Positions 1 to 64,000 of a stretch of 64,000 nt of DNA are shown here, piece by piece. Source of the stretch: Vogesella indigofera (GTDB taxonomy: Bacteria > Pseudomonadota > Gammaproteobacteria > Burkholderiales > Chromobacteriaceae); the NCBI RefSeq assembly GCF_003633895.1, contig NZ_RBID01000014.1:124001-188000 (forward strand), in the 5' to 3' direction. Position 1 is the first letter of the stretch; each line of letters opens with the position of its first letter. Both the position numbers and the translations under genes were made by a program. Below the pieces are notes generated by a model that was given only the letters and a program-made list of their open reading frames with translations, searched no databases and was not told the DNA's origin.

Positions 1-1
1 C

Positions 2-718
2 AGCGGCGAAACCATCGACTACGGCCCGTGCGCGTTCATGGACGCCTATGACCCGGCCACCGTGTTCAGCTCCATCGACGAGCGCGGCCGCTACGCCTAC
101 GGCAACCAGCCCGCCATCGCGCAGTGGAACCTGGCGCGGCTGGCGGAAACGCTGCTGCCGCTGCTGGACGCCGAATCGCAGCAACAGGCCGTGGCGCAGG
201 CCACCGACGTCATCCACCGCTTTGTCGATCATTACCGCGAACAGTGGCTGGCGCAGGCGCGGCGCAAGCTCGGCCTCTACACGGCAGAGGACGACGACCA
301 GCAGCTGGCAGACGACTGGCTGGCGCTGCTGCAGGCACAGAAGGCGGACTTCACCCTTTGCTGGCGCTACCTTGCCGACGCGGTGGATGGCGACGGTTCA
401 AGGTTGGCCGCACAGTTTGCCGATCCGGCCGCGTTGCAGCCGTGGCTGGCGCGCTGGCAGCAACGCCTCGCCGCCGAGCCGCAAGCCGCCGCCGTGCGCG
501 CCAGCGCGATGCGCGCACTCAATCCGCTGTACATCGCGCGCAATCATCTGGTGGAAGAAGCGCTGGCCGCCGCCAGCGAACACGGCGACATGAGCCTGAC
601 GCTGCGCCTGCTGGACGTGCTGGCCGACCCGTTCACCGAACGTGACGGGCGGGAGCGCTACGCGCTGCCGGCGGCGCCGGAGCTGGCGGCCGGTTACCGC
701 ACCTTCTGCGGCACGTGA
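2..718 (+). CDS. selO: Protein adenylyltransferase SelO, C-terminal part
   Basis: The reading frame is open from base 2 and the gene starts before the window. SelO (YdiU/UPF0061) is a pseudokinase-fold enzyme that transfers AMP from ATP to Ser/Thr/Tyr of target proteins. The visible part begins in the kinase-like core with TIDYGPCAFMDAYDP, the conserved DYGP block whose Asp is a metal ligand in the family. It continues through GRYAYGNQPAIAQWNLARLAE, a SelO signature, into the helical C-terminal region. The protein ends FCGT: a Cys three residues from the end occupies the position of the selenocysteine in animal SelO. The N-terminal nucleotide-binding part is outside the window. One exact copy of the dispersed 13-mer lies at 400-412 inside the gene, read as RLAA. 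Confidence 0.93.
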   Translation, partial: SGETIDYGPCAFMDAYDPATVFSSIDERGRYAYGNQPAIAQWNLARLAETLLPLLDAESQQQAVAQATDVIHRFVDHYREQWLAQARRKLGLYTAEDDDQQLADDWLALLQAQKADFTLCWRYLADAVDGDGSRLAAQFADPAALQPWLARWQQRLAAEPQAAAVRASAMRALNPLYIARNHLVEEALAAASEHGDMSLTLRLLDVLADPFTERDGRERYALPAAPELAAGYRTFCGT

Positions 719-761
719 CCTTGGCCGGATAACTCCTGTTGATCTGATCAATGAAGGAATG

Positions 762-800
762 AAGGTTGGCCGCAAACCATGACGGTTTGCGGCCAACCTT
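762..800 (+). terminator. Inverted pair of the 13-mer after selO, hairpin
   Basis: Bases 762-778 and 784-800 are perfect reverse complements (17-bp stem) around the 5-base loop ATGAC. Each arm begins or ends with a full copy of the 13-mer AAGGTTGGCCGCA. It lies 44 bases after the selO stop and 122 bases before the stop of the convergent TPR gene, so it could act for both. There is no T run on either side, so intrinsic termination is uncertain. Confidence 0.7.
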
Positions 801-922
801 GTTATCAGGCGGGTGGTGCGGTGGATTATTTGGGCTTTTGTGGTGACTATCGGAATCAGCGGCTAATTCCGGCGATCCGCTGCCTGGATTTTTAGGGACA
901 TCAGCCGCGTGCAATGGCGTAG

Positions 923-2542
923 TCAGTCTCCGTTGGACTTCGCGGCCTGATGCTCGGCCCACAGCCGTTCGACCATTGCCCGGAAGCCTTCGTCTTCCGC
1001 AATCGTATGCTGCTCAATGTCGGCCACTGTACCTTTGTACAGCGCCTCGCCACTATTCTGGGGGGCGGCCAGTGCGCTACGGAAACTGTTTTCGGCTGCC
1101 AGTGCTTCGCCGAACAGCCACTGCACGTAGGCAAGATTGCCATACGTCATGCCGCAATCGGTACGTAGTTCGAGGCTGGCAAGCAGATCGTTCTGCGCTT
1201 CTCTCAGCAGGGATAGAGCTTGCTCCCTGTTCTGCCACACTTTCTTGGCTTTCAACAGTTGGACAAAGCCTTTGCCGTTGAATGCATTGGCGACTTGTTC
1301 GCGGATAGCTGGGGTAGTGTCGGACGAATAGGCGGTGATCAGCTGCTGGTAGGCAGCACAGGCCTCGTCGGGCTTCTGGATGGCCCCAAGAGAGTTGCCC
1401 ATATCGAACAAGGCCTTGGCAACCTGTTCGCGGATAGCGGGTGTATTGTCAGATGAGTAATTGGTGATTAGCTGCTGATAGATGGCGACTTCCTCGACTG
1501 GTTTCTGCATTTGTCCGAGGACAATCCCCATATTGCGCATGGCCATGGTGACCTGTTTGCGGATGGCCGGTGTATTGTCGGACGAGTAAGTGTCGATTAG
1601 CTGCTGGTAGGCGGCGATTTCCTCAGCGGGCTTCTGCATTTGTCCGCAGGTGGCTCCCATGTTGAGCATAGCCTTGGCGACCTGTTCGCGGATGGCGGGC
1701 GTGTTGTCGGACGAATAGGTGTCGATCAGCTGCTGGTAGGTGGTACAAGCTTCAGAATGCCGTTGCAGCTGATTTAATGTGATCGCGCGATTGAAAAGGG
1801 CCTGCGCCGCTTTGACCGTACCGGTATTGGGGATGCTGCTCGCGTGTTTCCAGTACAGCGCGGCATCTTCATATTGTTTGGCGTGGTAAGCGTTGAAGGC
1901 CCGGGTGTTCCAGTCATCAAAAGAATAACTGGCTTCCGGTCTGGTCTTGATCTCTTCGGCGCTTTGACGCAGTGCAGCTTCTTCGTCACGGTTGATGGGC
2001 GTGCCGTCTTCACCAGACGTCTTCAACCCTTCCTGCATTTGCGTGATGGCAGCATCGCGCTTTTGCACCACCTCGTTTACCGAGTGCTCAATAGCCTGAT
2101 GACCCTGCACCGCTTTTTTCTTCAGTTCATCAATTTGTGCGAGCAAGTCTTCATGGTTGCTATCGAACCATTGCCGGCTGGCCGTCTTGGCCTCTTCTTT
2201 GGCTTGTCGGGTGACGGAAAGATAGCCAATCAAGCCGACAAGGGCGAGCAGCAGCGTCACTACCAGCCCCGCAATACCCGTGATTACCGCAAACCGGTCG
2301 ACCGCCTGCCCAATATCGCCGACGCGGTTGTTCTGATCGTCCAGCCGTTTATCGAGTGCATCGATACGGTTCTTCAGGCTGTCGACATCCTTCTGGGTCA
2401 GCTCGCGGCTGCTGTCGATCTTCAGTTGCAGCAGTTCCTTTTGCGCATCGAGCTCAACCTGACCGAACTTTTCGTTGGCAGCGGCGGGGAGGGCAAGACT
2501 GAACAGCAGGCTAAGGACAAGCAGGCGAAGGAATGAGGCCAT
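923..2542 (-). CDS. Membrane-anchored coiled-coil/TPR-repeat protein
   Basis: 539-residue protein of unknown function. The chosen ATG at 2542 gives a clean signal peptide (MASFLRLLVLSLLFSLALPAAA), with predicted cleavage near residue 22; the open frame continues upstream without one. Residues about 25-75 are heptad-rich and charged, followed by one strong membrane segment (about 76-103, FAVITGIAGLVVTLLLALVGLIGYL) and a second charged helical stretch. From about residue 225 there are TPR-like helices, including four near-identical 43-residue units that start YQQLI(D/T). The family usually acts as a protein-protein scaffold at the envelope. It is monocistronic and convergent with selO. I do not recognise a specific ortholog. 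Confidence 0.75.
   Translation of the reverse strand: MASFLRLLVLSLLFSLALPAAANEKFGQVELDAQKELLQLKIDSSRELTQKDVDSLKNRIDALDKRLDDQNNRVGDIGQAVDRFAVITGIAGLVVTLLLALVGLIGYLSVTRQAKEEAKTASRQWFDSNHEDLLAQIDELKKKAVQGHQAIEHSVNEVVQKRDAAITQMQEGLKTSGEDGTPINRDEEAALRQSAEEIKTRPEASYSFDDWNTRAFNAYHAKQYEDAALYWKHASSIPNTGTVKAAQALFNRAITLNQLQRHSEACTTYQQLIDTYSSDNTPAIREQVAKAMLNMGATCGQMQKPAEEIAAYQQLIDTYSSDNTPAIRKQVTMAMRNMGIVLGQMQKPVEEVAIYQQLITNYSSDNTPAIREQVAKALFDMGNSLGAIQKPDEACAAYQQLITAYSSDTTPAIREQVANAFNGKGFVQLLKAKKVWQNREQALSLLREAQNDLLASLELRTDCGMTYGNLAYVQWLFGEALAAENSFRSALAAPQNSGEALYKGTVADIEQHTIAEDEGFRAMVERLWAEHQAAKSNGD
1223..1738 (-). repeat. Four tandem 129-bp units inside the TPR gene
   Basis: Units run 1738-1610, 1609-1481, 1480-1352 and 1351-1223 (the last diverges at its end). 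Each encodes 43 residues beginning YQQLI, then a YSSDxTPAIR block and, in most units, a QKP segment. DNA identity between units is high, which suggests recent duplication and possible unit-number variation between strains. Confidence 0.85.
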
Positions 2543-2884
2543 GATGGGATGCGCGGCAACGGTTATGCGATGAGGCTGGATTATGCCAGCAGCAGAATGG
2601 CAAAGCGCCGCTTTTCGGCAACAAAGCGGCACTTTGCCGTTTGATCCTGGTTGATGCCTTGCATGGTCAGCACCCACAACACAAGCCGGGTGTCGGCGCC
2701 CTGTGCCACCTTACCCACCAGCAAGTTCAGGATGGCTTTGCCGGATGCCGGTGTGTGCCGCTTGCTGTCTGGCCAACGTTGGCCGCCTGTTTGGGACAGT
2801 GCCGTATCGATGCGGGCACGCTGCCTCGCGCCCGGTGGCGGATTATCGCTAGACTGGCTGCCTTATCACTCCGGGAGTCCGGCC
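2543..2884. other. Divergent intergenic region, TPR gene / GNAT gene
   Basis: 342 bases with no convincing gene. It contains a hairpin at 2601-2636: 14-bp arms 2601-2614 and 2623-2636 with one G-U-type mismatch, in the leader of the TPR gene. It also contains a 14-base perfect palindrome, GGCCAACGTTGGCC, at 2771-2784. That palindrome shares the TTGGCC core of the dispersed 13-mer but is not a copy of it. No clear sigma-70 promoter was identified by eye. Confidence 0.5.
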
Positions 2885-3334
2885 ATGTCGCAGCACAGTT
2901 TCCAGTTCAGTCTTGGCGCCGATCCGCAGGCGCGCGAAGTCGTCCAGCTGGGCCTCAAGGCCTTCAACGTCGGGCAGATCGGCGATTACGCTTATCAGGA
3001 TGTCGAACTGTACGCGCGGGACGAGGCCGGCGTGGTGGTCGGCGGCCTGTTCGGCCACTCCGGTATGGGCTGGCTGTACGTGGACTACCTGTGGCTGGAC
3101 GCCGCGCAGCGCGGCGCCGGCCTAGGCGCGCAACTGATGGCGCAAGTGGAAGTCGAGGCGCGCCGTCGTGGCTGCGTCGGCATGTTCCTGTACACCTACA
3201 GCTTCCAGGCACCGGACTTCTACCACAAGCTGGGCTACCAGCTGATGGGCGTGCTGGACGACTGCCCGCCGGGGCACCAGCGGCTGTACCTGAAAAAGCC
3301 GCTGCCGGCGGTCGCGGAGTCATCCGTCGCCTGA
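2885..3334 (+). CDS. GNAT family N-acetyltransferase
   Basis: 149-residue acetyl-CoA-dependent acyltransferase of the GNAT fold. The ATG at 2885 (MSQHSFQFSLG) is chosen because homologous folds begin here; the upstream frame extension looks non-coding. The acetyl-CoA binding motif A is visible as VDYLWLDAAQRGAGLGAQLM (R/QxxGxG/A), followed by the motif-B strand and helix around FLYTYSFQAPDFYHKLGY, where FYHKLGY is a typical C-terminal GNAT block. The substrate cannot be told from the sequence. It stands alone, 118 bases before ghrA on the same strand. Confidence 0.85.
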   Translation: MSQHSFQFSLGADPQAREVVQLGLKAFNVGQIGDYAYQDVELYARDEAGVVVGGLFGHSGMGWLYVDYLWLDAAQRGAGLGAQLMAQVEVEARRRGCVGMFLYTYSFQAPDFYHKLGYQLMGVLDDCPPGHQRLYLKKPLPAVAESSVA

Positions 3335-3452
3335 GCCGTGTGTTGCCGGCGCCGCGGCAGTGGCCAAGCGCCGCTGTCGCGCCTGGCTGCATCGCGCCGC
3401 TGGCGGCGATTCGCAGTAAGATGTCTGCCTCACCGTTATCGCCAGGCCCACC

Positions 3453-4382
3453 ATGATCCTGATCCACACCCCCAGTGCCAAAGAAGTTGCCGCCTACCTC
3501 GACCTGTTCCGCGCGGCGCTGCCGCAGCATCGTTTCATCAGTCTGGATGAGATGACGCAGCCGGAGGCGGTGCGCTACGTGATTACCTGGGGGCCGCCAC
3601 CGGCGCTGTTTGCCCGGTTGCCGAAGCTTGAGGCGGTGTTTGCGCTCGGTGCCGGCGTCGACAAGCTGCTGGCGCGCGACGATCTGGCCGCCGGCGTGCC
3701 GATCTACCGCCTGCTCGATGGCGGTATGGCGCAGCAGATGAGTGAGTACATCCGCTTCGGCGTGCTGTCCTACCAGCGGCACATGGATGTCTATCGCCGC
3801 CAGCAGGCGGCGGGGGTGTGGAAGATGCTGGCGCCGAAGCTGCCGGCCGAGGTGCGCGTCGGCGTGCTGGGGCTGGGCGAGATCGGCAGCGCGGTGGCGC
3901 AGGCGCTGGCCGCCGACGGTTATCGGGTCAGCGGCTGGAGCCGCTCGCCGCGCCAGCTGCCGGGCGTGACTTGCCTGCACGGCGACGACGGCCTGGCCGA
4001 GTTGCTGGCCGGCAGCGAGGTGCTGGCCTGCGTGTTGCCGTCCACGCCGCAGACGCAGGGCCTGCTGAACGCACAAAGGTTGGCCGCACTGCCGCCCGGC
4101 GCGATGCTGATCAACGCCGGCCGTGGCGACCTGCTGGACGAGGACGCGCTGCTGGCGCTGCTGGATGCCGGCCATCTGCGCTGTGCGCAGCTGGACGTGT
4201 TCGCCAGCGAGCCGCTGCCGCATGGCCATCGCCTGTGGCAACACCCGGCGGTGACGGTGACGCCGCACATCGCCGCCATCACCCTGCGCGAGGAAGCCGT
4301 GCGCCAGATTGCGGCCAACCTTGAGCGGCTGGCGGCGGGGGACGCGGTGCAGGGGCAGGTGCTGCGCGAGCGCGGCTACTGA
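3453..4382 (+). CDS. ghrA: Glyoxylate/hydroxypyruvate reductase A
   Basis: 309-residue D-2-hydroxyacid dehydrogenase that reduces glyoxylate to glycolate and hydroxypyruvate to D-glycerate with NAD(P)H in the cytosol. The Rossmann motif GLGEIGSAVAQAL lies at about residue 140. It is followed by GWSR, where Arg favours NADPH. INAGRGDLLDEDALL carries the catalytic Arg region and PHIAAIT the catalytic His. Length matches E. coli GhrA (312). Two exact 13-mer copies fall inside (4076, 4310), coding RLAA and AANL. The stop TGA overlaps the next ATG by one base, so translation is probably coupled. Confidence 0.92.
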   Translation: MILIHTPSAKEVAAYLDLFRAALPQHRFISLDEMTQPEAVRYVITWGPPPALFARLPKLEAVFALGAGVDKLLARDDLAAGVPIYRLLDGGMAQQMSEYIRFGVLSYQRHMDVYRRQQAAGVWKMLAPKLPAEVRVGVLGLGEIGSAVAQALAADGYRVSGWSRSPRQLPGVTCLHGDDGLAELLAGSEVLACVLPSTPQTQGLLNAQRLAALPPGAMLINAGRGDLLDEDALLALLDAGHLRCAQLDVFASEPLPHGHRLWQHPAVTVTPHIAAITLREEAVRQIAANLERLAAGDAVQGQVLRERGY

Positions 4383-4669
4383 TGGCGCAGCAGATCCGTT
4401 GCGACAGCTGCCGCGCCTGCTGTTGCCGGCTGGAGGTGATGCTGATTGCCGGCGACGACGACGTGCCGGACCGCTTTGTCACCCAGGACCAGTGGGGCGG
4501 CCACGTGATGCTGCGGCTGGACGACGGCTGGTGTGCGGCGCTGGACCGGCAGACCATGCTGTGTACCATCTACGCGGTGCGGCCGTGGATCTGCGCCGAC
4601 TATCAGGAAGGCGAGCCGGATTGCCTGGAGCAGCGCAAGCTGATTCCGCTGTTCCCGGCGCGCAGCTAG
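4382..4669 (+). CDS. YkgJ-family cysteine cluster protein
   Basis: 95-residue small protein with the UPF0153/YkgJ pattern: CDSCRACCCRLE at the N-terminus, then WCAALDRQTMLCTIYAVRPWICADY. The paired cysteine groups are thought to bind a metal, probably zinc or an Fe-S cluster; the function is not established. Its start overlaps the ghrA stop (TGATG), so the two genes are co-translated. It ends before a dispersed 13-mer copy at 4704-4716. Confidence 0.85.
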   Translation: MAQQIRCDSCRACCCRLEVMLIAGDDDVPDRFVTQDQWGGHVMLRLDDGWCAALDRQTMLCTIYAVRPWICADYQEGEPDCLEQRKLIPLFPARS

Positions 4670-4742
4670 CCAGCGGCGGGCGCCGGCCGCGGCCGGGCAG
4701 CGCTGCGGCCAACCTTGCGTACCGGTTCACATCACGCTCGCG

Positions 4743-5201
4743 TCACGGGCGCACCACGTGCCAGACATTGCCGATATTGTCGCCCATCATGTCGCCCGGT
4801 TTCTGGTCGCCGGACCAGAAGTACAGCGGCTTGCCGCGATAGGTCCATTGCCGGCTGCCGTCGTTGCGGTTGCTGAGGCCGTAGTCGCCGCTGGCGCTGG
4901 CGCCGGCCGGGGCGAGGTAGGGCGGCCATTTCATCGCGCAGTCGCCGTAGCACACGCTGCTGCCGGCCTGATCCCGGTCAAAGCTGTACAGCGTCTTGCC
5001 ACCGTGCGCCATCAGCATGCCGCTGCGGAACATCGCCGGCGGCATCATCGCCATGCCGCTATGCATGCCATCGTGTTGCATCATCGCGCCATCCTGCGGC
5101 ATGGGCATGCCGCCCTGCGCGTGGCGAGGGCCGTGACCGTAGCCGCCGCAGCCTGCCAGCAGCGACAGCGCCATGGCGGCCATGAGTAGGGGGGAGTTCA
5201 T
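4743..5201 (-). CDS. Lipoprotein with COG4315-type secreted repeat
   Basis: 152-residue predicted outer-membrane or periplasmic lipoprotein. The signal peptide ends in the lipobox LLAGC, preceded by MNSPLLMAAMALS. A Met/His/Gly-rich stretch (residues about 25-55, several MxxHxGM patterns) could bind copper or another metal. The C-terminal half has the two-part repeat typical of the family: GKTLYSFDRDQ...CYGDCAMKWPP, then GKPLYFWSGDQKPGD. The ATG at 5201 is supported by an upstream GGAAAGGA ribosome site. No function is known for the family; metal binding is my inference. Confidence 0.8.
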   Translation of the reverse strand: MNSPLLMAAMALSLLAGCGGYGHGPRHAQGGMPMPQDGAMMQHDGMHSGMAMMPPAMFRSGMLMAHGGKTLYSFDRDQAGSSVCYGDCAMKWPPYLAPAGASASGDYGLSNRNDGSRQWTYRGKPLYFWSGDQKPGDMMGDNIGNVWHVVRP

Positions 5202-5337
5202 CGTCGATTCCTTTCCGGAAGTGTGGCAAGAGCCTCCCTTACCATAGCCCATGGCGGCGGCGTTGTCGGCCTGTGACACGGCGTGCGGCAGCGGCTAGCC
5301 AGTGCCGGCGCCGGCGGCGTAACATCGTCGTATCGTC

Positions 5338-5877
5338 ATGCGCTTGCCGGTGTGCCACATGTCCCTTCTTCCGCTCTATGCCCGGCTGCAGCAGCAGTTG
5401 CCGGCGGGCAGCGCCCTCACCCTGTTGCAGCTGGATGGCGACGAAACCCGGCTGGCCAGCGGCAGCGGTAGCGCGCCGCCACGGCTGCTGAGCCTGCCGC
5501 TGGGCTACCGCCGCACCGCGCAGCAGCACTTCCGCCACCAGCCACCGACTGCGGCGGAAATCGAGCTGGCGATCATGACGGTGGAGGACGCGCTGGCGCC
5601 GGCACGGGCGCAGCTGGCACCGGCGTCGCTGCTCTACAGCCAGGATGGCGCGCTGCGCGCACTGGCCGCTCATGCCGGCGTGCACGGCAGCGGCACGCTG
5701 TGGCTGTCCACCGCGCAGCTGGAGTTCACCTTCGGCCGCTTTGCCGAGGTGGTGCAGGGGCGTCCGGCGGCGCTGGAGGGGCTGCCGACGGACGGCGAGT
5801 TTGCCGCCCGGCTGTTGATCCTGCGCGAGCTGAGCCACCATCTCGGCTTTGACGGCATCCACCTGCTGCCCTTGTGA
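5338..5877 (+). CDS. Conserved hypothetical protein
   Basis: 179 residues if started at the first ATG, 172 if started at the ATG at 5359 (MSLLPLYARL); neither has a strong ribosome site. I do not recognise the family. The protein is soluble with no signal peptide. Its middle has an orderly helical segment (TAAEIELAIMTVEDALAPAR) and its end is LLILRELSHHLGFDGIHLLPL, with neighbouring His residues. Coding-type composition and the absence of a better frame on either strand support it as a real gene. Confidence 0.6.
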   Translation: MRLPVCHMSLLPLYARLQQQLPAGSALTLLQLDGDETRLASGSGSAPPRLLSLPLGYRRTAQQHFRHQPPTAAEIELAIMTVEDALAPARAQLAPASLLYSQDGALRALAAHAGVHGSGTLWLSTAQLEFTFGRFAEVVQGRPAALEGLPTDGEFAARLLILRELSHHLGFDGIHLLPL

Positions 5878-5910
5878 GCGACGGCCGCCCGGCCCTGGCC
5901 GGGGACGGCT

Positions 5911-6357
5911 TCAAGCTTGGCCGCAGGCCAGCCGGCGTGCCAAGAGCCGCGCGCGGGCGTGGTCGTAGCACCAGTTGAAGACATAGGTGTAGGGCAGGAA
6001 GAACAGCAGGATGCCGACATCGAGCAGGAACGCCTGCCAGTAGCTGATCGCCATCCACCACGCGGCCACCGGCACGCACAGGAACACCAGCCCGCCCTCG
6101 AAGGCGATGGCGTGCAGGCTGCGCACCAGCGGCGTGCGCTGCCAGCCGGTGCGCCGCTCCAGCCGTTCGAACAGCGCATTGAACAGCATGTTCCAGCTCA
6201 TCGCGATGCTCGACATCAGCAGCGCCAGCACGCCGACGTGGCCGAGGCCGGCATCGAGCAGCCAGCTGCCCAGGGGCACCAGCAGCGCCATCGCGCACAC
6301 CTCGTACAGCACGGCATGCAGCAGCCGTTCACGCAGCGTCTTGTCGGGGGTCATCAT
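5911..6357 (-). CDS. PACE-family multidrug/biocide efflux transporter
   Basis: 148-residue inner-membrane protein with four hydrophobic helices arranged as two tandem bacterial transmembrane pairs, the architecture of AceI-type PACE pumps that export chlorhexidine and similar cations. Visible blocks are RLLHAVLYEVCAMALLVPLGSW, including the conserved acidic residue in helix 1 (E), then SSIAMSWNMLFNALFE and LLDVGILLFFLPYTYVFNWCYD, with the family Trp-Asn pairs. The start is ATG 6357 or 6354. A single-mismatch 13-mer copy lies at its 3' end (5913-5925). The gene is divergent from the LysR gene at 6449, the usual arrangement for PACE genes. Confidence 0.88.
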   Translation of the reverse strand: MMTPDKTLRERLLHAVLYEVCAMALLVPLGSWLLDAGLGHVGVLALLMSSIAMSWNMLFNALFERLERRTGWQRTPLVRSLHAIAFEGGLVFLCVPVAAWWMAISYWQAFLLDVGILLFFLPYTYVFNWCYDHARARLLARRLACGQA

Positions 6358-6370
6358 TGCGGCCAACCTT
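6358..6370 (-). promoter_or_regulatory. 13-mer copy forming the ribosome-binding region of the PACE gene
   Basis: Read on the - strand, an exact AAGGTTGGCCGCA sits immediately before the ATG at 6357. Its 5' end completes AAGAAAGG, the only Shine-Dalgarno-like sequence, nine bases from the start. The repeat and the translation signal therefore share bases. Confidence 0.6.
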
Positions 6371-6448
6371 TCTTGTGCTATCGGATTGACGGCCAGTGTG
6401 ATAGGTTTTTCTGCCTGATAACAGCTAGCATCCATCGGAGAAACCGAT

Positions 6449-7295
6449 ATGTTCATCTCTGCCGACGCCATCGCCGCGTTCGTGCTGGCCGCGGAGCTGG
6501 GCTCGTTCTCGGCGGCGGCGCGGCGGCTGGGCAAGCGCCAGTCCACCATCAGCGAGACCATCGCCAACCTGGAGATCGACCTCGGCGTCACGCTGTTCGA
6601 GCGTGTCGGGCGCCAGCCGCAGCTCACCGCCGCCGGACAGCGGCTGTTGCCGGCGGCGCGGCAGACGCTGGCGGCGCAGGACAGCCTGCAGCTGGAAGCG
6701 CAGCTGCTGGCCGGCGGGCTGGAGCCGCGGCTGACGCTGGTGCTGTCGGACACCTTTCACACTGGCGATTTCGAGGCGATGCTGTCCGAGTTTGCCGAGC
6801 GCTTTCCGACGCTGGAGCTGGAGTGCCTGGTCGGCGAGCAGGAGGACGTGCTGGCGCTGCTGCAGAGCGGCCGCGCGCAGCTGGGCCTGCTCACCGCGCT
6901 GGCCGCTTATCCGGCCGACATCGCCAGTTGCAGCCTGCCGCGCCCGGCCGACACTGCGCTGTATGTCGCGGCCAGCCACGCGCTGGCGCGGCAGGACACG
7001 GTGACGGCGGCACACTTGCACCAGCATCGCGAACTGCGGCTGAAGACCTATCAGGATAGCCCGGTGACGGACAACGGCGGCCTGTGCTGGTCGGCGCCCA
7101 GTTACCTGTTGCTGATGGAAATGGCGCTGCACGGCTTCGGCTGGGCGGAGCTGCCGGACTGGCTGGTGGCGCGCTACGGCGCCGGCCTGCACGCCTTGCC
7201 GGTGGCCGGCTGGCCGCGGCGGCAGCGTATCGACGCGGTGTGGGCGCGGCCGCGGCCGCTGGGCGCCGCCGCGGCGTGGGTGTTGCAGCGCCTGC

Positions 7296-7315
<20 letters not shown>
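6449..7315 (+). CDS. LysR-family transcriptional regulator
   Basis: 288 residues. The N-terminal winged helix-turn-helix is clear (residues about 5-62: AAFVLAAELGSFSAAARRLGKRQSTISETIANLE), followed by an effector-binding domain. The ribosome site CGGAGAAACCGAT precedes the ATG. It is divergent from the PACE exporter, which LysR regulators of this type commonly control. The last 20 bases overlap the 3' end of the convergent ABC ATPase gene. Confidence 0.88.
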
Positions 7316-9008
<1,693 letters not shown>

Positions 9009-9060
9009 GATGTCACCTTCGGGGCCTGGTTCACGTTGGGTGCCTGTTCCACTGTCGGGG

Positions 9061-10146
9061 CTATTTCACTTTTGGATCGAGCGCGTCGCGCAGGCTGTCG
9101 CTGAGCAGCGAGAACGCGGTGACCAGCAGCGACATGCACAGGGTGACGGCGAGCATCTGCCACCAGTAGCCCTGCAGCAGCTCGGCTGGCGCCTCGGCCA
9201 GCATCGCGCCCCAGCTGACCTGGGTGACGCCGACGCCGAAGCCGAGGAAGGACAGGATCGCCTCATACTTGATCAGCGCCACGGTGAGCATGGAAAACTG
9301 CACCAGCAGCAGGTGGCTGACGTTGGGCAGGATGTGGTGGAACATGCGGCGGCCGTGGCCGGCGCCGATGGCGTCGGCGGCGCGCACGTACTCGCGACCC
9401 TTGTGCTTGAGGAACTCGGCGCGCATCAGGCGGAAGGTGCCGGTCCAGCTGGTGAATGCCATCACCAGCACCACGGTGCCGATGCCGCGACCGCTGACCG
9501 CGGCAAACGCCAGCAGCAGCAGCATGTCCGGCACCGAGGTGAACACGCTGTAGCCCCACATCAGCAGGTCATCGAGCAGGCCGCCGAAGTAGCCGGACAG
9601 CGCGCCGAGCACGGTGCCGATGGTCAGTGCCAGCAGCGCGCCGGCGATGCCGACCTGCAGCGAGGTGGCGCTGCCCTGCAGCAGCTTTTGCAGCACATCG
9701 CGGCCACGCTGGTCGGCGCCCAGCGGCAGGCTGTCGGCGCGGGCCTGCTCGGTGCTGCGGTACTGCGCGGACTGCTGCTGGGCGGCGGCGAGATCGGCCG
9801 CCAGCGGGTCCTCGCTGGCGGACAGGCCGGTGGCGCCGCTGCTGTCCAGCGCGGCGGCGCTGGTGGCGCGGCGGTCGGCGGCGTCGATGTCGGCGGCGTT
9901 GAGCTCGACATGGTGCGGCGCGGCGCCGGCGAACAGCGTCGGCGGCGCGTAGGGATGGGCGACCTCGTCCTGCCAGTGGCTGGCGACGAGGCCGCTCCAG
10001 GCGGCCAGTGCCAGCAGCAGGTAGGCGCCGACGATGCACAGTGCGCTAAAGCCGATGCGGTCGCGGCGCAGCCGGCGCCAGCCGATGCGCGTCAGGCTGT
10101 TGTGGTGGTGCTGGGCCGCAGGCGGCGTGGTTGAGGTGTGGGGCAT
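9061..10146 (-). CDS. ABC peptide-type permease, DppC/YejE-like
   Basis: 361-residue inner-membrane permease. One N-terminal helix (ALCIVGAYLLLALAAWSGL) is followed by a long extra-membrane loop of about 110 residues, Ala/Asp/Gln-rich (residues about 60-165), before LGADQRGRDVLQKLL and five more helices. The ATPase-contact EAA loop is RAADAIGAGHGRRMFHHILPN. The loop is longer than in DppC and resembles YejE-type permeases. It lies 4 bases after the first permease gene. Confidence 0.88.
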   Translation of the reverse strand: MPHTSTTPPAAQHHHNSLTRIGWRRLRRDRIGFSALCIVGAYLLLALAAWSGLVASHWQDEVAHPYAPPTLFAGAAPHHVELNAADIDAADRRATSAAALDSSGATGLSASEDPLAADLAAAQQQSAQYRSTEQARADSLPLGADQRGRDVLQKLLQGSATSLQVGIAGALLALTIGTVLGALSGYFGGLLDDLLMWGYSVFTSVPDMLLLLAFAAVSGRGIGTVVLVMAFTSWTGTFRLMRAEFLKHKGREYVRAADAIGAGHGRRMFHHILPNVSHLLLVQFSMLTVALIKYEAILSFLGFGVGVTQVSWGAMLAEAPAELLQGYWWQMLAVTLCMSLLVTAFSLLSDSLRDALDPKVK

Positions 10147-10150
10147 GGTG

Positions 10151-11089
10151 TCAGTGTAGCTGCACGCGCGGGTCGATCAGCTTGTAAACGATGTCGGTCA
10201 GCAGGTTGAACAGCATGGTGGCCAGCGCGATGTAGATGGTGATCGCCTTGATCACCGGAAAATCGCTGCGCTCCACCGCCATCACTACCTCCTTGCCCAT
10301 GCCGGGAATGCCGAAGAAGGTCTCCAGCAGCATGGCACCCATCATCAGGTAGGGTAGCGACATCATCAGCGAGGTCACCACCGGGATCATCGCGTTGCGC
10401 AGCACGTGCTTGAGCATGATCACCGGCTCGGACAGGCCTTTGGCGCGCGCAGTGCGCACGTAGTCGTGACCCAGTTCCTCGACGAAGCAGCTGCGGTAGA
10501 AGCGGATGTCCGGCGCCAGGCCGACGATCACCCCCAGCAGCAGCGGCAGCGGCAGGTAGTGCAGCAGGTTGTCGAGCGTGCTGTCGCTCCAGCCCATGAT
10601 CGGGAACCAGCCGCCCTTGAACGCCAGCCAGTACTGGCCGGCGATGATGTACACCAGCGCGCTGACCGACATCGCGCAGGTGGCGATCAGCGTCACCAGC
10701 CGGTCGGTGACGCTGCCGCGCAGGTAGGCGACCAGCGCGGCGATGGCTATCGCCAGCACGGTGCCCAGCAGCAGGATGCTGCCGGTGAGCAGCAGCGACG
10801 GCCCGATGCGGCTGTGCAGCAGCGCCGACACCGGCTGCTGCGTCGACCACGAGGTGCCGAAGTCCAGCGTCAGCACCTGGCGCATGAAGATCAGGAACTG
10901 CTGCGGCAGCGGCAGGTCCAGCCCCAGCTGCTGGCGGATGCCGGCCAGCGCCTCCGCGCTGAGGTTCTTGCCGGCGAGGATGTAGGACGGATCGCCGCCC
11001 ACCCAGTTGAACAGCACGAACAGCAGCAGCATCACGCCGAACAGCGTCGGCACCATCTGCCACACGCGGCGGACGATATAAGCCAGCAT
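10151..11089 (-). CDS. ABC peptide-type permease, DppB/YejB-like
   Basis: 312 residues with six membrane helices. It starts MLAYIVRRVWQMVPTLFGVMLLLF, the typical DppB-class N-terminus. The EAA loop is RTARAKGLSEPVIMLKHVLRNAMIP. It forms the translocation path with the downstream permease. The gap to the binding-protein gene is 26 bases and contains an AGGATAAATC ribosome site. Gene order (binding protein, permease B, permease C/E, fused ATPase) matches yejABEF. Confidence 0.9.
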   Translation of the reverse strand: MLAYIVRRVWQMVPTLFGVMLLLFVLFNWVGGDPSYILAGKNLSAEALAGIRQQLGLDLPLPQQFLIFMRQVLTLDFGTSWSTQQPVSALLHSRIGPSLLLTGSILLLGTVLAIAIAALVAYLRGSVTDRLVTLIATCAMSVSALVYIIAGQYWLAFKGGWFPIMGWSDSTLDNLLHYLPLPLLLGVIVGLAPDIRFYRSCFVEELGHDYVRTARAKGLSEPVIMLKHVLRNAMIPVVTSLMMSLPYLMMGAMLLETFFGIPGMGKEVVMAVERSDFPVIKAITIYIALATMLFNLLTDIVYKLIDPRVQLH

Positions 11090-11115
11090 GATTTATCCTC
11101 CGGCCGCGCGGCCGT

Positions 11116-12888
11116 TCATTTCTGCAGGTCCAGGTAGCGCCAGCTGGTGTTTAGCAGCGGGTGCAGCTTCAGTCCCTTCACGTACGAGTGCGCCAGCGTG
11201 CTGCGCATGCGGATGTCGCCGAAGATCCACGGCTGCTGCGCCACCGCGATCTTGTTCATCGCGTCGTACAGCTGGTTGCGCTGCGAGCCGTGCGGCAGTT
11301 TCAGCGAGGCCTCGAACAGGCGGTCGTAGTCGGCATTCTTGAAGTCGGCGGCGTTGGAGTCGCCGGCATTCCTGCCGTACAGCAGCTGCATGAAGTTCTC
11401 GCCGTCCGGGTAGTCGGCGCCCCAGGCCATGCCCCACATCTGCAGCTTGCCCTGGTGGTTGGCCTTGGACAGCTCGTTCCACTTGCCCTGCCGGAAGCCG
11501 AGGCGGATCTTCAGCGTGTCGAAGGTCTTCTGCCAGTACTCGTTCCACTGCTTGTCCAGCGCGCTGGTGCCGCAGGCCAGCTCGATCGCCAGCGGCTTGC
11601 CGTCCGGGCGGGTGCGGTAGCCGTCGCTACCCACGCGATAGCCGAAGCGGTCCAGCAGCGCGTTGGCCGCCGCCGGATCGAACTTCGGCGCGCCACGGAA
11701 GGCCGGGTTGTGGCCGGCCACGCCGGGCGGCACGATGTAGTTCATCGGCACCGCCTGGCCGCGGCGGATGCTGGCGATGGCCTCGCTGACCGGGAACGAC
11801 ATCGCGATGGCGCGGCGCAGCGCGATCTTGTCCTTGCTGTCGCCACCGACCACCGGGTCCTGCATATTGAAGAAGTGGAAGGTGACCTCCGGCAGCAGCT
11901 GGCGCTGCAGCTGGATGCCCTGCCGCGCGTACTGCTCGGCCAGCCGCACCTTGAGCGGGTTTTTCGGGTCGATCACCAGCGCGCTTTGCAGCGCGGCCTG
12001 CGGGATGCCGCTGACGTCCAGCTGGCGGTTGAGGAAGGACAGCCACAGCGGCTGTTCTTCCTCGATGACGGAGATCTCGATGCGGCCAAGCTGCGGCAGG
12101 GTCTTGCCCTGCAGCGCCTGCACCACCGCCTTGTCTACCGGGTCGTTACCCGGCGTGGCATTGAACACCACCTTGCGAAAGCCCGGGTTGGCCTCCAGCA
12201 CGATCCTGCTGCCCGGTTTCCACTCCTTCAACAGGTAGGGGCCGGTGCCGACCGGGTGGGCGTTGGTGTTGTCGCGGTGGGCCTCGATCACCTCGCGTGC
12301 CACCGCACCGAACGCCGGCATCGCCAGGATCGGCAGGTAATTGAAATTGGTGGCGGTCAGCGTCAGCTGCAGCGTGTAGCGGTCGAGCACCTTGATGCCT
12401 GCCAGCGGCGCGTCGTAATTCAGCGCGCCCTTGCCGGCGGCCTTCACCAGTTCGTTGCCGCCGACAAAGCGGCCGTCGACCAGGAAGCTCCACGGCGAGT
12501 GGATGCTGGGGTCGAGGTGGCGCTTGATGCTGTAGGCGTAGTCGGCGGCGGTCAGCTCGCGCTTCTTGCCCTTGAAGGCCGGATCGGTGGCGAAATGGAT
12601 GCCGGGCCTGAGGCGGAAGGTGTACACCTTGCCGTCGGCAGAGATGGTGGGCAGCGCGCTGACGGTATTGGGAATCAGCTTCGCCGGCCGCGCCAGGTAG
12701 TCGTAGGTGACCAGCGGATCGAAGATGTTCTCGGTGACGGTGCTGGAGTACAGGTCGGAGACCTTGGCCGGATCGAAGCCGGTTTCCGGCGCGTTCAGCG
12801 CCACGCGCAGCACCTTGTTCATGTCGGCGGCCTGCGCCGGCAGCAGCACCAGGGCGGCCAGGGTGGCCAGCAGGGCGTGTTGGTTCAT
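11116..12888 (-). CDS. ABC importer periplasmic substrate-binding protein, SBP_bac_5
   Basis: 590 residues, the class C binding-protein size for peptides and other large solutes. The signal peptide is MNQHALLATLAALVLLPAQAA. The mature part starts with LRVALNAPETGFDPAKVSD, and YTFRLRPGIHF and HPVGTGPYLLKEW are standard family-5 blocks. It is first in the four-gene operon, with an upstream GAGGAGCCGAC ribosome site. Substrate is unknown: oligopeptides are most likely from the family, but microcin-type or opine uptake is also possible. Confidence 0.92.
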   Translation of the reverse strand: MNQHALLATLAALVLLPAQAADMNKVLRVALNAPETGFDPAKVSDLYSSTVTENIFDPLVTYDYLARPAKLIPNTVSALPTISADGKVYTFRLRPGIHFATDPAFKGKKRELTAADYAYSIKRHLDPSIHSPWSFLVDGRFVGGNELVKAAGKGALNYDAPLAGIKVLDRYTLQLTLTATNFNYLPILAMPAFGAVAREVIEAHRDNTNAHPVGTGPYLLKEWKPGSRIVLEANPGFRKVVFNATPGNDPVDKAVVQALQGKTLPQLGRIEISVIEEEQPLWLSFLNRQLDVSGIPQAALQSALVIDPKNPLKVRLAEQYARQGIQLQRQLLPEVTFHFFNMQDPVVGGDSKDKIALRRAIAMSFPVSEAIASIRRGQAVPMNYIVPPGVAGHNPAFRGAPKFDPAAANALLDRFGYRVGSDGYRTRPDGKPLAIELACGTSALDKQWNEYWQKTFDTLKIRLGFRQGKWNELSKANHQGKLQMWGMAWGADYPDGENFMQLLYGRNAGDSNAADFKNADYDRLFEASLKLPHGSQRNQLYDAMNKIAVAQQPWIFGDIRMRSTLAHSYVKGLKLHPLLNTSWRYLDLQK

Positions 12889-13006
12889 GTCGGCTCCTCG
12901 GGTTTCTTTCTATTCTGGCAACAAATGCCGGCTTTTGCGCGTGCGCTGCCGTCGGGCGGTGCGGTTGCGGCCAAGGGAAAAGCAAACGGCGCGCCGGCGC
13001 AGCGTG

Positions 13007-13912
13007 TCAGCGCGCGGCCGGCGCCAGTCGCGCCAGCATGTCCTGCAGCAGCTCGATCAGCACCCGCACCTTCATCGGCAGGTAGCGCCGCGCCGGGTAC
13101 ACCACGTACACCTCGGCGCTGCGGGTGCGGTAGTCGGCGAGCAGCGGCTGCAGCTGGCCGCGTTGCAGTGCGTCCTCCAGCAGGAAGCGCGGTTGCAGCA
13201 GGATGCCCATGCCGGCCACCGCGGCGCTGACCAGCACGTCGCCGTTATTGCTCTGCAGCGGGCCGTCCACCGCCACCGCGATTTCCTCGTCGCCGTGCCA
13301 GAAGCGCCACACCTGCGGCTGGTTGCCCTGCTGGTAGCGCAGGCAGCTGTGGCGGGCGAGGTCGGCCGGCGTCTGCGGCGCAGGGTTGGCCGCAAGGTAG
13401 GACGGTGCGGCACACAGCAGCATGTCGATGCGCCCCAGCGGCCGCGCAATCAGGCCGCCGCCCAAGGGCTGGGTGCTGATGCGCAGCGCGAGGTCGAAGC
13501 CGTCCTCCACCAGGTCGACCTGGCGGTCGGACAGCTCCAGCTCCACCTGCAGCAGCGGATGGCGGCAGCGCAGCTCGGCCAGCCACTCGCCGAGGTAGCG
13601 CATGCCGAACGACAGCGGTGCCGCCAGCCGCAGCGTGCCGCGCGCCTCCACGCTCTGCTGCATCGCGGCGGCGTCGGCCTCTTCCAGCTGCGCCAGCACC
13701 AGCGCGGTGCGTCGTGCGTAGTCCAGCCCGGCCTCGGTGAACGCCAGCCGCCGCGTGGTGCGCTGGATCAGGCGAGTGCCCAGTTCCTGTTCCAGCGCGC
13801 CGAGGTATTTGCTGACCATGGCGGTGGACATCTCCAGCCGCGCCGCCGCGGCGACGAAGCTGCCGCTGTCGTGAATGCTGTGAAACACCCGTAAGGCCAC
13901 CAGCTTGTCCAT
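13007..13912 (-). CDS. LysR-family regulator of the PA0477/AaeR-like class
   Basis: 301 residues. The N-terminal HTH is MDKLVALRVFHSIHDSGSFVAAAARLEMSTAMVSKYLGALE, followed by the effector domain. It is divergent from the doxX-family gene 121 bases away, with a LysR-type box between them, so the pair is probably regulator and target. A single-mismatch 13-mer copy lies at 13382-13394. Confidence 0.88.
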   Translation of the reverse strand: MDKLVALRVFHSIHDSGSFVAAAARLEMSTAMVSKYLGALEQELGTRLIQRTTRRLAFTEAGLDYARRTALVLAQLEEADAAAMQQSVEARGTLRLAAPLSFGMRYLGEWLAELRCRHPLLQVELELSDRQVDLVEDGFDLALRISTQPLGGGLIARPLGRIDMLLCAAPSYLAANPAPQTPADLARHSCLRYQQGNQPQVWRFWHGDEEIAVAVDGPLQSNNGDVLVSAAVAGMGILLQPRFLLEDALQRGQLQPLLADYRTRSAEVYVVYPARRYLPMKVRVLIELLQDMLARLAPAAR

Positions 13913-13934
13913 GATTGTTTCTTTATAGTTAGCA

Positions 13935-13949
13935 ATTCATTGCATGAAT
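13935..13949. promoter_or_regulatory. LysR-type operator (T-N11-A palindrome)
   Basis: The perfect palindrome ATTCAT-TGC-ATGAAT lies between the LysR gene (start 13912) and the DoxX gene (start 14034). Its form, T-N11-A with 6-base arms, is the usual LysR-family recognition site. Confidence 0.6.
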
Positions 13950-14033
13950 AGCCGTTTATTCGCGCTCTGGCAAGGTGTTTAATGCAGTCATCGCCACAGC
14001 GCGTGGCGCCACACCCACCCGAAGGAAACCATC

Positions 14034-14444
14034 ATGATCGACCAACGTACCGCTCCTTACGCCGCCCTGATCCTGCGTCTGGCACTGGGCCTGATGTTCG
14101 TTGCGCACGGCGCGCTGAAACTGTTCGTGTTCACCCCGGCCGGCACCGTCGGCTACTTCGCCTCGCTGGGGCTGCCGGCGATCTTCGCCTACCTCACCAT
14201 CGCCGCCGAGCTGGGTGGCGGCGTGCTGCTGCTGCTGGGGGTGGCCACCCGTCCGGTGGCGCTGGCCCTGATTCCACTGCTGATCGGCGCCGGCGTGCTC
14301 GGCCACGGTGGCAACGGCTGGGTGTTCAGCAATCAGGGCGGTGGCTGGGAATATCCGGCCTTCCTGGTGGTGGCGGCCGTGGTGCAGGTGCTGCTCGGCG
14401 ACGGAGCCGCGGCGCTGAAGCCGGTCGGCTACAAAAAAGGCTGA
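14034..14444 (+). CDS. DoxX-family membrane protein
   Basis: 136 residues with four hydrophobic segments. It begins RTAPYAALILRLALGLMFVAHGALKLFVFTP, the DoxX/YphA signature, then LGLPAIFAYLTIAAELGGGVLLLLGVATR. Members are inner-membrane proteins linked to quinone or thiol redox stress; the precise activity is unknown. A GAAGGAAACCATC ribosome site precedes the ATG. It lies next to the LysR regulator and upstream of a DODA-type dioxygenase, a combination common in aromatic-compound stress loci. Confidence 0.88.
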   Translation: MIDQRTAPYAALILRLALGLMFVAHGALKLFVFTPAGTVGYFASLGLPAIFAYLTIAAELGGGVLLLLGVATRPVALALIPLLIGAGVLGHGGNGWVFSNQGGGWEYPAFLVVAAVVQVLLGDGAAALKPVGYKKG

Positions 14445-14512
14445 TTCAGCCCATCACGATGATCCCGACGGCGGTGCCAGTGTGGCGCCGCCCTTGCTAC
14501 AGGTAACGCACC

Positions 14513-15295
14513 ATGTTCTTCGCTCCCTTGTTTCTGTCCCATGGCGGTCCGGATGTGCTGATCAACGGCTCGCCGGCACCGGCGGTATGGCGCGCTCACG
14601 CCGACAGCCTGCCGCGGCCACGCGCCATCCTGATGATGTCCGCGCACTACCTCGCGCTGCAGCCGCTGCTGGGCAGCAGCCCGCGCTGGGGCACGGTGCA
14701 TGATTTCGGCGGCTTCCCGCGCGAGCTGTACAAGTTGCAGTATCCGGCGGCGGGCGACGACAAGGTGCTGGCCGAGGCGATGGCGCTGCTGGCGGCGGCG
14801 GGCATCAGCGCCCGTCACGACGGCGCCGAAGGGCTGGATCACGGCGCGTGGGTGCCGCTGCTGGCGATGTATCCGCAGGCCGACATCCCGGTGATCACCC
14901 TCAGCACCCTGCCGCGGCAGGACGCGCGCGCGCACTACCAGCTGGGGCTGGCGCTGGCGCAGCTGGCCGAGCAGGGGGTACTGATCATCGGCTCCGGCAG
15001 CATGACGCACAATCTGTACGAGCTGTCGCGCGCCGGCGGCCCGGAGCAGCCGTGGGCGAAGGCGTTTGCCGACTGGATGGCGCAGCGCTTGCTGGACAAC
15101 GATATCGAGGCCTTGCTGGACTGGGAGGCGCGGGTACCGTTTGCCAAGCAGAACCACCCCAGCGACGAACACCTGCTGCCGCTGTTCTTTGCCCTTGGTG
15201 CGGCCAAGGGCAAGGTTGGCCGCAGCCTGCACCGCGGCATCGAGCTGGGGGCGCTGGCGATGGACGCCTGGGCGTTCGACGGCGCGGCGGCCTGA
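14513..15295 (+). CDS. DODA-type extradiol dioxygenase (YgiD-like)
   Basis: 260-residue class III ring-cleaving dioxygenase family protein. Metal ligands expected from the family are visible: His in LFLSHGGPDV (residue 10), His in VHDFGGFP, and His in KQNHPSDEHLLPLF. GLDHGAWVPL carries the second-shell acid/base His. E. coli YgiD opens L-DOPA and similar catechols with a Zn or Fe centre. Substrate here is unknown. The gene follows doxX by 68 bases on the same strand and probably shares its transcript. One exact 13-mer (15212) forms a 9-bp inverted repeat with 15199-15207 just upstream. Confidence 0.9.
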   Translation: MFFAPLFLSHGGPDVLINGSPAPAVWRAHADSLPRPRAILMMSAHYLALQPLLGSSPRWGTVHDFGGFPRELYKLQYPAAGDDKVLAEAMALLAAAGISARHDGAEGLDHGAWVPLLAMYPQADIPVITLSTLPRQDARAHYQLGLALAQLAEQGVLIIGSGSMTHNLYELSRAGGPEQPWAKAFADWMAQRLLDNDIEALLDWEARVPFAKQNHPSDEHLLPLFFALGAAKGKVGRSLHRGIELGALAMDAWAFDGAAA

Positions 15296-15438
15296 GTTTT
15301 AGCGCGTGTGCGCGGTCTCGCGGGCGAGTGCGAGCCCCGCGAAAACGGCCGGGGGAAGCGGCGTTTAGCGGTGCTGAACGCGCATTCCTGGATGCTATTT
15401 AACAGGTATCAACAAAGCACGGCAGAACAGCGCCGAGT

Positions 15439-16302
15439 TCAGATCGCCTGCTGCAGCCACTGCACCAGTGGCTGCACGCGGCGCAGGTGGCGGTCGTGCG
15501 GCGGCAGCACCAAGTAGTAGCCCTTGCCGCTGTGCACGCTGCGCGGGCAGGGAGTGACCAGGCTGCCGTCGCGCAGCGCGTCCTGCACGATCAGCGGATC
15601 GACCAGAGCGATGCCCAGCCCGTGCCGCGCCGCCTCGATGCCCATCACGTCGGCGTCGAACAGCAATTCCTTCTGTCCCTTCGGCCACGGCGCCGCCAGC
15701 CACAGCTGCCAGTCGTGACGGTCGCGGCTGGTGTGGATCAGCGGATACTGCGCCAGTGCGTCCTCGGCCAGTGTCAGCGCGCCGCCCAGCAGCGACGGCG
15801 CCGCCACTGGGGTCAGCACCTCCTGGTGCAGCAGCTGCACGCTGACCCCCGGCCAGTTGCCGTCGCCGTACTGGATCGCCATGTCGAACAGCCCCCAGTC
15901 GAAGGCGGGCTTCTCCTCCCACACCGTGCTGACGCTGATGTCGAGATCGGGAAACTGTTCCTTGAAATGCTGCAGCTGCGGCACCAGCCAGCGCACCGCG
16001 ATCGACGGCGGCGACTTGATGCGGATGCTGTGCTGGCGCTGGTTGAGTTGTTCGCAGGTTTCGCTGATCTTCTGGATCGCTTCGTGCAGGCCGTGCTGCA
16101 GCGTGGCGCCTTCCGGCGTCAGCGTGATGCCGCGCTGGCTGCGCACCAGCAGCGGAAAACCGAAGTGTTCTTCCAGGTTGCGCACCTGATGGCTGACCGC
16201 GCTTTGCGTCAGGTACAGCGTGTCGGCGGCTTTGGTGAAGCTTTGCAGGCGGGCAACCGCCTCAAAGATACGCAAGGCATTGAGCGGGGGCAGTTTGGTC
16301 AT
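15439..16302 (-). CDS. LysR-family regulator, GcvA/AmpR-like
   Basis: 287 residues from ATG 16302 (MTKLPPLNALRIFEAVARLQSFTKAADTLYLTQSAVSHQVRNLE), the standard GcvA/AmpR-class opening. The start lies 41 bases inside the 3' end of alr on the same strand, so the two are probably translated from one message. An AmpR-like control of cell-wall or D-alanine functions is conceivable from position but is only inference. The 142 bases between its stop and the DODA gene contain no gene. Confidence 0.85.
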   Translation of the reverse strand: MTKLPPLNALRIFEAVARLQSFTKAADTLYLTQSAVSHQVRNLEEHFGFPLLVRSQRGITLTPEGATLQHGLHEAIQKISETCEQLNQRQHSIRIKSPPSIAVRWLVPQLQHFKEQFPDLDISVSTVWEEKPAFDWGLFDMAIQYGDGNWPGVSVQLLHQEVLTPVAAPSLLGGALTLAEDALAQYPLIHTSRDRHDWQLWLAAPWPKGQKELLFDADVMGIEAARHGLGIALVDPLIVQDALRDGSLVTPCPRSVHSGKGYYLVLPPHDRHLRRVQPLVQWLQQAI

Positions 16303-17401
16303 CGGGCAGCGGGCGCGGGTGGCTATCGGCCACAATCTGCCGTATCGGTAGCCGGCTCGTCAATGCGCACTGCAATTCTTCGCTGATGGTGCCGCAGCGC
16401 CAGGCGATCTCGTCGCAGCTCAGCGCCGGGTCGCCCCACAGCGTGACCTCGTCGCCGATGCCCACCTGCGGCTGCGCGGACAGGTCGATCGCCAGCACGT
16501 TCATCGCCACGCGCCCGACCAGCGGCACGCGCTGGCCGTTGACCAGCACCGGGGTGCCACTTGGTGCCGCGCGCGGGTAGCCGTCGCCGTAGCCGGCACC
16601 GACGATGCCGATGCGCATCGGCTTCTCGGCGGTAAACGCGGCGCCGTAGCCGATGCTGTCGCCGGCGGCCAGCTCGCCGATGTGCACGATGCGCGCGGCA
16701 AAGCGCATCGCCGGCAGGATGCCGGCCGGCCACAGGCTGGTGTCGGGGTAGAACGGGTTGTTGTTGTACAGCAGGCCGCCCAAGCGCACCGCGGCGCCGT
16801 GAGTCAGCGGCGCGCGCAGGGTGGCGGCACTGTTGGCCGCGGTAAACGGCAGCCCGGTGGTGGTGACCACCTGCATGAAGCGCTGCCACGGCGCATCCAG
16901 CCGGATCGCCAGATCGTCGGCACAGGCGAAGTGCGTCATCAGCCCGGCCACCTCGCAGATGCCGTCCTGCTGCAATTGCTGCACCACCTCGATGGCGCGC
17001 TCCGGCACGAAGCCGAAGCGGTTCATGCCGGTATTGACCTTGACCCACACCCGCAGCGGCAGGCCGCAGGCACGCAGCCACTGCAGCTGGTGCTCGGAGC
17101 GCAGCACCACGTCCAGCTGCCAGGCGTGCGCCTCGTCCAGCTCGCGCGCCTCGATGGCGCCTTCCAGCAGCAGGATAGGCGCGTGGATGCCGGCGTGGCG
17201 CAGCGCGATGGCGTCGTCGAGGTTGATCAGCGCAAAGCCGTCGGCATCGGGCAGCGCCTGCGCCACGCGCAACAGGCCGTGGCCGTAGCCGTTGGATTTC
17301 ACCACCGCCCACACCCGGGTGCCGGGCAGCTGCTGCCTGGCGATGGCGTAGTTGTGGCGCAGGGCGGGGAGGTTGATTTCGGCGTAGGCGGTGCGGGTCA
17401 T
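16262..17401 (-). CDS. alr: Alanine racemase family protein
   Basis: 379-residue PLP-dependent fold III racemase that interconverts L- and D-alanine for peptidoglycan. The PLP lysine is in VWAVVKSNGYGHG (residue about 35). The second catalytic base Tyr is in DSIGYGAAFTAE. AGYGDGYPRAAPSGTPVLVNGQRVPLVGRVAMN matches E. coli Alr closely. Two positions differ from the family: RVAMD is RVAMN, and the late YEL gate tyrosine is replaced (ISEELQ). There is also a 20-residue C-terminal tail. The gene overlaps the downstream lysR start by 41 bases. Racemase is confident, strict alanine specificity less so. Confidence 0.85.
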   Translation of the reverse strand: MTRTAYAEINLPALRHNYAIARQQLPGTRVWAVVKSNGYGHGLLRVAQALPDADGFALINLDDAIALRHAGIHAPILLLEGAIEARELDEAHAWQLDVVLRSEHQLQWLRACGLPLRVWVKVNTGMNRFGFVPERAIEVVQQLQQDGICEVAGLMTHFACADDLAIRLDAPWQRFMQVVTTTGLPFTAANSAATLRAPLTHGAAVRLGGLLYNNNPFYPDTSLWPAGILPAMRFAARIVHIGELAAGDSIGYGAAFTAEKPMRIGIVGAGYGDGYPRAAPSGTPVLVNGQRVPLVGRVAMNVLAIDLSAQPQVGIGDEVTLWGDPALSCDEIAWRCGTISEELQCALTSRLPIRQIVADSHPRPLPDDQTAPAQCLAYL

Positions 17402-17591
17402 GGCGGGTCTTTCGTGCCGGGGCAGGGCGCCCCGGCGGTCGGTTCAGTAAAAATCATCACGATTCGCTGCGCTTCGTGAAACGCTACGCGGTGAGTACGG
17501 CTTCGGCATGCGGTTGATGTCTGGATAAATGCCGCTTCCTCAGCCGTTTTCGCCTTGTCTCGCGTGAGCGCGCCAGATCGTGAACACGCTC

Positions 17592-18356
17592 TTACTTGAA
17601 CGGGTAGATGTCGTAGCTGAAGTACTTGTTCTGCACCTGCTTGTAGGTGCCGTTGTCGATGATCTTCTTCAGCGCGGTGTTCACCTTGGCCAGCAGCTCC
17701 TTGTTGCCCTTCTGCACCGCGATGCCGGAGCCCATGTAGTACTTCGGATCGTTGTATACCGGGCCGACGAAGGAATAGCCCTTGCCCATCGGCTTCTTCA
17801 GGAAGTCCTCGTCGCCGACGTTGGCGTCGAGGTAGACCGCGTCCAGGCGCTGGTTGCTGAGGTCAAGAAAGCTGTCGGTGACCTTGCCGTACAGCTTCAG
17901 CTTGACGCCCTTCGGTACCCACTTGGCGGTGGCTTCCTCGCGCTGTACCGAGGTACGCAGCACGCCGATGGTCTTGCCCTTGAACCACTTGTCGTCGATC
18001 TTGGTGCCGGACTTGGCGATCAGGCGGCCGGGGATGTTGAAGTACATGTCGCTGAAGTCGACCGCCTTGGCGCGCTCCGGGGTGATGTTCATCGAGGCGA
18101 TGGCCAGATCGTATTTCTTGGCCTGCACCGCCGGGATGATGCCGTCGAAGTCCATGGTGCTGACTTCGCACTGCAGCTTGGCCTCGGTGCAGATGGCACG
18201 GGCGATGTCCGGATCGAAGCCGACGATGCTGCCGTCCGGGTTGACCTTGGAGAACGGCGGGTAGCTGACGTCGGTAACGATGCGCACGGTCTGGGCATTG
18301 GCCAGCAGCGGCAGGGAGCACAACAGGGACAGCGCGAGGACTTTGTTGCAGTTCAT
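17592..18356 (-). CDS. Periplasmic amino-acid binding protein (SBP_bac_3)
   Basis: 254 residues. The signal peptide is MNCNKVLALSLLCSLPLLANA. The mature part runs VRIVTDVSYPPFSKVNPDGSIVGFDPDIARAI and FDGIIPAVQAKKYDLAIASMNITPERAKAVDFSD, the hallmarks of HisJ/ArgT-type receptors for basic or polar amino acids. No permease or ATPase is nearby, so it must borrow a transporter or act alone. A second, related receptor lies upstream (18575-19336) but a terminator separates the two transcripts. The 190 bases between this gene and alr contain nothing I recognise. Confidence 0.9.
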   Translation of the reverse strand: MNCNKVLALSLLCSLPLLANAQTVRIVTDVSYPPFSKVNPDGSIVGFDPDIARAICTEAKLQCEVSTMDFDGIIPAVQAKKYDLAIASMNITPERAKAVDFSDMYFNIPGRLIAKSGTKIDDKWFKGKTIGVLRTSVQREEATAKWVPKGVKLKLYGKVTDSFLDLSNQRLDAVYLDANVGDEDFLKKPMGKGYSFVGPVYNDPKYYMGSGIAVQKGNKELLAKVNTALKKIIDNGTYKQVQNKYFSYDIYPFK

Positions 18357-18527
18357 GGTGATCTCCGATTGTTTCTTGGTTTGGTGTTGGCGGCGGTGCC
18401 GGTGCCGTTGAAGTCAGGCTAATGATCTGGCGGCTGCGGAACAAATGATTTATGGCGATCGGTGCATGAGAGAAATTCATGCTGCGCCGCACGGAGAAGG
18501 GCAGGACCAAGGTTGGCCGCAGACGGC

Positions 18528-18552
18528 AAAACACCGGCGCGCGGCCGGTGTT
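18528..18552 (-). terminator. Rho-independent terminator after the second amino-acid receptor
   Basis: Nine-base arms 18530-18538 and 18544-18552 (AACACCGGC / GCCGGTGTT) flank a 5-base loop. On the - strand the stem is followed by T residues. It is 23 bases past the stop of the 18575-19336 gene. An exact 13-mer copy lies just beyond it at 18509-18521. Confidence 0.65.
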
Positions 18553-18574
18553 GTCGGGGGGTAGGCGGGGCGGC

Positions 18575-19336
18575 TTAGTCTTCCAGCAGGCCGTCCAGCT
18601 GGTGCTTCTTCAGCAGCGCCGCGTATTCGCCGCTGGCCTTCACCTGGTCGATGGCCTTGTTGAGGCGCTGTTTCAGCTCGCCGTCCTGCTTGCGCAGCGC
18701 CACCGCCACGCCTTCGCCGAGGATCTTGTCCTTGCGGCCGTCGAATACCGGGCCGGTAAAGGCAAACGCCTTGCCCGCCGCGGTATCGAGGAAGCCCTTC
18801 TGCAGCTGCACGGTGTTGCCGAAGGTGAAGTCGGCGCGGCCGGAAGTCAGCTCCAGCATCGGATCCTGCGCGTTGACATAGCGTTTCACGCTGGCGGCCT
18901 TGAAGTACTGGGTCACGTAGCTGTCCTGTGGCGTGCCGGTCTGCACCGCGATCACCTTGTCCTTGAGATCGGCTGTCAGCTGCGTGCCCTTGCGTGCGAC
19001 AAAGCGGTTCTGCATCAGGTAGTACACCTTGCTGAAGTCCACCACCTGGCGGCGCTTGTCGGTGATGTTCATCGACGACATGATCGCGTCGTACTTCTTC
19101 GCCTGCAGGCCGGGGATCAGCCCGTCCCACGGCTGGTTGACCACCTCGCACGGCGTGGCCATCGCCTTGCACAGCGCGTAGGCGAAGTCGACCTCGAAGC
19201 CGGCGACCTTGCCGCTGGCGTCGACATACTCGAACGGCGGGTAGGTGGCGTCGGTGGCGATGCGCAGCGGCTCGGCGGCGTGGCTGGCGAACGGGGCCAG
19301 CAGGCTGGCAGTCAGGATCAGGTGCTTGAGTTTCAT
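18575..19336 (-). CDS. Periplasmic amino-acid binding protein (SBP_bac_3)
   Basis: 253 residues from ATG 19336, chosen for the AAGGAG ribosome site and signal peptide MKLKHLILTASLLAPFASHAA. It is related to the neighbouring receptor: LRIATDATYPPFEYVDASGKVAGFEVDFAYALC and WDGLIPGLQAKKYDAIMSSMNITDKRRQVVDFS. It lies 29 bases after the omega-amidase gene and is probably the third gene of the aminotransferase operon. This suggests uptake of the amino acid that the two enzymes process. Confidence 0.9.
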   Translation of the reverse strand: MKLKHLILTASLLAPFASHAAEPLRIATDATYPPFEYVDASGKVAGFEVDFAYALCKAMATPCEVVNQPWDGLIPGLQAKKYDAIMSSMNITDKRRQVVDFSKVYYLMQNRFVARKGTQLTADLKDKVIAVQTGTPQDSYVTQYFKAASVKRYVNAQDPMLELTSGRADFTFGNTVQLQKGFLDTAAGKAFAFTGPVFDGRKDKILGEGVAVALRKQDGELKQRLNKAIDQVKASGEYAALLKKHQLDGLLED

Positions 19337-19365
19337 GTTTTCTCCTTGAGACGCTTTGATGGTGC

Positions 19366-20181
19366 TTATCCAATGAAACGACGGTGTTGCAGCGCCGGCA
19401 GGCGGCTGCGCCAGGTCTGTTGCCCGGTGAAATCGAGTGTCGCCAGCGCGATGCCCTCGCCCTCGGCGTGGCAGGCCAGTACCTGCCCCCACGGGTCGAC
19501 GATCATGCTGTGGCCGAAGGTGCATTTGCCGCCGGGGTGGACGCCGCCCTGGCCGGGCGCCACCACGAAGGCGAGGTTTTCCACCGCGCGGGCGCGCAGC
19601 AGTAGTTCCCAGTGCGCGAGGCCGGTGGTGTGGGTGAACGCCGCCGGCGCGGTGATCAGCACCGGGGCCGGCGCCTGGCGGTACAGCTCGGGGAAGCGCA
19701 GGTCGTAGCACACCGACAGTCGCGTCGGCCCCCACGGCGTGGCGGCGCTGACGACGGTGTCGCCGGCCTGCATGGTGTCGGCCTCGGCGTAGCGTTCGCG
19801 GCCGTCGTCAAAACCGAACAAATGGGTCTTGTCGTAGCGCGCCGCGCACTGCCCCTGCGGGCCGAACAGCAGGCTGCTGTTGCAGAAGCGCCCCGGCTGC
19901 GTGCCCGCCAGCGGCAGGGTGCCGGCCAGCAGCCAGACGCCGTGGTGGGCGGCGGCGGCGGCCAACCTTTGCTGCAGCGGACCGGCGCCGAACGGCTCGG
20001 CCAGCGCCAGCCGCGCGCGCTCGTCGGCCGGCATCAGGTAGAAGTACTCCGGCAGCGCGACGAACTGCGCGCCCTGCGCCGCGGCGTCGGCCAGCAGCGC
20101 CTCGGCCCGTTCAAGGTTGGCCGCAAGGTCGTCGCCGGACACCATCTGGATGGCGGCGGCGGTCAGTGTCTGCATCGTCAT
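19366..20181 (-). CDS. Carbon-nitrogen hydrolase, Nit2/omega-amidase-like
   Basis: 271 residues from ATG 20181, which has a GGAGG ribosome site inside the end of the preceding gene and starts two bases after its stop. The nitrilase triad is visible: Glu in FVALPEYFYL, Lys in RYDKTHLFGFD, Cys in LSVCYDLRFPELYR. This set and the length match the Nit1/Nit2 branch, which includes omega-amidase (alpha-ketoglutaramate to 2-oxoglutarate plus ammonia) and deaminated-glutathione amidase. Coupling to a glutamine-type aminotransferase favours omega-amidase. Two 13-mer copies (20113 exact, 19957 with one mismatch) are inside. Confidence 0.88.
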   Translation of the reverse strand: MTMQTLTAAAIQMVSGDDLAANLERAEALLADAAAQGAQFVALPEYFYLMPADERARLALAEPFGAGPLQQRLAAAAAHHGVWLLAGTLPLAGTQPGRFCNSSLLFGPQGQCAARYDKTHLFGFDDGRERYAEADTMQAGDTVVSAATPWGPTRLSVCYDLRFPELYRQAPAPVLITAPAAFTHTTGLAHWELLLRARAVENLAFVVAPGQGGVHPGGKCTFGHSMIVDPWGQVLACHAEGEGIALATLDFTGQQTWRSRLPALQHRRFIG

Positions 20182-20183
20182 GC

Positions 20184-21344
20184 TCAGCCTCCGATCCGGC
20201 ACAGGCGCTCGGCGCCGGCGAGCAGGGTGACGTCGTCCTTGGCGAAGGACAGGCGGATCACGCGCTGGTCGGTGCCGTCGCGGTAGAACGCCGACACCGG
20301 AATGGTGGCCACGCCGTGCTCGACGATCAGGCGCTGCACGAAGTCGCTGTCGCTCTCGTCCGTCAGGTGGCCGAAGCTGGCCAGCATGAAGAAGCTGCCC
20401 TGGCTCGGGATCAGCTTGAGCGGCGAATCCGCCAGCGCCCGGCTCAGCAGGTCGCGCTTGTGCTGATAGAAGTCGGACAGGCCGAGGTAGTGCGCCGGCT
20501 CCGCCATCAGCCGCGCCAGCGCGTACTGCATCGGGGTATCGGCGGCGAACATCGCGAACTGGTGCACCTTGCGGATCTCGTCCATCAGCACCCTGGGCGC
20601 CAGGCAGTAGCCGACGCGCCAGCCGGTGACGTGGAAGGTCTTGCCAAACGAGGTCACCACCACCGAACGTGCGGCCAACCTGGGGTGGCGACTCATGCTG
20701 TGGTGCAGTGCGCCGTCGAACACCACGTGCTCGTATACCTCGTCGGACAGGATGATGATGTTGCTGCCCTCGGTGAGCGCCTCCAGCCGGGCGATGTCGG
20801 TGTCAGACAGCACGGTGCCAGTCGGATTGTGCGGGGTGTTGAGCAGGATCATGCGCGTGCGCGGCGTGATGCGGGCGGCGACCTCGTCCCACGGGATGGC
20901 GAACTCGGGTGCCGCCAGCTTGATCACCACCGGGGTGGCGCCCTGCAGGGCTATCATCGGGATGTAGCTGTCGAAGGCCGGCTCGAACACGATCACCTCG
21001 TCGCCGGGATGCACCAGCGCGGCGATGCTGGAGAACAGCGCCTCGCTGGCGCTGGCCATCACCGTCACCTCGTCGTCGACGTCGTAGCGCTGGCCGTACA
21101 GCGTTTCCACCTTGGCGGCGATCGCCTCGCGCAGCAGCGGCAGCCCGCTCATCGGTGCGTACTGGTTGTGGCCGGCCTGCATCGCCTCGTGCGCATAGCG
21201 CACCAGATCGGTGCTGCACGGGAAGTTGGGCGCGCCCTGCGACAGGTTGATGGCCTGGTGTTTGGCGGCCAGCTGGCCGATCACGGTGAAGATGGTGGTG
21301 CCGACGTGCGGCAGCTTGGAGGGGACGGTGACGGAGTTGTGCAT
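20184..21344 (-). CDS. PLP aminotransferase, methionine/glutamine type (YbdL-like)
   Basis: 386 residues from ATG 21344, the same length as E. coli YbdL; an upstream extension to 21389 is possible. It is a fold I class I/II aminotransferase. Blocks visible are INLSQGAPNFPC, LLNTPHNPTGTVLS, IILSDEVYEHVVFDG and the PLP lysine in TSFGKTFHVTGWRVGYC. YbdL and relatives transfer the amino group to ketomethylthiobutyrate and aromatic keto acids, often from glutamine. The next gene encodes an omega-amidase-type hydrolase, which would pull glutamine transamination forward. A one-mismatch 13-mer lies at 20670. Confidence 0.9.
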   Translation of the reverse strand: MHNSVTVPSKLPHVGTTIFTVIGQLAAKHQAINLSQGAPNFPCSTDLVRYAHEAMQAGHNQYAPMSGLPLLREAIAAKVETLYGQRYDVDDEVTVMASASEALFSSIAALVHPGDEVIVFEPAFDSYIPMIALQGATPVVIKLAAPEFAIPWDEVAARITPRTRMILLNTPHNPTGTVLSDTDIARLEALTEGSNIIILSDEVYEHVVFDGALHHSMSRHPRLAARSVVVTSFGKTFHVTGWRVGYCLAPRVLMDEIRKVHQFAMFAADTPMQYALARLMAEPAHYLGLSDFYQHKRDLLSRALADSPLKLIPSQGSFFMLASFGHLTDESDSDFVQRLIVEHGVATIPVSAFYRDGTDQRVIRLSFAKDDVTLLAGAERLCRIGG

Positions 21345-21457
21345 GATCTGTGGGGCCGGTTGTGGTATCTGGCGTCCATTGAACGCCACTGCCCCTTGTG
21401 CGACAAACGATTTATCGGCATGTTATGGCTGAGAATTTTTCAGTCATGGAGGCCGCG

Positions 21458-22345
21458 ATGTCGCGCCGCAATCTGCCGCTGTACGCCTTGTCGTTGTTCG
21501 AGGCCGCCGCCCGTCACCAGAGCTTCACCCGCGCCGCCGACGAGCTGTGCCTGACCCAGGGCGCGGTCAGCAAGCAGATGGCGCAGCTGGAGGCGCACCT
21601 CGGTTACCCGCTGTTCCACCGCTACGCGCGCAGCCTGAAACTGTCGGTGCAGGGCGAGTGCCTGCTCGGTTACGTGCAGCAGGCGCTGGGCCTGCTCGAC
21701 AAGGGGGTGGCGGAGGCGGCGGCAGCCAGCGCACCGTTGCGGCTGAAGGCGCCCAGCTGCATTGCGCGCTGGTTATTGCAGCAGTTGCGTGCTTTTGCCG
21801 ACGAAGCGCCGGAGATCAGCGTGCAGCTCAGCGGGGTGCACGCCCACGACATCGACTTCGCCCGCGAGAACTACGACCTGGCCATCGTCTACCGGCCGCT
21901 GGCTGCAGTCGGCGAGCGCGGCGTGGTGCTGTTCGCCGAGCGGCTGACGCCGGTGCTGGCGCCGTCGCTGCTGGCACAGGTTGGCCGCAAGCTGGACAGC
22001 CCGGCGGCGCTGGCCGCCTATCCGCTGCTGCACCCGTCCGCCGACCGCCGCGACTGGCGGCAATGGCTGCAGGCCAACGGCGAGCGGCAGCCTGCATTGA
22101 TGAGCGGCACCGTGTTCGACACCCTCGACCAGGCGATGAGTGCGGCATTGCAGGGCTTCGGCGTCACCCTCGGCGACGTCACCCTGCTGGCGGAAGAGCT
22201 GAAAAGCGGGCAGGCGATCGCGCCGTTCGCCAGCTGCCTGGACAGCGGCTACGGCTATGTACTGCTGCTGCCGGAACAGGCGCCGGCCGCCGCGGCGCTG
22301 CGGCTGCAGCAGTGGTTCCAGCAACGCATCGCGCTGGTGGCCTGA
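21458..22345 (+). CDS. LysR-family regulator, GcvA-like
   Basis: 295 residues from ATG 21458, chosen for the GGAGG site five bases upstream and the family-typical opening MSRRNLPLYALSLFEAAARHQSFTRAADELCLTQGAVSKQMAQLE. It is divergent from the aminotransferase/amidase/receptor operon, 113 bases away, and is the likely regulator of that operon. A one-mismatch 13-mer lies at 21977-21989. Confidence 0.88.
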   Translation: MSRRNLPLYALSLFEAAARHQSFTRAADELCLTQGAVSKQMAQLEAHLGYPLFHRYARSLKLSVQGECLLGYVQQALGLLDKGVAEAAAASAPLRLKAPSCIARWLLQQLRAFADEAPEISVQLSGVHAHDIDFARENYDLAIVYRPLAAVGERGVVLFAERLTPVLAPSLLAQVGRKLDSPAALAAYPLLHPSADRRDWRQWLQANGERQPALMSGTVFDTLDQAMSAALQGFGVTLGDVTLLAEELKSGQAIAPFASCLDSGYGYVLLLPEQAPAAAALRLQQWFQQRIALVA

Positions 22346-22388
22346 ATCCTGATGGGCGCATGGCGCCTGCTCGTGGCCGGCTGACGGC

Positions 22389-23105
22389 TCAGTGCAGCCA
22401 GCGCGCGACCAGCCAGCGGCAGAAGTCCTGCACCATCGGCGCGGTCAGCTGGTGGCCGGCCGGGTAGCGCTGCAGCTGGTGCGGTACGCCCAGCTCGTTC
22501 AGCCAGCGTTCGGCTTTTTCTGCCCACGCCAGCGGCAGCTTGTCGTCGAACTCGCCGTGCGAGATGAAGCCGGCCAGCGTCGCCAGGTCCTGCGGCGCGG
22601 CCAGCAGCGGTGCGATTTCCGGCAGGATGCGGCCGGCCAGCAGGCCGAAGCCGCTGACCAGCTGCGATGACGTCAGCGCTAGCCCTGCGCTCATGATGCC
22701 GCCCTGGCTGAAGCCGGCGATGACCGTCTGCGCCGCGTCCAGCCCGCATTCCGTCTGCAGGCTGGCCACCAGCCGCTGCAGCTGCTGGCGGCTGGCTTCC
22801 GCCTGCGCCGGGTTGATCGTCGGCCCTTGTGCGCCAAAGCTGACCTGGAACCAGCCGAACTGGCCGGGACCGAAAGCCAGCGGCGCCTGCACCAGCACCA
22901 CCCGAACCCGGGCATCCAGCTGTTGCCCGAGCGCGGCCAGCTGTCCCTCGTTGCCGCCCACGCCATGCAATAGCAGCAGCAACAGTTGCGGCGCGGTGGC
23001 CGTGTCGGCCTGCAGCACGCGGTAGTGCAGACCGGAGGCGGCATTCTGGCGCAGTGCCGATGGCTGCTGCGAAGAAAGGGGCTGGTGGGGTGGCTGGCTG
23101 TGCAT
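22389..23105 (-). CDS. Alpha/beta-hydrolase, phospholipase/carboxylesterase family
   Basis: 238 residues from ATG 23105, which has a GAGGAA ribosome site. Abhydrolase_2 family serine esterase: nucleophile in VIAGFSQGGIMS, acid in SHGEFDDKLPL, His in YPAGHQLTAP. The oxyanion-hole strand is LLLLLLHGVGGNEGQ. Cytosolic, no signal peptide. It resembles E. coli YpfH and related short-chain esterases; the natural substrate is unknown. The 278 bases from its start to the tRNA terminator hold no gene that I can support. Confidence 0.85.
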   Translation of the reverse strand: MHSQPPHQPLSSQQPSALRQNAASGLHYRVLQADTATAPQLLLLLLHGVGGNEGQLAALGQQLDARVRVVLVQAPLAFGPGQFGWFQVSFGAQGPTINPAQAEASRQQLQRLVASLQTECGLDAAQTVIAGFSQGGIMSAGLALTSSQLVSGFGLLAGRILPEIAPLLAAPQDLATLAGFISHGEFDDKLPLAWAEKAERWLNELGVPHQLQRYPAGHQLTAPMVQDFCRWLVARWLH

Positions 23106-23344
23106 TGGCGTTCCTCGGCTAAACGGCGGCGCCATTGCTGGCGGATGACCCCGATTCTGCGGCCGGACTGGCCAGGGATAAACAGCGATGGACGAAACGG
23201 ATTATTGCCATACAGGAAAGAATCGAACTGCGGCCGAGTGGCTGCCGCGGGGGAGGGGCCGTGTTCATCGCGTGGCCGGTGCTGTCCGGGCGCCGCCGCC
23301 GGCTGGTGCTGACCGGCGCGGTGCGGTGGCGGGCAACAAAGAAA

Positions 23345-23374
23345 AAGGACTTACAGAGTGATCTGTAAGTCCTT
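23345..23374 (-). terminator. Rho-independent terminator after tRNA(CAU)
   Basis: Twelve-base perfect arms 23345-23356 and 23363-23374 (AAGGACTTACAG / CTGTAAGTCCTT) surround a 6-base loop. On the - strand the stem is followed by a T-rich tract. It ends the tRNA transcript, possibly also read-through from rpoD. Confidence 0.85.
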
Positions 23375-23383
23375 GATTTCTTG

Positions 23384-23460
23384 TGGTGGGCCCTGCGGGG
23401 CTCGAACCCGCGACCAAAGGATTATGAGTCCTCTGCTCTAACCAACTGAGCTAAAGGCCC
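23384..23460 (-). tRNA. tRNA with CAU anticodon, probably tRNA-Ile2 (lysidine type)
   Basis: 77 bases including an encoded CCA. The acceptor stem is GGGCCTT / AGGGCCC-like, the D arm is AGCTCAGTTGGTTAGAGC, the anticodon loop CTCATAA, and the T arm GCGGGTTCGAGCCCCGC. Anticodon CAU alone cannot separate elongator Met from Ile2. The anticodon 3' side and variable region (TTGGTCGC) match E. coli ileX, and ileX also lies beside rpoD there, so Ile2, matured by TilS, is the better reading. Confidence 0.9.
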
Positions 23461-23490
23461 AAACGGCGGCCATTATAGCAGGATATTGGC

Positions 23491-25419
23491 TTACTGGTTG
23501 CCCGGCTCGTTGTCGAGGAAGCTGCGCAGGCGCTCGGAACGGGTCGGGTGGCGCAGCTTGCGCAGCGCCTTGGCTTCGATCTGGCGAATCCGCTCGCGCG
23601 TCACGTCAAACTGCTTGCCGACTTCTTCCAGCGTGTGGTCGGTATTCATGTCGATACCGAAACGCATGCGCAGGACCTTGGCTTCACGCGGGGTCAGCGA
23701 GTCCAGCACTTCCTTGGTCGCATCGCGCAGGCTGGAGTACATCGCCGCTTCCGCCGGTGCCACGGTCACCGAATCCTCGATGAAGTCGCCCAGATGGGAG
23801 TCGTCATCGTCACCAATCGGGGTTTCCATCGAGATCGGCTCTTTGGAAATCTTCATGATCTTGCGGATCTTGTCTTCCGGCATTTCCATCTTCTCTGCCA
23901 GTTCGGCCGGGTCGGGTTCGCGACCGGTTTCCTGCAGGATCTGACGGCTGATACGATTCATCTTGTTGATGGTTTCGATCATGTGTACCGGAATGCGGAT
24001 GGTACGTGCCTGGTCGGCGATGGAGCGGGTAATTGCCTGACGGATCCACCAGGTGGCGTAGGTCGAGAACTTGTAGCCGCGACGGTATTCGAACTTGTCC
24101 ACCGCCTTCATCAGGCCGATGTTGCCTTCCTGGATCAGGTCGAGGAACTGCAGGCCGCGGTTGGTGTACTTCTTGGCGATGGAGATCACCAGACGCAGGT
24201 TGGCCTCGATCATTTCGCGCTTGGCGAGGCGAGCTTTGGTCTCGCCGGACGACATCTGGCGATTGATTTCCTTCAGCTCGTTGATGGTCAGCATCGACAG
24301 CGTCTGCAGCTCGGCGATCTTGCTCTGCTTCTCGATGATCGCGTACTTGAAGCGCGACAGCACGTCGGACCAGGGCTTGCCGGCCGCGATTTCGCGCTCG
24401 ACCCAGTCCAGATTGCACTCGTTGCCCGGGAACTGGCTGACGAAGTGCTTGCGGTCCATGCGCACACGGCTGACACAGATGTCGAGGATTTCGCGTTCCA
24501 GCTTGCGGATGTCGTTGACGCTGCTGCGCAGGCTCTCGCACAGGCTCTCGATCTGGCGGGTGGAGAAGCGCACCAGCATGAACTGCGCGGAAATCGCGTC
24601 CTGCACCTCGTTGTACTGCTTGCTGCCAAAGCCGTGCTTGGCCAGCGTTTTCAGCAACTGGTCGTAGAGGGTGCGAACTTCGGCGAAGTGGGCCAGTGCC
24701 TGCTGCTTCAACTCTTCCAGATTGGCTTCGTTGATGCGTGCCTGGTTGGCTTCTTCGTCCTCTTCGCTTTCTTCCTCTTCATCCTCGTCCAGTTCCTCGT
24801 CGGAGGCCGGCTCGGCGAACGGGACTTCTTCGGTGGCTTCTTCGGCGTTCGGGTCGATGATGCCTTCGATGATCTCATCGATGCGCATCTCGCCGGCTTC
24901 AACCTTGGCGATCAGGCCGAGTACCTGTGCCACGGAGCCCGGGCATGCCGAGATGGCCTGAATCATGTTCTTCAGGCCTTCTTCGATACGCTTGGCGATG
25001 ACGATTTCGCCCTCGCGCGTCAGCAGCTCGACCGAACCCATTTCGCGCATGTACATGCGCACCGGGTCGGTGGTGCGGCCGAATTCGGCATCCACGGACG
25101 ATAGCGCGGCTTCCGCTTCTTCCACCGCGTCTTCATCGGCCACCGCTGGCGTCGAGTCGGACATCAGCAGGGTTTCTGCGTCCGGTGCCTCGTCATAGAC
25201 CTGGATGCCCAGGCCGCCAATCATGGTGACGATGTTCTCGATCTGCTCGGTGTCGGAGACGTCCTCGGGCAGGTGGTCGTTGATCTCGGCGTAGGTGAGA
25301 TAGCCACGCTCTTTGCCCAAGGCAATGAGCATACGAAGCCGCTTGCGCTGTTCTTCGATGCTCATTGGCTCGGTTGCCGGTTCGTTATTCTGTTTCTTGA
25401 TGTCGGGAGAAGCCGCCAT
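23491..25419 (-). CDS. rpoD: RNA polymerase primary sigma factor RpoD (sigma-70)
   Basis: 642 residues. Region 1.1 is at the N-terminus ([26 protein letters not shown]). Region 1.2 includes [22 protein letters not shown] long non-conserved acidic insert contains [17 protein letters not shown]. Region 2 has [13 protein letters not shown]...[56 protein letters not shown], and region 4 has [29 protein letters not shown]. It directs transcription of housekeeping genes. It is last in the rpsU-yqeY-dnaG-rpoD macromolecular-synthesis operon, 57 bases after dnaG. Confidence 0.98.
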
Positions 25420-25476
25420 TTGGTTTCCTGCTCAAAAAAAGCCGAAAAAAACAATTGATTATATCACAACTCGGTA

Positions 25477-27282
25477 TCACCCGTTGCGGGGGGCCGCGCC
25501 GGAGGGCGCCAGCTTCCTTGCAAGCAGGGTACGCAGCAGTTGTAACTCCTCGCTGCTCAGGTGTTCGTAGCCTTTGGCCGACAGGCCGGAGATCAGGTCG
25601 TCGTCGTAACGGTCGGTCAGGCGGATAAAGCCCAGCCGGAAGTTTTCGCGGTCGTTCTGATCCGGGTTGGAGAATTCTTCCGGTTCGCGCATGGTGTCCA
25701 ACAGGACTGAGTCGATCGTGAGCTCGTGTGGGCTGTGCCGGAAAAATTCTGCCAGTCGTGCTGTCGTCAGTTCGCTGTCACTGGCCTGTATTGCTTCCAC
25801 GATGGCCACCAGGGTGGCCATCTCGTTTTCGTAGGGCCGATTGTCACTTACTAGGACATCGTGCGCCCACGCGGGGTTCATCAATAGCCACTTGATCTGC
25901 TTGCGCACCATCGAGCTGCTGCCGGGGCGGTTCGACTGTTCAGGTAGCTGGTAATCGCGTCGCCCCTTGCGCTCCGGACGGCTGTGTCCGGTGAGCATGT
26001 CAAATTCGTCGACATCCATGCCGGCCAGTTCGGCCAGCCTCTTTTTAATGATATAGCCCAAGGTGGGGGCGGCAATCTGTTCCAACAGGGGCTTGGCCTG
26101 ACGGACCAGGTCGGCACGCCCTTCTGGGGTGCTCATGTCGACGCGCGAGGTCAGCTCCTGGGTGAAATACGCCGACAGCGGCACGCTTTGTTCTTTCAGC
26201 GCGGCCTCGAAGGCCTCGCGGCCGAACTCGCGGATGTAGCTGTCGGGGTCGTGCTCTTGTGGCAGGAACAGGAAGTGCAGTGCCTTGCCGTCGACCAGCT
26301 GCGGCAGGCTGTTTTCCAGCGCCCGCCACGCCGCCTTCTGCCCGGCCTTGTCGCCGTCAAAGCAGAAATAGACGTGGTCGGCGTGGCGCAGCAGCTTGCG
26401 CACGTGCTCGCCGGTGGTGGCGGTGCCGAGGGTGGCCACCGCGTACGCCACGCCGTACTGTGCCAGCGCCACCACGTCCATATAGCCTTCCACCACCAGC
26501 ACGACATTCGCGTCGCGGATGGCCTGGCGCGCCTCGTACAGGCCGTACAGCTCGCGGCCCTTTTCGAACAGCGGCGTTTCCGGCGAGTTCAGGTACTTCG
26601 GCGCATTGGGCGCCTTGTCTTTCGACAGGATGCGGCCGCCGAAACCGATGATGCCGCCGCGCTGGTTGCGGATCGGGAACATCACCCGTTCGCGGAAGCG
26701 GTCGTAGCGGCGACCGCCGTCCTCGGCATCGATGACCAGCCCGCACTCGGCCAGCACCGGGCTCAGGTATTCGGGAAACACGCTGGCCAGGTTCTGCCGG
26801 TTGTCCGGGGCGTAGCCCAGGGCAAAGCGGGCGGCGACTTCGCCGGTCAGGCCGCGGCCCTTCAGGTAGTCGATGGCGACCGGCGCCTGTTTCAGCTGCT
26901 GCTTGTAGTAGCGGGCGGCCTGTTCCAGTGCGTCTTCCAGCGACAGCTTCTTCTCGCGCGCCGCGCGACTGGCCTCGGGGTTGGCCGCACGCTCTTCCGG
27001 CACCGGCAGGCCGATGCCTTCGGCCAGCATCTTCACCGCGTCGACAAACGGCAGCCCCTGGTACTCCATCACGAAGCCGATGGCGGAGCCGTGCGCGCCG
27101 CAGCCGAAGCAGTGGTAGAACTGCTTGCTGGGGCTGACGGTGAAGGACGGCGATTTTTCCTTGTGGAACGGGCAGCAGGCCATGTAGTTCTGGCCGGCCT
27201 TTTTCAGCGGGACGTAACGATCCACCACGTCGACGATGTCGACGCGGGACAGCAACTGGTCTATGAAATCCTGCGGGATCAT
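25477..27282 (-). CDS. dnaG: DNA primase DnaG
   Basis: 601 residues from ATG 27282 (MIPQDFIDQLLSRVDIVDVVDRYVPLKKAGQNY), the standard start; an upstream frame extension is not conserved. The zinc-binding domain shows CPFHKEKSPSF...FYHCFGCGAHG (Cys-His-Cys-Cys). The RNA polymerase core has the TOPRIM elements VVEGYMDVV and FDGDKAG. The C-terminal helicase-binding domain follows. It makes RNA primers for Okazaki fragments with DnaB. It lies between yqeY (10-base gap) and rpoD. Confidence 0.97.
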   Translation of the reverse strand: MIPQDFIDQLLSRVDIVDVVDRYVPLKKAGQNYMACCPFHKEKSPSFTVSPSKQFYHCFGCGAHGSAIGFVMEYQGLPFVDAVKMLAEGIGLPVPEERAANPEASRAAREKKLSLEDALEQAARYYKQQLKQAPVAIDYLKGRGLTGEVAARFALGYAPDNRQNLASVFPEYLSPVLAECGLVIDAEDGGRRYDRFRERVMFPIRNQRGGIIGFGGRILSKDKAPNAPKYLNSPETPLFEKGRELYGLYEARQAIRDANVVLVVEGYMDVVALAQYGVAYAVATLGTATTGEHVRKLLRHADHVYFCFDGDKAGQKAAWRALENSLPQLVDGKALHFLFLPQEHDPDSYIREFGREAFEAALKEQSVPLSAYFTQELTSRVDMSTPEGRADLVRQAKPLLEQIAAPTLGYIIKKRLAELAGMDVDEFDMLTGHSRPERKGRRDYQLPEQSNRPGSSSMVRKQIKWLLMNPAWAHDVLVSDNRPYENEMATLVAIVEAIQASDSELTTARLAEFFRHSPHELTIDSVLLDTMREPEEFSNPDQNDRENFRLGFIRLTDRYDDDLISGLSAKGYEHLSSEELQLLRTLLARKLAPSGAAPRNG

Positions 27283-27292
27283 CCGGCGGGGG

Positions 27293-27739
27293 TCAGCCTG
27301 CCAGCTTTGCCTTGATGCGGGCGGAGACGGCGGCCATGTCGGCACGGCCGGCCATGTGCGGCTTCAGCAGCGCCATCACCTTGCCCATGTCCTGCATGCC
27401 GGCGGCACCGCTGCTGAGGATGGCGCCTTCGATCATGGTGTCGATCTCGGCCTCGCTCAGCTGCTGCGGCAGGTAGGCCATCAGCACCGCCATTTCCGCC
27501 TTTTCCTTGTCGGCCAGGTCCTGGCGCTGGGCGGCTTCGTACTGGCTGATCGAGTCACGGCGCTGTTTCAGCATCTTGTCGACCACAGCGGTGATGGCGG
27601 CGTCGTCCAGCTCGATACGCTCGTCGACTTCCTTTTGCTTGATCGCGGCCATCAGCAGGCGGATGGCGGCCAGGCGCTCGGTTTCGCGGGCTTTCATCGC
27701 CGATTTCATGTCGTCTTGGATGCGTGCTTTCAGGCTCAT
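27293..27739 (-). CDS. yqeY: GatB/YqeY domain protein
   Basis: 148 residues from ATG 27739 (MSLKARIQDDMKSAMKARETERLAAIRLLMAAIKQKEVDER). The all-helical YqeY fold is related to the tRNA-binding tail of GatB and GatE. The role is presumed to be tRNA or translation-linked, not proven. Conserved position between rpsU and dnaG in many betaproteobacteria. Confidence 0.93.
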   Translation of the reverse strand: MSLKARIQDDMKSAMKARETERLAAIRLLMAAIKQKEVDERIELDDAAITAVVDKMLKQRRDSISQYEAAQRQDLADKEKAEMAVLMAYLPQQLSEAEIDTMIEGAILSSGAAGMQDMGKVMALLKPHMAGRADMAAVSARIKAKLAG

Positions 27740-27796
27740 GATCGTGTCCGTACTTGAGGGGGAAACGTTGGTCGCATGCGGCCAACGTATAAATGG

Positions 27797-27821
27797 CAAA
27801 ACCGCAGGACAGGCCTGCGGT
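27797..27821 (-). terminator. Weak terminator/attenuator between rpsU and yqeY
   Basis: Eight-base arms 27801-27808 and 27814-27821 (ACCGCAGG / CCTGCGGT) with a 5-base loop, followed on the - strand by TTTT. It lies 24 bases after the rpsU stop. It would let the highly expressed S21 gene partly terminate before yqeY-dnaG-rpoD, as known for this operon in E. coli. Confidence 0.7.
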
Positions 27822-27844
27822 CTTCATGCGTACAACCGGGAAGC

Positions 27845-28057
27845 TTAGTACAGCTTCGGTGGCAGCATCTGGCTGCGGATGCGCTTGTAGTGGCGCTTAA
27901 CGGCAGCCGCTTTCTTGCGCTTGCGTTCTGCAGTTGGCTTTTCGTAGAACTCACGAGCACGCAGTTCGGTCAGCAGACCGGTTTTTTCGATCGCGCGCTT
28001 GAAGCGACGCATGGCAACTTCGAACGGCTCGTTCTCTTTAACGCGAATATTCGGCAT
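27845..28057 (-). CDS. rpsU: 30S ribosomal protein S21
   Basis: 70 residues, complete: [27 protein letters not shown]..., with a very basic C-terminal half ([21 protein letters not shown]). S21 helps base pairing of the anti-Shine-Dalgarno region. A ribosome site AAGGACC precedes the ATG. First gene of the operon, behind a strong sigma-70 promoter. Confidence 0.97.
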
Positions 28058-28116
28058 TTAGCGAAGGTCCTTAAAATCTTGGCTTGAGGCGTAAAACCGC
28101 CCCGAGGAAAATGAGT

Positions 28117-28145
28117 ATTGTAAACAACGTCGTAGCTTTTGTAAA
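28117..28145 (-). promoter_or_regulatory. Sigma-70 promoter of the rpsU-dnaG-rpoD operon
   Basis: On the - strand a -35 element TTTACA (28145-28140) is separated by exactly 17 bases from a -10 element TACAAT (28122-28117). Transcription would start about 28110, some 50 bases before rpsU. The -35 also falls in a small inverted repeat (GCTTTT / AAAAGC). Confidence 0.75.
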
Positions 28146-28186
28146 AGCCTGATGCAGGGCAAAGGGTATTTGTGTGCCTGAATGCA

Positions 28187-28981
28187 TCATCCCTTGCGGG
28201 AAGAAATCACCCCCTCGAGTGGCGAAGACGGAGTCGCCGAATAAAAGCGTCGAGGCATGCGGCCCGCCAGATGGGCTTCGCGGCCTGCTTCGACAGCAAG
28301 TTTCATTGCCCGTGCCATACGCACGGGGTCTTGTGCTGCGGCGATGGCGGTGTTCATCAACACACCGTCACAGCCTAATTCCATACCGATGGCGGCATCG
28401 GATGCGGTGCCGACGCCGGCATCGACCAGAACGGGCACATTGGCCTGTTCGATGATCAGTTGCAGGTTCCACGGATTGAGGATGCCCATGCCGGAGCCGA
28501 TCAGGCTGGCCAGCGGCATGATGGCGCAGCAGCCGATCTGTTCCAGCTCGCGTGCGGCAATCGGATCATCCGAGGTGTACACCATGACATCGAAACCTTC
28601 CTTCACCAGCGTTTCCGCGGCTTTCAGGGTTTCGCGCATATTGGGATACAGATTGTTCGGGTCGCCCAGCACTTCCAGCTTCACCAGGCGGTGGTCGTCC
28701 AGCAGTTCGCGCGCCAGGCGCAGCGTGCGCACGGCATCGTCTGCCGAGTAGCAGCCCGCCGTGTTGGGCAGCAGTGTATACCGGTTTTTCGGCAGAAAGT
28801 CCAGCAGGTTCGGTTCGCCGGCAGTCTGTCCCAGGTTGACGCGGCGGATGGCGACGGTGACGATTTCGCAGCCGGAGGCATCCAGAGCGTCGGCGGTCTG
28901 CTGGAAATCCCGGTATTTGCCGGTGCCTACCAGCAGTCGCGATTGATAGGATTTTCCTGCAATGGTCAGAGCGTCCTGCAC
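28187..28981 (-). CDS. thiG: Thiazole synthase ThiG
   Basis: 264 residues. ThiG forms the thiazole phosphate ring of thiamine from deoxyxylulose phosphate, ThiS-thiocarboxylate and dehydroglycine. The Schiff-base lysine lies in [11 protein letters not shown], the phosphate-binding loops are around [12 protein letters not shown], and [14 protein letters not shown] is a family block. The sequence begins [19 protein letters not shown]. It follows thiS by 23 bases on the same strand. Confidence 0.96.
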
Positions 28982-29004
28982 GGTATCTTTCTCCTTGGGG
29001 TAGG

Positions 29005-29208
29005 TTAGCCGCCGCCAACGGCAACGACGACTTCCAGCGTGTCGCCATCGCTCAGCCGGGTGTGCGCATGCTGGCTGCGCGGCACGATTTCGCCATTGTG
29101 TTCGATGGCGATGCGCTTGCCGCGCAGGGCGAGGGTGTCGATCAGCGCGTCCAGCGTGCCGATCTCGTCAAACTGGCGCATCTCGCCATTGATGATGAGC
29201 GTGGTCAT
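29005..29208 (-). CDS. thiS: Thiamine sulfur carrier protein ThiS
   Basis: 67 residues with a ubiquitin-like fold and the essential C-terminal Gly-Gly (ends VVVAVGGG); it is thiocarboxylated there by ThiF. The ATG at 29208 lies two bases after the spoT stop, so translation is probably coupled to the upstream gene. A longer overlapping frame (to 30255) is a shadow of spoT and was not used. Confidence 0.93.
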
Positions 29209-29210
29209 GG

Positions 29211-31373
29211 TTATTGGCGTCGTTCGGCCTGCTGCACGACATTGACCTGCTGGATCGCGGTCAGCACGTTTTCCAGATGGATCAGGTTGTCGACCTGCAG
29301 GCGGAAGTGGATGTGGATGAAGCCGTCGCCACCGTGGTTTTCCTGGGTGTCGACCGTTTCGATGTTGGCCGAGGCCTGCGAGATGGCGGCGGCGATTTCG
29401 GCCAGCGCACCGCGCTGGTTGTGCGCCAGCACGCTGATGTTGACGCCGAACATGCGATCCTTCTGCGGCTCCCAGTTCACTTCCAGCAGCTTTTCCGGGT
29501 CGATGCGCGCGGCATTGCCGCAGCCCTTGCGGTGTACCAGCAGTCCCTGGCCCTTGCTGATCGCGCCGATGATGGCGTCGCCCGGGATCGGGTTGCAGCA
29601 GCTGGACAGTTGCACCGCGCCGCCCTCGTTGCCGCGGATGGTGACCGGGCCGACGTCCGGGGTCTGCCCCAGCTGTTCGCCGGACAGCTCGAACAGCTTG
29701 CGCGCGATCACGATTGCCAGCTGTTTGCCGGTGCCGATATCGGCCAGCAGGTCGTTGAAGCTGCGCTGGCGTTCGCCCAGCGCGTGCAGCAGGCTGTCTT
29801 CCAGCTTCGGCGAGATGTCCAGCGGCGTCGGCGACAGCGCGCTGGCCGCCTGGCGCAGCAGCTTTTCGCCCAGCTGCACCGCATCCTTCTGCTGCAGCGT
29901 TTTCAGGTAGTTGCGGATGCCGGAACGGGCGCGGCCGCTCTGCACAAAGTTGAGCCACGACGGGTTGGGCTTGGCCTGGGTCGAAGTGATGATCTCGACG
30001 GTGTCGCCGTTGCGCAGCACGGTGCGCAGCGGTACCAGGTTGAAGTTGACGCGGCCGGCGATGCAGCGGTGGCCGATGTCGGTGTGCACCGCGTAGGCAA
30101 AGTCGACCGGGGTGGAGCCTTGCGGCAGCACCATGATCTTGCCCTTCGGGGTGAAGACGTAGACTTCGTCCGGGAACAGGTCGATCTTGATGTGTTCTAG
30201 GAATTCGATCGCGTCTTCGCTTTCTTCCTGCATGTCGAGGATGCTCTGCAGCCACTGGTGGGTGCGCTGCTTGGCGGCATCAATGCTGGCGTCGCCGGAC
30301 TTGTACATCCAGTGCGAGGCGACGCCGGCCTCGGCGACGGCGTTCATCTCCTGGGTACGGATCTGCATCTCCACCGGCGTGCCGTAAGGGCCGAACAGGG
30401 TGGTGTGCAGGCTCTGGTAGCCGTTGCCCTTGGGGATGGCGATGTAGTCCTTGAACTTGCCGGGGATCGGCTTGTACAGGCTGTGCAGCGCGCCCAGCGT
30501 CAGGTAGCAGCTGGCGTTGTCCTTGACCACGATGCGGAAGCCGTAGATGTCGAGCACCTCGGAAAACGACAGGTGCTTTTCCTGCATCTTCTTGTAGATG
30601 CTGTACAGGTTCTTCTCGCGGCCCTTGATGGTGGCCTCGATATTGGCCTCGCCCAGTTTCTGGGTGACGGCTTGCAGGATCTTGTTGACCACTTCGCGGC
30701 GGTTGCCGCGCGCGGCGCGTACCGCCTTGGACAGCACGCTGTAGCGGTGCGGGTGCAGATGCTTGAACGCCAGGTCCTGCAGCTCGCGATAGACCTTGTT
30801 CAGGCCGATGCGGTTGGCGATCGGCGCGTAGATTTCCAGCGTTTCCAGCGCGATGCGCTGGCGCTTGTCCTCGCGCATCGCGTCGAGGGTGCGCATATTG
30901 TGCAGCCGGTCGGCGAGCTTGACGATGATGACGCGGATGTCGCGCGCCATCGCCAGCACCATCTTGCGGAAGTTCTCCGCCTGCGCCGATTCCTTGGTCT
31001 GGTATTCCAGCCGTTCCAGCTTGGACAGGCCGTCGACCAGGTCGGCGATGGTGCGGCCGAACTTCTCGCTCAGCGTCGGCTTGCTGACGCCGGTGTCTTC
31101 CAGCACGTCGTGCATCAGCGCAGCGGCCAAGCCCTGCGCATCGAGGCGCCAGTCGGTGAGCATCGCCGCCACCGCCAGCGGGTGGGTGATGTAGGGCTCG
31201 CCGCTCTTGCGGGTCTGGCCTTCGTGCGCCTCGCGCGCGGTGGCGAACGCCTGCCGCAGCAGCTGCACGTCCTCCGGGCGCAGGTACTGGTTGGCCGCGT
31301 CGAACAGGGCCGCCGCCTCGGCGTCAACGAGGGCGTTGTAGTCGATGTGTTCGGCGGCGCTGTCCTGGCTCAT
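29211..31373 (-). CDS. spoT: Bifunctional (p)ppGpp synthetase/hydrolase (SpoT/Rel)
   Basis: 720 residues. The hydrolase HD domain at residues about 45-200 shows [16 protein letters not shown]...[11 protein letters not shown] and [12 protein letters not shown], with intact HD metal ligands. The synthetase domain has [14 protein letters not shown] and [14 protein letters not shown]. The TGS domain has [32 protein letters not shown]. The ACT domain is at the C-terminus. Intact HD residues argue for a SpoT-type bifunctional enzyme rather than a synthesis-only RelA. It is downstream of gmk-rpoZ and precedes thiS-thiG. Confidence 0.95.
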
Positions 31374-31381
31374 GTTGCGGC

Positions 31382-31588
31382 TTACGACTTGTTGCGGGTC
31401 AGGATCTCGCGGCCGATGTGGCCGGCGGCGATTTCGCGCAGCGCGACCACGGTCGGCTTGTTGCGGCCCTGTTCCACGAAGGTGGTGGCGCCGGAGGCAA
31501 CCTGGCGGGCGCGGTAGGATGCGGCCAGGGTCAGGTCAAAGCGGTTCTGGATACGGTCCAGGCAGTCGTCAACAGTAATGCGGGCCAT
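31382..31588 (-). CDS. rpoZ: RNA polymerase omega subunit
   Basis: 68 residues from ATG 31588 ([29 protein letters not shown]). The conserved omega core includes [14 protein letters not shown]. Omega assists beta-prime folding and, in proteobacteria, forms part of a ppGpp site on RNA polymerase. It sits between gmk and spoT, the classic gmk-rpoZ-spoT order. Confidence 0.96.
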
Positions 31589-31654
31589 GAATGGGTGTCT
31601 CCCTGGTGAGGTGGTGCAAAAAATAATGGGGTTGTGGCAGCGGATCTGCAAGTA

Positions 31655-32281
31655 TCAGGCCGGCGTCTGCATCGCGGCAATCGCTGCCTGATGGTGACGG
31701 CATTGCCGCTCGCCGCGCAAGCGCTGGCTGCGGATGACACTGATCAGGTCGAGGCGCGCCTGTTCGAAATCGTCGTTGACGATCAGGTAGTCGTACTCGG
31801 CGACCTGATCGATCTCGGCACGCGCTTCGGACAGGCGGCGGGCGATGACCTCCTCGCTGTCGGTGGCGCGGCCGCGCAGGCGGGCTTCCAGTACCGCGAT
31901 CGACGGCGGCAGGATGAACACCGATACCGCGTCCGGGAACACCTCGCGCACCTGGCGCGCGCCCTGCCAGTCGATCTCCAGCAGGATGTCGCGGCCTGCG
32001 GCCAACCTTTCGCGCAGCCAGCGCTTGCTGGTGCCGTAGTAGTTGCCGTAGACCTCGGCGTACTCGAGGAAATCACCGGTGGCGATCATGTTTTCGAACG
32101 TGGCGCGATCGCTAAAGTGGTAGTGCTTGCCGTTTTCTTCACCCTGGCGCGGGGCGCGGGTGGTATAGGACACGGAGAGTTCGACACTGGGCTCAGCTTG
32201 CAGCAGCGCGCTGACCAGCGAGGTTTTGCCGGCTCCGGACGGGGCGACCACGATGAAAATCGTGCCGTTTGTTTGCGACAT
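31655..32281 (-). CDS. gmk: Guanylate kinase
   Basis: 208 residues from ATG 32281, with a GGCAGGAAG ribosome site. The P-loop is VVAPSGAGKTSL; the GMP-binding region is SVSYTTRAPRQGEENGKHYHF and DFLEYAEVYGNYYGTS, and ILLEIDWQGARQVRE is the family block. It phosphorylates GMP to GDP with ATP. An exact 13-mer copy at 31997-32009 encodes ERLAAG. Confidence 0.96.
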   Translation of the reverse strand: MSQTNGTIFIVVAPSGAGKTSLVSALLQAEPSVELSVSYTTRAPRQGEENGKHYHFSDRATFENMIATGDFLEYAEVYGNYYGTSKRWLRERLAAGRDILLEIDWQGARQVREVFPDAVSVFILPPSIAVLEARLRGRATDSEEVIARRLSEARAEIDQVAEYDYLIVNDDFEQARLDLISVIRSQRLRGERQCRHHQAAIAAMQTPA

Positions 32282-32445
32282 GAGGCTTCCTGCCAACGAT
32301 CGGAAATAATATTTCAGGATACCACAAGGGGCATTGTTGGTTAAGTGCCGCGCAGCCGTGTATCTCGCCGAGCGTGAAACAACCGTTTCAGTTAAAATCG
32401 CGCGTTTTGTCAGAAACTTATCTGCGTAATTTGAGGGAGAACAAG

Positions 32446-33741
32446 ATGCTGCTGGAAAGCTTTTTCAAGCTGAAAGAGCACGGCACCGACGTGAGAACGG
32501 AGGTCATCGCCGGCTTTACCACCTTCCTGACCATGGCCTACATCGTCATCGTCAACCCGGCGATTTTGTCGCTCACCGGCATGGATTTCAATGCCGTCTT
32601 CGTGGCCACCTGCCTTGCGGCGGCGCTGGGCACCGGCATCATGGCGCTGGTCGCCAACTACCCGATCGCGCTGGCGCCGGGCATGGGCCTGAATGCCTAC
32701 TTCACCTTCACCGTGGTGCAGGGCATGGGCGTGCCGTGGCAGGCGGCGCTGGGCGCGGTGTTCATCTCCGGCATCGTGTTCCTGGCGGTGAGCCTGTTCA
32801 AGGTGCGTGAGGCGATCGTCAACGCCATTCCGCAGTCGCTGAAGTTCGCCATTTCCGCCGGTGTCGGGCTGTTCCTCGCCATCATCGCGCTGAAGAATGC
32901 CGGTGTGGTGGCCGATCATCCGGCTACGCTGGTGACGCTGGGCAACCTGCACGACCCGAAAGTGCTGCTCGCCATCCTCGGCTTCTTCATCATCGTGGCG
33001 CTGGAATACCGCCGCGTGCCGGGCTCCATCATCATCGGTATCCTGGCGGTGACGGTGCTGTCGGTGACACTGGGGCTGTCCAATTTCGAAGGCCTGTTCG
33101 CGCCGGTGCCGAGCATGGCGCCGACCTTCATGCAGATGGATCTGGAGGGGGCGCTGTCCGCCGGTCTGCTGGGCGTGATCTTCGTGTTCTTCTTTGTCGA
33201 CCTGTTCGACACCACCGGCACCCTGGTCGGCGTGTCGCACCGTGCCGGCCTGCTGGACAAGGATGGCAAGCTGCCGCGGCTGAAGCGCGCGCTGATGGCC
33301 GACTCGATCGCCATTACCGCCGGCGCGGCGATGGGCACCTCGTCGACCACCGCCTATATTGAATCTGCAGCCGGCACCGCCGTCGGTGGCCGTACCGGCC
33401 TCACCGCGCTGGTGGTGGCGATCCTGTTCCTCGCCTGCCTGTGGATCTCGCCACTGGCCAAGACGGTGCCGGCCTACGCCACCGCGCCGGCGCTGTGCTA
33501 CGTCGCGGTGCTGATGACGCGCGGCCTGGCCGAGATCGACTGGGACGACCTGACCGAATCGGCGCCGGCGGTGATGACCGCGGTGGCGATGCCGTTCACC
33601 TTCTCCATTGCCGACGGCATCGCCTTCGGTTTCATCAGCTACGCCGTGATCAAGATCCTGGCCGGCCGCTTTGCCGACCTGAAGCCGGCGGTGCTGGTGA
33701 TTGCCGGACTGTGGGTCGTGAAACTGGCATTCTTCCACTAA
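32446..33741 (+). CDS. Purine permease, AzgA-type NCS2 family
   Basis: 431 residues from ATG 32446, chosen for GAGGGAGAAC just upstream. About 12-14 membrane helices. Family blocks are RTEVIAGFTTFLTMAYIVIVNP, NYPIALAPGMGLNAYFTFTVV, FVDLFDTTGTLVGV and GTSSTTAYIESAAGTAVGGRTGLTA. These match the AzgA/GhxP/AdeP subfamily of adenine or guanine/hypoxanthine:H+ symporters. It is followed 12 bases later by apt, so salvage of imported adenine is a coherent role. Confidence 0.92.
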   Translation: MLLESFFKLKEHGTDVRTEVIAGFTTFLTMAYIVIVNPAILSLTGMDFNAVFVATCLAAALGTGIMALVANYPIALAPGMGLNAYFTFTVVQGMGVPWQAALGAVFISGIVFLAVSLFKVREAIVNAIPQSLKFAISAGVGLFLAIIALKNAGVVADHPATLVTLGNLHDPKVLLAILGFFIIVALEYRRVPGSIIIGILAVTVLSVTLGLSNFEGLFAPVPSMAPTFMQMDLEGALSAGLLGVIFVFFFVDLFDTTGTLVGVSHRAGLLDKDGKLPRLKRALMADSIAITAGAAMGTSSTTAYIESAAGTAVGGRTGLTALVVAILFLACLWISPLAKTVPAYATAPALCYVAVLMTRGLAEIDWDDLTESAPAVMTAVAMPFTFSIADGIAFGFISYAVIKILAGRFADLKPAVLVIAGLWVVKLAFFH

Positions 33742-33753
33742 GGCATTGAATTG

Positions 33754-34311
33754 ATGGAAAACCTGAGCAACCTGGATTACTCCCGCTACCTGAAGGGCTG
33801 GATCCGCACCGTACCGAACTGGCCGAGCGAAGGGGTGATGTTCCGCGACATCACGCCGCTGCTGCAGAATCCGAAAACCTTCCGCATGCTGATCGACATC
33901 TTCGTGCACCGCTACATGGGCGAGCGCATCGACATGGTGGCTGGGCTGGACGCGCGCGGCTTCATCATCGGCTCGGTGCTGGCCTACGAGCTGAATGTCG
34001 GCTTCGTGCCGATCCGCAAGAAGGGCAAGCTGCCGTTCACCACCGTGGCCGAGGAGTACGAGCTGGAGTACGGCAACGCCACGGTGGAGATGCATACCGA
34101 CGCGGTGAAGCCGGGCGACCGCGTGGTGCTGATCGACGACCTGATCGCCACCGGCGGCACCATGATGGCCGGCTACAAGCTGCTGCAGCGTCTCGGCGCG
34201 GAAGTGGTCGAGACCGCCGGCATCATCGAGCTGCCGGAGCTGGGCGGCGGCGAGCTGATGCGCGAGCTGAACATTCCGCTGTTCACGGTGTGCTCGTTCG
34301 ACGGCCACTGA
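33754..34311 (+). CDS. apt: Adenine phosphoribosyltransferase
   Basis: 185 residues from ATG 33754. It converts adenine plus PRPP to AMP. The PRPP-binding loop is [14 protein letters not shown] and the N-terminal hood includes [38 protein letters not shown] and RKKGKLPF are family blocks. It is co-transcribed with the purine permease and followed by a strong terminator. Confidence 0.97.
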
Positions 34312-34333
34312 GCGCCGTGTGAGCTGACACGAC

Positions 34334-34367
34334 AACCGGCAGTGCCCCGCGGGCCTGCCGGTTTTTT
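34334..34367 (+). terminator. Rho-independent terminator after apt
   Basis: Nine-base arms 34334-34342 and 34355-34363 (AACCGGCAG / CTGCCGGTT) followed by a T run through 34367. It lies 23 bases past the apt stop. Confidence 0.88.
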
Positions 34368-34371
34368 CATG

Positions 34372-34409
34372 GCCAAGGTTGGCCGCAACGGCTTGCGGCC
34401 AACCTTGGC
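34372..34409. repeat. Inverted pair of the 13-mer between apt and the chemoreceptor gene
   Basis: Seventeen-base perfect arms 34372-34388 and 34393-34409 with a 4-base loop; each contains a full AAGGTTGGCCGCA copy. It starts 5 bases after the apt terminator and ends 6 bases before the stop of the convergent chemoreceptor gene. It has no clear T tail on the - strand, but its position suggests transcript-end function for the convergent gene. Confidence 0.75.
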
Positions 34410-34415
34410 GTACGA

Positions 34416-36398
34416 TTACAGCTTGAAGCGCTCGATGCGCTGCTGCAGCTCGTCCGCCAGCTGGCGCAGCTGCCCGGTGGCGCGGGTGGCGTGCAGCACC
34501 GACTGGTCGGTGCCGTCGATCATGTCGTGGATCTGCGCCACATTGCGCGCGATGTCGTGGCTGGCGCTGGACTGCTGGGCGGTGGCGCTGGCGATGCCGG
34601 CCACGGTGCGCATCACCTGCTGATTGTGGTGGTGGATGCCGGAGATGGCGGCGGCGGCGCGTTCCGCCTGCTGCACCCCGGTTTCCACCTGGCGGATGGC
34701 GGCGTTCATGCTGTCGTTGGCATTGCGGGTCTCGTCCTGCACCTGGCGGATGCTGGCGGCAATTTCCACGGTGGCGCCGGCGCTGCGCTCGGCCAGCTTG
34801 CGCACCTCGTCGGCAACCACGGCAAAGCCGCGCCCCTGTTCGCCAGCGCGGGCGGCCTCAATCGCCGCATTCAGCGCCAGCAGGTTGGTCTGCTCGGCGA
34901 TGTCCCTGATCACCTGCACCACGTGACTGATCTGGCCGGAGCGCTGTTCCAGCCCGGCCAGAACACCGCTGAGCTGGCGGATGGTGTCGGCGATGCGCGA
35001 GATCCCGCTGGCGGTGGCGTGCACGCTGTCGGCGACCTGTTCCGCCTCCTGGCCGGCCTCGCGCACGCTGCCTTCGGCGACGCGGGCGGAGTCGGCGATG
35101 TGGCTGATGCTGACCGACAGCTGCTCGATGGCGGCGGCGGTGGCGGTGGCGGCCACCGCCTGCTGCTGCGAGCGGGTGCTGATGTCGCCGGTTTCGCCGG
35201 CCAGTGCCTGGGTGGCGTGGTGCACGGCGCCGACCCGTTCGCGCACTTCCAGTAGCATCTGCCGCAGCGACTGGCTGAAGCGGTTGAAGGCGCCGGCGGA
35301 GGCGCCGATCTCGTCGCGGCCGCGGATCGCCAGCTCGCGGGTGAGGTCGCCGTCGCCGGTGGCCAGTGCACTCAGCGCCTGCTGCAGCCGCGTCAGCGGG
35401 GTGGTCAGCCGCCGCAGCAGCGCACCGAGCACCAGCAGGATCAGCAGCAGCGCGCCGAGGCTGAACAGAATGGTGTCGCGGGTGGCGGCGCGGCTGTCGG
35501 CCAGCGCACGCTCCAGCGGAATCGAGATGCGCACCGCCCACGCGTTGCGGATGTTGCCGACGCGCATCGGCTCGATGTAGTGCAGCACCTGCGTGTCGTC
35601 GATGTACTGCAGGCTGGCGCCGCTGTGGATCGCGCGCCGCGCCGCCGCCGGCAGCCCCGGGTCCGCCTTGCCGACCAGCGCCTTGTTGCCGGCACCGAGC
35701 ACCATGCCCTTGCTGGAGTAGATGGTCATGAAGCCGCTGCCGTAGGGCCGGATCGCGGCGGCGACCGCCTGCAGCTGTGCCAGGCTGAAGTCGATGCCGG
35801 CGACGCCGAGAAAGCGGCCGTTATCGAGGATGGGGTAGGACAGCGTCGCCATCAGCACCTTGATGTCGTGATCCTCGTACGGCTCGGTCAGCACCGGCTG
35901 CAGGCTGTGCTTCGGGCCGTCGTAGTACTCGCTGCCGTCGGTGTCCTCCGAGCCCCACACCACGTCCTCCTGACCGCCCTTGCGGAACCAGTAGCTGCCG
36001 GCGCGGCCGCTGGCGCCGTTTTCCGGCTGCCCGGCCAGCTCACTGTCGCGGCCGTCCAGTGCGTTCGGCTCCCAGCCGAGGAACACGCCGATGGCCTGCG
36101 GATTGGTCTGCATCAGCAGGCGGGTGTGGGCGCTGGCCAGGGCTCGGGCGTTGGCCGGCGCGCCGCGCTTGAGCACCAGCGCGTAGGCGGCGAGGTCCTT
36201 GGCGGTGGTGTAGGCGCCTTCCAGGCGCTGGTTGAGCTTGGCGGCCTCGTTGGCGGCCAGCAGCCGGGTGGCGGCCAGTACGTGCTGTTCCGCCTGTTGC
36301 GCGGAGAGGTGGGCGTTGACGCCGATGATCAGGCTGAAGCCGCCGAGAACGAGCAGGCCGGTGCCGACCAGCAGCTTGGCCTTGATGGTGTCGAACAT
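34416..36398 (-). CDS. Methyl-accepting chemotaxis protein with dCache sensor
   Basis: 660 residues. TM1 is residues about 8-29 ([21 protein letters not shown]). A periplasmic double-Cache-like domain follows to about 300 and includes [16 protein letters not shown] and [13 protein letters not shown]2 is [19 protein letters not shown], then a HAMP domain ([28 protein letters not shown]). The signalling hairpin tip is [43 protein letters not shown]. It senses a small periplasmic ligand and signals through CheA/CheW to the flagella. The ligand is unknown. A GACAAGGAAG ribosome site precedes the ATG. Confidence 0.94.
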
Positions 36399-36554
36399 GA
36401 TCTTCCTTGTCGCTGCAGCGTGGTTGTGGTGGTGCGGGTCGGCTGATGATAGGCGGCGGCAGGGCGGAAGATAAAGCGACGGGTGTTTAATATTTTAAAT
36501 TAATGTATGGTAAATGACGTTTGTGCAACAGTTTTGTTAAACAGAGATGGCCAT

Positions 36555-36591
36555 AAAAAACCGCCGTGGCTGCGGTTGCAGTCACGGCGGT
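36555..36591 (-). terminator. Rho-independent terminator after murA
   Basis: Nine-base arms 36560-36568 and 36583-36591 (ACCGCCGTG-type) with a 14-base loop, followed on the - strand by six T residues. It is 19 bases past the murA stop. The AT-rich stretch 36480-36545 beyond it is the likely promoter area of the chemoreceptor gene. Confidence 0.85.
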
Positions 36592-36609
36592 GGTGTGGCT
36601 GTTTAAGAT

Positions 36610-37878
<1,269 letters not shown>

Positions 37879-38127
37879 TTAGCCTTGTTGCTGCGCCCAT
37901 TCTTCCGGGCTGAGTGTCTTCATTCCCAATGCATGAATCTCGGCGCGCATGCGGTCGCCGAGGGCCTGGTACACCAACTGGTGGCGCTGGACGCGATTGC
38001 GGCCGGAGAATTCCGCGCTGACGATCACGGCGTTGAAGTGGGTGCCGTCATCGCCCTGCACGTCAATGTAGTCACAGGGAAGTCCGGCGAGAATGACTTC
38101 CTTGATATAGTCTGCACTTACCATCAT
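37879..38127 (-). CDS. ibaG: BolA-family protein IbaG
   Basis: 82 residues, BolA fold: VSADYIKEVILAGLPCDYIDVQGDDGTHFNAVIVSAEFSGRNRVQRHQLVYQALGDRM. The Cys and the conserved His can co-ordinate an Fe-S cluster with a monothiol glutaredoxin. The ibaG-murA order is widely conserved in proteobacteria. The start is ATG 38127 or the adjacent ATG 38124; AGGAACC precedes both. Confidence 0.93.
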   Translation of the reverse strand: MMVSADYIKEVILAGLPCDYIDVQGDDGTHFNAVIVSAEFSGRNRVQRHQLVYQALGDRMRAEIHALGMKTLSPEEWAQQQG

Positions 38128-38174
38128 GGTTCCTGTCTTTTGTTGTAATGGCGCGGCACGCAAGGTGCCGCTGC

Positions 38175-38929
38175 TCAATGGCGAAGCTTGTAGCCGCTGG
38201 CGATCAGCCGCATCACCCACAGCGACAGCGCGACGAAACAGCCGCCGACTACCGCCAGCGACAGCCACGGCGAGACGTCGGCCTGGCCGAAGAAACCGTA
38301 GCGGAAGCCGTCGATCATGTAGAACACCGGGTTGAGGTGGGAGACGCTGCGCCATAGCGGCGGCAGGCTGTTGATAGAGTAGAACACGCCGGACAAGAAC
38401 GTCAGCGGCATGATCAGGAAGTTCTGGAACGCGGCCAGCTGGTCGAACTTGTCGGCCCAGATGCCGGCCATGATGCCCAGCGCGCCGAGCACGCCGCAGC
38501 CGAGCACGGCAAAGGCCAGCAGCCACAGCGGCTGTGCCGGCAGGCTGAGGCCGAACCAGGCGGTGACCAGCAGCACGCCGCAGCCGACCACCAGCCCGCG
38601 CACGATGGACGCCAGCAGGTAGGCGCCGAAGAACGCCGGCGCGCTGATCGGCGGCAGCAGCAAGAACACGATGTTGCCGGTGATCTTGGACTGGATCAGG
38701 CTGGACGAGCTGTTGGCGAACGCATTCTGCGCCATCGACATCATCGCCAGGCCAGGGATCAGGAACGCGGTGTAGCTGACGCCGGGATAGGCCTCGACGT
38801 GCTGCGACAGCACGTGCGAGAAGATCATCTGGTACAGCAGCGCGGTCAGCACCGGCGCCATCACCGTCTGGAAGCCGACCTTCCAGAAGCGCAGGATTTC
38901 CTTCTTGAACAGGGTCAGAAAGCCATACA

Positions 38930-38930
<1 letters not shown>
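38175..38930 (-). CDS. ABC-2 type exporter permease (YadH-like)
   Basis: 251 residues with six membrane helices. MYGFLTLFKKEILRFWKVGFQTVMAPVLTALLYQMIF starts the family, and FLSGVFYSINSLPPLWRSVSHLNPVFYMIDGFRYGFFG is its signature end. Its ATG shares a base with the stop of the ATPase gene (TGATG), so they are translationally coupled. Substrate unknown; YadGH-type exporters of this class are envelope-associated. The ABC-ibaG-murA neighbourhood resembles the mla region of other proteobacteria, but no mla genes are present. Confidence 0.92.
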
Positions 38931-39832
<902 letters not shown>

Positions 39833-39871
39833 GACAGAAGGGCGGAAGGCGTAAAGACGCGGAGTATAACG

Positions 39872-40522
39872 CTATTCAGCAGCGCATGGCAGGGGTTGCA
39901 GCCAGCAGCGCTCCTTGAAAATGCCTTCAAAATAAGGGCTTAACAGCGCGGATAGATTATTGTGAATGGTGCGGTCGTCCTGTGCCAGCAACCAGCTGTG
40001 GATCAGGCCGCCGTACAGGCTGTGCAGGCCGATGGCGGCCAGCTTGGGATCGACATCGGCACGCAGCAATTGCTGCTCCTGCGCACAGTGCAGCACCTGC
40101 TGCAGCTTGGCCTGTTTTTCCTGGGTCCAGCTGATCTGCTCCAGCAGCAACGGCGCCATTTCGCCGACCTGTTCGCAGCCGAGATGGTGGATGCCGCAGA
40201 TGCGGCGGATACGCGGATTGTCGTGCAGCAGGGCGAACATGGAATGACCGTGCAGCCACAGCCGCGTCGCCGGGTTGATGCTGCTGTCGAGCAGGCGCGC
40301 GTCGAGGATTTCCAGCTCCGGAATGATGCGGTCGCACAGCGCGTTGAACAGGTCGAGCTTGTTGGAAAAGTGCCAGTAGATCGCGCCGCGGGTCAGCCCG
40401 GCGGCGGCGGCGATGTCGGCAAGCGAGGTCGCGGCGACACCTTTTTCCCAGAACACCTGTTCGGCGGTATCCAGCAGCAGGTGACGGGTTTGCTCGGCTT
40501 CTTCTCTAGTCTTGCGTGCCAT
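39872..40522 (-). CDS. acrR: TetR-family repressor of the RND pump (AcrR/MtrR-like)
   Basis: 216 residues from ATG 40522 (MARKTREEAEQTRHLLLDTAEQVFWEKGVAATSLADIAAAAGLTRGAIYWHFSNKLDLF), the classical AcrR/TtgR/MtrR N-terminus with its helix-turn-helix at about residues 33-52. A TTG seven codons upstream is possible. It is divergent from the pump operon with a perfect AcrR-type operator in between. Ligands binding the C-terminal domain would relieve repression. Confidence 0.92.
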   Translation of the reverse strand: MARKTREEAEQTRHLLLDTAEQVFWEKGVAATSLADIAAAAGLTRGAIYWHFSNKLDLFNALCDRIIPELEILDARLLDSSINPATRLWLHGHSMFALLHDNPRIRRICGIHHLGCEQVGEMAPLLLEQISWTQEKQAKLQQVLHCAQEQQLLRADVDPKLAAIGLHSLYGGLIHSWLLAQDDRTIHNNLSALLSPYFEGIFKERCWLQPLPCAAE

Positions 40523-40592
40523 GTTCTCGAAAGGGTTATTCAACGCGGCGTAAGGATAGCGTTAAAGCCACCGCTGCGCTGGTTGATTTGTT

Positions 40593-40616
40593 TACATACA
40601 TACACGAATGTATGTA
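40593..40616. promoter_or_regulatory. AcrR operator (24-bp palindrome)
   Basis: Perfect 9-base arms TACATACAT (40593-40601) and ATGTATGTA (40608-40616) with a 6-base spacer. The arms and spacer length are the same as the known E. coli AcrR site in front of acrAB. It is 70 bases upstream of the repressor start and 169 bases upstream of acrA. Confidence 0.88.
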
Positions 40617-40785
40617 TTTTGGCGCAAATTTGCCGCATTGTCTGTACCGGAATTCAGAAACGCGTCCTGGCAAGCGGCTGTCCAGCACGATTGCATGCTA
40701 TATAGCCGGTTGGCATTTTTTGACCGGCACGCAGCGCGCAGACAGCTGTTGCCAATGTACGACGCACACATCAAGGAGATCTCTG

Positions 40786-41961
40786 GTGAGTTCTTTCAAT
40801 AATCATAAATGGACGCTGGCGCTGTTGCCGCTGGCAGTGATGCTGACCGCTTGCGGGCAGCAGGGCGAGCAGGCTGCCGGTCACGGGGCGATGCCGCCGA
40901 TGCCGGTCAGCGTGGTGAAGATGGCCGCCGCCGATGTGCCGGTGGTCACCGAGTACGTCGGCCAGGCGGTCGGCTCGCGCGAGGTGGAAGTGCGCGCTCG
41001 CGTCTCCGGCATCCTGCAGAAGCGTGCCTACACCGAGGGTGCCAGCGTGCGCGCCGGTGACGTGCTGTTCCAGCTCGACGCCGCCCCGTACCAGGCGGCA
41101 CTGGAGCAGGCGGAGGCGACGCTGAAGCTGGAAGAAGCCAAGCTGATCCGCGCGCAGCAGGACCACGACCGCGTGCTGCCGCTGTTCAAGGAAAACGCTG
41201 TCAGCCAGAAGGACCGCGATGACGCGGTGGCCGCGCTGGCCAGCGCCAAGGCCTCGGTCGCCGCCGCCCGCGCCGCGATGAAGTCGGCGCAGATCAACCT
41301 CGGCTACACCCGCGTCACCGCGCCGATTTCCGGCGTGACCAGTGCCGAGGCGCGTTCCGAGGGCAGTCTGGTGCAGCCGGGCGATGCCGGTCTGCTGACC
41401 AAGATCTCGCAGCTGGACCCGATCTACGTCAAGTTCTCGCTGTCCGACAACGACGTACTGAAGAACCAGCAACTGGCAGCCAGCGGCAAGCTGCGCCAGC
41501 CGGAAGGCGGCCGCTACATCGTGTCGCTGAAATTGCCGGACGGCAGCACCTACGGCCGTGAAGGCCGCATCAACTTTGCCGACCGCGTCATCGACCCGAC
41601 CACCGGCACCTCGGCGGCGCGCGCCAGCTTCGTCAATCCGGAAGGCACCGTGCGTGCCGGCCAGTTCGTGCGCGTCGAGCTGAAGGGCGCGGTGCGCCTC
41701 AATGCGCTGGTGGTGCCGCAGAAGGCGGTGTTGACCTCGCAGCAGGGCAAGATGGTGTGGGTGGTCGGCAAGGACAATACCGTCGAGGCCCGTCCGCTGC
41801 AGATCAGCGACAGCGCCAATAACGGCTTCATCGTCGAGAGCGGGCTGAAGGCCGGCGACCTGGTGATTACCGACAACCTGATCAAGCTGCGTCCGGGTGC
41901 CAAGGTGGTGCCGCAGGCGGCTGCGGCCAACGTTGCCGCCCCGGCAGCGGCCCAAGGCTAA
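40786..41961 (+). CDS. acrA: RND efflux periplasmic adaptor (membrane fusion lipoprotein)
   Basis: 391 residues from a GTG at 40786, chosen because AAGGAG lies 7 bases upstream and because it gives a lipoprotein signal (LLPLAVMLTAC). No good ATG exists in frame. Domains in order: beta-barrel/lipoyl start (VEVRARVSGILQKRAYTEGASVRAGDVLFQLD), alpha-hairpin (about 100-170, LEQAEATLKLEEAKLIRAQQDHDRVLPLFKENAVSQKD), then lipoyl return GYTRVTAPISGVTSAEARSEGSLVQPG. It links the inner-membrane pump to the outer-membrane channel. Confidence 0.95.
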   Translation: MSSFNNHKWTLALLPLAVMLTACGQQGEQAAGHGAMPPMPVSVVKMAAADVPVVTEYVGQAVGSREVEVRARVSGILQKRAYTEGASVRAGDVLFQLDAAPYQAALEQAEATLKLEEAKLIRAQQDHDRVLPLFKENAVSQKDRDDAVAALASAKASVAAARAAMKSAQINLGYTRVTAPISGVTSAEARSEGSLVQPGDAGLLTKISQLDPIYVKFSLSDNDVLKNQQLAASGKLRQPEGGRYIVSLKLPDGSTYGREGRINFADRVIDPTTGTSAARASFVNPEGTVRAGQFVRVELKGAVRLNALVVPQKAVLTSQQGKMVWVVGKDNTVEARPLQISDSANNGFIVESGLKAGDLVITDNLIKLRPGAKVVPQAAAANVAAPAAAQG

Positions 41962-41976
41962 GGCGAGGAATAACAC

Positions 41977-44900
41977 ATGTTTTCATCTTTCTTCATCCGC
42001 CGGCCGATCTTTGCCAGCGTGCTGTCGATCGTGATCGTGCTGGCCGGTTTCTTCGGCATGCGCGCGCTGCCGATCGAACAGTACCCGCAGATCGTGCCGC
42101 CGTCGGTGGCGGTGACCACCGCCTATCCCGGCGCCTCCGCCGAGGTGATCGCCGATACCGTGGCCTCGCCGCTGGAACAGGCGATCAACGGCGTCGACGA
42201 CATGCTGTACATGCAGTCCAGCAGTGCCAGTAACGGCCGGCTGACCATCAACGTCACCTTCAAGATCGGCACCAATCCGGACCAGGCGTCGATCAACGTC
42301 AACAACCGCGTGCAGTCGGTGCTGTCGTCGCTGCCGGAAGAGGTGCGCCGCCAGAGCGTCAACGTGCGCAAGCAGGCCGCCACCTTCCTGCAGGTGATCT
42401 CGCTGTACTCGCCGGACAAGCGCTACGACACGTTGTTCATGAGCAACTACGCGCTGCTCAACGTGGTTGACGAGATCAAGCGCATTCCCGGCGTCGGCCA
42501 GGTCACCAACTTCGCCGGCAAGGACTACGCGATGCGGGTGTGGCTGCGACCGGACCGTCTGGCGCAGCTGAAGCTGACGCCCAGCGACGTGGCACAGGCC
42601 ATCCGCGAGCAGAACGCGCAGTTCGCCGCCGGCAAGATCAGCGCCGAACCGAACGCCGGCAAGCCGGACTTCACCTACACCATCACCACCAAGGGCCGCC
42701 TGACCGAGGCCAGCGAGTTCGAGAACATCATCGTGCGCGCGGCTGCCGACGGGGCCAAGGTGCGGCTGAAGGACGTGGCACGGGTGGAGCTGGGTGCGCT
42801 GGGCTATGACTTCTACGGCAAGCACAACGGCCGTCCTAGCATCCCGATCGGTATCAACCTGGCGCCGGGCGCCAACCAGCTGGACACCGCCAAGGCGGTA
42901 CAGGCGAAGATGGACGAGCTGGCGGCGAAATTCCCGGCTGGCCTGTCCTATTCCATTCCGTACGACACCACCCGCTTCGTTGAGGTGTCGATCCAGGAAG
43001 TGATCACCACGCTGATGGAAGCGATGGTGCTGGTGTTCGCCGTGGTGTACCTGTTCCTGCAGAACTGGCGCGCGACGCTGATTCCGGGGCTGGCGGTGCC
43101 GGTGTCCATCGTCGGTACCTTTGCCGGCATGTACATGTTCGGCTACTCCATCAACACCCTGACGCTGTTCGGCATGGTGCTGGCGATCGGTATCGTGGTC
43201 GACGACGCCATCGTGGTGCTGGAGAACGTCGAACGCATCATGATGAAAGAGGGCAAGCCGCCGCGCGAAGCCACCATCCAGGCGATGAAGGAAGTCAGCG
43301 GCCCGGTGGTCGCCATCGTGCTGGTGTTGTGCTCGGTGTTCATCCCGGTGGCGTTCATGGGCGGTATTGCCGGCCAGATGTACAAGCAGTTCGCCATCAC
43401 CATCGCGATGTCGGTGACCATCTCCGGCATCGTGGCGCTGACGCTGACCCCTGCTTTGTGCGCGGCGATGCTGAAGTCCGAGCATCAGCACAGCAACGCC
43501 TTCTTCGACGGCTTCAACCGCCTGTTTGACCGCATCACCCAGCGCTACAGCAGCGGCGTGGCCTTCCTGATCAAGCGTTCCGTGCTGGCACTGGTGCTGT
43601 TCGGGCTGCTGATCGGCGCCTCGGCATGGCTGTTCAAGCTGATTCCGTCGTCGCTGGCGCCGGAAGAAGACCAGGGCTACGTGATCTCCGCCACCATCCT
43701 GCCCGACGGCGCGGCGATCAACCGCACCGTGGACGCGATGGACAAGTTGGACGTGGAAATCGCCAAGAACCCGGCGGTGAAGGACGTAATGAGCTTTGCC
43801 GGCTTCGACATCCTGTCCGGCTCCAACCGCACCAACACCGGTGTCACCTTCATCACCCTGAAGCCGTGGGACGAGCGCAAGGCGCCGGGCATGTCGGCGC
43901 AGGCGGTGGTCGGCGACGTGTTCATGAAGGGTGCCGGCATCAAGGAAGGGCTGGTCCTGGCCTTCAACCCGCCACCGATCTCCGGCATGTCCTCCACCGG
44001 CGGCTTCGAGGCCTACGTGCAGAACCGTGCCGGTGCCTCGGCCGGCGAGCTGGCGGCCCAGGCGCAGGCGCTGATGATGGCGGCGGCAAAACGGCCGGAA
44101 CTGGCCGGCGTGCAGAGCACCTTCTCCGCCAACGTGCCACAGGTCAACGTGCAGCTGGACCGTGAAAAGGCCAAGGCGCTGGGCGTGCCGATCGACGACG
44201 TGTTCGACACCATGCAGAGCACCTTCGGCGCGCTGTACGTGAACGACTTCAACAAGTTCGGCCGCATCTTCACCGTGCAGCTGCAGTCGGAGGCCGAGTT
44301 CCGCAAGAGCGTCGACAACCTGCGTACCGTGTTCGTGCGGGCGCAGAACGGGCAGATGATTCCGCTGTCCAGCCTGGTGACGGTGGAGCAGGCCACCGGT
44401 CCGGAAATCGTCGAGCGCTACAACGCCTTCCCGTCGGCCAAGCTGGTCGGCGGCCCGGCACCGGGCTACAGCTCCGGCGAAGCGCTGGCGGTGATGGAAC
44501 AGCTGGCGAAGGAAACGTTGCCGGATGGCTACACCCTGGCGTGGACCGGTTCCGCCTTCCAGGAGCAGTCCACCGGCGGTGCCTCGTCGACGGTATTCGT
44601 GATCGCGCTGGTGATGGTGTTCCTGATCCTGGCGGCACAGTACGAGCGTTGGACGCTGCCGATAGCGGTGCTGACCGCGGTGCCGTTCGCGGTATTCGGC
44701 GCGCTGGTGGCCAACTGGCTGCGCGGGCTGGAGAACGACATCTACTTCCAGGTGGCGCTGGTGACGCTGATCGGCCTCGCGGCGAAGAACGCGATCCTGA
44801 TCGTCGAATTCGCGGTGCTGAAGATGGAAGAAGGGCGTTCGCTGACCGAGGCGGCGGTGGAGGCGGCCAAGCTGCGTTTCCGCCCGATCGTGATGACCTC

Positions 44901-45105
44901 GCTGGCCTTCATCCTCGGTTGTGTGCCGCTGGCGATTTCCAGCGGTGCCGGCTCCGCCAGCCGTCACTCGATCGGTACCGGCGTGATCGGGGGCATGTTG
45001 GCCGCAACCTTCATCGCGGCGCTGTTCATCCCCCTGTTTTTCAAACTGATTATGCAGTGGAGCCAGCGCAAGCCGGCGCCACAAGGAGAACAGCATGATG
45101 CTTAA
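41977..45105 (+). CDS. acrB: RND multidrug efflux pump, HAE1 family (AcrB-like)
   Basis: 1042 residues, close to E. coli AcrB (1049). It starts [24 protein letters not shown] with 12 membrane helices and two large periplasmic loops. Proton-relay residues are present: the Asp pair in [18 protein letters not shown] (TM4) and Lys in [14 protein letters not shown] (TM10). The HAE1 signature [25 protein letters not shown]-type block is present. It exports hydrophobic and amphiphilic drugs by proton antiport. The stop overlaps the next start by 11 bases. Confidence 0.97.
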
Positions 45106-46477
45106 GCAAGCGCTGTTGCCAATCATGGTCGCCGCCGCGCTGTCGGCGTGCGCGGTCGGCCCCGACTACCAGCGTCCGCAGCTGGAAATGCCGCAGGCGG
45201 CGGCCAACGTGGCGCCGGTCGCCAGCGACTGGTGGCGCAGTTTCGAGGATCCGGTGCTGGACGCGATGATAGACGAATCGCTGCGCTACAACCGTGATCT
45301 GGTGCAGGCCGCGGCGCGGGTGGAAGAAGCCGCCGCCGCCGCCGGTGTGGCGCGAGCCGGCCTGCTGCCGCAGGTCAGCGCCAGTGCCGGCAGCGGCCGC
45401 AGCCAGACCTCGAGCTACAGCAGTGGTGGCGGGGCGCTGCTCGACAGCCGCCAGGCCGGGCTGACCGCCAGCTGGGAGCTGGACCTGTGGGGCAAGCTGC
45501 GCCGCGAACGCGAAGCGGCGCTGGCCGACGTCAGCGCCAGCGAGCGCTCGCTGGCCGCGCTCAGACTGTCGCTGGGCAGCCAGGTGGCCAAGAGCTACTT
45601 CCAGCTCGCCAGCTACGACGCCCAGCTCGCCAGCGCCCGCGCCACGCTGCAAAGCCGCGAGCAATCGCTGCAGCTACGCCAGAAACGCTTCAACGGTGGC
45701 ATGACCTCCGAGCTGGAGCTGCGCCAGGCCGAGGCCGAGGCCGCCAGCGCGCGCGCCACCGTGCCGCAGCTGGCACAGGCGGTGACGCAGACCGAACACG
45801 CGCTGGCGGTGCTGCTGGGCCGTTCGCCGCGTGACATTGCGGCCAACCTTGGCCGCGGCAAGGCCTTGTCGGCGCTGGCCGAGCCGGAGCAGATCCCGTC
45901 CGGGCTGCCGTCTGACCTGCTGCTGCGCCGTGCCGACGTGGCGGCGGCGGAAGCCAGCCTGGTCGCGGCCAACGCCCGCATCGGCGTCGCCCGCGCCGCC
46001 TACTTCCCGAGCATCAGCCTGTCGGCCGGCATCGGCAGCGCCAGCACCGCGCTGACCGACCTGTTCAGCGGCCCGGCGCAGACCTGGAACTTCGCGGCCA
46101 ACCTGGCCGCGCCGATCTTCAACGCCGGCCGTATCGCCGCCGGTGTCGATGCCGCCAACGCGCGCCAGAAACAGGCGCTGGCGGTGTACGAGAAGACGGT
46201 GCAGCAGGCGTTTGCCGACACCCTGGACGCGATGTCGGCGGTCAGCACCACGCGCGCCACCGAACAGGCGCAGCTGCAGCAGCTGGCATCGCTGCGCGAG
46301 GCGCTGCGCCTGGCGCGGTTGCGCTACGACAACGGCTACTCCAGCTATCTGGACGTGCTGGATGCCGAGCGCGGCGTGTTCCAGGTGGAGCAGGCGCTGT
46401 CCAGCGCCCGCCTCGCGCGGCTGTCGGCAGTGGTGTCGCTGTACGCGGCACTGGGTGGCGGCTGGCAGGCCGGCTGA
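45095..46477 (+). CDS. Outer-membrane efflux lipoprotein (OprM/NodT family)
   Basis: 460 residues. The lipoprotein signal is [12 protein letters not shown], then [10 protein letters not shown], the NodT/OprM mature start. Two OEP repeats form the beta-barrel/alpha-barrel: [19 protein letters not shown] at about 130, and [35 protein letters not shown] at about 345. It is translationally coupled to acrB, so the complete tripartite pump is one operon. The exact 13-mer at 45838 encodes AANL. Confidence 0.95.
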
Positions 46478-46495
46478 GCCCGCAACGCACGATGC

Positions 46496-46528
46496 AAAAA
46501 GCCCGGATCAGTCGATCCGGGCTTTTTT
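46496..46528. terminator. Bidirectional rho-independent terminator, pump operon / fnr
   Basis: Nine-base perfect arms 46501-46509 and 46514-46522 (GCCCGGATC / GATCCGGGC), 4-base loop, A tract before and T6 after. It lies 18 bases after the pump operon and 39 bases beyond the fnr stop, so it serves both convergent units. Confidence 0.9.
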
Positions 46529-46566
46529 GTTGGCAGCGCGCCGGCGGGCGGCACGATGGGATGGGC

Positions 46567-47313
46567 TTAGCCGGCGCTGTTGGCCTGCGAGCAGCCGGCC
46601 ACTAGGGCCTTCAGCTCTTCCGGGCGGACCAGCTGGATGTGCTTGTGATCGACCAGGATCCAGCCCTGCTGCTGGAATTTCGACAGCGTGCGGCTGACGG
46701 TTTCCAGTTTCAGGCCGAGGAAGCTGCCGATTTCCTCGCGGCTCATGCGCAGGATGAAATCGTTGGCGGCAAAGCCGCGGCTGGCCAGGCGCTGCGACAG
46801 GTTGAGCAGGAAGGCGGCGAGGCGTTCTTCCGCCTTCATATTGCCCAGCAGCAGCATCACCGACTGGTCGCGCACGATCTCGCGGCTCATCAGGCGGAAG
46901 AAGTGGTGTTGCAGGCTGGGGATGTCGCGTCCCAGGCTTTCCATGCGGCTGAACGGCAGCTCGCACACCTCGCTGTCCTCCAGCGCGATGGCGTCGCAAC
47001 CGTGGGTGTTGGAGGAAATGCCGTCCAGCCCCATCAGCTCGCCGGACATGTGGAAACCGGTGACCTGTTCGCGACCGTCCTGGCTGGAAACGCAGGTCTT
47101 GAAATAGCCGGTGCGCACCGCGTATAAAGAACGGAAACCTTCTCCGCTGCGGAACAGGTACTCACCGCGCTTGAAACGGCGGCTCTGACGGATAACGGCA
47201 TCCAGCTGGGCCATCTCGTCACGGTTTAGCCCCACCGGCAGGCACAATTCACGCAGGCTGCAGTTGGAACAAGTGACTTTCAGCGAATGCAGGGGGGAGG
47301 ACAGATCGTTCAT
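46567..47313 (-). CDS. fnr: Oxygen-sensing transcription regulator FNR/Anr
   Basis: 248 residues of the CRP/FNR family. The N-terminal cysteine cluster CSNCSLRELC plus a central Cys (NTHGCDA) supply four ligands for the oxygen-labile [4Fe-4S] cluster. The beta-roll and dimerisation helix follow. The DNA-recognition helix SREEIGSFLGLKLETVSRTLSKFQ contains the Glu-x2-Ser-Arg set typical of FNR specificity (TTGAT sites). It activates anaerobic genes. Divergent from hemN, a known FNR target class. Confidence 0.95.
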   Translation of the reverse strand: MNDLSSPLHSLKVTCSNCSLRELCLPVGLNRDEMAQLDAVIRQSRRFKRGEYLFRSGEGFRSLYAVRTGYFKTCVSSQDGREQVTGFHMSGELMGLDGISSNTHGCDAIALEDSEVCELPFSRMESLGRDIPSLQHHFFRLMSREIVRDQSVMLLLGNMKAEERLAAFLLNLSQRLASRGFAANDFILRMSREEIGSFLGLKLETVSRTLSKFQQQGWILVDHKHIQLVRPEELKALVAGCSQANSAG

Positions 47314-47348
47314 ACCGAGAGTCGATTTCCAGGGACAGATGAGCTTGC

Positions 47349-47362
47349 TTGATGAGCGTCAA
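47349..47362. promoter_or_regulatory. FNR/Anr box between fnr and hemN
   Basis: TTGAT-GAGC-GTCAA matches the FNR consensus TTGAT-N4-ATCAA at 9 of 10 positions. It is 36 bases before the fnr start and 63 bases before the hemN start, so it may control either gene. Confidence 0.7.
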
Positions 47363-47424
47363 TGCAGATCAAGGCGTAATTGCGCAAATTTACCAGTCCC
47401 CCACCAGATTTCCAATCAAAATAT

Positions 47425-48834
47425 ATGATGGCTGCTCATTCTGCATTTATCCCGACCCAATGTGTTTTCGACCGGACCCTGATCGAAACACTGGAAGGGT
47501 CCGGTCCGCGTTACACCTCCTATCCGACCGCCGACCGTTTTCACGCCGGTTTCGGGGTGAATGATTATGAACATTGCCTGGCGCAGCGCGCCATTGGGGC
47601 AAACCATCGCGGCATTTCGCTGTACGTGCACATCCCGTTCTGCAACACCATCTGCTACTACTGCGGCTGCAACAAGATCATCACCAAGGACAAGAGCCGC
47701 GCCGACGCCTACCTCGACTACCTGGAAAAGGAAATCGCGCTGGTGGCGGAAAAACTCGGCTGTCGCGAGAAGGTGATCCAGCTGCATTTTGGCGGCGGCA
47801 CACCGACCTTCCTGTCCGATGCGCAGCTGGACCGGGTGATGGGCGTCATCAACCGCTACTTCGAACTGCTGCCGGAAGGCGAGTTTTCCATCGAGATCGA
47901 CCCGCGCAAGGTTGGCCGCGACACCGTGCTGCACCTGGGCCGTCTCGGTTTTAACCGCATGAGCGTCGGCATCCAGGATTTCGATCCGGCGGTGCAGCAG
48001 GCGGTGAACCGCATCCAGAGCGAGGCGGAAACCCGGCTGGTGATCGACGCCGCACGCGAGGCCGGCTTCAAGTCGGTGAGCGTGGACCTGATCTACGGCC
48101 TGCCGCTGCAGAGCGCGCACTCGCTGGAAAGCACCGTCAACAAGGTGATCGCGATGTCGCCGGACCGCATCGCGCTGTACAACTACGCGCACCTGCCGAC
48201 CGTGTTCAAGCCGCAGCGCCGCATCAACGAGGCCGATCTGCCGTCCAGCGCCACCAAGCTCGACATCCTGCAGAACTCGGTACAGCAGCTGAGCGACGCC
48301 GGTTACGTGTTCATCGGCATGGACCACTTCGCCAAGCCCGGTGACGAGCTGACCCGCGCACTGGAGCAGGGCCGCCTGCAGCGCAACTTCCAGGGCTACT
48401 CCACCCACGCCGATTGCGACATGATCGGCTTCGGCGTGTCGTCGATCGGCAAAGTCGGCCCCTGTTACTCGCAGAACGAAAAGGACATCGACGCCTACTA
48501 TGCGGCGCTGGATGCCGGCCACCTGCCGGTGATGCGCGGCATGACTCTGACCCAGGACGACATCCTGCGCCGCAGCGTGATCCAGGCGCTGATGTGCCGC
48601 TTCTCGCTGTCGGTGGAGGCGATCGAGCAGACCTTCGCCATCAATTTTGCCGACTACTTCGCCGACGAGCTGCCGAAGATCCGTGAATTCCAGCAGATGG
48701 GTCTGCTGCATTTCGACGGCGACTTCCTGATGGTGGAGCCGAAGGGCCGCTTCCTGATTCGCAATATCGCGATGGCATTCGACCGCCACCTGCGCGAGCG
48801 CGAAACCGGCGCGCGCTATTCGAAAACCATCTGA
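47425..48834 (+). CDS. hemN: Oxygen-independent coproporphyrinogen III oxidase
   Basis: 469 residues from ATG 47425 (an in-frame ATG follows directly; the frame also opens at a TTG upstream). Radical-SAM enzyme that oxidatively decarboxylates coproporphyrinogen III in haem synthesis without oxygen. The cluster motif is HIPFCNTICYYCGCNK (CxxxCxxC plus adjacent Cys). GGGTPTFLSDAQLDRVM binds SAM. SGPRYTSYPTADRF is the conserved HemN N-terminus and TLTQDDILRRSVIQALMC a C-terminal block. It is divergent from fnr and probably FNR-activated. A one-mismatch 13-mer lies at 47908. Confidence 0.96.
   Translation: MMAAHSAFIPTQCVFDRTLIETLEGSGPRYTSYPTADRFHAGFGVNDYEHCLAQRAIGANHRGISLYVHIPFCNTICYYCGCNKIITKDKSRADAYLDYLEKEIALVAEKLGCREKVIQLHFGGGTPTFLSDAQLDRVMGVINRYFELLPEGEFSIEIDPRKVGRDTVLHLGRLGFNRMSVGIQDFDPAVQQAVNRIQSEAETRLVIDAAREAGFKSVSVDLIYGLPLQSAHSLESTVNKVIAMSPDRIALYNYAHLPTVFKPQRRINEADLPSSATKLDILQNSVQQLSDAGYVFIGMDHFAKPGDELTRALEQGRLQRNFQGYSTHADCDMIGFGVSSIGKVGPCYSQNEKDIDAYYAALDAGHLPVMRGMTLTQDDILRRSVIQALMCRFSLSVEAIEQTFAINFADYFADELPKIREFQQMGLLHFDGDFLMVEPKGRFLIRNIAMAFDRHLRERETGARYSKTI
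47470..47506 (+). other. Hairpin in the early hemN coding region
   Basis: Eleven-base perfect arms 47470-47480 (GACCGGACCCT) and 47496-47506 (AGGGTCCGGTC) around a 15-base loop, at codons about 16-28 of hemN. No T run follows. It could modulate translation or be chance; no function is claimed. Confidence 0.4.
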
Positions 48835-48869
48835 CGCGCGCCGCACGGGCGGCGGGACGACAGGCACAC

Positions 48870-48902
48870 AAGGTTGGCCGCAGCGATGCGGCCAACCTTT
48901 TT
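48870..48902 (+). terminator. 13-mer inverted pair acting as hemN terminator
   Basis: Exact copies of the 13-mer at 48870-48882 (+) and 48887-48899 (-) form a 13-bp perfect stem with the 4-base loop GCGA, and five T residues end at 48902. It starts 36 bases past the hemN stop. This is the clearest case of the repeat used as an intrinsic terminator. Confidence 0.82.
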
Positions 48903-48986
48903 GTTGATGCCGGCGGCGGCGCGGGCGCTAGAGCCTGTCATCCATTTGAGCCGGATGGGGGCAGGGAAGTGCGCCTGGCTTGTTTT

Positions 48987-49679
48987 TCAAGACTTGGCGG
49001 CGTGTTGGTCATGCTCTGGATTGGCTTGTTGTGCCTGGTTGCCGGTTCCGAACGTCAGCGTTCCGATACCCGAGGCTGAGAACGAGAGTAGCGCCTTGCT
49101 GCCAAGGGGAATCTGCCAGGCATTGGGTGGCGTGGGCGTCACCGGACTACCTATCGGCATTGCCATATCCAGGCGAAACACCTCATAGGCGCTGGCTTCC
49201 AGCAACACGCTGCTATTGGGGGCCACCGTTACACTACAGCCCCAGTCTATTTCTTCCAACCCCATCCCCAAGCCAATACAGACGCGATATTCTTTATTGT
49301 CATAGGGCGGTATTCGCCAGCCACTCTCGTCGTGTGTCAGGGTAATTTCATTATTAAACCGCATCGAGAATTGATCTGCATTGGCGCTGAATGGATAAGC
49401 AAGCTGATTCGGGCTGATTTCTCCCGCGGCCAGCACCGAGGCAACCCAGGATAGTGGCAATTGATTGTTAAAATCGATAATTACCTTGGTATGTACAGAC
49501 TGAATTCCAGCGAGAATATAATCGGCCATCGGAGAGCTGGTGGCATAAAAAGTCAAACCAAGTTTTATATTAAGGTCACTAACGGAAGTAATCGTGATGG
49601 CTGTATCTGGCGTAGACGTCAGTAATACCCCAACACTTTTTATGGGAGGAAAGATAATTGTATTGTCAGCGGATTCCAT
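48987..49679 (-). CDS. Hypothetical protein of accessory cassette
   Basis: 230 residues from ATG 49679 (MESADNTIIFPPIKSVGVLLTS); no strong ribosome site is seen, and the frame also opens at a TTG at 49745. No family recognised. There is no signal peptide, Cys is rare, and the pattern of alternating hydrophobic residues suggests a beta-rich fold (AITITSVSDLNIKLGLTFYA; SSVLLEASAYEVFRLDMAMP). Its codon use is visibly more AT-rich than the flanks, a sign of transfer. It follows the 49758-50837 gene on the same strand with a hairpin in the 78-base gap. Confidence 0.6.
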   Translation of the reverse strand: MESADNTIIFPPIKSVGVLLTSTPDTAITITSVSDLNIKLGLTFYATSSPMADYILAGIQSVHTKVIIDFNNQLPLSWVASVLAAGEISPNQLAYPFSANADQFSMRFNNEITLTHDESGWRIPPYDNKEYRVCIGLGMGLEEIDWGCSVTVAPNSSVLLEASAYEVFRLDMAMPIGSPVTPTPPNAWQIPLGSKALLSFSASGIGTLTFGTGNQAQQANPEHDQHAAKS

Positions 49680-49702
49680 GCGGGATATTGCTTTCAATAA
49701 CA

Positions 49703-49737
49703 GGACACAAACGTTTAACCGGTAAACGCTTGTGTCC
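49703..49737 (-). other. Hairpin between the two accessory-cassette genes
   Basis: Fifteen-base arms 49703-49717 and 49723-49737 with a 5-base loop and one position that pairs as G-U on the - strand. There is no clear T run after it. It may be a terminator, an RNA-processing site or a regulator-binding palindrome. Confidence 0.5.
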
Positions 49738-49757
49738 CGAGTCAAGTAATGAACGGA

Positions 49758-50837
49758 TTACTTGTGGAATTCCAGTGGTGCGCCGGGCTGGAACAAGTCC
49801 TGCACGGCCTTGGCGGAGCGATCGCCGGCGTAATCAAATTCGCACTGGAAGGATCCCTGCTGCGTCGAGCCCTTGATGTTGAAGCGCACGCCGCTAAGCA
49901 GGAAGAAGGTGAACCCGGCCATCAGCGCGCTGCCCACCGACAGCCGGCCCTTGAGGAAGGTATTGGCCATGTCGGATCGCACCACGCCGTCCACGGCATT
50001 GTCTTGCCACACCACGCTGGATACGGAGTCGAGGAAGGTTGGATCGCCTTCCAGCTGCAGCTGCTGCAGTGGTGCGGATTGCGTCAGGGCAAGCAGGTTC
50101 TCGTGTGCCTTGCAGAGCGACAGGTGGCTGTTCACCAGTGCATGCACCACGTCGTCAGCCACGCTGACGGCGGGCTTGCCGGGAGTCACGGTCCAGTCGC
50201 CGGTTTCGGTCAGCGTCACGGTGCAGTTGAACTGGCTGAATTTGTCCAGGGTGATTTCGGCCGCCTTGGTCGACACATCGGTCCATTGCGCCAGGGTGTT
50301 GTAGTCGAAATCGCCGGTGCTTACGTAGAACGAGAACTTGGGCTGGATGTGGCGGGTAACGCCCGGGTCCGGGGACCAGGTCATGCCGATATAGCCGGCT
50401 GCGGTCTGAATGCCGAAGCTCTGGTTGGCAAACCAGCCATGATCTTCATTGCTGGGTTTGTTGAAGTTGTTGGTGACGATGTCGACGAGGCCGCTGGAGC
50501 CGGCACCCACTTCCTTGAGCTGTGGTCCCTGGCGCGGTGGGCAGGTGACATAGTCCGCCTCGTACTGCTTGCCCAGAGTGGCAAGCATCGGCACGTTGGA
50601 AGTAATGGCTACGTCGAGACCAACGGCCTCGTTGCTGGCCCCTGCCGCAACCGAATATTGCACCGGCACGGTGAACAGGTTGTAACCTTGGGCATTGTTG
50701 ATAATGCTCAGGCATGCGCTCGAATTCGCGAAAACGCCGGGGTCGGCTTTCATCTGCTCGGGCGGCTGCAGGAACAGCCAGAAGTTACGGGTGCTGCCCG
50801 ATTTGTTGACCAGGTAGATATTGTACTTTTCAGCCAT
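49758..50837 (-). CDS. Hypothetical protein of accessory cassette
   Basis: 359 residues from ATG 50837, supported by GGAGA nine bases upstream. I do not recognise the family. It opens MAEKYNIYLVNKSGSTRNFWLFLQPPE and has a long beta-rich body (FTVPVQYSVAAGASNEAVGLDVAITSN; PKFSFYVSTGDFDYNTLAQW). Towards the end a hydrophobic segment (VGSALMAGFTFFLLSGVRFNI) is followed by GSFQCEFDYAGDRSAKAVQDLF. No classical signal peptide. It could be exported by a non-Sec route or be cytoplasmic. With the next gene it forms a pair of beta-rich proteins downstream of a small XRE regulator. Confidence 0.7.
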   Translation of the reverse strand: MAEKYNIYLVNKSGSTRNFWLFLQPPEQMKADPGVFANSSACLSIINNAQGYNLFTVPVQYSVAAGASNEAVGLDVAITSNVPMLATLGKQYEADYVTCPPRQGPQLKEVGAGSSGLVDIVTNNFNKPSNEDHGWFANQSFGIQTAAGYIGMTWSPDPGVTRHIQPKFSFYVSTGDFDYNTLAQWTDVSTKAAEITLDKFSQFNCTVTLTETGDWTVTPGKPAVSVADDVVHALVNSHLSLCKAHENLLALTQSAPLQQLQLEGDPTFLDSVSSVVWQDNAVDGVVRSDMANTFLKGRLSVGSALMAGFTFFLLSGVRFNIKGSTQQGSFQCEFDYAGDRSAKAVQDLFQPGAPLEFHK

Positions 50838-50951
50838 TTCCAATTCTCCAATCAGTTAGATGTGATGTCGCTGACGAATCAGCTAACTCACTATAACCAT
50901 TGCATAAAAAGAAAAATGGATCTGTTGCCGGTCAAGTTGGTATCAGTTTGG

Positions 50952-50964
50952 CATCAAAATGATG
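50952..50964. promoter_or_regulatory. Small palindrome upstream of the accessory gene pair
   Basis: CATCA-AAA-TGATG (13 bases) lies in the AT-rich 182-base gap between the XRE gene and the 359-residue gene, about 115 bases before the latter. It is a plausible operator for the adjacent regulator. This rests on position and symmetry only. Confidence 0.35.
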
Positions 50965-51019
50965 TGTAAGCATTCTGACATTATTTAGCTGGATATTTTT
51001 ATAGCCGCTCGCGGCAGGA

Positions 51020-51259
51020 CTATTCGGAAAATAATAGATTGACCTCAACCCCCAAGGCCTGTGCCAGGTTTTTTGCCGTCCGGTAACGTACCGGTGTCCC
51101 CAGTTCGGCCCTTTTGATCGAGGCGGTAGAAACGGGACAGCGGTTGATTCGGGCGTGTTCCGCCAGATCGTCCTGGCTAAAACACTTGTCACGTCTCAAC
51201 TTCTTGAGCTTGGCAGGATCAAGCATGACTCGTCCATCGGCTACGGTTTGTTCAGACAT
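51020..51259 (-). CDS. Small XRE-family DNA-binding protein
   Basis: 79 residues. A single helix-turn-helix: LDPAKLKKLRRDKCFSQDDLAEHARINRCPVSTASIKRAELGTPVRYRTAKNLAQALGVEVNLLFSE, i.e. the Cro/CI five-helix fold without an effector domain. It is the first gene of a lower-GC cassette read leftward. The region 51260-51488 upstream holds its promoter and no other gene I can support. Confidence 0.82.
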   Translation of the reverse strand: MSEQTVADGRVMLDPAKLKKLRRDKCFSQDDLAEHARINRCPVSTASIKRAELGTPVRYRTAKNLAQALGVEVNLLFSE

Positions 51260-51488
51260 ATTTCTCGGCCCTCAACATGGCATAAGAAATCATACATTAG
51301 TCATTATCCGGCCTCTATCAGCAAAACTACCTATGGTCGCCACTTGCCTTTCCTCTGCCATGGCGACATTGGTCGCGGTGCGTCATCGCCTCCGGCGAGG
51401 ACCGACACCTAGGATGGATGGTGCTGGCGGTGGGGCAAGGGCAGACTTGGCCTTGGTTGCGTTGCCATCGTGCGCCGCGCCCGCGCGC

Positions 51489-51513
51489 AAAAAAAGCCCG
51501 CCGGTGGCGGGCT
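51489..51513 (-). terminator. Rho-independent terminator after the alanine/glycine symporter gene
   Basis: Eight-base arms 51495-51502 and 51506-51513 (AGCCCGCC / GGCGGGCT) with a 3-base loop, followed on the - strand by T7. It is 28 bases past the stop. A single-mismatch 13-mer copy (51524-51536) sits between the stop and the stem. Confidence 0.88.
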
Positions 51514-51540
51514 TGCTCGGGACAGGGTTGGCCGCAAGGC

Positions 51541-52962
<1,422 letters not shown>

Positions 52963-53273
52963 ATGTGCTCCTAATGCGTGTCGAGCGCAACGTCGCCGGC
53001 AGCACTTGTGGCGGTGCCGGCAACATCAACGGGCTCAGGGTGTTGTTATGGTCAATTGCCGCTTCAGCGGTCTTGTGGTGCCAGGTTTTCAGCGGTGATC
53101 GCCGCTGAAGGGGCGGCATGATAGCGTAAATTGCGACGGGGGTGTGTTCGTTTGTGGTGATTCTGGGCGGGAAAAACCCTGTTTGGCGGCGGGTTTCCGG
53201 TTGTTTCGATTCGATTTGATTGAAAGTGAACCGAAACGAACGGCGGCCGGGCGGCCGCCGGGTGGCAACGCTG
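52963..53273. other. Leader region of the symporter gene, no gene
   Basis: 311 bases between the symporter start and the convergent-side DUF2798 gene. It contains a hairpin at 53088-53109 (8-base arms TTCAGCGG / CCGCTGAA, 6-base loop), with a further CTTCAGCGG near 53062. I looked for a glycine riboswitch, often present before such genes, and did not find its conserved core. No open frame looks coding. Confidence 0.5.
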
Positions 53274-53501
53274 TCAGGGGCCGACGTAGCGCAGCAGCAG
53301 GCGGCGCAGGCGCGGCGCCCCGATCAGCACCAGCGGGAAGGCGCAGCTCCACGCCAGCAGCCAGGCGCGCAGCCAGCGGCCGACAAAGCCGGCGTCGAGG
53401 CCGGTGTTGACCGCGGTGAGGATGCCCGACATCAGGAAGGCCATGTAGCAGGACATCAGCAGCGCGAATAGCAGGGTGTGTTTGCGGGAAGGAGGGGACA
53501 T
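53274..53501 (-). CDS. DUF2798 small membrane protein
   Basis: 75 residues with two hydrophobic helices: HTLLFALLMSCYMAFLMSGILTAVNTGLDAGFVGRWLRAWLLAWSCAFPLVLIGAPRLRRLLLRYV. The S(C/M)xMAxxMSxxxTxxN(T/L)G and W...AW..AFPxxL pattern is that of DUF2798. The function of the family is unknown. Monocistronic. The 231 bases beyond its start, to nsrR, hold no gene I can support. Confidence 0.85.
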   Translation of the reverse strand: MSPPSRKHTLLFALLMSCYMAFLMSGILTAVNTGLDAGFVGRWLRAWLLAWSCAFPLVLIGAPRLRRLLLRYVGP

Positions 53502-53732
53502 GGTGGTCTCGCTACGGTGGTGGGTAGCGCATTTTATATAATGTAAAGCGACTTGACCAATGTCCGGTGTGCGACACGCGCCCGCAAGCGCTGCCGGGTC
53601 GTGCGCTCATGCGCGACAGAACGACAACGACGGCGGAAGCGGCGTTGACACGGGGTAAAGACGCAGGCCGGGCGCGTGCTTAAGGCCGTCGCGCCGCATG
53701 GCGAGCCGTCGCCGCAGACCTTGAGGCGCCGC

Positions 53733-54182
53733 TCAGGACAGCGCGCGCGGCGACATGCGGTGCAGGATGGCGATGGCCTGGCTGGTCGGCGTGCGTACCG
53801 CATCGGCCAGCGTGTAGCGGTCCAGCGCGCTGAAAAAGGCCTGCAGCGCCTCGTCCAGCATCCCTTTCAGCTGGCAGCTGCCGCGCAGCTGGCACGGGGG
53901 CTCGGCGCAGTCGATCAGCTCGGTGATGCCTTCCAGCTGGCGGATCACCTGCCCCAGCGGGTAAAGGTTGGCCGCACGCGCCAGCGCCAGGCCGCCGCCC
54001 TTGCCACGGGTGGTGACCAGCCAGCCCTGCTGCGACATGAAGTGCACCACCTTGACCAGATGGTTGCGCGACACGGCAAAGCGCTCGGCGATCTCGCCGA
54101 TGGTGACCGGCGTCGCGCGCGGCTCGTCGGTGAGGTACATCAGGACGCGCAGGCCAAGGTCGGTGAAGTGGGTCAGTTGCAT
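53733..54182 (-). CDS. nsrR: Nitric-oxide-sensing repressor NsrR (Rrf2 family)
   Basis: 149 residues from ATG 54182 (MQLTHFTDLGLRVLMYL), the standard NsrR start. The HTH is TIGEIAERFAVSRNHLVKVVHFMSQQGWLVTTRGKGGGL. Three cysteines with the C-x4-C-x5-C spacing (DCAEPPCQLRGSC) are the [2Fe-2S]/[4Fe-4S] ligands that NO destroys. It lies 52 bases downstream of hmp on the same strand, so the sensor and detoxifying enzyme probably share a transcript. An exact 13-mer (53964) encodes AANL. Confidence 0.93.
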   Translation of the reverse strand: MQLTHFTDLGLRVLMYLTDEPRATPVTIGEIAERFAVSRNHLVKVVHFMSQQGWLVTTRGKGGGLALARAANLYPLGQVIRQLEGITELIDCAEPPCQLRGSCQLKGMLDEALQAFFSALDRYTLADAVRTPTSQAIAILHRMSPRALS

Positions 54183-54234
54183 GCAGGCAGTATCCGGGTA
54201 AAAGCGGGCCGCCGCTGCGGCCCGCTGTGCGCGA

Positions 54235-55443
54235 TTATAGCGCGGTGCCACCGGTGCCGAAGGCCTCGGCGTGAATGCGCGCGGCGTCGACGCCCAGCGC
54301 CAGCAGTGCCTGCTGCTGCGCCTGCATGAACGGCAGCGGGCCGCACAGGTAGTAGTCGGCGTCGGCGACGATCATGTCCGCCGTCAGCGTGATGCGGCCG
54401 GCGTGATGGTAGTGCACGCCCGGCTGGTCCTCGGCGCGCGGCGCTTCATAGTAGATGGCGCTGTGTAGCTGCGGATACTCGGCTGCCAGATTGGCGACGT
54501 GCTGGCGGAAGGCGTGCACGCTACCGTCGCGGCAGGCGTGCAGGAAGCGGATCTGGCGCGGGCTGTCCTGCTGCAGCAGCTGTTCCAGCATTGCCAGCAG
54601 CGGCGTGATGCCGACGCCGCCGCTGATCAGCACCACCGGCGTGCTGCGTTCCTGGTGCAGGAAAAAGTCGCCCATCGGCGGCGCCAGGTCCAGCAGTGCG
54701 CCGGCCTCGATTGTGTCGTGCAGCACATTGGACACCATGCCCGCCGGGGTGCTGGCGCTGCCGCCCTCACGCTTCACCGAGATGCGCAGCGCCGTGCCGC
54801 CGGGTGCCGCCGACAGGCTGTACTGCCGCGGCTGCATCATGCCCAGCGCCGGCACCGCCAGCCGCACCGACACGTACTGCCCCGGCAGGTAGTCCGGCAG
54901 CGCGCCGCCGTCGGCCGGCTGCAGATAGAAGGAGGTGATTTCCGCACTCTCCGCCACTTTGCGGCCAACCTTGAACGCGCGCCAGCCGCTCCAGCCGCCG
55001 CGCTGGGTGGCCGCCTGCTGGTACAGCTTGCTTTCCTCGGCGATCAGGATGTCGGCCAGCTGGCCGTAGGCGGCGGCCCAGGCGGCGATCAGCTCGTCGC
55101 TGGCGGCGTCGCCCAGCACCTCGCGGATCGAGGCCAGCAGGTGACCGCCGACGATCGGATAGTGCTCGGCGCGGATGCCGAGGCTGGCGTGCTTGTTGGC
55201 CACCAGCGTCAGCACCGGTGCCAGTACCGACGGATCGTCGATGTGCTCGGCGTAGGCGGCCACCGCCATCGCCAGCGCCTGTTGCTGGCTGCCGGCCTGC
55301 TGGTGGCCCTGGTTGAAGATCTGCTTCAGTTCCGGATTGTGCTGGAACATGCGCGCGTAGAAATGGCGGGTGAGGGTGACGCCGTGTTGTTTCAGGATGG
55401 GGGCGGTGGCCTTGACCAGTTGACGGGTGTGCTGATCCAGCAT
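54235..55443 (-). CDS. hmp: Flavohaemoglobin, nitric oxide dioxygenase
   Basis: 402 residues, three domains. The globin (1-140) has its proximal His in NKHASLGIRAEHY and distal B10 Tyr in RHFYARMF. The FAD domain has PRQYSLSAAPGG (RxYS motif). The NAD domain has VVLISGGVGITPLLAMLEQL and DYYLCGPLPFM. It oxidises NO to nitrate with O2 and NADH. It is followed by nsrR and preceded by an NsrR-like half-site. The exact 13-mer at 54960 encodes FKVGRK at the globin/FAD junction. Confidence 0.95.
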   Translation of the reverse strand: MLDQHTRQLVKATAPILKQHGVTLTRHFYARMFQHNPELKQIFNQGHQQAGSQQQALAMAVAAYAEHIDDPSVLAPVLTLVANKHASLGIRAEHYPIVGGHLLASIREVLGDAASDELIAAWAAAYGQLADILIAEESKLYQQAATQRGGWSGWRAFKVGRKVAESAEITSFYLQPADGGALPDYLPGQYVSVRLAVPALGMMQPRQYSLSAAPGGTALRISVKREGGSASTPAGMVSNVLHDTIEAGALLDLAPPMGDFFLHQERSTPVVLISGGVGITPLLAMLEQLLQQDSPRQIRFLHACRDGSVHAFRQHVANLAAEYPQLHSAIYYEAPRAEDQPGVHYHHAGRITLTADMIVADADYYLCGPLPFMQAQQQALLALGVDAARIHAEAFGTGGTAL

Positions 55444-55460
55444 CGTGCTTTCCTTTTGTT

Positions 55461-55479
55461 GTGTAAAAAATACATGTTT
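55461..55479 (-). promoter_or_regulatory. NsrR-like half-site in the hmp promoter
   Basis: On the - strand AAACATGTATT resembles the NsrR half-site AAGATGYATTT at most positions; the second half is degenerate (TTTTACAC). It lies 18-36 bases before the hmp start, where a repressor would block transcription. Confidence 0.45.
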
Positions 55480-55558
55480 TTGTGCGCCAGCGGCGATACG
55501 CGGCCAACGTTCGGGCCGGGGATGGACGGTGGCGAACGCGGCGGGACAGGCTGGCTTA

Positions 55559-55583
55559 AAACATGTACAAATAATACATGTTT
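55559..55583. promoter_or_regulatory. NsrR-like palindrome before the small membrane protein
   Basis: Nine-base perfect arms AAACATGTA (55559-55567) and TACATGTTT (55575-55583) with a 7-base spacer. The same arm recurs in the hmp promoter 80-100 bases away. It ends 30 bases before the ATG at 55614. NsrR is the obvious candidate because its gene is adjacent. Confidence 0.6.
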
Positions 55584-55613
55584 AATTTTCTCGTGTCAGC
55601 CCCGGAGCCACTC

Positions 55614-55829
55614 ATGTCGCACACCATCGAAACCACCGCCCGCCGCGCCGCCGTCACCGCCCTGTTGCTGTTCGGCGGTTGCCTGTATCTGGCCTACCAG
55701 GAAAGCGTGCCGCTGGCGCTGGGCTGGGTCATCGCCGCCCACCTGCTGCTGACGCTGTCGGCCGGGGTGTTCAAGCTGTCGGTGGTGGTGGTGATGGCCT
55801 GCCGTCACGGCCGCCGCCATGCAATGTGA
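55614..55829 (+). CDS. Small two-helix membrane protein, probably NsrR-controlled
   Basis: 71 residues from ATG 55614 (MSHTIETTARRAAVTALLLFGGCLYLAYQESVPLALGWVIAAHLLLTLSAGVFKLSVVVVMACRH), chosen for the CGGAG site upstream. Two membrane helices, a lone Cys in each half and a basic end. No family recognised. It is divergent from hmp and shares its palindromic element, so a role in NO response is inferred from context alone. Confidence 0.65.
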   Translation: MSHTIETTARRAAVTALLLFGGCLYLAYQESVPLALGWVIAAHLLLTLSAGVFKLSVVVVMACRHGRRHAM

Positions 55830-55850
55830 TTTTTCACACTCTGCCGCATT

Positions 55851-55877
55851 TAAGCCGCGACACCGTGCTGCCGTCTT
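55851..55877 (+). promoter_or_regulatory. Sigma-28 (FliA)-type promoter of the flagellin gene
   Basis: TAAG (55851-55854), 15 bases, then GCCGTCTT (55870-55877), against the sigma-28 consensus TAAA-N15-GCCGATAA. It lies about 60 bases before the flagellin ATG. Confidence 0.6.
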
Positions 55878-55936
55878 GTACTGGTGATGGCGCAACAAGC
55901 GCTGTTCCAAACTTCCTCAATACGGAGCGATAGATC

Positions 55937-56767
55937 ATGCTGAGCCTTCACACCAACGCCGCATCCCTGTTCACCAAAAGCAACCTGAATACCAGCCAGA
56001 ACTCGCTGACGACCTCGATGACCCGGCTGGGTACCGGTTATCGCATCAACTCGTCGCAGGACGATGCCGCCGGCTTGCAGATCGCGACCCGTCTGGAAGC
56101 GCAAAGCCGTGGCATGACCGTGGCGATGAAGAACGCGCAGAACGGTATCAGCCTGTTGCAGACTGCCGACGGCGCGCTGTCCGAAGTGTCCAACATCATG
56201 CTGCGTATGAAAGACCTGGCCACCGAAGCGTCTACCGCTACCGCCACCGCTGCCGACAAGACCGCAATGAAGGCTGAATTCGATGCGCTGGGCGCCGAAA
56301 TCACCAACATCATGACCAACACCAAGTTCGGTGGCGAAGCGCTGCTGACTGGCGGCAAGCTGGCCGCGGCGATGAAGTTCCAGGTGGGTGCCACTGCGGC
56401 CGAAGCCTACACCTTCAACGCCTCCGCCGACCTGACCGCCATCGGTACCGCCAACACCGCGCTGATCGCCGGCGACCTGTCGATTGCCGACCCAAGCGCC
56501 GTGATCGCACTGGCTGACACCGCCGTTGCCGCCGTTGGCACCCTGCGTTCGTCCATCGGTGCCGGCGCCAACCGCCTGAACCACATCAGCAACAACCTGG
56601 CCAACGTCAACAACAATACCCAGATCGCCAAGTCGCGCATCATGGACACCGACTACGCCAACGAAACCGCCAACATGACTTCGCGTCAGATGCTGATGCA
56701 GGCCGGCACCTCGATGCTGAAGCAGTCCGGTTCCATCGGTCAGCTGGCCATGTCGCTGATGCAGTAA
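55937..56767 (+). CDS. Flagellin, short lateral (LafA)-type
   Basis: 276 residues. The conserved N-terminal D0/D1 is MLSLHTNAASLFTKSNLNTSQNSLTTSMTRLGTGYRINSSQDDAAGLQIATRLEAQ, and the C-terminal D1/D0 is IDxTDYANETANMTSRQMLMQAGTSMLKQSGSIGQLAMSLMQ-like. The variable D2/D3 centre is almost absent, as in LafA lateral flagellins. An AATACGGAG ribosome site and sigma-28-like promoter precede it. It is the filament subunit of the system encoded downstream. Confidence 0.93.
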   Translation: MLSLHTNAASLFTKSNLNTSQNSLTTSMTRLGTGYRINSSQDDAAGLQIATRLEAQSRGMTVAMKNAQNGISLLQTADGALSEVSNIMLRMKDLATEASTATATAADKTAMKAEFDALGAEITNIMTNTKFGGEALLTGGKLAAAMKFQVGATAAEAYTFNASADLTAIGTANTALIAGDLSIADPSAVIALADTAVAAVGTLRSSIGAGANRLNHISNNLANVNNNTQIAKSRIMDTDYANETANMTSRQMLMQAGTSMLKQSGSIGQLAMSLMQ

Positions 56768-56799
56768 GAGTTTTACCCGTTGTACCTTTAATCAGTCTG

Positions 56800-56819
56800 C
56801 AGCCGCCGCGAGGCGGCTG
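56800..56819 (+). terminator. Hairpin terminator after the flagellin gene
   Basis: Eight-base perfect arms CAGCCGCC (56800-56807) and GGCGGCTG (56812-56819) with loop GCGA, 33 bases past the stop. The T tail is weak (TTGT). Confidence 0.6.
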
Positions 56820-56857
56820 TTGTCATTGGTGCCGCGCTGGCGCCGGGGGAGGGCAGG

Positions 56858-57829
56858 ATGGCGGAAGCGATACGGGCGGTCGGTGCGCCCAGTGCGCCCG
56901 GCGTGGTGCAGCCGGTGGCGACGGCGACGTCGCAGCACAGGCTGCAGCCGGGCGACATCCTCAACCTGCGCGTGGCGGCGCTGCTGGCCGACGGCAGCGT
57001 GCAGCTGGAAGGCGACGCGCTGCACTGGCTGCTGCGGCAATGGCCGGCGAGCCTGCCGCCACCAGTGCCGGGCAGTGTGCTGCCGTTCCGGGTACTGGCC
57101 GCCGGGCCGCCGCCGCAACTGACACCGCTGCTGCCGTCCGCCGCGCCGCCGCAGGTGTCGCCGCCGGACGACGGCCCGCCGCTGGCGGCGACGCTGCCGG
57201 CGCCGGCATTCCGCCAGGCGGTTTTGCCGCCGGCGCAGCTGGCCAGTGCCTGGCGCGAGGCGCTGGTGGGCACCTTGGCCGCGGCGGCGGCGCAGTTTCA
57301 CCGCGAGGCCGGCAGCCACCTGCCCGGCGCGCTGCTCGGTGTCTTGCCCGATCTCGCGCTGGCGTCACTGCGCGGGCAGAGCGCATTGCCGCTGCCCTTG
57401 TGGTTGCCGATGTGGCTGTGGGGCGGGCCGCTGCTGGGCTGGCAGGTGGAAGACCAGCCGGAGGCGGAAGACGCCGCCGCGCCACCACCGGCGCTGGACC
57501 TGCTGCTGGAGTGCATGCTGCCGCTGGGGCGGCTGCGTTTGCGCTTGCGGCTGGACGGTGCGGGGCTGCTGCTGTGTTTTCACGGCGAGGACGCGCTGTG
57601 CGACTGGCTGCGGTCGCGGCGCGGCAGCCTGCTGGCGGCGCTGAACGGCGCCGGTTTCGAGGTCGCGGCCTGCCACATCGGCAGCCGGCCGGCGCTGTCC
57701 GGACTGGCGCTGGGGCGGCACGGCATCAGCCTGTTCGAGGCGTCGCGGCTGCCGGCGTCGCTGTTTGTCGCCGCGGCGCTGATTCTGGAAGTGTTGCTGC
57801 CGGCTAGCCCAGCGTCCCCACCAGGCTGA
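56858..57829 (+). CDS. FliK-like flagellar hook-length control protein
   Basis: 323 residues, with a GGGAGGGCAGG ribosome site. A Pro/Ala-rich central segment (about 60-115) separates two parts. The C-terminal block LPLGRLRLRLRLDGAGLLLCFHGEDALCDWLRSRRGSLLAALNGAGFEVAACHIGSR resembles the FliK C-terminal (Flg_hook) domain, which switches export from hook to filament. Family assignment rests on this block and location. Its 3' end overlaps the convergent flhA end by 26 bases. Confidence 0.6.
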   Translation: MAEAIRAVGAPSAPGVVQPVATATSQHRLQPGDILNLRVAALLADGSVQLEGDALHWLLRQWPASLPPPVPGSVLPFRVLAAGPPPQLTPLLPSAAPPQVSPPDDGPPLAATLPAPAFRQAVLPPAQLASAWREALVGTLAAAAAQFHREAGSHLPGALLGVLPDLALASLRGQSALPLPLWLPMWLWGGPLLGWQVEDQPEAEDAAAPPPALDLLLECMLPLGRLRLRLRLDGAGLLLCFHGEDALCDWLRSRRGSLLAALNGAGFEVAACHIGSRPALSGLALGRHGISLFEASRLPASLFVAAALILEVLLPASPASPPG

Positions 57830-59894
57830 CCTCGCGGTTTTCCGGCACCTCGTTGTAGGACAGGATGTGCAGGCCGGGGGCGAACAGGCGGCCGTAGCGC
57901 GCCAGCAGCGGACGCAGCTGCGGCATCACCAGCAACAGCGGCGGCGTCGCCATCTGTTTCATCTGGTCGCGGATGATGGGCATGTTCTGCTGCAGCTGCT
58001 GTAGCACGTTGGGGTCGATCGGGAAGCTGTCCAGCGCCGCCTTGCCGCTCTGCTGCGCCTGGCCCAGCGCGCCCAGCAGCAGGTTTTCCAGATCGGCGCC
58101 GAGGTTGAACGCCTTCATCTCGCCGCGCGGGCCGAGGATGGCCTGCACGATCTGCCGCTTCAGCGCGGCGCGCACCTCCGCTGCCAGCATGATCGGCTCC
58201 TTGCTGTTGTCGGCGGCTTCCACCAGCGTGGTGGCGATCGCCTCCACCGGCTTCAGCGACACGCCGTCGGCCAGCAGCGCGCGGTACACCTTCAGCTGCT
58301 GGTTGGCGGTGAGCGCCTGCGCCAGCGCCTGCGCGAGCTTCGGCGCCTGTGCGGCCAACCTTTCGCCCAGCGCGGCGACGTCGTCGTGGCGGAACAGCTC
58401 GGCGAGATAGTCGCGCATCACCTTGTTGACGTGGGTGGCGATCACGCTGGCGCAATCGACCACCTGGTAGCCCAGCCCCAGCGCGCGCGCCTTGTCCTGC
58501 ATCTCGATCCAGGTCACCGGCATCGCGAACGCCGGGTCGACGCCGGGTATGCCGTCCAGCGTGCCGTACACCTGCGGCGACGGGATCGCCATCAGGCGGT
58601 CGGCGTGCACCTCGGCCTCGGCGATGGTGCTGCCGGCCAGCAGGATCGCGTACTGCGCCGGCTTCAGCTTCAGGTCGTCGCGCACCGCCACCGCCGGCAG
58701 CAGCACGCCCATGCTTTCGCTCAGCGTCTGGCGCACCCCTTTCAGGCGCTTGCTCAGCGGCGCGCCCTGCGCCTTGTCGATCAGCGTCACCAGCTTGTAG
58801 CCCAGCGACAGCGTCAGCGTCTCGCTGTACGGCAGGCTGTGCCAGTCCAGCTCCGGCTCGCCGTCGCCCTGCAGCACCTGCTGCAGCGCGCCGTGATCCA
58901 GCGGCGCGCCGGGTTTGGCCGGCGCCTGCTGCAGCCGCCAGCCGACAAAGGCCAGCAGCGCGGCAAAGCCGATGAAGGTCGGCCACGGCATGCCGGGGAT
59001 GATGGCGAGCATGAACATCATGCCGGCCGCGGAGTACAGCACCACCGGCGACGCCAGCATCTGGCTGCTGACCTGTTCCTGCATGTCGCCGGAATCGCTG
59101 ACGCGGGTGACGATGATGGCGGCGGCGGAGGACAGCAGCAGCGCCGGAATCTGCGCCACCAGGCCGTCGCCGATGGTCATCAGCGCGTACTGGCGGAAGG
59201 CGTCGCCCAGCGCCATGTCGTGCATCAGCGTGCCGATGGCGACACCGCCGATCAGGTTGATCAGCAGGATCAGGATGCCGGCGATGGCGTCGCCGCGCAC
59301 GAACTTGGAGGCGCCGTCCATCGCGCCGTAGAAGTCGGCCTCGGTGCTGATGTCGCGGCGGCGCTGCTGCGCCGCTTCCTGGGTGATCACCCCGGCGTTG
59401 AGGTCGGCGTCGATCGCCATCTGCTTGCCCGGCAGCGCATCCAGCGTGAAGCGCGCCGACACCTCGGAGATGCGCTCGGCGCCCTTGGTCACCACCATGA
59501 AGTTGATGATCATCAGGATCACGAACACCACCAGCCCGACCACGAAGTTGCCGCCGATCACCACGTGGCCGAAGGCCTCGATCACGCGGCCGGCGGCGTC
59601 GGTGCCCTGGTGGCCGTCGAGCAGCACCACCCGCGTCGAGGCCACGTTCAGCGTCAGCCGCAAGAGCGTGGCGCCGAGGATGATGGTGGGGAAGATGGAG
59701 AAGTCCAGCGGCCGCCGCGCCGACACGCTGACCAGGATGATGATGATCGCCAGCACGATGTTGAAGGTGAACAGCAGGTCCAGCACCAGGGGCGGCAGCG
59801 GCAGGATCACCATCGCCAGGATGGCGAGCAGGTACAGCGGGGTGGCGACCTTGTGGCGCGCCATGAGGGCAAGCAGGCGGTTGAGGGCGGTCAT
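57804..59894 (-). CDS. flhA: Flagellar export gate protein FlhA
   Basis: 696 residues. Eight N-terminal membrane helices with the FHIPEP-type region (TLLRLTLNVASTRVVLLDGHQG; VVTKGAERISEVSARFTLDALPGKQMAIDADLNAGVI). A cytosolic ring domain follows from about 350. It forms the nonameric export gate that receives chaperone-substrate complexes. Its ATG overlaps the flhB stop by 4 bases. An exact 13-mer (58350) encodes ERLAAQ. No flhF or flhG follows, unlike polar-flagellum loci. Confidence 0.96.
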   Translation of the reverse strand: MTALNRLLALMARHKVATPLYLLAILAMVILPLPPLVLDLLFTFNIVLAIIIILVSVSARRPLDFSIFPTIILGATLLRLTLNVASTRVVLLDGHQGTDAAGRVIEAFGHVVIGGNFVVGLVVFVILMIINFMVVTKGAERISEVSARFTLDALPGKQMAIDADLNAGVITQEAAQQRRRDISTEADFYGAMDGASKFVRGDAIAGILILLINLIGGVAIGTLMHDMALGDAFRQYALMTIGDGLVAQIPALLLSSAAAIIVTRVSDSGDMQEQVSSQMLASPVVLYSAAGMMFMLAIIPGMPWPTFIGFAALLAFVGWRLQQAPAKPGAPLDHGALQQVLQGDGEPELDWHSLPYSETLTLSLGYKLVTLIDKAQGAPLSKRLKGVRQTLSESMGVLLPAVAVRDDLKLKPAQYAILLAGSTIAEAEVHADRLMAIPSPQVYGTLDGIPGVDPAFAMPVTWIEMQDKARALGLGYQVVDCASVIATHVNKVMRDYLAELFRHDDVAALGERLAAQAPKLAQALAQALTANQQLKVYRALLADGVSLKPVEAIATTLVEAADNSKEPIMLAAEVRAALKRQIVQAILGPRGEMKAFNLGADLENLLLGALGQAQQSGKAALDSFPIDPNVLQQLQQNMPIIRDQMKQMATPPLLLVMPQLRPLLARYGRLFAPGLHILSYNEVPENREVSLVGTLG

Positions 59895-61033
59895 GTTGTC
59901 GTTTTCGGATTGGCGAGATGGGCTGGCACCGGCAAATCATCCGGCAAGGTTGGCCGCAGGCGGCGTTTGCCGCTGCGGAAGGCTTTCAGCTGCAAGACAT
60001 AGGTCAGCACCTGCGCCACGGCGCGGTACAGCGGCGCCGGGATCTGCTGGTTGACCTGGGTGGTGTGGTACACCGCCCGCGCCAAGGGCGGGATGGTGAG
60101 CACGGCAATATCGTGTTCGGCGGCGATGCGCCCGATGCACAGCGCCATCTCGTCGACGCCCTTGGCGATGATGAACGGCGCCTCGGCGCGGTCCTCGTCG
60201 TACTTCAGCGCCACCGCGTAGTGGGTCGGGTTGACGATGATCACGTCGGCGGTCGGCACCGACTTGCGCAGCCCGCGCTGCGCCAGCTGCTGCTGCACCT
60301 GGCGAATGCGCTGCTTGATCTGCGGGCTGCCCTCGGTCTTCTTGTACTCGTCCTTCAGGTCCTGCTTGCTCATGCGCTGCTCGCGCTGGAACAGCAGCCA
60401 CTGCAGCGGCAGGTCGATCACCGCGAACAACACGAACACCGCCGCCAGCGCCAAGAGCGCCTGCAGCAGCCGCGCGCCGGCGGCGGCCAGCGCCTCGTCC
60501 AGCGGCAGGTCCTGCAGCGCGAAGAAATCCTGCATCGCGGAGCGTGCCACGCCGTACAGCACGCCGCCGAGCAGCAGCGCCTTGAGGATGGACTTGCCGA
60601 CCTCGCTGGCGTGCTTGGCCGACACCACCCGTCCCAGGTGGCTCAGCGGGTTGAGGCGCTTGAGCTGCGGGAAGAAGTGCTGGCCGACGAAGATCCAGCC
60701 GCCGGGCAGCAGCGAGAACACCACCACCAGCAGCGGGATCACCAGGAGCGGCAGCAGCATCTTCACCAAGAGCGTCAGGCTGCCGGCGAACAGCATCGAC
60801 CACACGTTCTCCAGCGTGCCGCGGCCGCCGAGCGAGGCGAAGGCCAGCGCGAACAGGCGGCGGAAATCGGCCAGCCAGTCCGGCATCTGCCAGAAGCTGA
60901 GCCACACCGCCACCACGATGCCGACCGCGGTGGCGACGTCCTTGGAGCGCGGCACCTGGCCCTGCTTGCGCGCCTCGCGCAGCTTGTGCGGCGAGGCCTT
61001 TTCCGTCTTGTCGCCGTTGTGCGCCTCAGCCAC
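59891..61033 (-). CDS. flhB: Flagellar export switch protein FlhB
   Basis: 380 residues. Four membrane helices, then the self-cleaving cytosolic domain with NPTH intact (IIVNPTHYAVALKYDEDRAEAP). The N-terminus is EKTEKASPHKLREARKQGQVPRSKDV, the family opening. It sets substrate specificity together with FliK. It overlaps fliR by 8 bases and flhA by 4. An exact 13-mer (59946) lies near its 3' end. Confidence 0.96.
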   Translation of the reverse strand: MAEAHNGDKTEKASPHKLREARKQGQVPRSKDVATAVGIVVAVWLSFWQMPDWLADFRRLFALAFASLGGRGTLENVWSMLFAGSLTLLVKMLLPLLVIPLLVVVFSLLPGGWIFVGQHFFPQLKRLNPLSHLGRVVSAKHASEVGKSILKALLLGGVLYGVARSAMQDFFALQDLPLDEALAAAGARLLQALLALAAVFVLFAVIDLPLQWLLFQREQRMSKQDLKDEYKKTEGSPQIKQRIRQVQQQLAQRGLRKSVPTADVIIVNPTHYAVALKYDEDRAEAPFIIAKGVDEMALCIGRIAAEHDIAVLTIPPLARAVYHTTQVNQQIPAPLYRAVAQVLTYVLQLKAFRSGKRRLRPTLPDDLPVPAHLANPKTTT

Positions 61034-61805
61034 CGCGCGCTCCCATCATGCCCTGCAGCAGGTTGAGCATCTGGCCGCTCAGGCGCAGGTAGTGCTGCGG
61101 CAGGTAGTGCAGCACCAGCCCCAGCGTCAGCAGCCCGAACAGCGTCACCACCGGAAAGCCGAGCGAGAACAGGTTCAGCGCCGGCGCCACGCGGTTGATC
61201 AGGCCGAAGCCGACCTGCACCACGAAGGTGGCGAACACCGCCGGCAGCGCCAGCACGATGGCGGCGGCAAACACCCAGCCCAGGCTTGCGGCCAACCTTG
61301 CCAGCGACTGCGGCAGCAGGCCGCCGCCGACCGGCCACACCTTGAAACTGTCGAACAGCACCTGGGTCAGCACCAGATGGCCGTCCATGGCGAAGAACAG
61401 CAGCGCCGCCAGCAGGTACAAGAGGTTGGAGATCACGTCGGAAGAGCTGCCGTTGCCGGGGTCGTTCATCACCGCCATCGACAGCCCCATCTGCGACGAC
61501 ACCAGAAAGCCCAGCAGCGACAGGATGGTCATCACCAGTTGGAAGGCGAGGCCGAACAAGAGGCCGATGACGGCCTGCTCGATGGCGGTCACCACGCCGT
61601 AGAGCGAGAACGGGTCGATCGGCGCCACGCCGCGCATCGCCGGCAGCGTCGCCACCGCCAGCGCCAGCGCAAGGCCGAGGCGGGCGCGCACCGGCACCAC
61701 GCTTTCGCCGAGGAAGGGCGCGATGCTGATCGCCGCGGCGTAGCGGCAGAACGGCCACCACAGCGCCGGCAGCAGTACCAGCAGTTCGGCGAGTACGGCG
61801 TTCAT
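61026..61805 (-). CDS. fliR: Flagellar export protein FliR
   Basis: 259 residues, six to seven helices, e.g. ALWWPFCRYAAAISIAPFLGESVVPVRARLGLALALAV and AVIGLLFGLAFQLVMTILSLLGFLVSSQMGLSMAVMNDPGNGSSSDVISNLLYLLAALLFFAMDGH. It is part of the FliPQR export gate. It starts 5 bases after the fliQ stop. The exact 13-mer at 61287 encodes ARLAAS. Confidence 0.95.
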   Translation of the reverse strand: MNAVLAELLVLLPALWWPFCRYAAAISIAPFLGESVVPVRARLGLALALAVATLPAMRGVAPIDPFSLYGVVTAIEQAVIGLLFGLAFQLVMTILSLLGFLVSSQMGLSMAVMNDPGNGSSSDVISNLLYLLAALLFFAMDGHLVLTQVLFDSFKVWPVGGGLLPQSLARLAASLGWVFAAAIVLALPAVFATFVVQVGFGLINRVAPALNLFSLGFPVVTLFGLLTLGLVLHYLPQHYLRLSGQMLNLLQGMMGARGG

Positions 61806-61810
61806 GTCGC

Positions 61811-62083
61811 TCAGCCGACCAGCGTGGCGGCGCGCTGGAAGATGTCGATGCAGAAATCCATCAGCAGGCCGGTGATCCAGTGTCCGGCCAGCGCGATGGT
61901 GGCCAGCGTCACCAGCAGGCGCGGCAAAAAGGACAGCGTCTGTTCGTTGATCTGCGTCGCCGCCTGCACCAGGCTGACGATGACGCCGACGATCAGGCTG
62001 GGCAGCACCAGCAGCACCACCAGCACGATCACCACGTGCAGGCTGTCGTTGACGAGGTCGACGGCAATATCGGGAGTCAGCAT
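61811..62083 (-). CDS. fliQ: Flagellar export protein FliQ
   Basis: 90 residues, two helices: VVIVLVVLLVLPSLIVGVIVSLVQAATQINEQTLSFLPRLLVTLATIALAGHWITGLLMDF. Four copies join the FliP5-FliQ4-FliR1 gate. Its ATG touches the fliP stop. Confidence 0.95.
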   Translation of the reverse strand: MLTPDIAVDLVNDSLHVVIVLVVLLVLPSLIVGVIVSLVQAATQINEQTLSFLPRLLVTLATIALAGHWITGLLMDFCIDIFQRAATLVG

Positions 62084-62841
62084 CAGTAGGCCTGTATCGA
62101 GGTAACCAGGGTGTTGACGGTCAGCGACCAGCCGTCCACCAGCACGAACAGCAGGAGCTTCAGCGGCAGCGAGATCACCAGCGGCGACAGCATCATCATG
62201 CCCATCGCCATCAGCACGCTGGACACCACCAGGTCAATCACCAGGAAGGGGATGAACAGCATGCAGCCGATCTGGAACGCGGTTTTCAGCTCGGACAGCA
62301 CGAAGGCGGCCAGCTTCACCGCAAACGCGTGCTGGCGCGGGTCGCGGATGTGGCTCTCGCCGGACAGCTTGGCGATCTGCGCCAGCGCGCTCTTGCCGGT
62401 CTGCGCCAGCATGAAGCGCGACAGCGGCGCCTCGGCGCGCAGCAGCGCCTCCGGCATGCTGATCTGGTCCTGGTCGTAGGGCAGCATCGCCTTGTTCCAC
62501 ACCTCGACGCCGACCGGGCGCATCACCAGCAGGGTCAGGATCAGCGCCACGCCGGTGACGATGCGGTTGGGCAGGCCCTGCTGCAGGCCCAGCGCCTGGC
62601 GCAGCAGCGACAGCACGATCACGAAGCGGGTGAAGCTGGTCATCATCAGCACCAGCACCGGCAGCAGACCGAGCAGGGTCATCAGCACCAGGATCTGGGT
62701 CTTGACGGTGAAGTCCACCGCGCCGCCCTGGCCGCTGGCGGACAGCAGCTTCAGCGTGTCGTCGGCCTGCGCCAGCGGCGCCGCCAGCAGCAACAGCGCC
62801 GGCAGCAGCGGCCGCAGGCGGCGCCACAGCATTGGCATCAT
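62083..62841 (-). CDS. fliP: Flagellar export protein FliP
   Basis: 252 residues from ATG 62841, with a signal-like N-terminus (MLWRRLRPLLPALLLLAAPLAQADD). Family blocks are VLMMTSFTRFVIVLSLLRQALGLQQGLPNRIVTGVALILTLLVM and HAFAVKLAAFVLSELKTAFQIGCMLFIPFLVIDLVVSSVLMAMGMMML. The start overlaps the fliN stop (ATGATG), with no fliO between. Confidence 0.95.
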   Translation of the reverse strand: MMPMLWRRLRPLLPALLLLAAPLAQADDTLKLLSASGQGGAVDFTVKTQILVLMTLLGLLPVLVLMMTSFTRFVIVLSLLRQALGLQQGLPNRIVTGVALILTLLVMRPVGVEVWNKAMLPYDQDQISMPEALLRAEAPLSRFMLAQTGKSALAQIAKLSGESHIRDPRQHAFAVKLAAFVLSELKTAFQIGCMLFIPFLVIDLVVSSVLMAMGMMMLSPLVISLPLKLLLFVLVDGWSLTVNTLVTSIQAY

Positions 62842-63191
62842 GAGGTCAGCGCGTCGAGGTCGAGATTGTCCAGCGCGATCACGCGCAGGCCGTAGTTCTC
62901 GCCGGCGACCACCACTTCGGCCTTGCCGATGGCGGTGCCGTTGATCTTGATGTCCAGCGGCGCGCCGGCCAGCTTGTCCAGCTCGATCACCGAGCCGGGA
63001 TCGATGCTGGCGAGGTCGGCGAGCGAGATCTCGGCGGTGCCGACTTCCAGCGTCAGCGACACCGGGATCTTGCGCAGGAAGCCCTGCATGTCGCGCGCCG
63101 GGCGTGCCGGCAGCGGCGCCTCGTGGCTGGCGTCGGCGGCGGGCATGCCGTCCAGCATGCCGTCGAGGTCGAAATCGTCGGGTGATTGCAT
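62838..63191 (-). CDS. fliN: Flagellar motor switch protein FliN
   Basis: 117 residues. The SpoA domain is at the C-terminus: IPVSLTLEVGTAEISLADLASIDPGSVIELDKLAGAPLDIKINGTAIGKAEVVVAGENYGLRVI. A short acidic N-terminal tail (DDFDLDGMLDGMP) precedes it. It forms the cytoplasmic C-ring with FliM and FliG. It starts 3 bases after the fliM stop. Confidence 0.93.
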   Translation of the reverse strand: MQSPDDFDLDGMLDGMPAADASHEAPLPARPARDMQGFLRKIPVSLTLEVGTAEISLADLASIDPGSVIELDKLAGAPLDIKINGTAIGKAEVVVAGENYGLRVIALDNLDLDALTS

Positions 63192-63194
63192 CGT

Positions 63195-64000
63195 TTACTC
63201 CACATCCTGAAATGAGGTAAGGCACAGCTTGCCGCCGCGGTCGACCACGCTGGCGGCGAACAGGCGCTTGCGGCCAACGTAGACATCGGTCTGCGGCGGC
63301 AGCCGGATCGGCAGCACGCTGCCGACCTGCAGGTCGAGCACCTCGCCCAGCGGCAGCCGCTTTTCCAGCAGCTGTGCGCGCAGGCGCAGGCGCAGCTGTT
63401 CGGTGAACGGCAGCGGCTCGCTGCTGGCCACCGCTTCCGGCAGCCGGTCGCCGGCCAGCTGTTGCAGCAGGTAGCCGACGCTGTCGTCGTCCAGCCCCAG
63501 CGCGATGCGGCCCTGCGCCACGCCGCTGTGGTCGGCCAGTGTCAGCACCGCCTCCCAGCTGGGCCTGTCGCGCAGTGCGAACGACAGGTTGTCGATGCCG
63601 TCGCCGGCGGCGAGCGCATGGCCGCCGCGCTGCATGCTGGCCAGCAGCAGCTGCGACAGGCGGTTGCCGAGCAGGCGCGCCAGGCGGTGTTCGGTTTCGG
63701 TTTCGCGGCTACTGTCGGCCGTGCCGGCGCTGCTGCCGTTGCCGCCGTAGCGGTAGTCGAGGATCTGCAGCAGCAGCTGGCGTTCGATATGCACGGCAAA
63801 GGCGCCGCCGCCCCAGCGGTGCCAGGTGCGGCGCGGCTCATCCTGCGATGCGTCGCCGGCGACGAGCTGGCTGAGCACGAAGCGGGCGTGGTAGCGCGCG
63901 TTCAGTTCGCGCTGCACGAAATCGGCTAGCGCCTGCTGCAGGGTGCGCAAGTACACGGGCAGCAGGTGGAACGGGCGGCCCAGGGTTGCGGTGGCAACGG
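63195..64000 (-). CDS. fliM: Flagellar motor switch protein FliM, C-terminal part
   Basis: The frame stays open to the window end; the gene begins outside. Upstream of the GTG at 63956 the same frame reads LGRPFHLLPV, so the true start is beyond. The visible part covers the middle domain and the C-terminal SpoA domain (LRLRLRAQLLEKRLPLGEVLDLQVGSVLPIRLPPQTDVYVGRKRLFAASVVDRGGKLCLTSF). It would bind CheY-P at its missing N-terminus if that motif is present. Confidence 0.9.
   Translation of the reverse strand, partial: VATATLGRPFHLLPVYLRTLQQALADFVQRELNARYHARFVLSQLVAGDASQDEPRRTWHRWGGGAFAVHIERQLLLQILDYRYGGNGSSAGTADSSRETETEHRLARLLGNRLSQLLLASMQRGGHALAAGDGIDNLSFALRDRPSWEAVLTLADHSGVAQGRIALGLDDDSVGYLLQQLAGDRLPEAVASSEPLPFTEQLRLRLRAQLLEKRLPLGEVLDLQVGSVLPIRLPPQTDVYVGRKRLFAASVVDRGGKLCLTSFQDVE

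Follow-up and report, generated by a model that had tools for sequence, protein, structure and literature searches.

Does the short gene that lies divergently beside the flavohemoglobin gene hmp of Vogesella indigofera belong to the nitric-oxide (NO) response, and what might its product do there? The locus was examined in the window, the whole 64-kb stretch of DNA that was analysed. With the short gene designated SMALL, the relevant features are:

53733-54182, minus strand: nsrR-type gene for an Rrf2 regulator with a CX4CX5C motif (Pfam Rrf2, 1.8e-32)
54235-55443, minus strand: hmp, NO-inducible flavohemoprotein (NCBIfam NF009805, 555.1 bits, cut-off 432)
55471-55479, minus strand: isolated arm AAACATGTA within the leader of hmp, 27 bases before its start codon
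55559-55583, no strand: predicted NsrR-type operator, AAACATGTA-N7-TACATGTTT, common to the divergent genes hmp and SMALL
55604-55607, plus strand: GGAG, likely ribosome-binding site of SMALL by direct reading, 6 bases upstream of the ATG
55614-55829, plus strand: SMALL, 71-codon ATG open reading frame whose predicted product, 71 residues long, is a membrane protein with two helices from a PpyR-like family

SMALL, its neighbours and the shared palindrome

The sequence-only reading had described a 71-residue two-helix protein, and the open reading frame was indeed found at 55614-55829. An in-frame ATG at 55578, which overlaps the palindrome, is a less likely start, because homologues of another genus align from the later position; this alignment and the GGAG motif both favour 55614. 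Hydropathy peaks at approximately residues 9-28 and 34-62 indicate two transmembrane helices, and the AlphaFold2 model contains helices at residues 2-30 and 34-70, with a mean pLDDT of only 71.4 and a pTM of 0.37. Hydropathy, the charges of the ends and this modest model suggest that SMALL forms an inner-membrane hairpin with both basic ends in the cytoplasm.

The window protein has no match at E ≤ 1 in Pfam-A or NCBIfam, and nine other members of the family gave weak matches below the cut-offs of these databases, or none. A profile of 19 members (A3) has no match at E ≤ 1 in the PDB. In the alignment of 19 members the sole invariant residues are His43 and Lys54, both in helix 2, which share one face of that helix since they are 11 residues, or three turns, apart. 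The homologues in V. margarita and V. alkaliphila are 94 and 93% identical to SMALL, and members outside Vogesella and the nearest genus show 21-32% identity. For the four Vogesella copies dN/dS ranges from 0.26 to 0.77 (six pairs), values that rest on 9-19 differences and lend weak support to selection on SMALL.

The regulator encoded next to hmp has the NsrR model as its best NCBIfam match, at 126.6 bits, below the cut-off of 182; its CX4CX5C motif resembles the spacing in E. coli NsrR. Directly downstream of nsrR, and transcribed from its strand, lies a gene for a small, uncharacterised DUF2798 protein (53274-53501, minus strand, Pfam 5.9e-23). Like SMALL it appears to be a small membrane protein near nsrR (its membrane nature was judged by eye), but it belongs to a different Pfam family. 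On the other side, SMALL is followed by a flagellin gene (55937-56767, plus strand), as it is at two other Vogesella loci (L071 and L072) and not at L073, where another gene follows.

The 25-base palindrome reported earlier was recovered at 55559-55583 as AAACATGTA-CAAATAA-TACATGTTT. The pattern AACATGTA-N7-TACATGTT occurs once in the window, both at 0 and at up to 3 mismatches, and was matched in 0 and 2 of 100 shuffled windows, respectively. Its 9-base arm occurs three times in the window against 0.10 expected, twice as the arms of the palindrome and once at 55471-55479 in the hmp leader, in agreement with the earlier claim of an arm in the hmp promoter. Among the matches listed for the 3.6-Mb genome the palindrome is the sole perfect copy, and the next best need two mismatches. 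Allowing as many as 3 mismatches shows no genome-wide enrichment of the pattern (63 matches per strand versus 126 for the reversed control), and two-mismatch NsrR-like sites are likewise not enriched as a class (7 versus 9 in the control).

NsrR-like sites were scored with the 16-position pattern AANATGYATN5ATRCATNTT. Its core derives from the published gATGyAT-N5-ATrCATc, as given in passages of PMC1274295, and its AAN/NTT flanks were added after sites of this group had been seen, so that the scores lean towards the group. The window palindrome agrees with this pattern at 15 of 16 positions and carries, at a promoter, the NsrR core ATGyA-N7-TrCAT. The stretch around the hmp-leader arm lies within an imperfect site of 13-14/16 in five of six related promoters (L068-L073) and scores below 13 in the window and in L072. 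The 23-base core of the palindrome is located 31 bases upstream of SMALL and 116 bases upstream of hmp. The palindrome is identical in the three other Vogesella genomes with SMALL and is present in altered form in three genomes of another genus. Furthermore, 26 of 27 palindrome bases are kept before hmp in a Vogesella genome without SMALL (G192). Upstream regions of hmp at loci of the host's bacterial family score at least 14/16 in 48 of 52 cases, compared with 88 of 3000 random pieces from those same loci, some of which may be the hmp promoters themselves.

Since the palindrome is kept without SMALL and such sites are general before hmp, it is by itself no proof of control over SMALL. These two observations and the distances to both genes are the reasons why it is best called a predicted operator common to the divergent pair. 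The earlier view that it precedes the gene is correct as to position, with the correction that it lies between hmp and SMALL and is best not regarded as a site of SMALL alone. The same retention in G192 and the same generality of hmp upstream sites would also fit an operator that serves hmp only, with SMALL a constitutive gene or an irrelevant neighbour. This must be judged a very improbable alternative; it is opposed by the stand-alone family members in Vibrio and in pseudomonads, which have NsrR- or NorR-like sites of their own, and by the position of SMALL inside the gene row nsrR-trHb-SMALL-hmp at six loci.

As in the NsrR regulon of beta- and gammaproteobacteria, hmp stands beside an Rrf2 gene with a site matching the core of gATGyAT-N5-ATrCATc; no small two-helix protein is named as a member in the text passages on the published regulon (Rodionov et al. 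2005, PMC1274295). Among the points that speak against assigning SMALL to this regulon, the window regulator scores below the NsrR cut-off, and a norV-like gene of the genome is accompanied by another Rrf2 gene. This second Rrf2 gene (L257, C1:729114, Pfam 4.8e-33) is divergent from the gene for a NorV-like flavodiiron-flavodoxin-rubredoxin protein, which contains ODP, flavodoxin and rubredoxin domains and has two NsrR-like sites (14/16 and 13/16) around its start.

Elsewhere in the same genome (L258/L083, C1:747485), an NsrR-like site (14/16) is followed by a flavin/NAD reductase gene and a small globin gene (Bac_globin, 21.9 bits, cut-off 21). In other bacterial families, a globin of this type shares a gene row with SMALL and hmp.

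Distribution and loci outside the Pseudomonadaceae

Among 61 genomes of the host's bacterial family, SMALL is clearly present in seven (E < 1e-9), and an eighth (G074) has a distant member with an NsrR-like site in front. These carriers comprise four of 13 genomes of the same genus, three of one other genus and one of a third. Of the 33 genomes of this family matching at E ≤ 1, 26 had only weak matches; two such loci were read, of which L023 resembles a member and L022 was dropped, its frame containing a stop.

In the order, the search with a single sequence matched six of 300 genomes. Four of these came up only at E 2e-5 to 3e-4, resembled members when read by eye and were used as profile seeds. 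An eight-member profile (A1) picked out 13 of the 399 genomes searched in the order, including five new, distant ones (G360, G112, G021, G077 and G032, E 5e-19 to 6e-14), and a larger profile (A2) added one further genome, G584, at E 8e-12 among 369 genomes of the class. Further A2 matches at E 0.003-0.006, in four genomes and at another site of the own genome, were dismissed as chance on inspection. With the G584 protein as query, five records of the plasmid collection were found, from Vibrio and Pseudoalteromonas; the locus counts given below take in four of them and leave out H62 (Pseudoalteromonas NC201). A tblastn search of the plasmids with the L058 member found nothing. In Cupriavidus necator, a 'hypothetical protein' of 71 residues encoded upstream of hmpA was rejected as not membrane-like.

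Profile E-values are circular for loci that were already inside the profile; G584 and the 44 pseudomonad loci described below were outside the profiles that found them. Absences are soft in the samples of order and class, where at most 14 candidates were scored per genome, and absence of SMALL beside hmp was judged within genome stretches around hmp. Where SMALL was sought, it is present in 8 of 50 hmp-bearing genomes of the host's family; the corresponding figures are 2 of 29 for the class sample and 39 of 96 for the pseudomonads. The distribution is sporadic, and SMALL is dispensable in view of these fractions.

The set of loci from outside the Pseudomonadaceae numbers 22 (the window, L058-L073, L085 and L088-L091), with neighbours called by BLAST against reference proteins and open reading frames bounded from stop to stop, so that neighbouring frames overlap. 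All adjacency counts for hmp refer to loci found through SMALL, not through hmp. In 19 of the 22 loci hmp lies within approximately 1.5 kb, the exceptions being L060 (nsrR, no hmp found), L089 and L090, and nsrR is nearby in 17. Six loci (L061, L062 and L064-L067) have the order nsrR-trHb-SMALL-hmp. At these loci two globins and the hairpin protein stand behind one NsrR-like site. The trHb of L066 stays below the Pfam cut-offs (Bac_globin 0.011, Protoglobin 0.0074) and matches the group III truncated haemoglobin structure 2ig3 at 2.7e-6. In three other loci (L085, L088 and L091) norR is divergent from SMALL-nnrS-hmp; the annotated record of L091 lists norR, the 'hypothetical protein' WP_308362761.1, an NnrS family protein and hmpA. 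By Pfam, L085 encodes NnrS as well as a sigma-54 activator, and L066 an Rrf2 protein.

The promoter sites are of two kinds. An NsrR-like site of at least 14/16 precedes SMALL or its gene row in all 17 nsrR-type loci, with 0.00-0.05 expected per approximately 6-kb region from shuffles. The Vibrio campbellii locus L089, where no NO gene was recognised nearby, has a 16/16 NsrR-like site 13 bases upstream of SMALL. NorR-like GTCAN3TGAC sites occur twice each in L085, L090 and L091 and once in L088 (0.004-0.010 expected); sigma-54-like promoters were found in L090 and L091, and were sought and not found in L085 and L088. Near SMALL in L090 (Vibrio sp. THAF190c) no NO gene was recognised either, except one about 5 kb away for a reductase that, by eye, looks Hcr-like. 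Altogether, by genes or promoter sites, a link to an NO regulon is present in 22 of 22 non-pseudomonad loci.

Pseudomonadaceae and the likeness to PpyR

The Pseudomonadaceae were entered through a genome found via OprF (1 of 339 genomes), G607, whose own hmp has no SMALL beside it. Profile A3 identified 44 loci in 39 of 96 Pseudomonadaceae genomes at E ≤ 1.9e-12, the next match being at 0.009. Their contexts comprise norR, hmp and nnrS in 24 loci, hmp only in six, nnrS only in two, and neither hmp nor nnrS in twelve, so that hmp is adjacent in 30 and nnrS in 26 of the 44. A triple NorR-like site, with spacings of 15-32 bases, is present once per locus in 24 of the 44 (16 of the 24 full norR, hmp and nnrS clusters, none of the six loci with hmp only, one of the two with nnrS only and seven of the twelve others), and none was present in one shuffle of all 432 kb. 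By genes or sites an NO link is found at 39 of the 44 loci; the remaining five, L226, L231, L232, L239 and L253, have none and are a real exception. At three of these (L231, L239 and L253) SMALL lies beside a gene for a Pyr_redox_2 oxidoreductase.

The norR-hmp-SMALL-nnrS loci fit the gene order described for P. aeruginosa in passages of two papers, namely fhp, ppyR (PA2663) and PA2662 (NnrS) (PMC9112911, PMC3299288), and the family is for this reason PpyR-like by position. According to the same passages PpyR has two transmembrane regions and is suggested to be a membrane NO sensor that acts through NO signalling. PA2662 and PA2663 also occur in a gene table of an acidified-nitrite microarray (PMC6546240). 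When a profile was built solely from 20 hmp-linked members of the pseudomonads, the window protein came first among the 877 open reading frames of the window, at E 3.5e-4, with the next at 0.99. When the profile was applied to 18 member loci, the window, L072 and L089 gave the weakest true matches (E 0.002-0.009, best other open reading frame 0.38), the Vogesella proteins being the weakest except for L089. The name PpyR stands for the 'psl and pyoverdine operon regulator' of Pseudomonas aeruginosa.

By gene order the family seems to include PpyR, and on this ground SMALL of the window is most plausibly a divergent protein of the PpyR-like kind. The earlier statement that the protein could not be assigned remains valid in that no Pfam or NCBIfam model fits, and gives way where gene order suggests a PpyR-like family. 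SMALL shares with PpyR the two predicted helices, an NO-dioxygenase neighbour and, in most pseudomonad members, an NnrS neighbour. Unlike PpyR, SMALL of the window is divergent from hmp rather than downstream of it, and has an NsrR-type site rather than one for NorR/FhpR, no NorR-like site and no nnrS gene beside it; it does not share an operon of hmp and nnrS under NorR or FhpR. NnrS itself (PF05940) is, like SMALL, a membrane protein of NO regulons and often stands in the gene row of SMALL, but it is large (371 model positions), and the small proteins scanned gave no match to PF05940.

By analogy with the proposal for P. aeruginosa, SMALL could be a sensor in the membrane through which genes for exopolysaccharide, motility or biofilm respond to NO status. 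PpyR is hypothesised to be a sensor and lies in an operon with PA2662 downstream of fhp (PMC9112911 and PMC3299288, in part), 24 of the 44 pseudomonad loci have such an fhp-ppyR-nnrS-like neighbourhood, and the flagellin gene follows SMALL in three of the four Vogesella carriers. We regard this role as unlikely, since the members have about 70-95 residues with no output domain recognised, the family adjoins hmp in genera unrelated to Pseudomonas, and no flagellin open reading frame was found in the fourth Vogesella locus (L073) or in the three of the other genus (L068-L070).

Similarly doubtful is a role as assembly or accessory subunit of a different membrane protein that meets NO, for instance NnrS or a terminal oxidase, in which case adjacency to hmp would reflect shared regulation only. 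In favour of such a role, nnrS is adjacent in 29 of 66 loci (the 26 pseudomonad ones, L085, L088 and L091), and the window genome has nnrS elsewhere. However, BLAST with a single reference protein detected nnrS in none of the 17 nsrR-type loci, and the 4.1 kb surrounding nnrS of the own genome contain no NsrR-like site of at least 12/16.

Possible role in nitric-oxide defence

The loci compared make it evident that members of the family repeatedly adjoin hmp, and that the NO regulator predicted from neighbouring genes and promoter sites is one or the other of two unrelated ones. Recurrence in unrelated contexts would have contradicted the earlier proposal that SMALL belongs to the NO response; instead, homologues recur in NO contexts in 22 of 22 non-pseudomonad and 39 of 44 pseudomonad loci, with hmp adjacent in 19 and nsrR plus an NsrR-like site in 17 of the former, and the proposal is supported. 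Further support comes from the stand-alone copies that keep their sites, NsrR-like in L089 and NorR-like in L090 and in seven of twelve pseudomonad copies. We therefore favour, with a probability of roughly 0.8, the reading that SMALL is a local member of the predicted NsrR regulon and belongs to an hmp-linked family of membrane hairpins under two NO regulators. It is probably a conserved, uncharacterised part of NO defence.

NsrR contains an iron-sulfur cluster, damage to which by NO releases repression. From the motif and this established behaviour, NsrR bound to the shared palindrome would repress both hmp and the divergent SMALL. Damage to its cluster by NO would then lead to both products being made, and the SMALL product would insert into the inner membrane as a hairpin with its two ends in the cytoplasm.

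NO and O2 concentrate at membranes. No neighbour is commoner than hmp (49 of 66 loci, compared with 29 of 66 for nnrS), and for this reason our first choice for the function, a tentative one, is that of a small membrane partner working next to flavohemoglobin at the membrane. Such a partner might conceivably, for example, dock Hmp at the membrane or protect a haem or quinone enzyme. His43 and Lys54, on their common face of helix 2, would then be the candidate working residues.

A protein of this kind has been described in one species, where it is known as a regulator of biofilm. The predicted NsrR-controlled branch, the stand-alone Vibrio copy with its NsrR-like site and the invariant His/Lys pair appear undescribed in the literature that could be searched; no link between PpyR and NsrR was seen among the papers listed, which says little.

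The genes of NO defence are well mapped, yet a small membrane protein recurs beside hmp that matches no Pfam or NCBIfam model as tested, and it does so in several groups: the host's family, other families of its order, Vibrio and Pseudoalteromonas, and the Pseudomonadaceae. On odds somewhat short of even, the family as a whole may be a part of aerobic NO detoxification that has gone unrecognised, is kept under both NsrR and NorR and acts with flavohemoglobin at the membrane through the invariant His and Lys. The effects of PpyR on biofilm and pyoverdine would then be secondary to changed NO handling. If SMALL is indeed PpyR-like, a protein described as a biofilm regulator of one species would have a broader primary role in NO stress.
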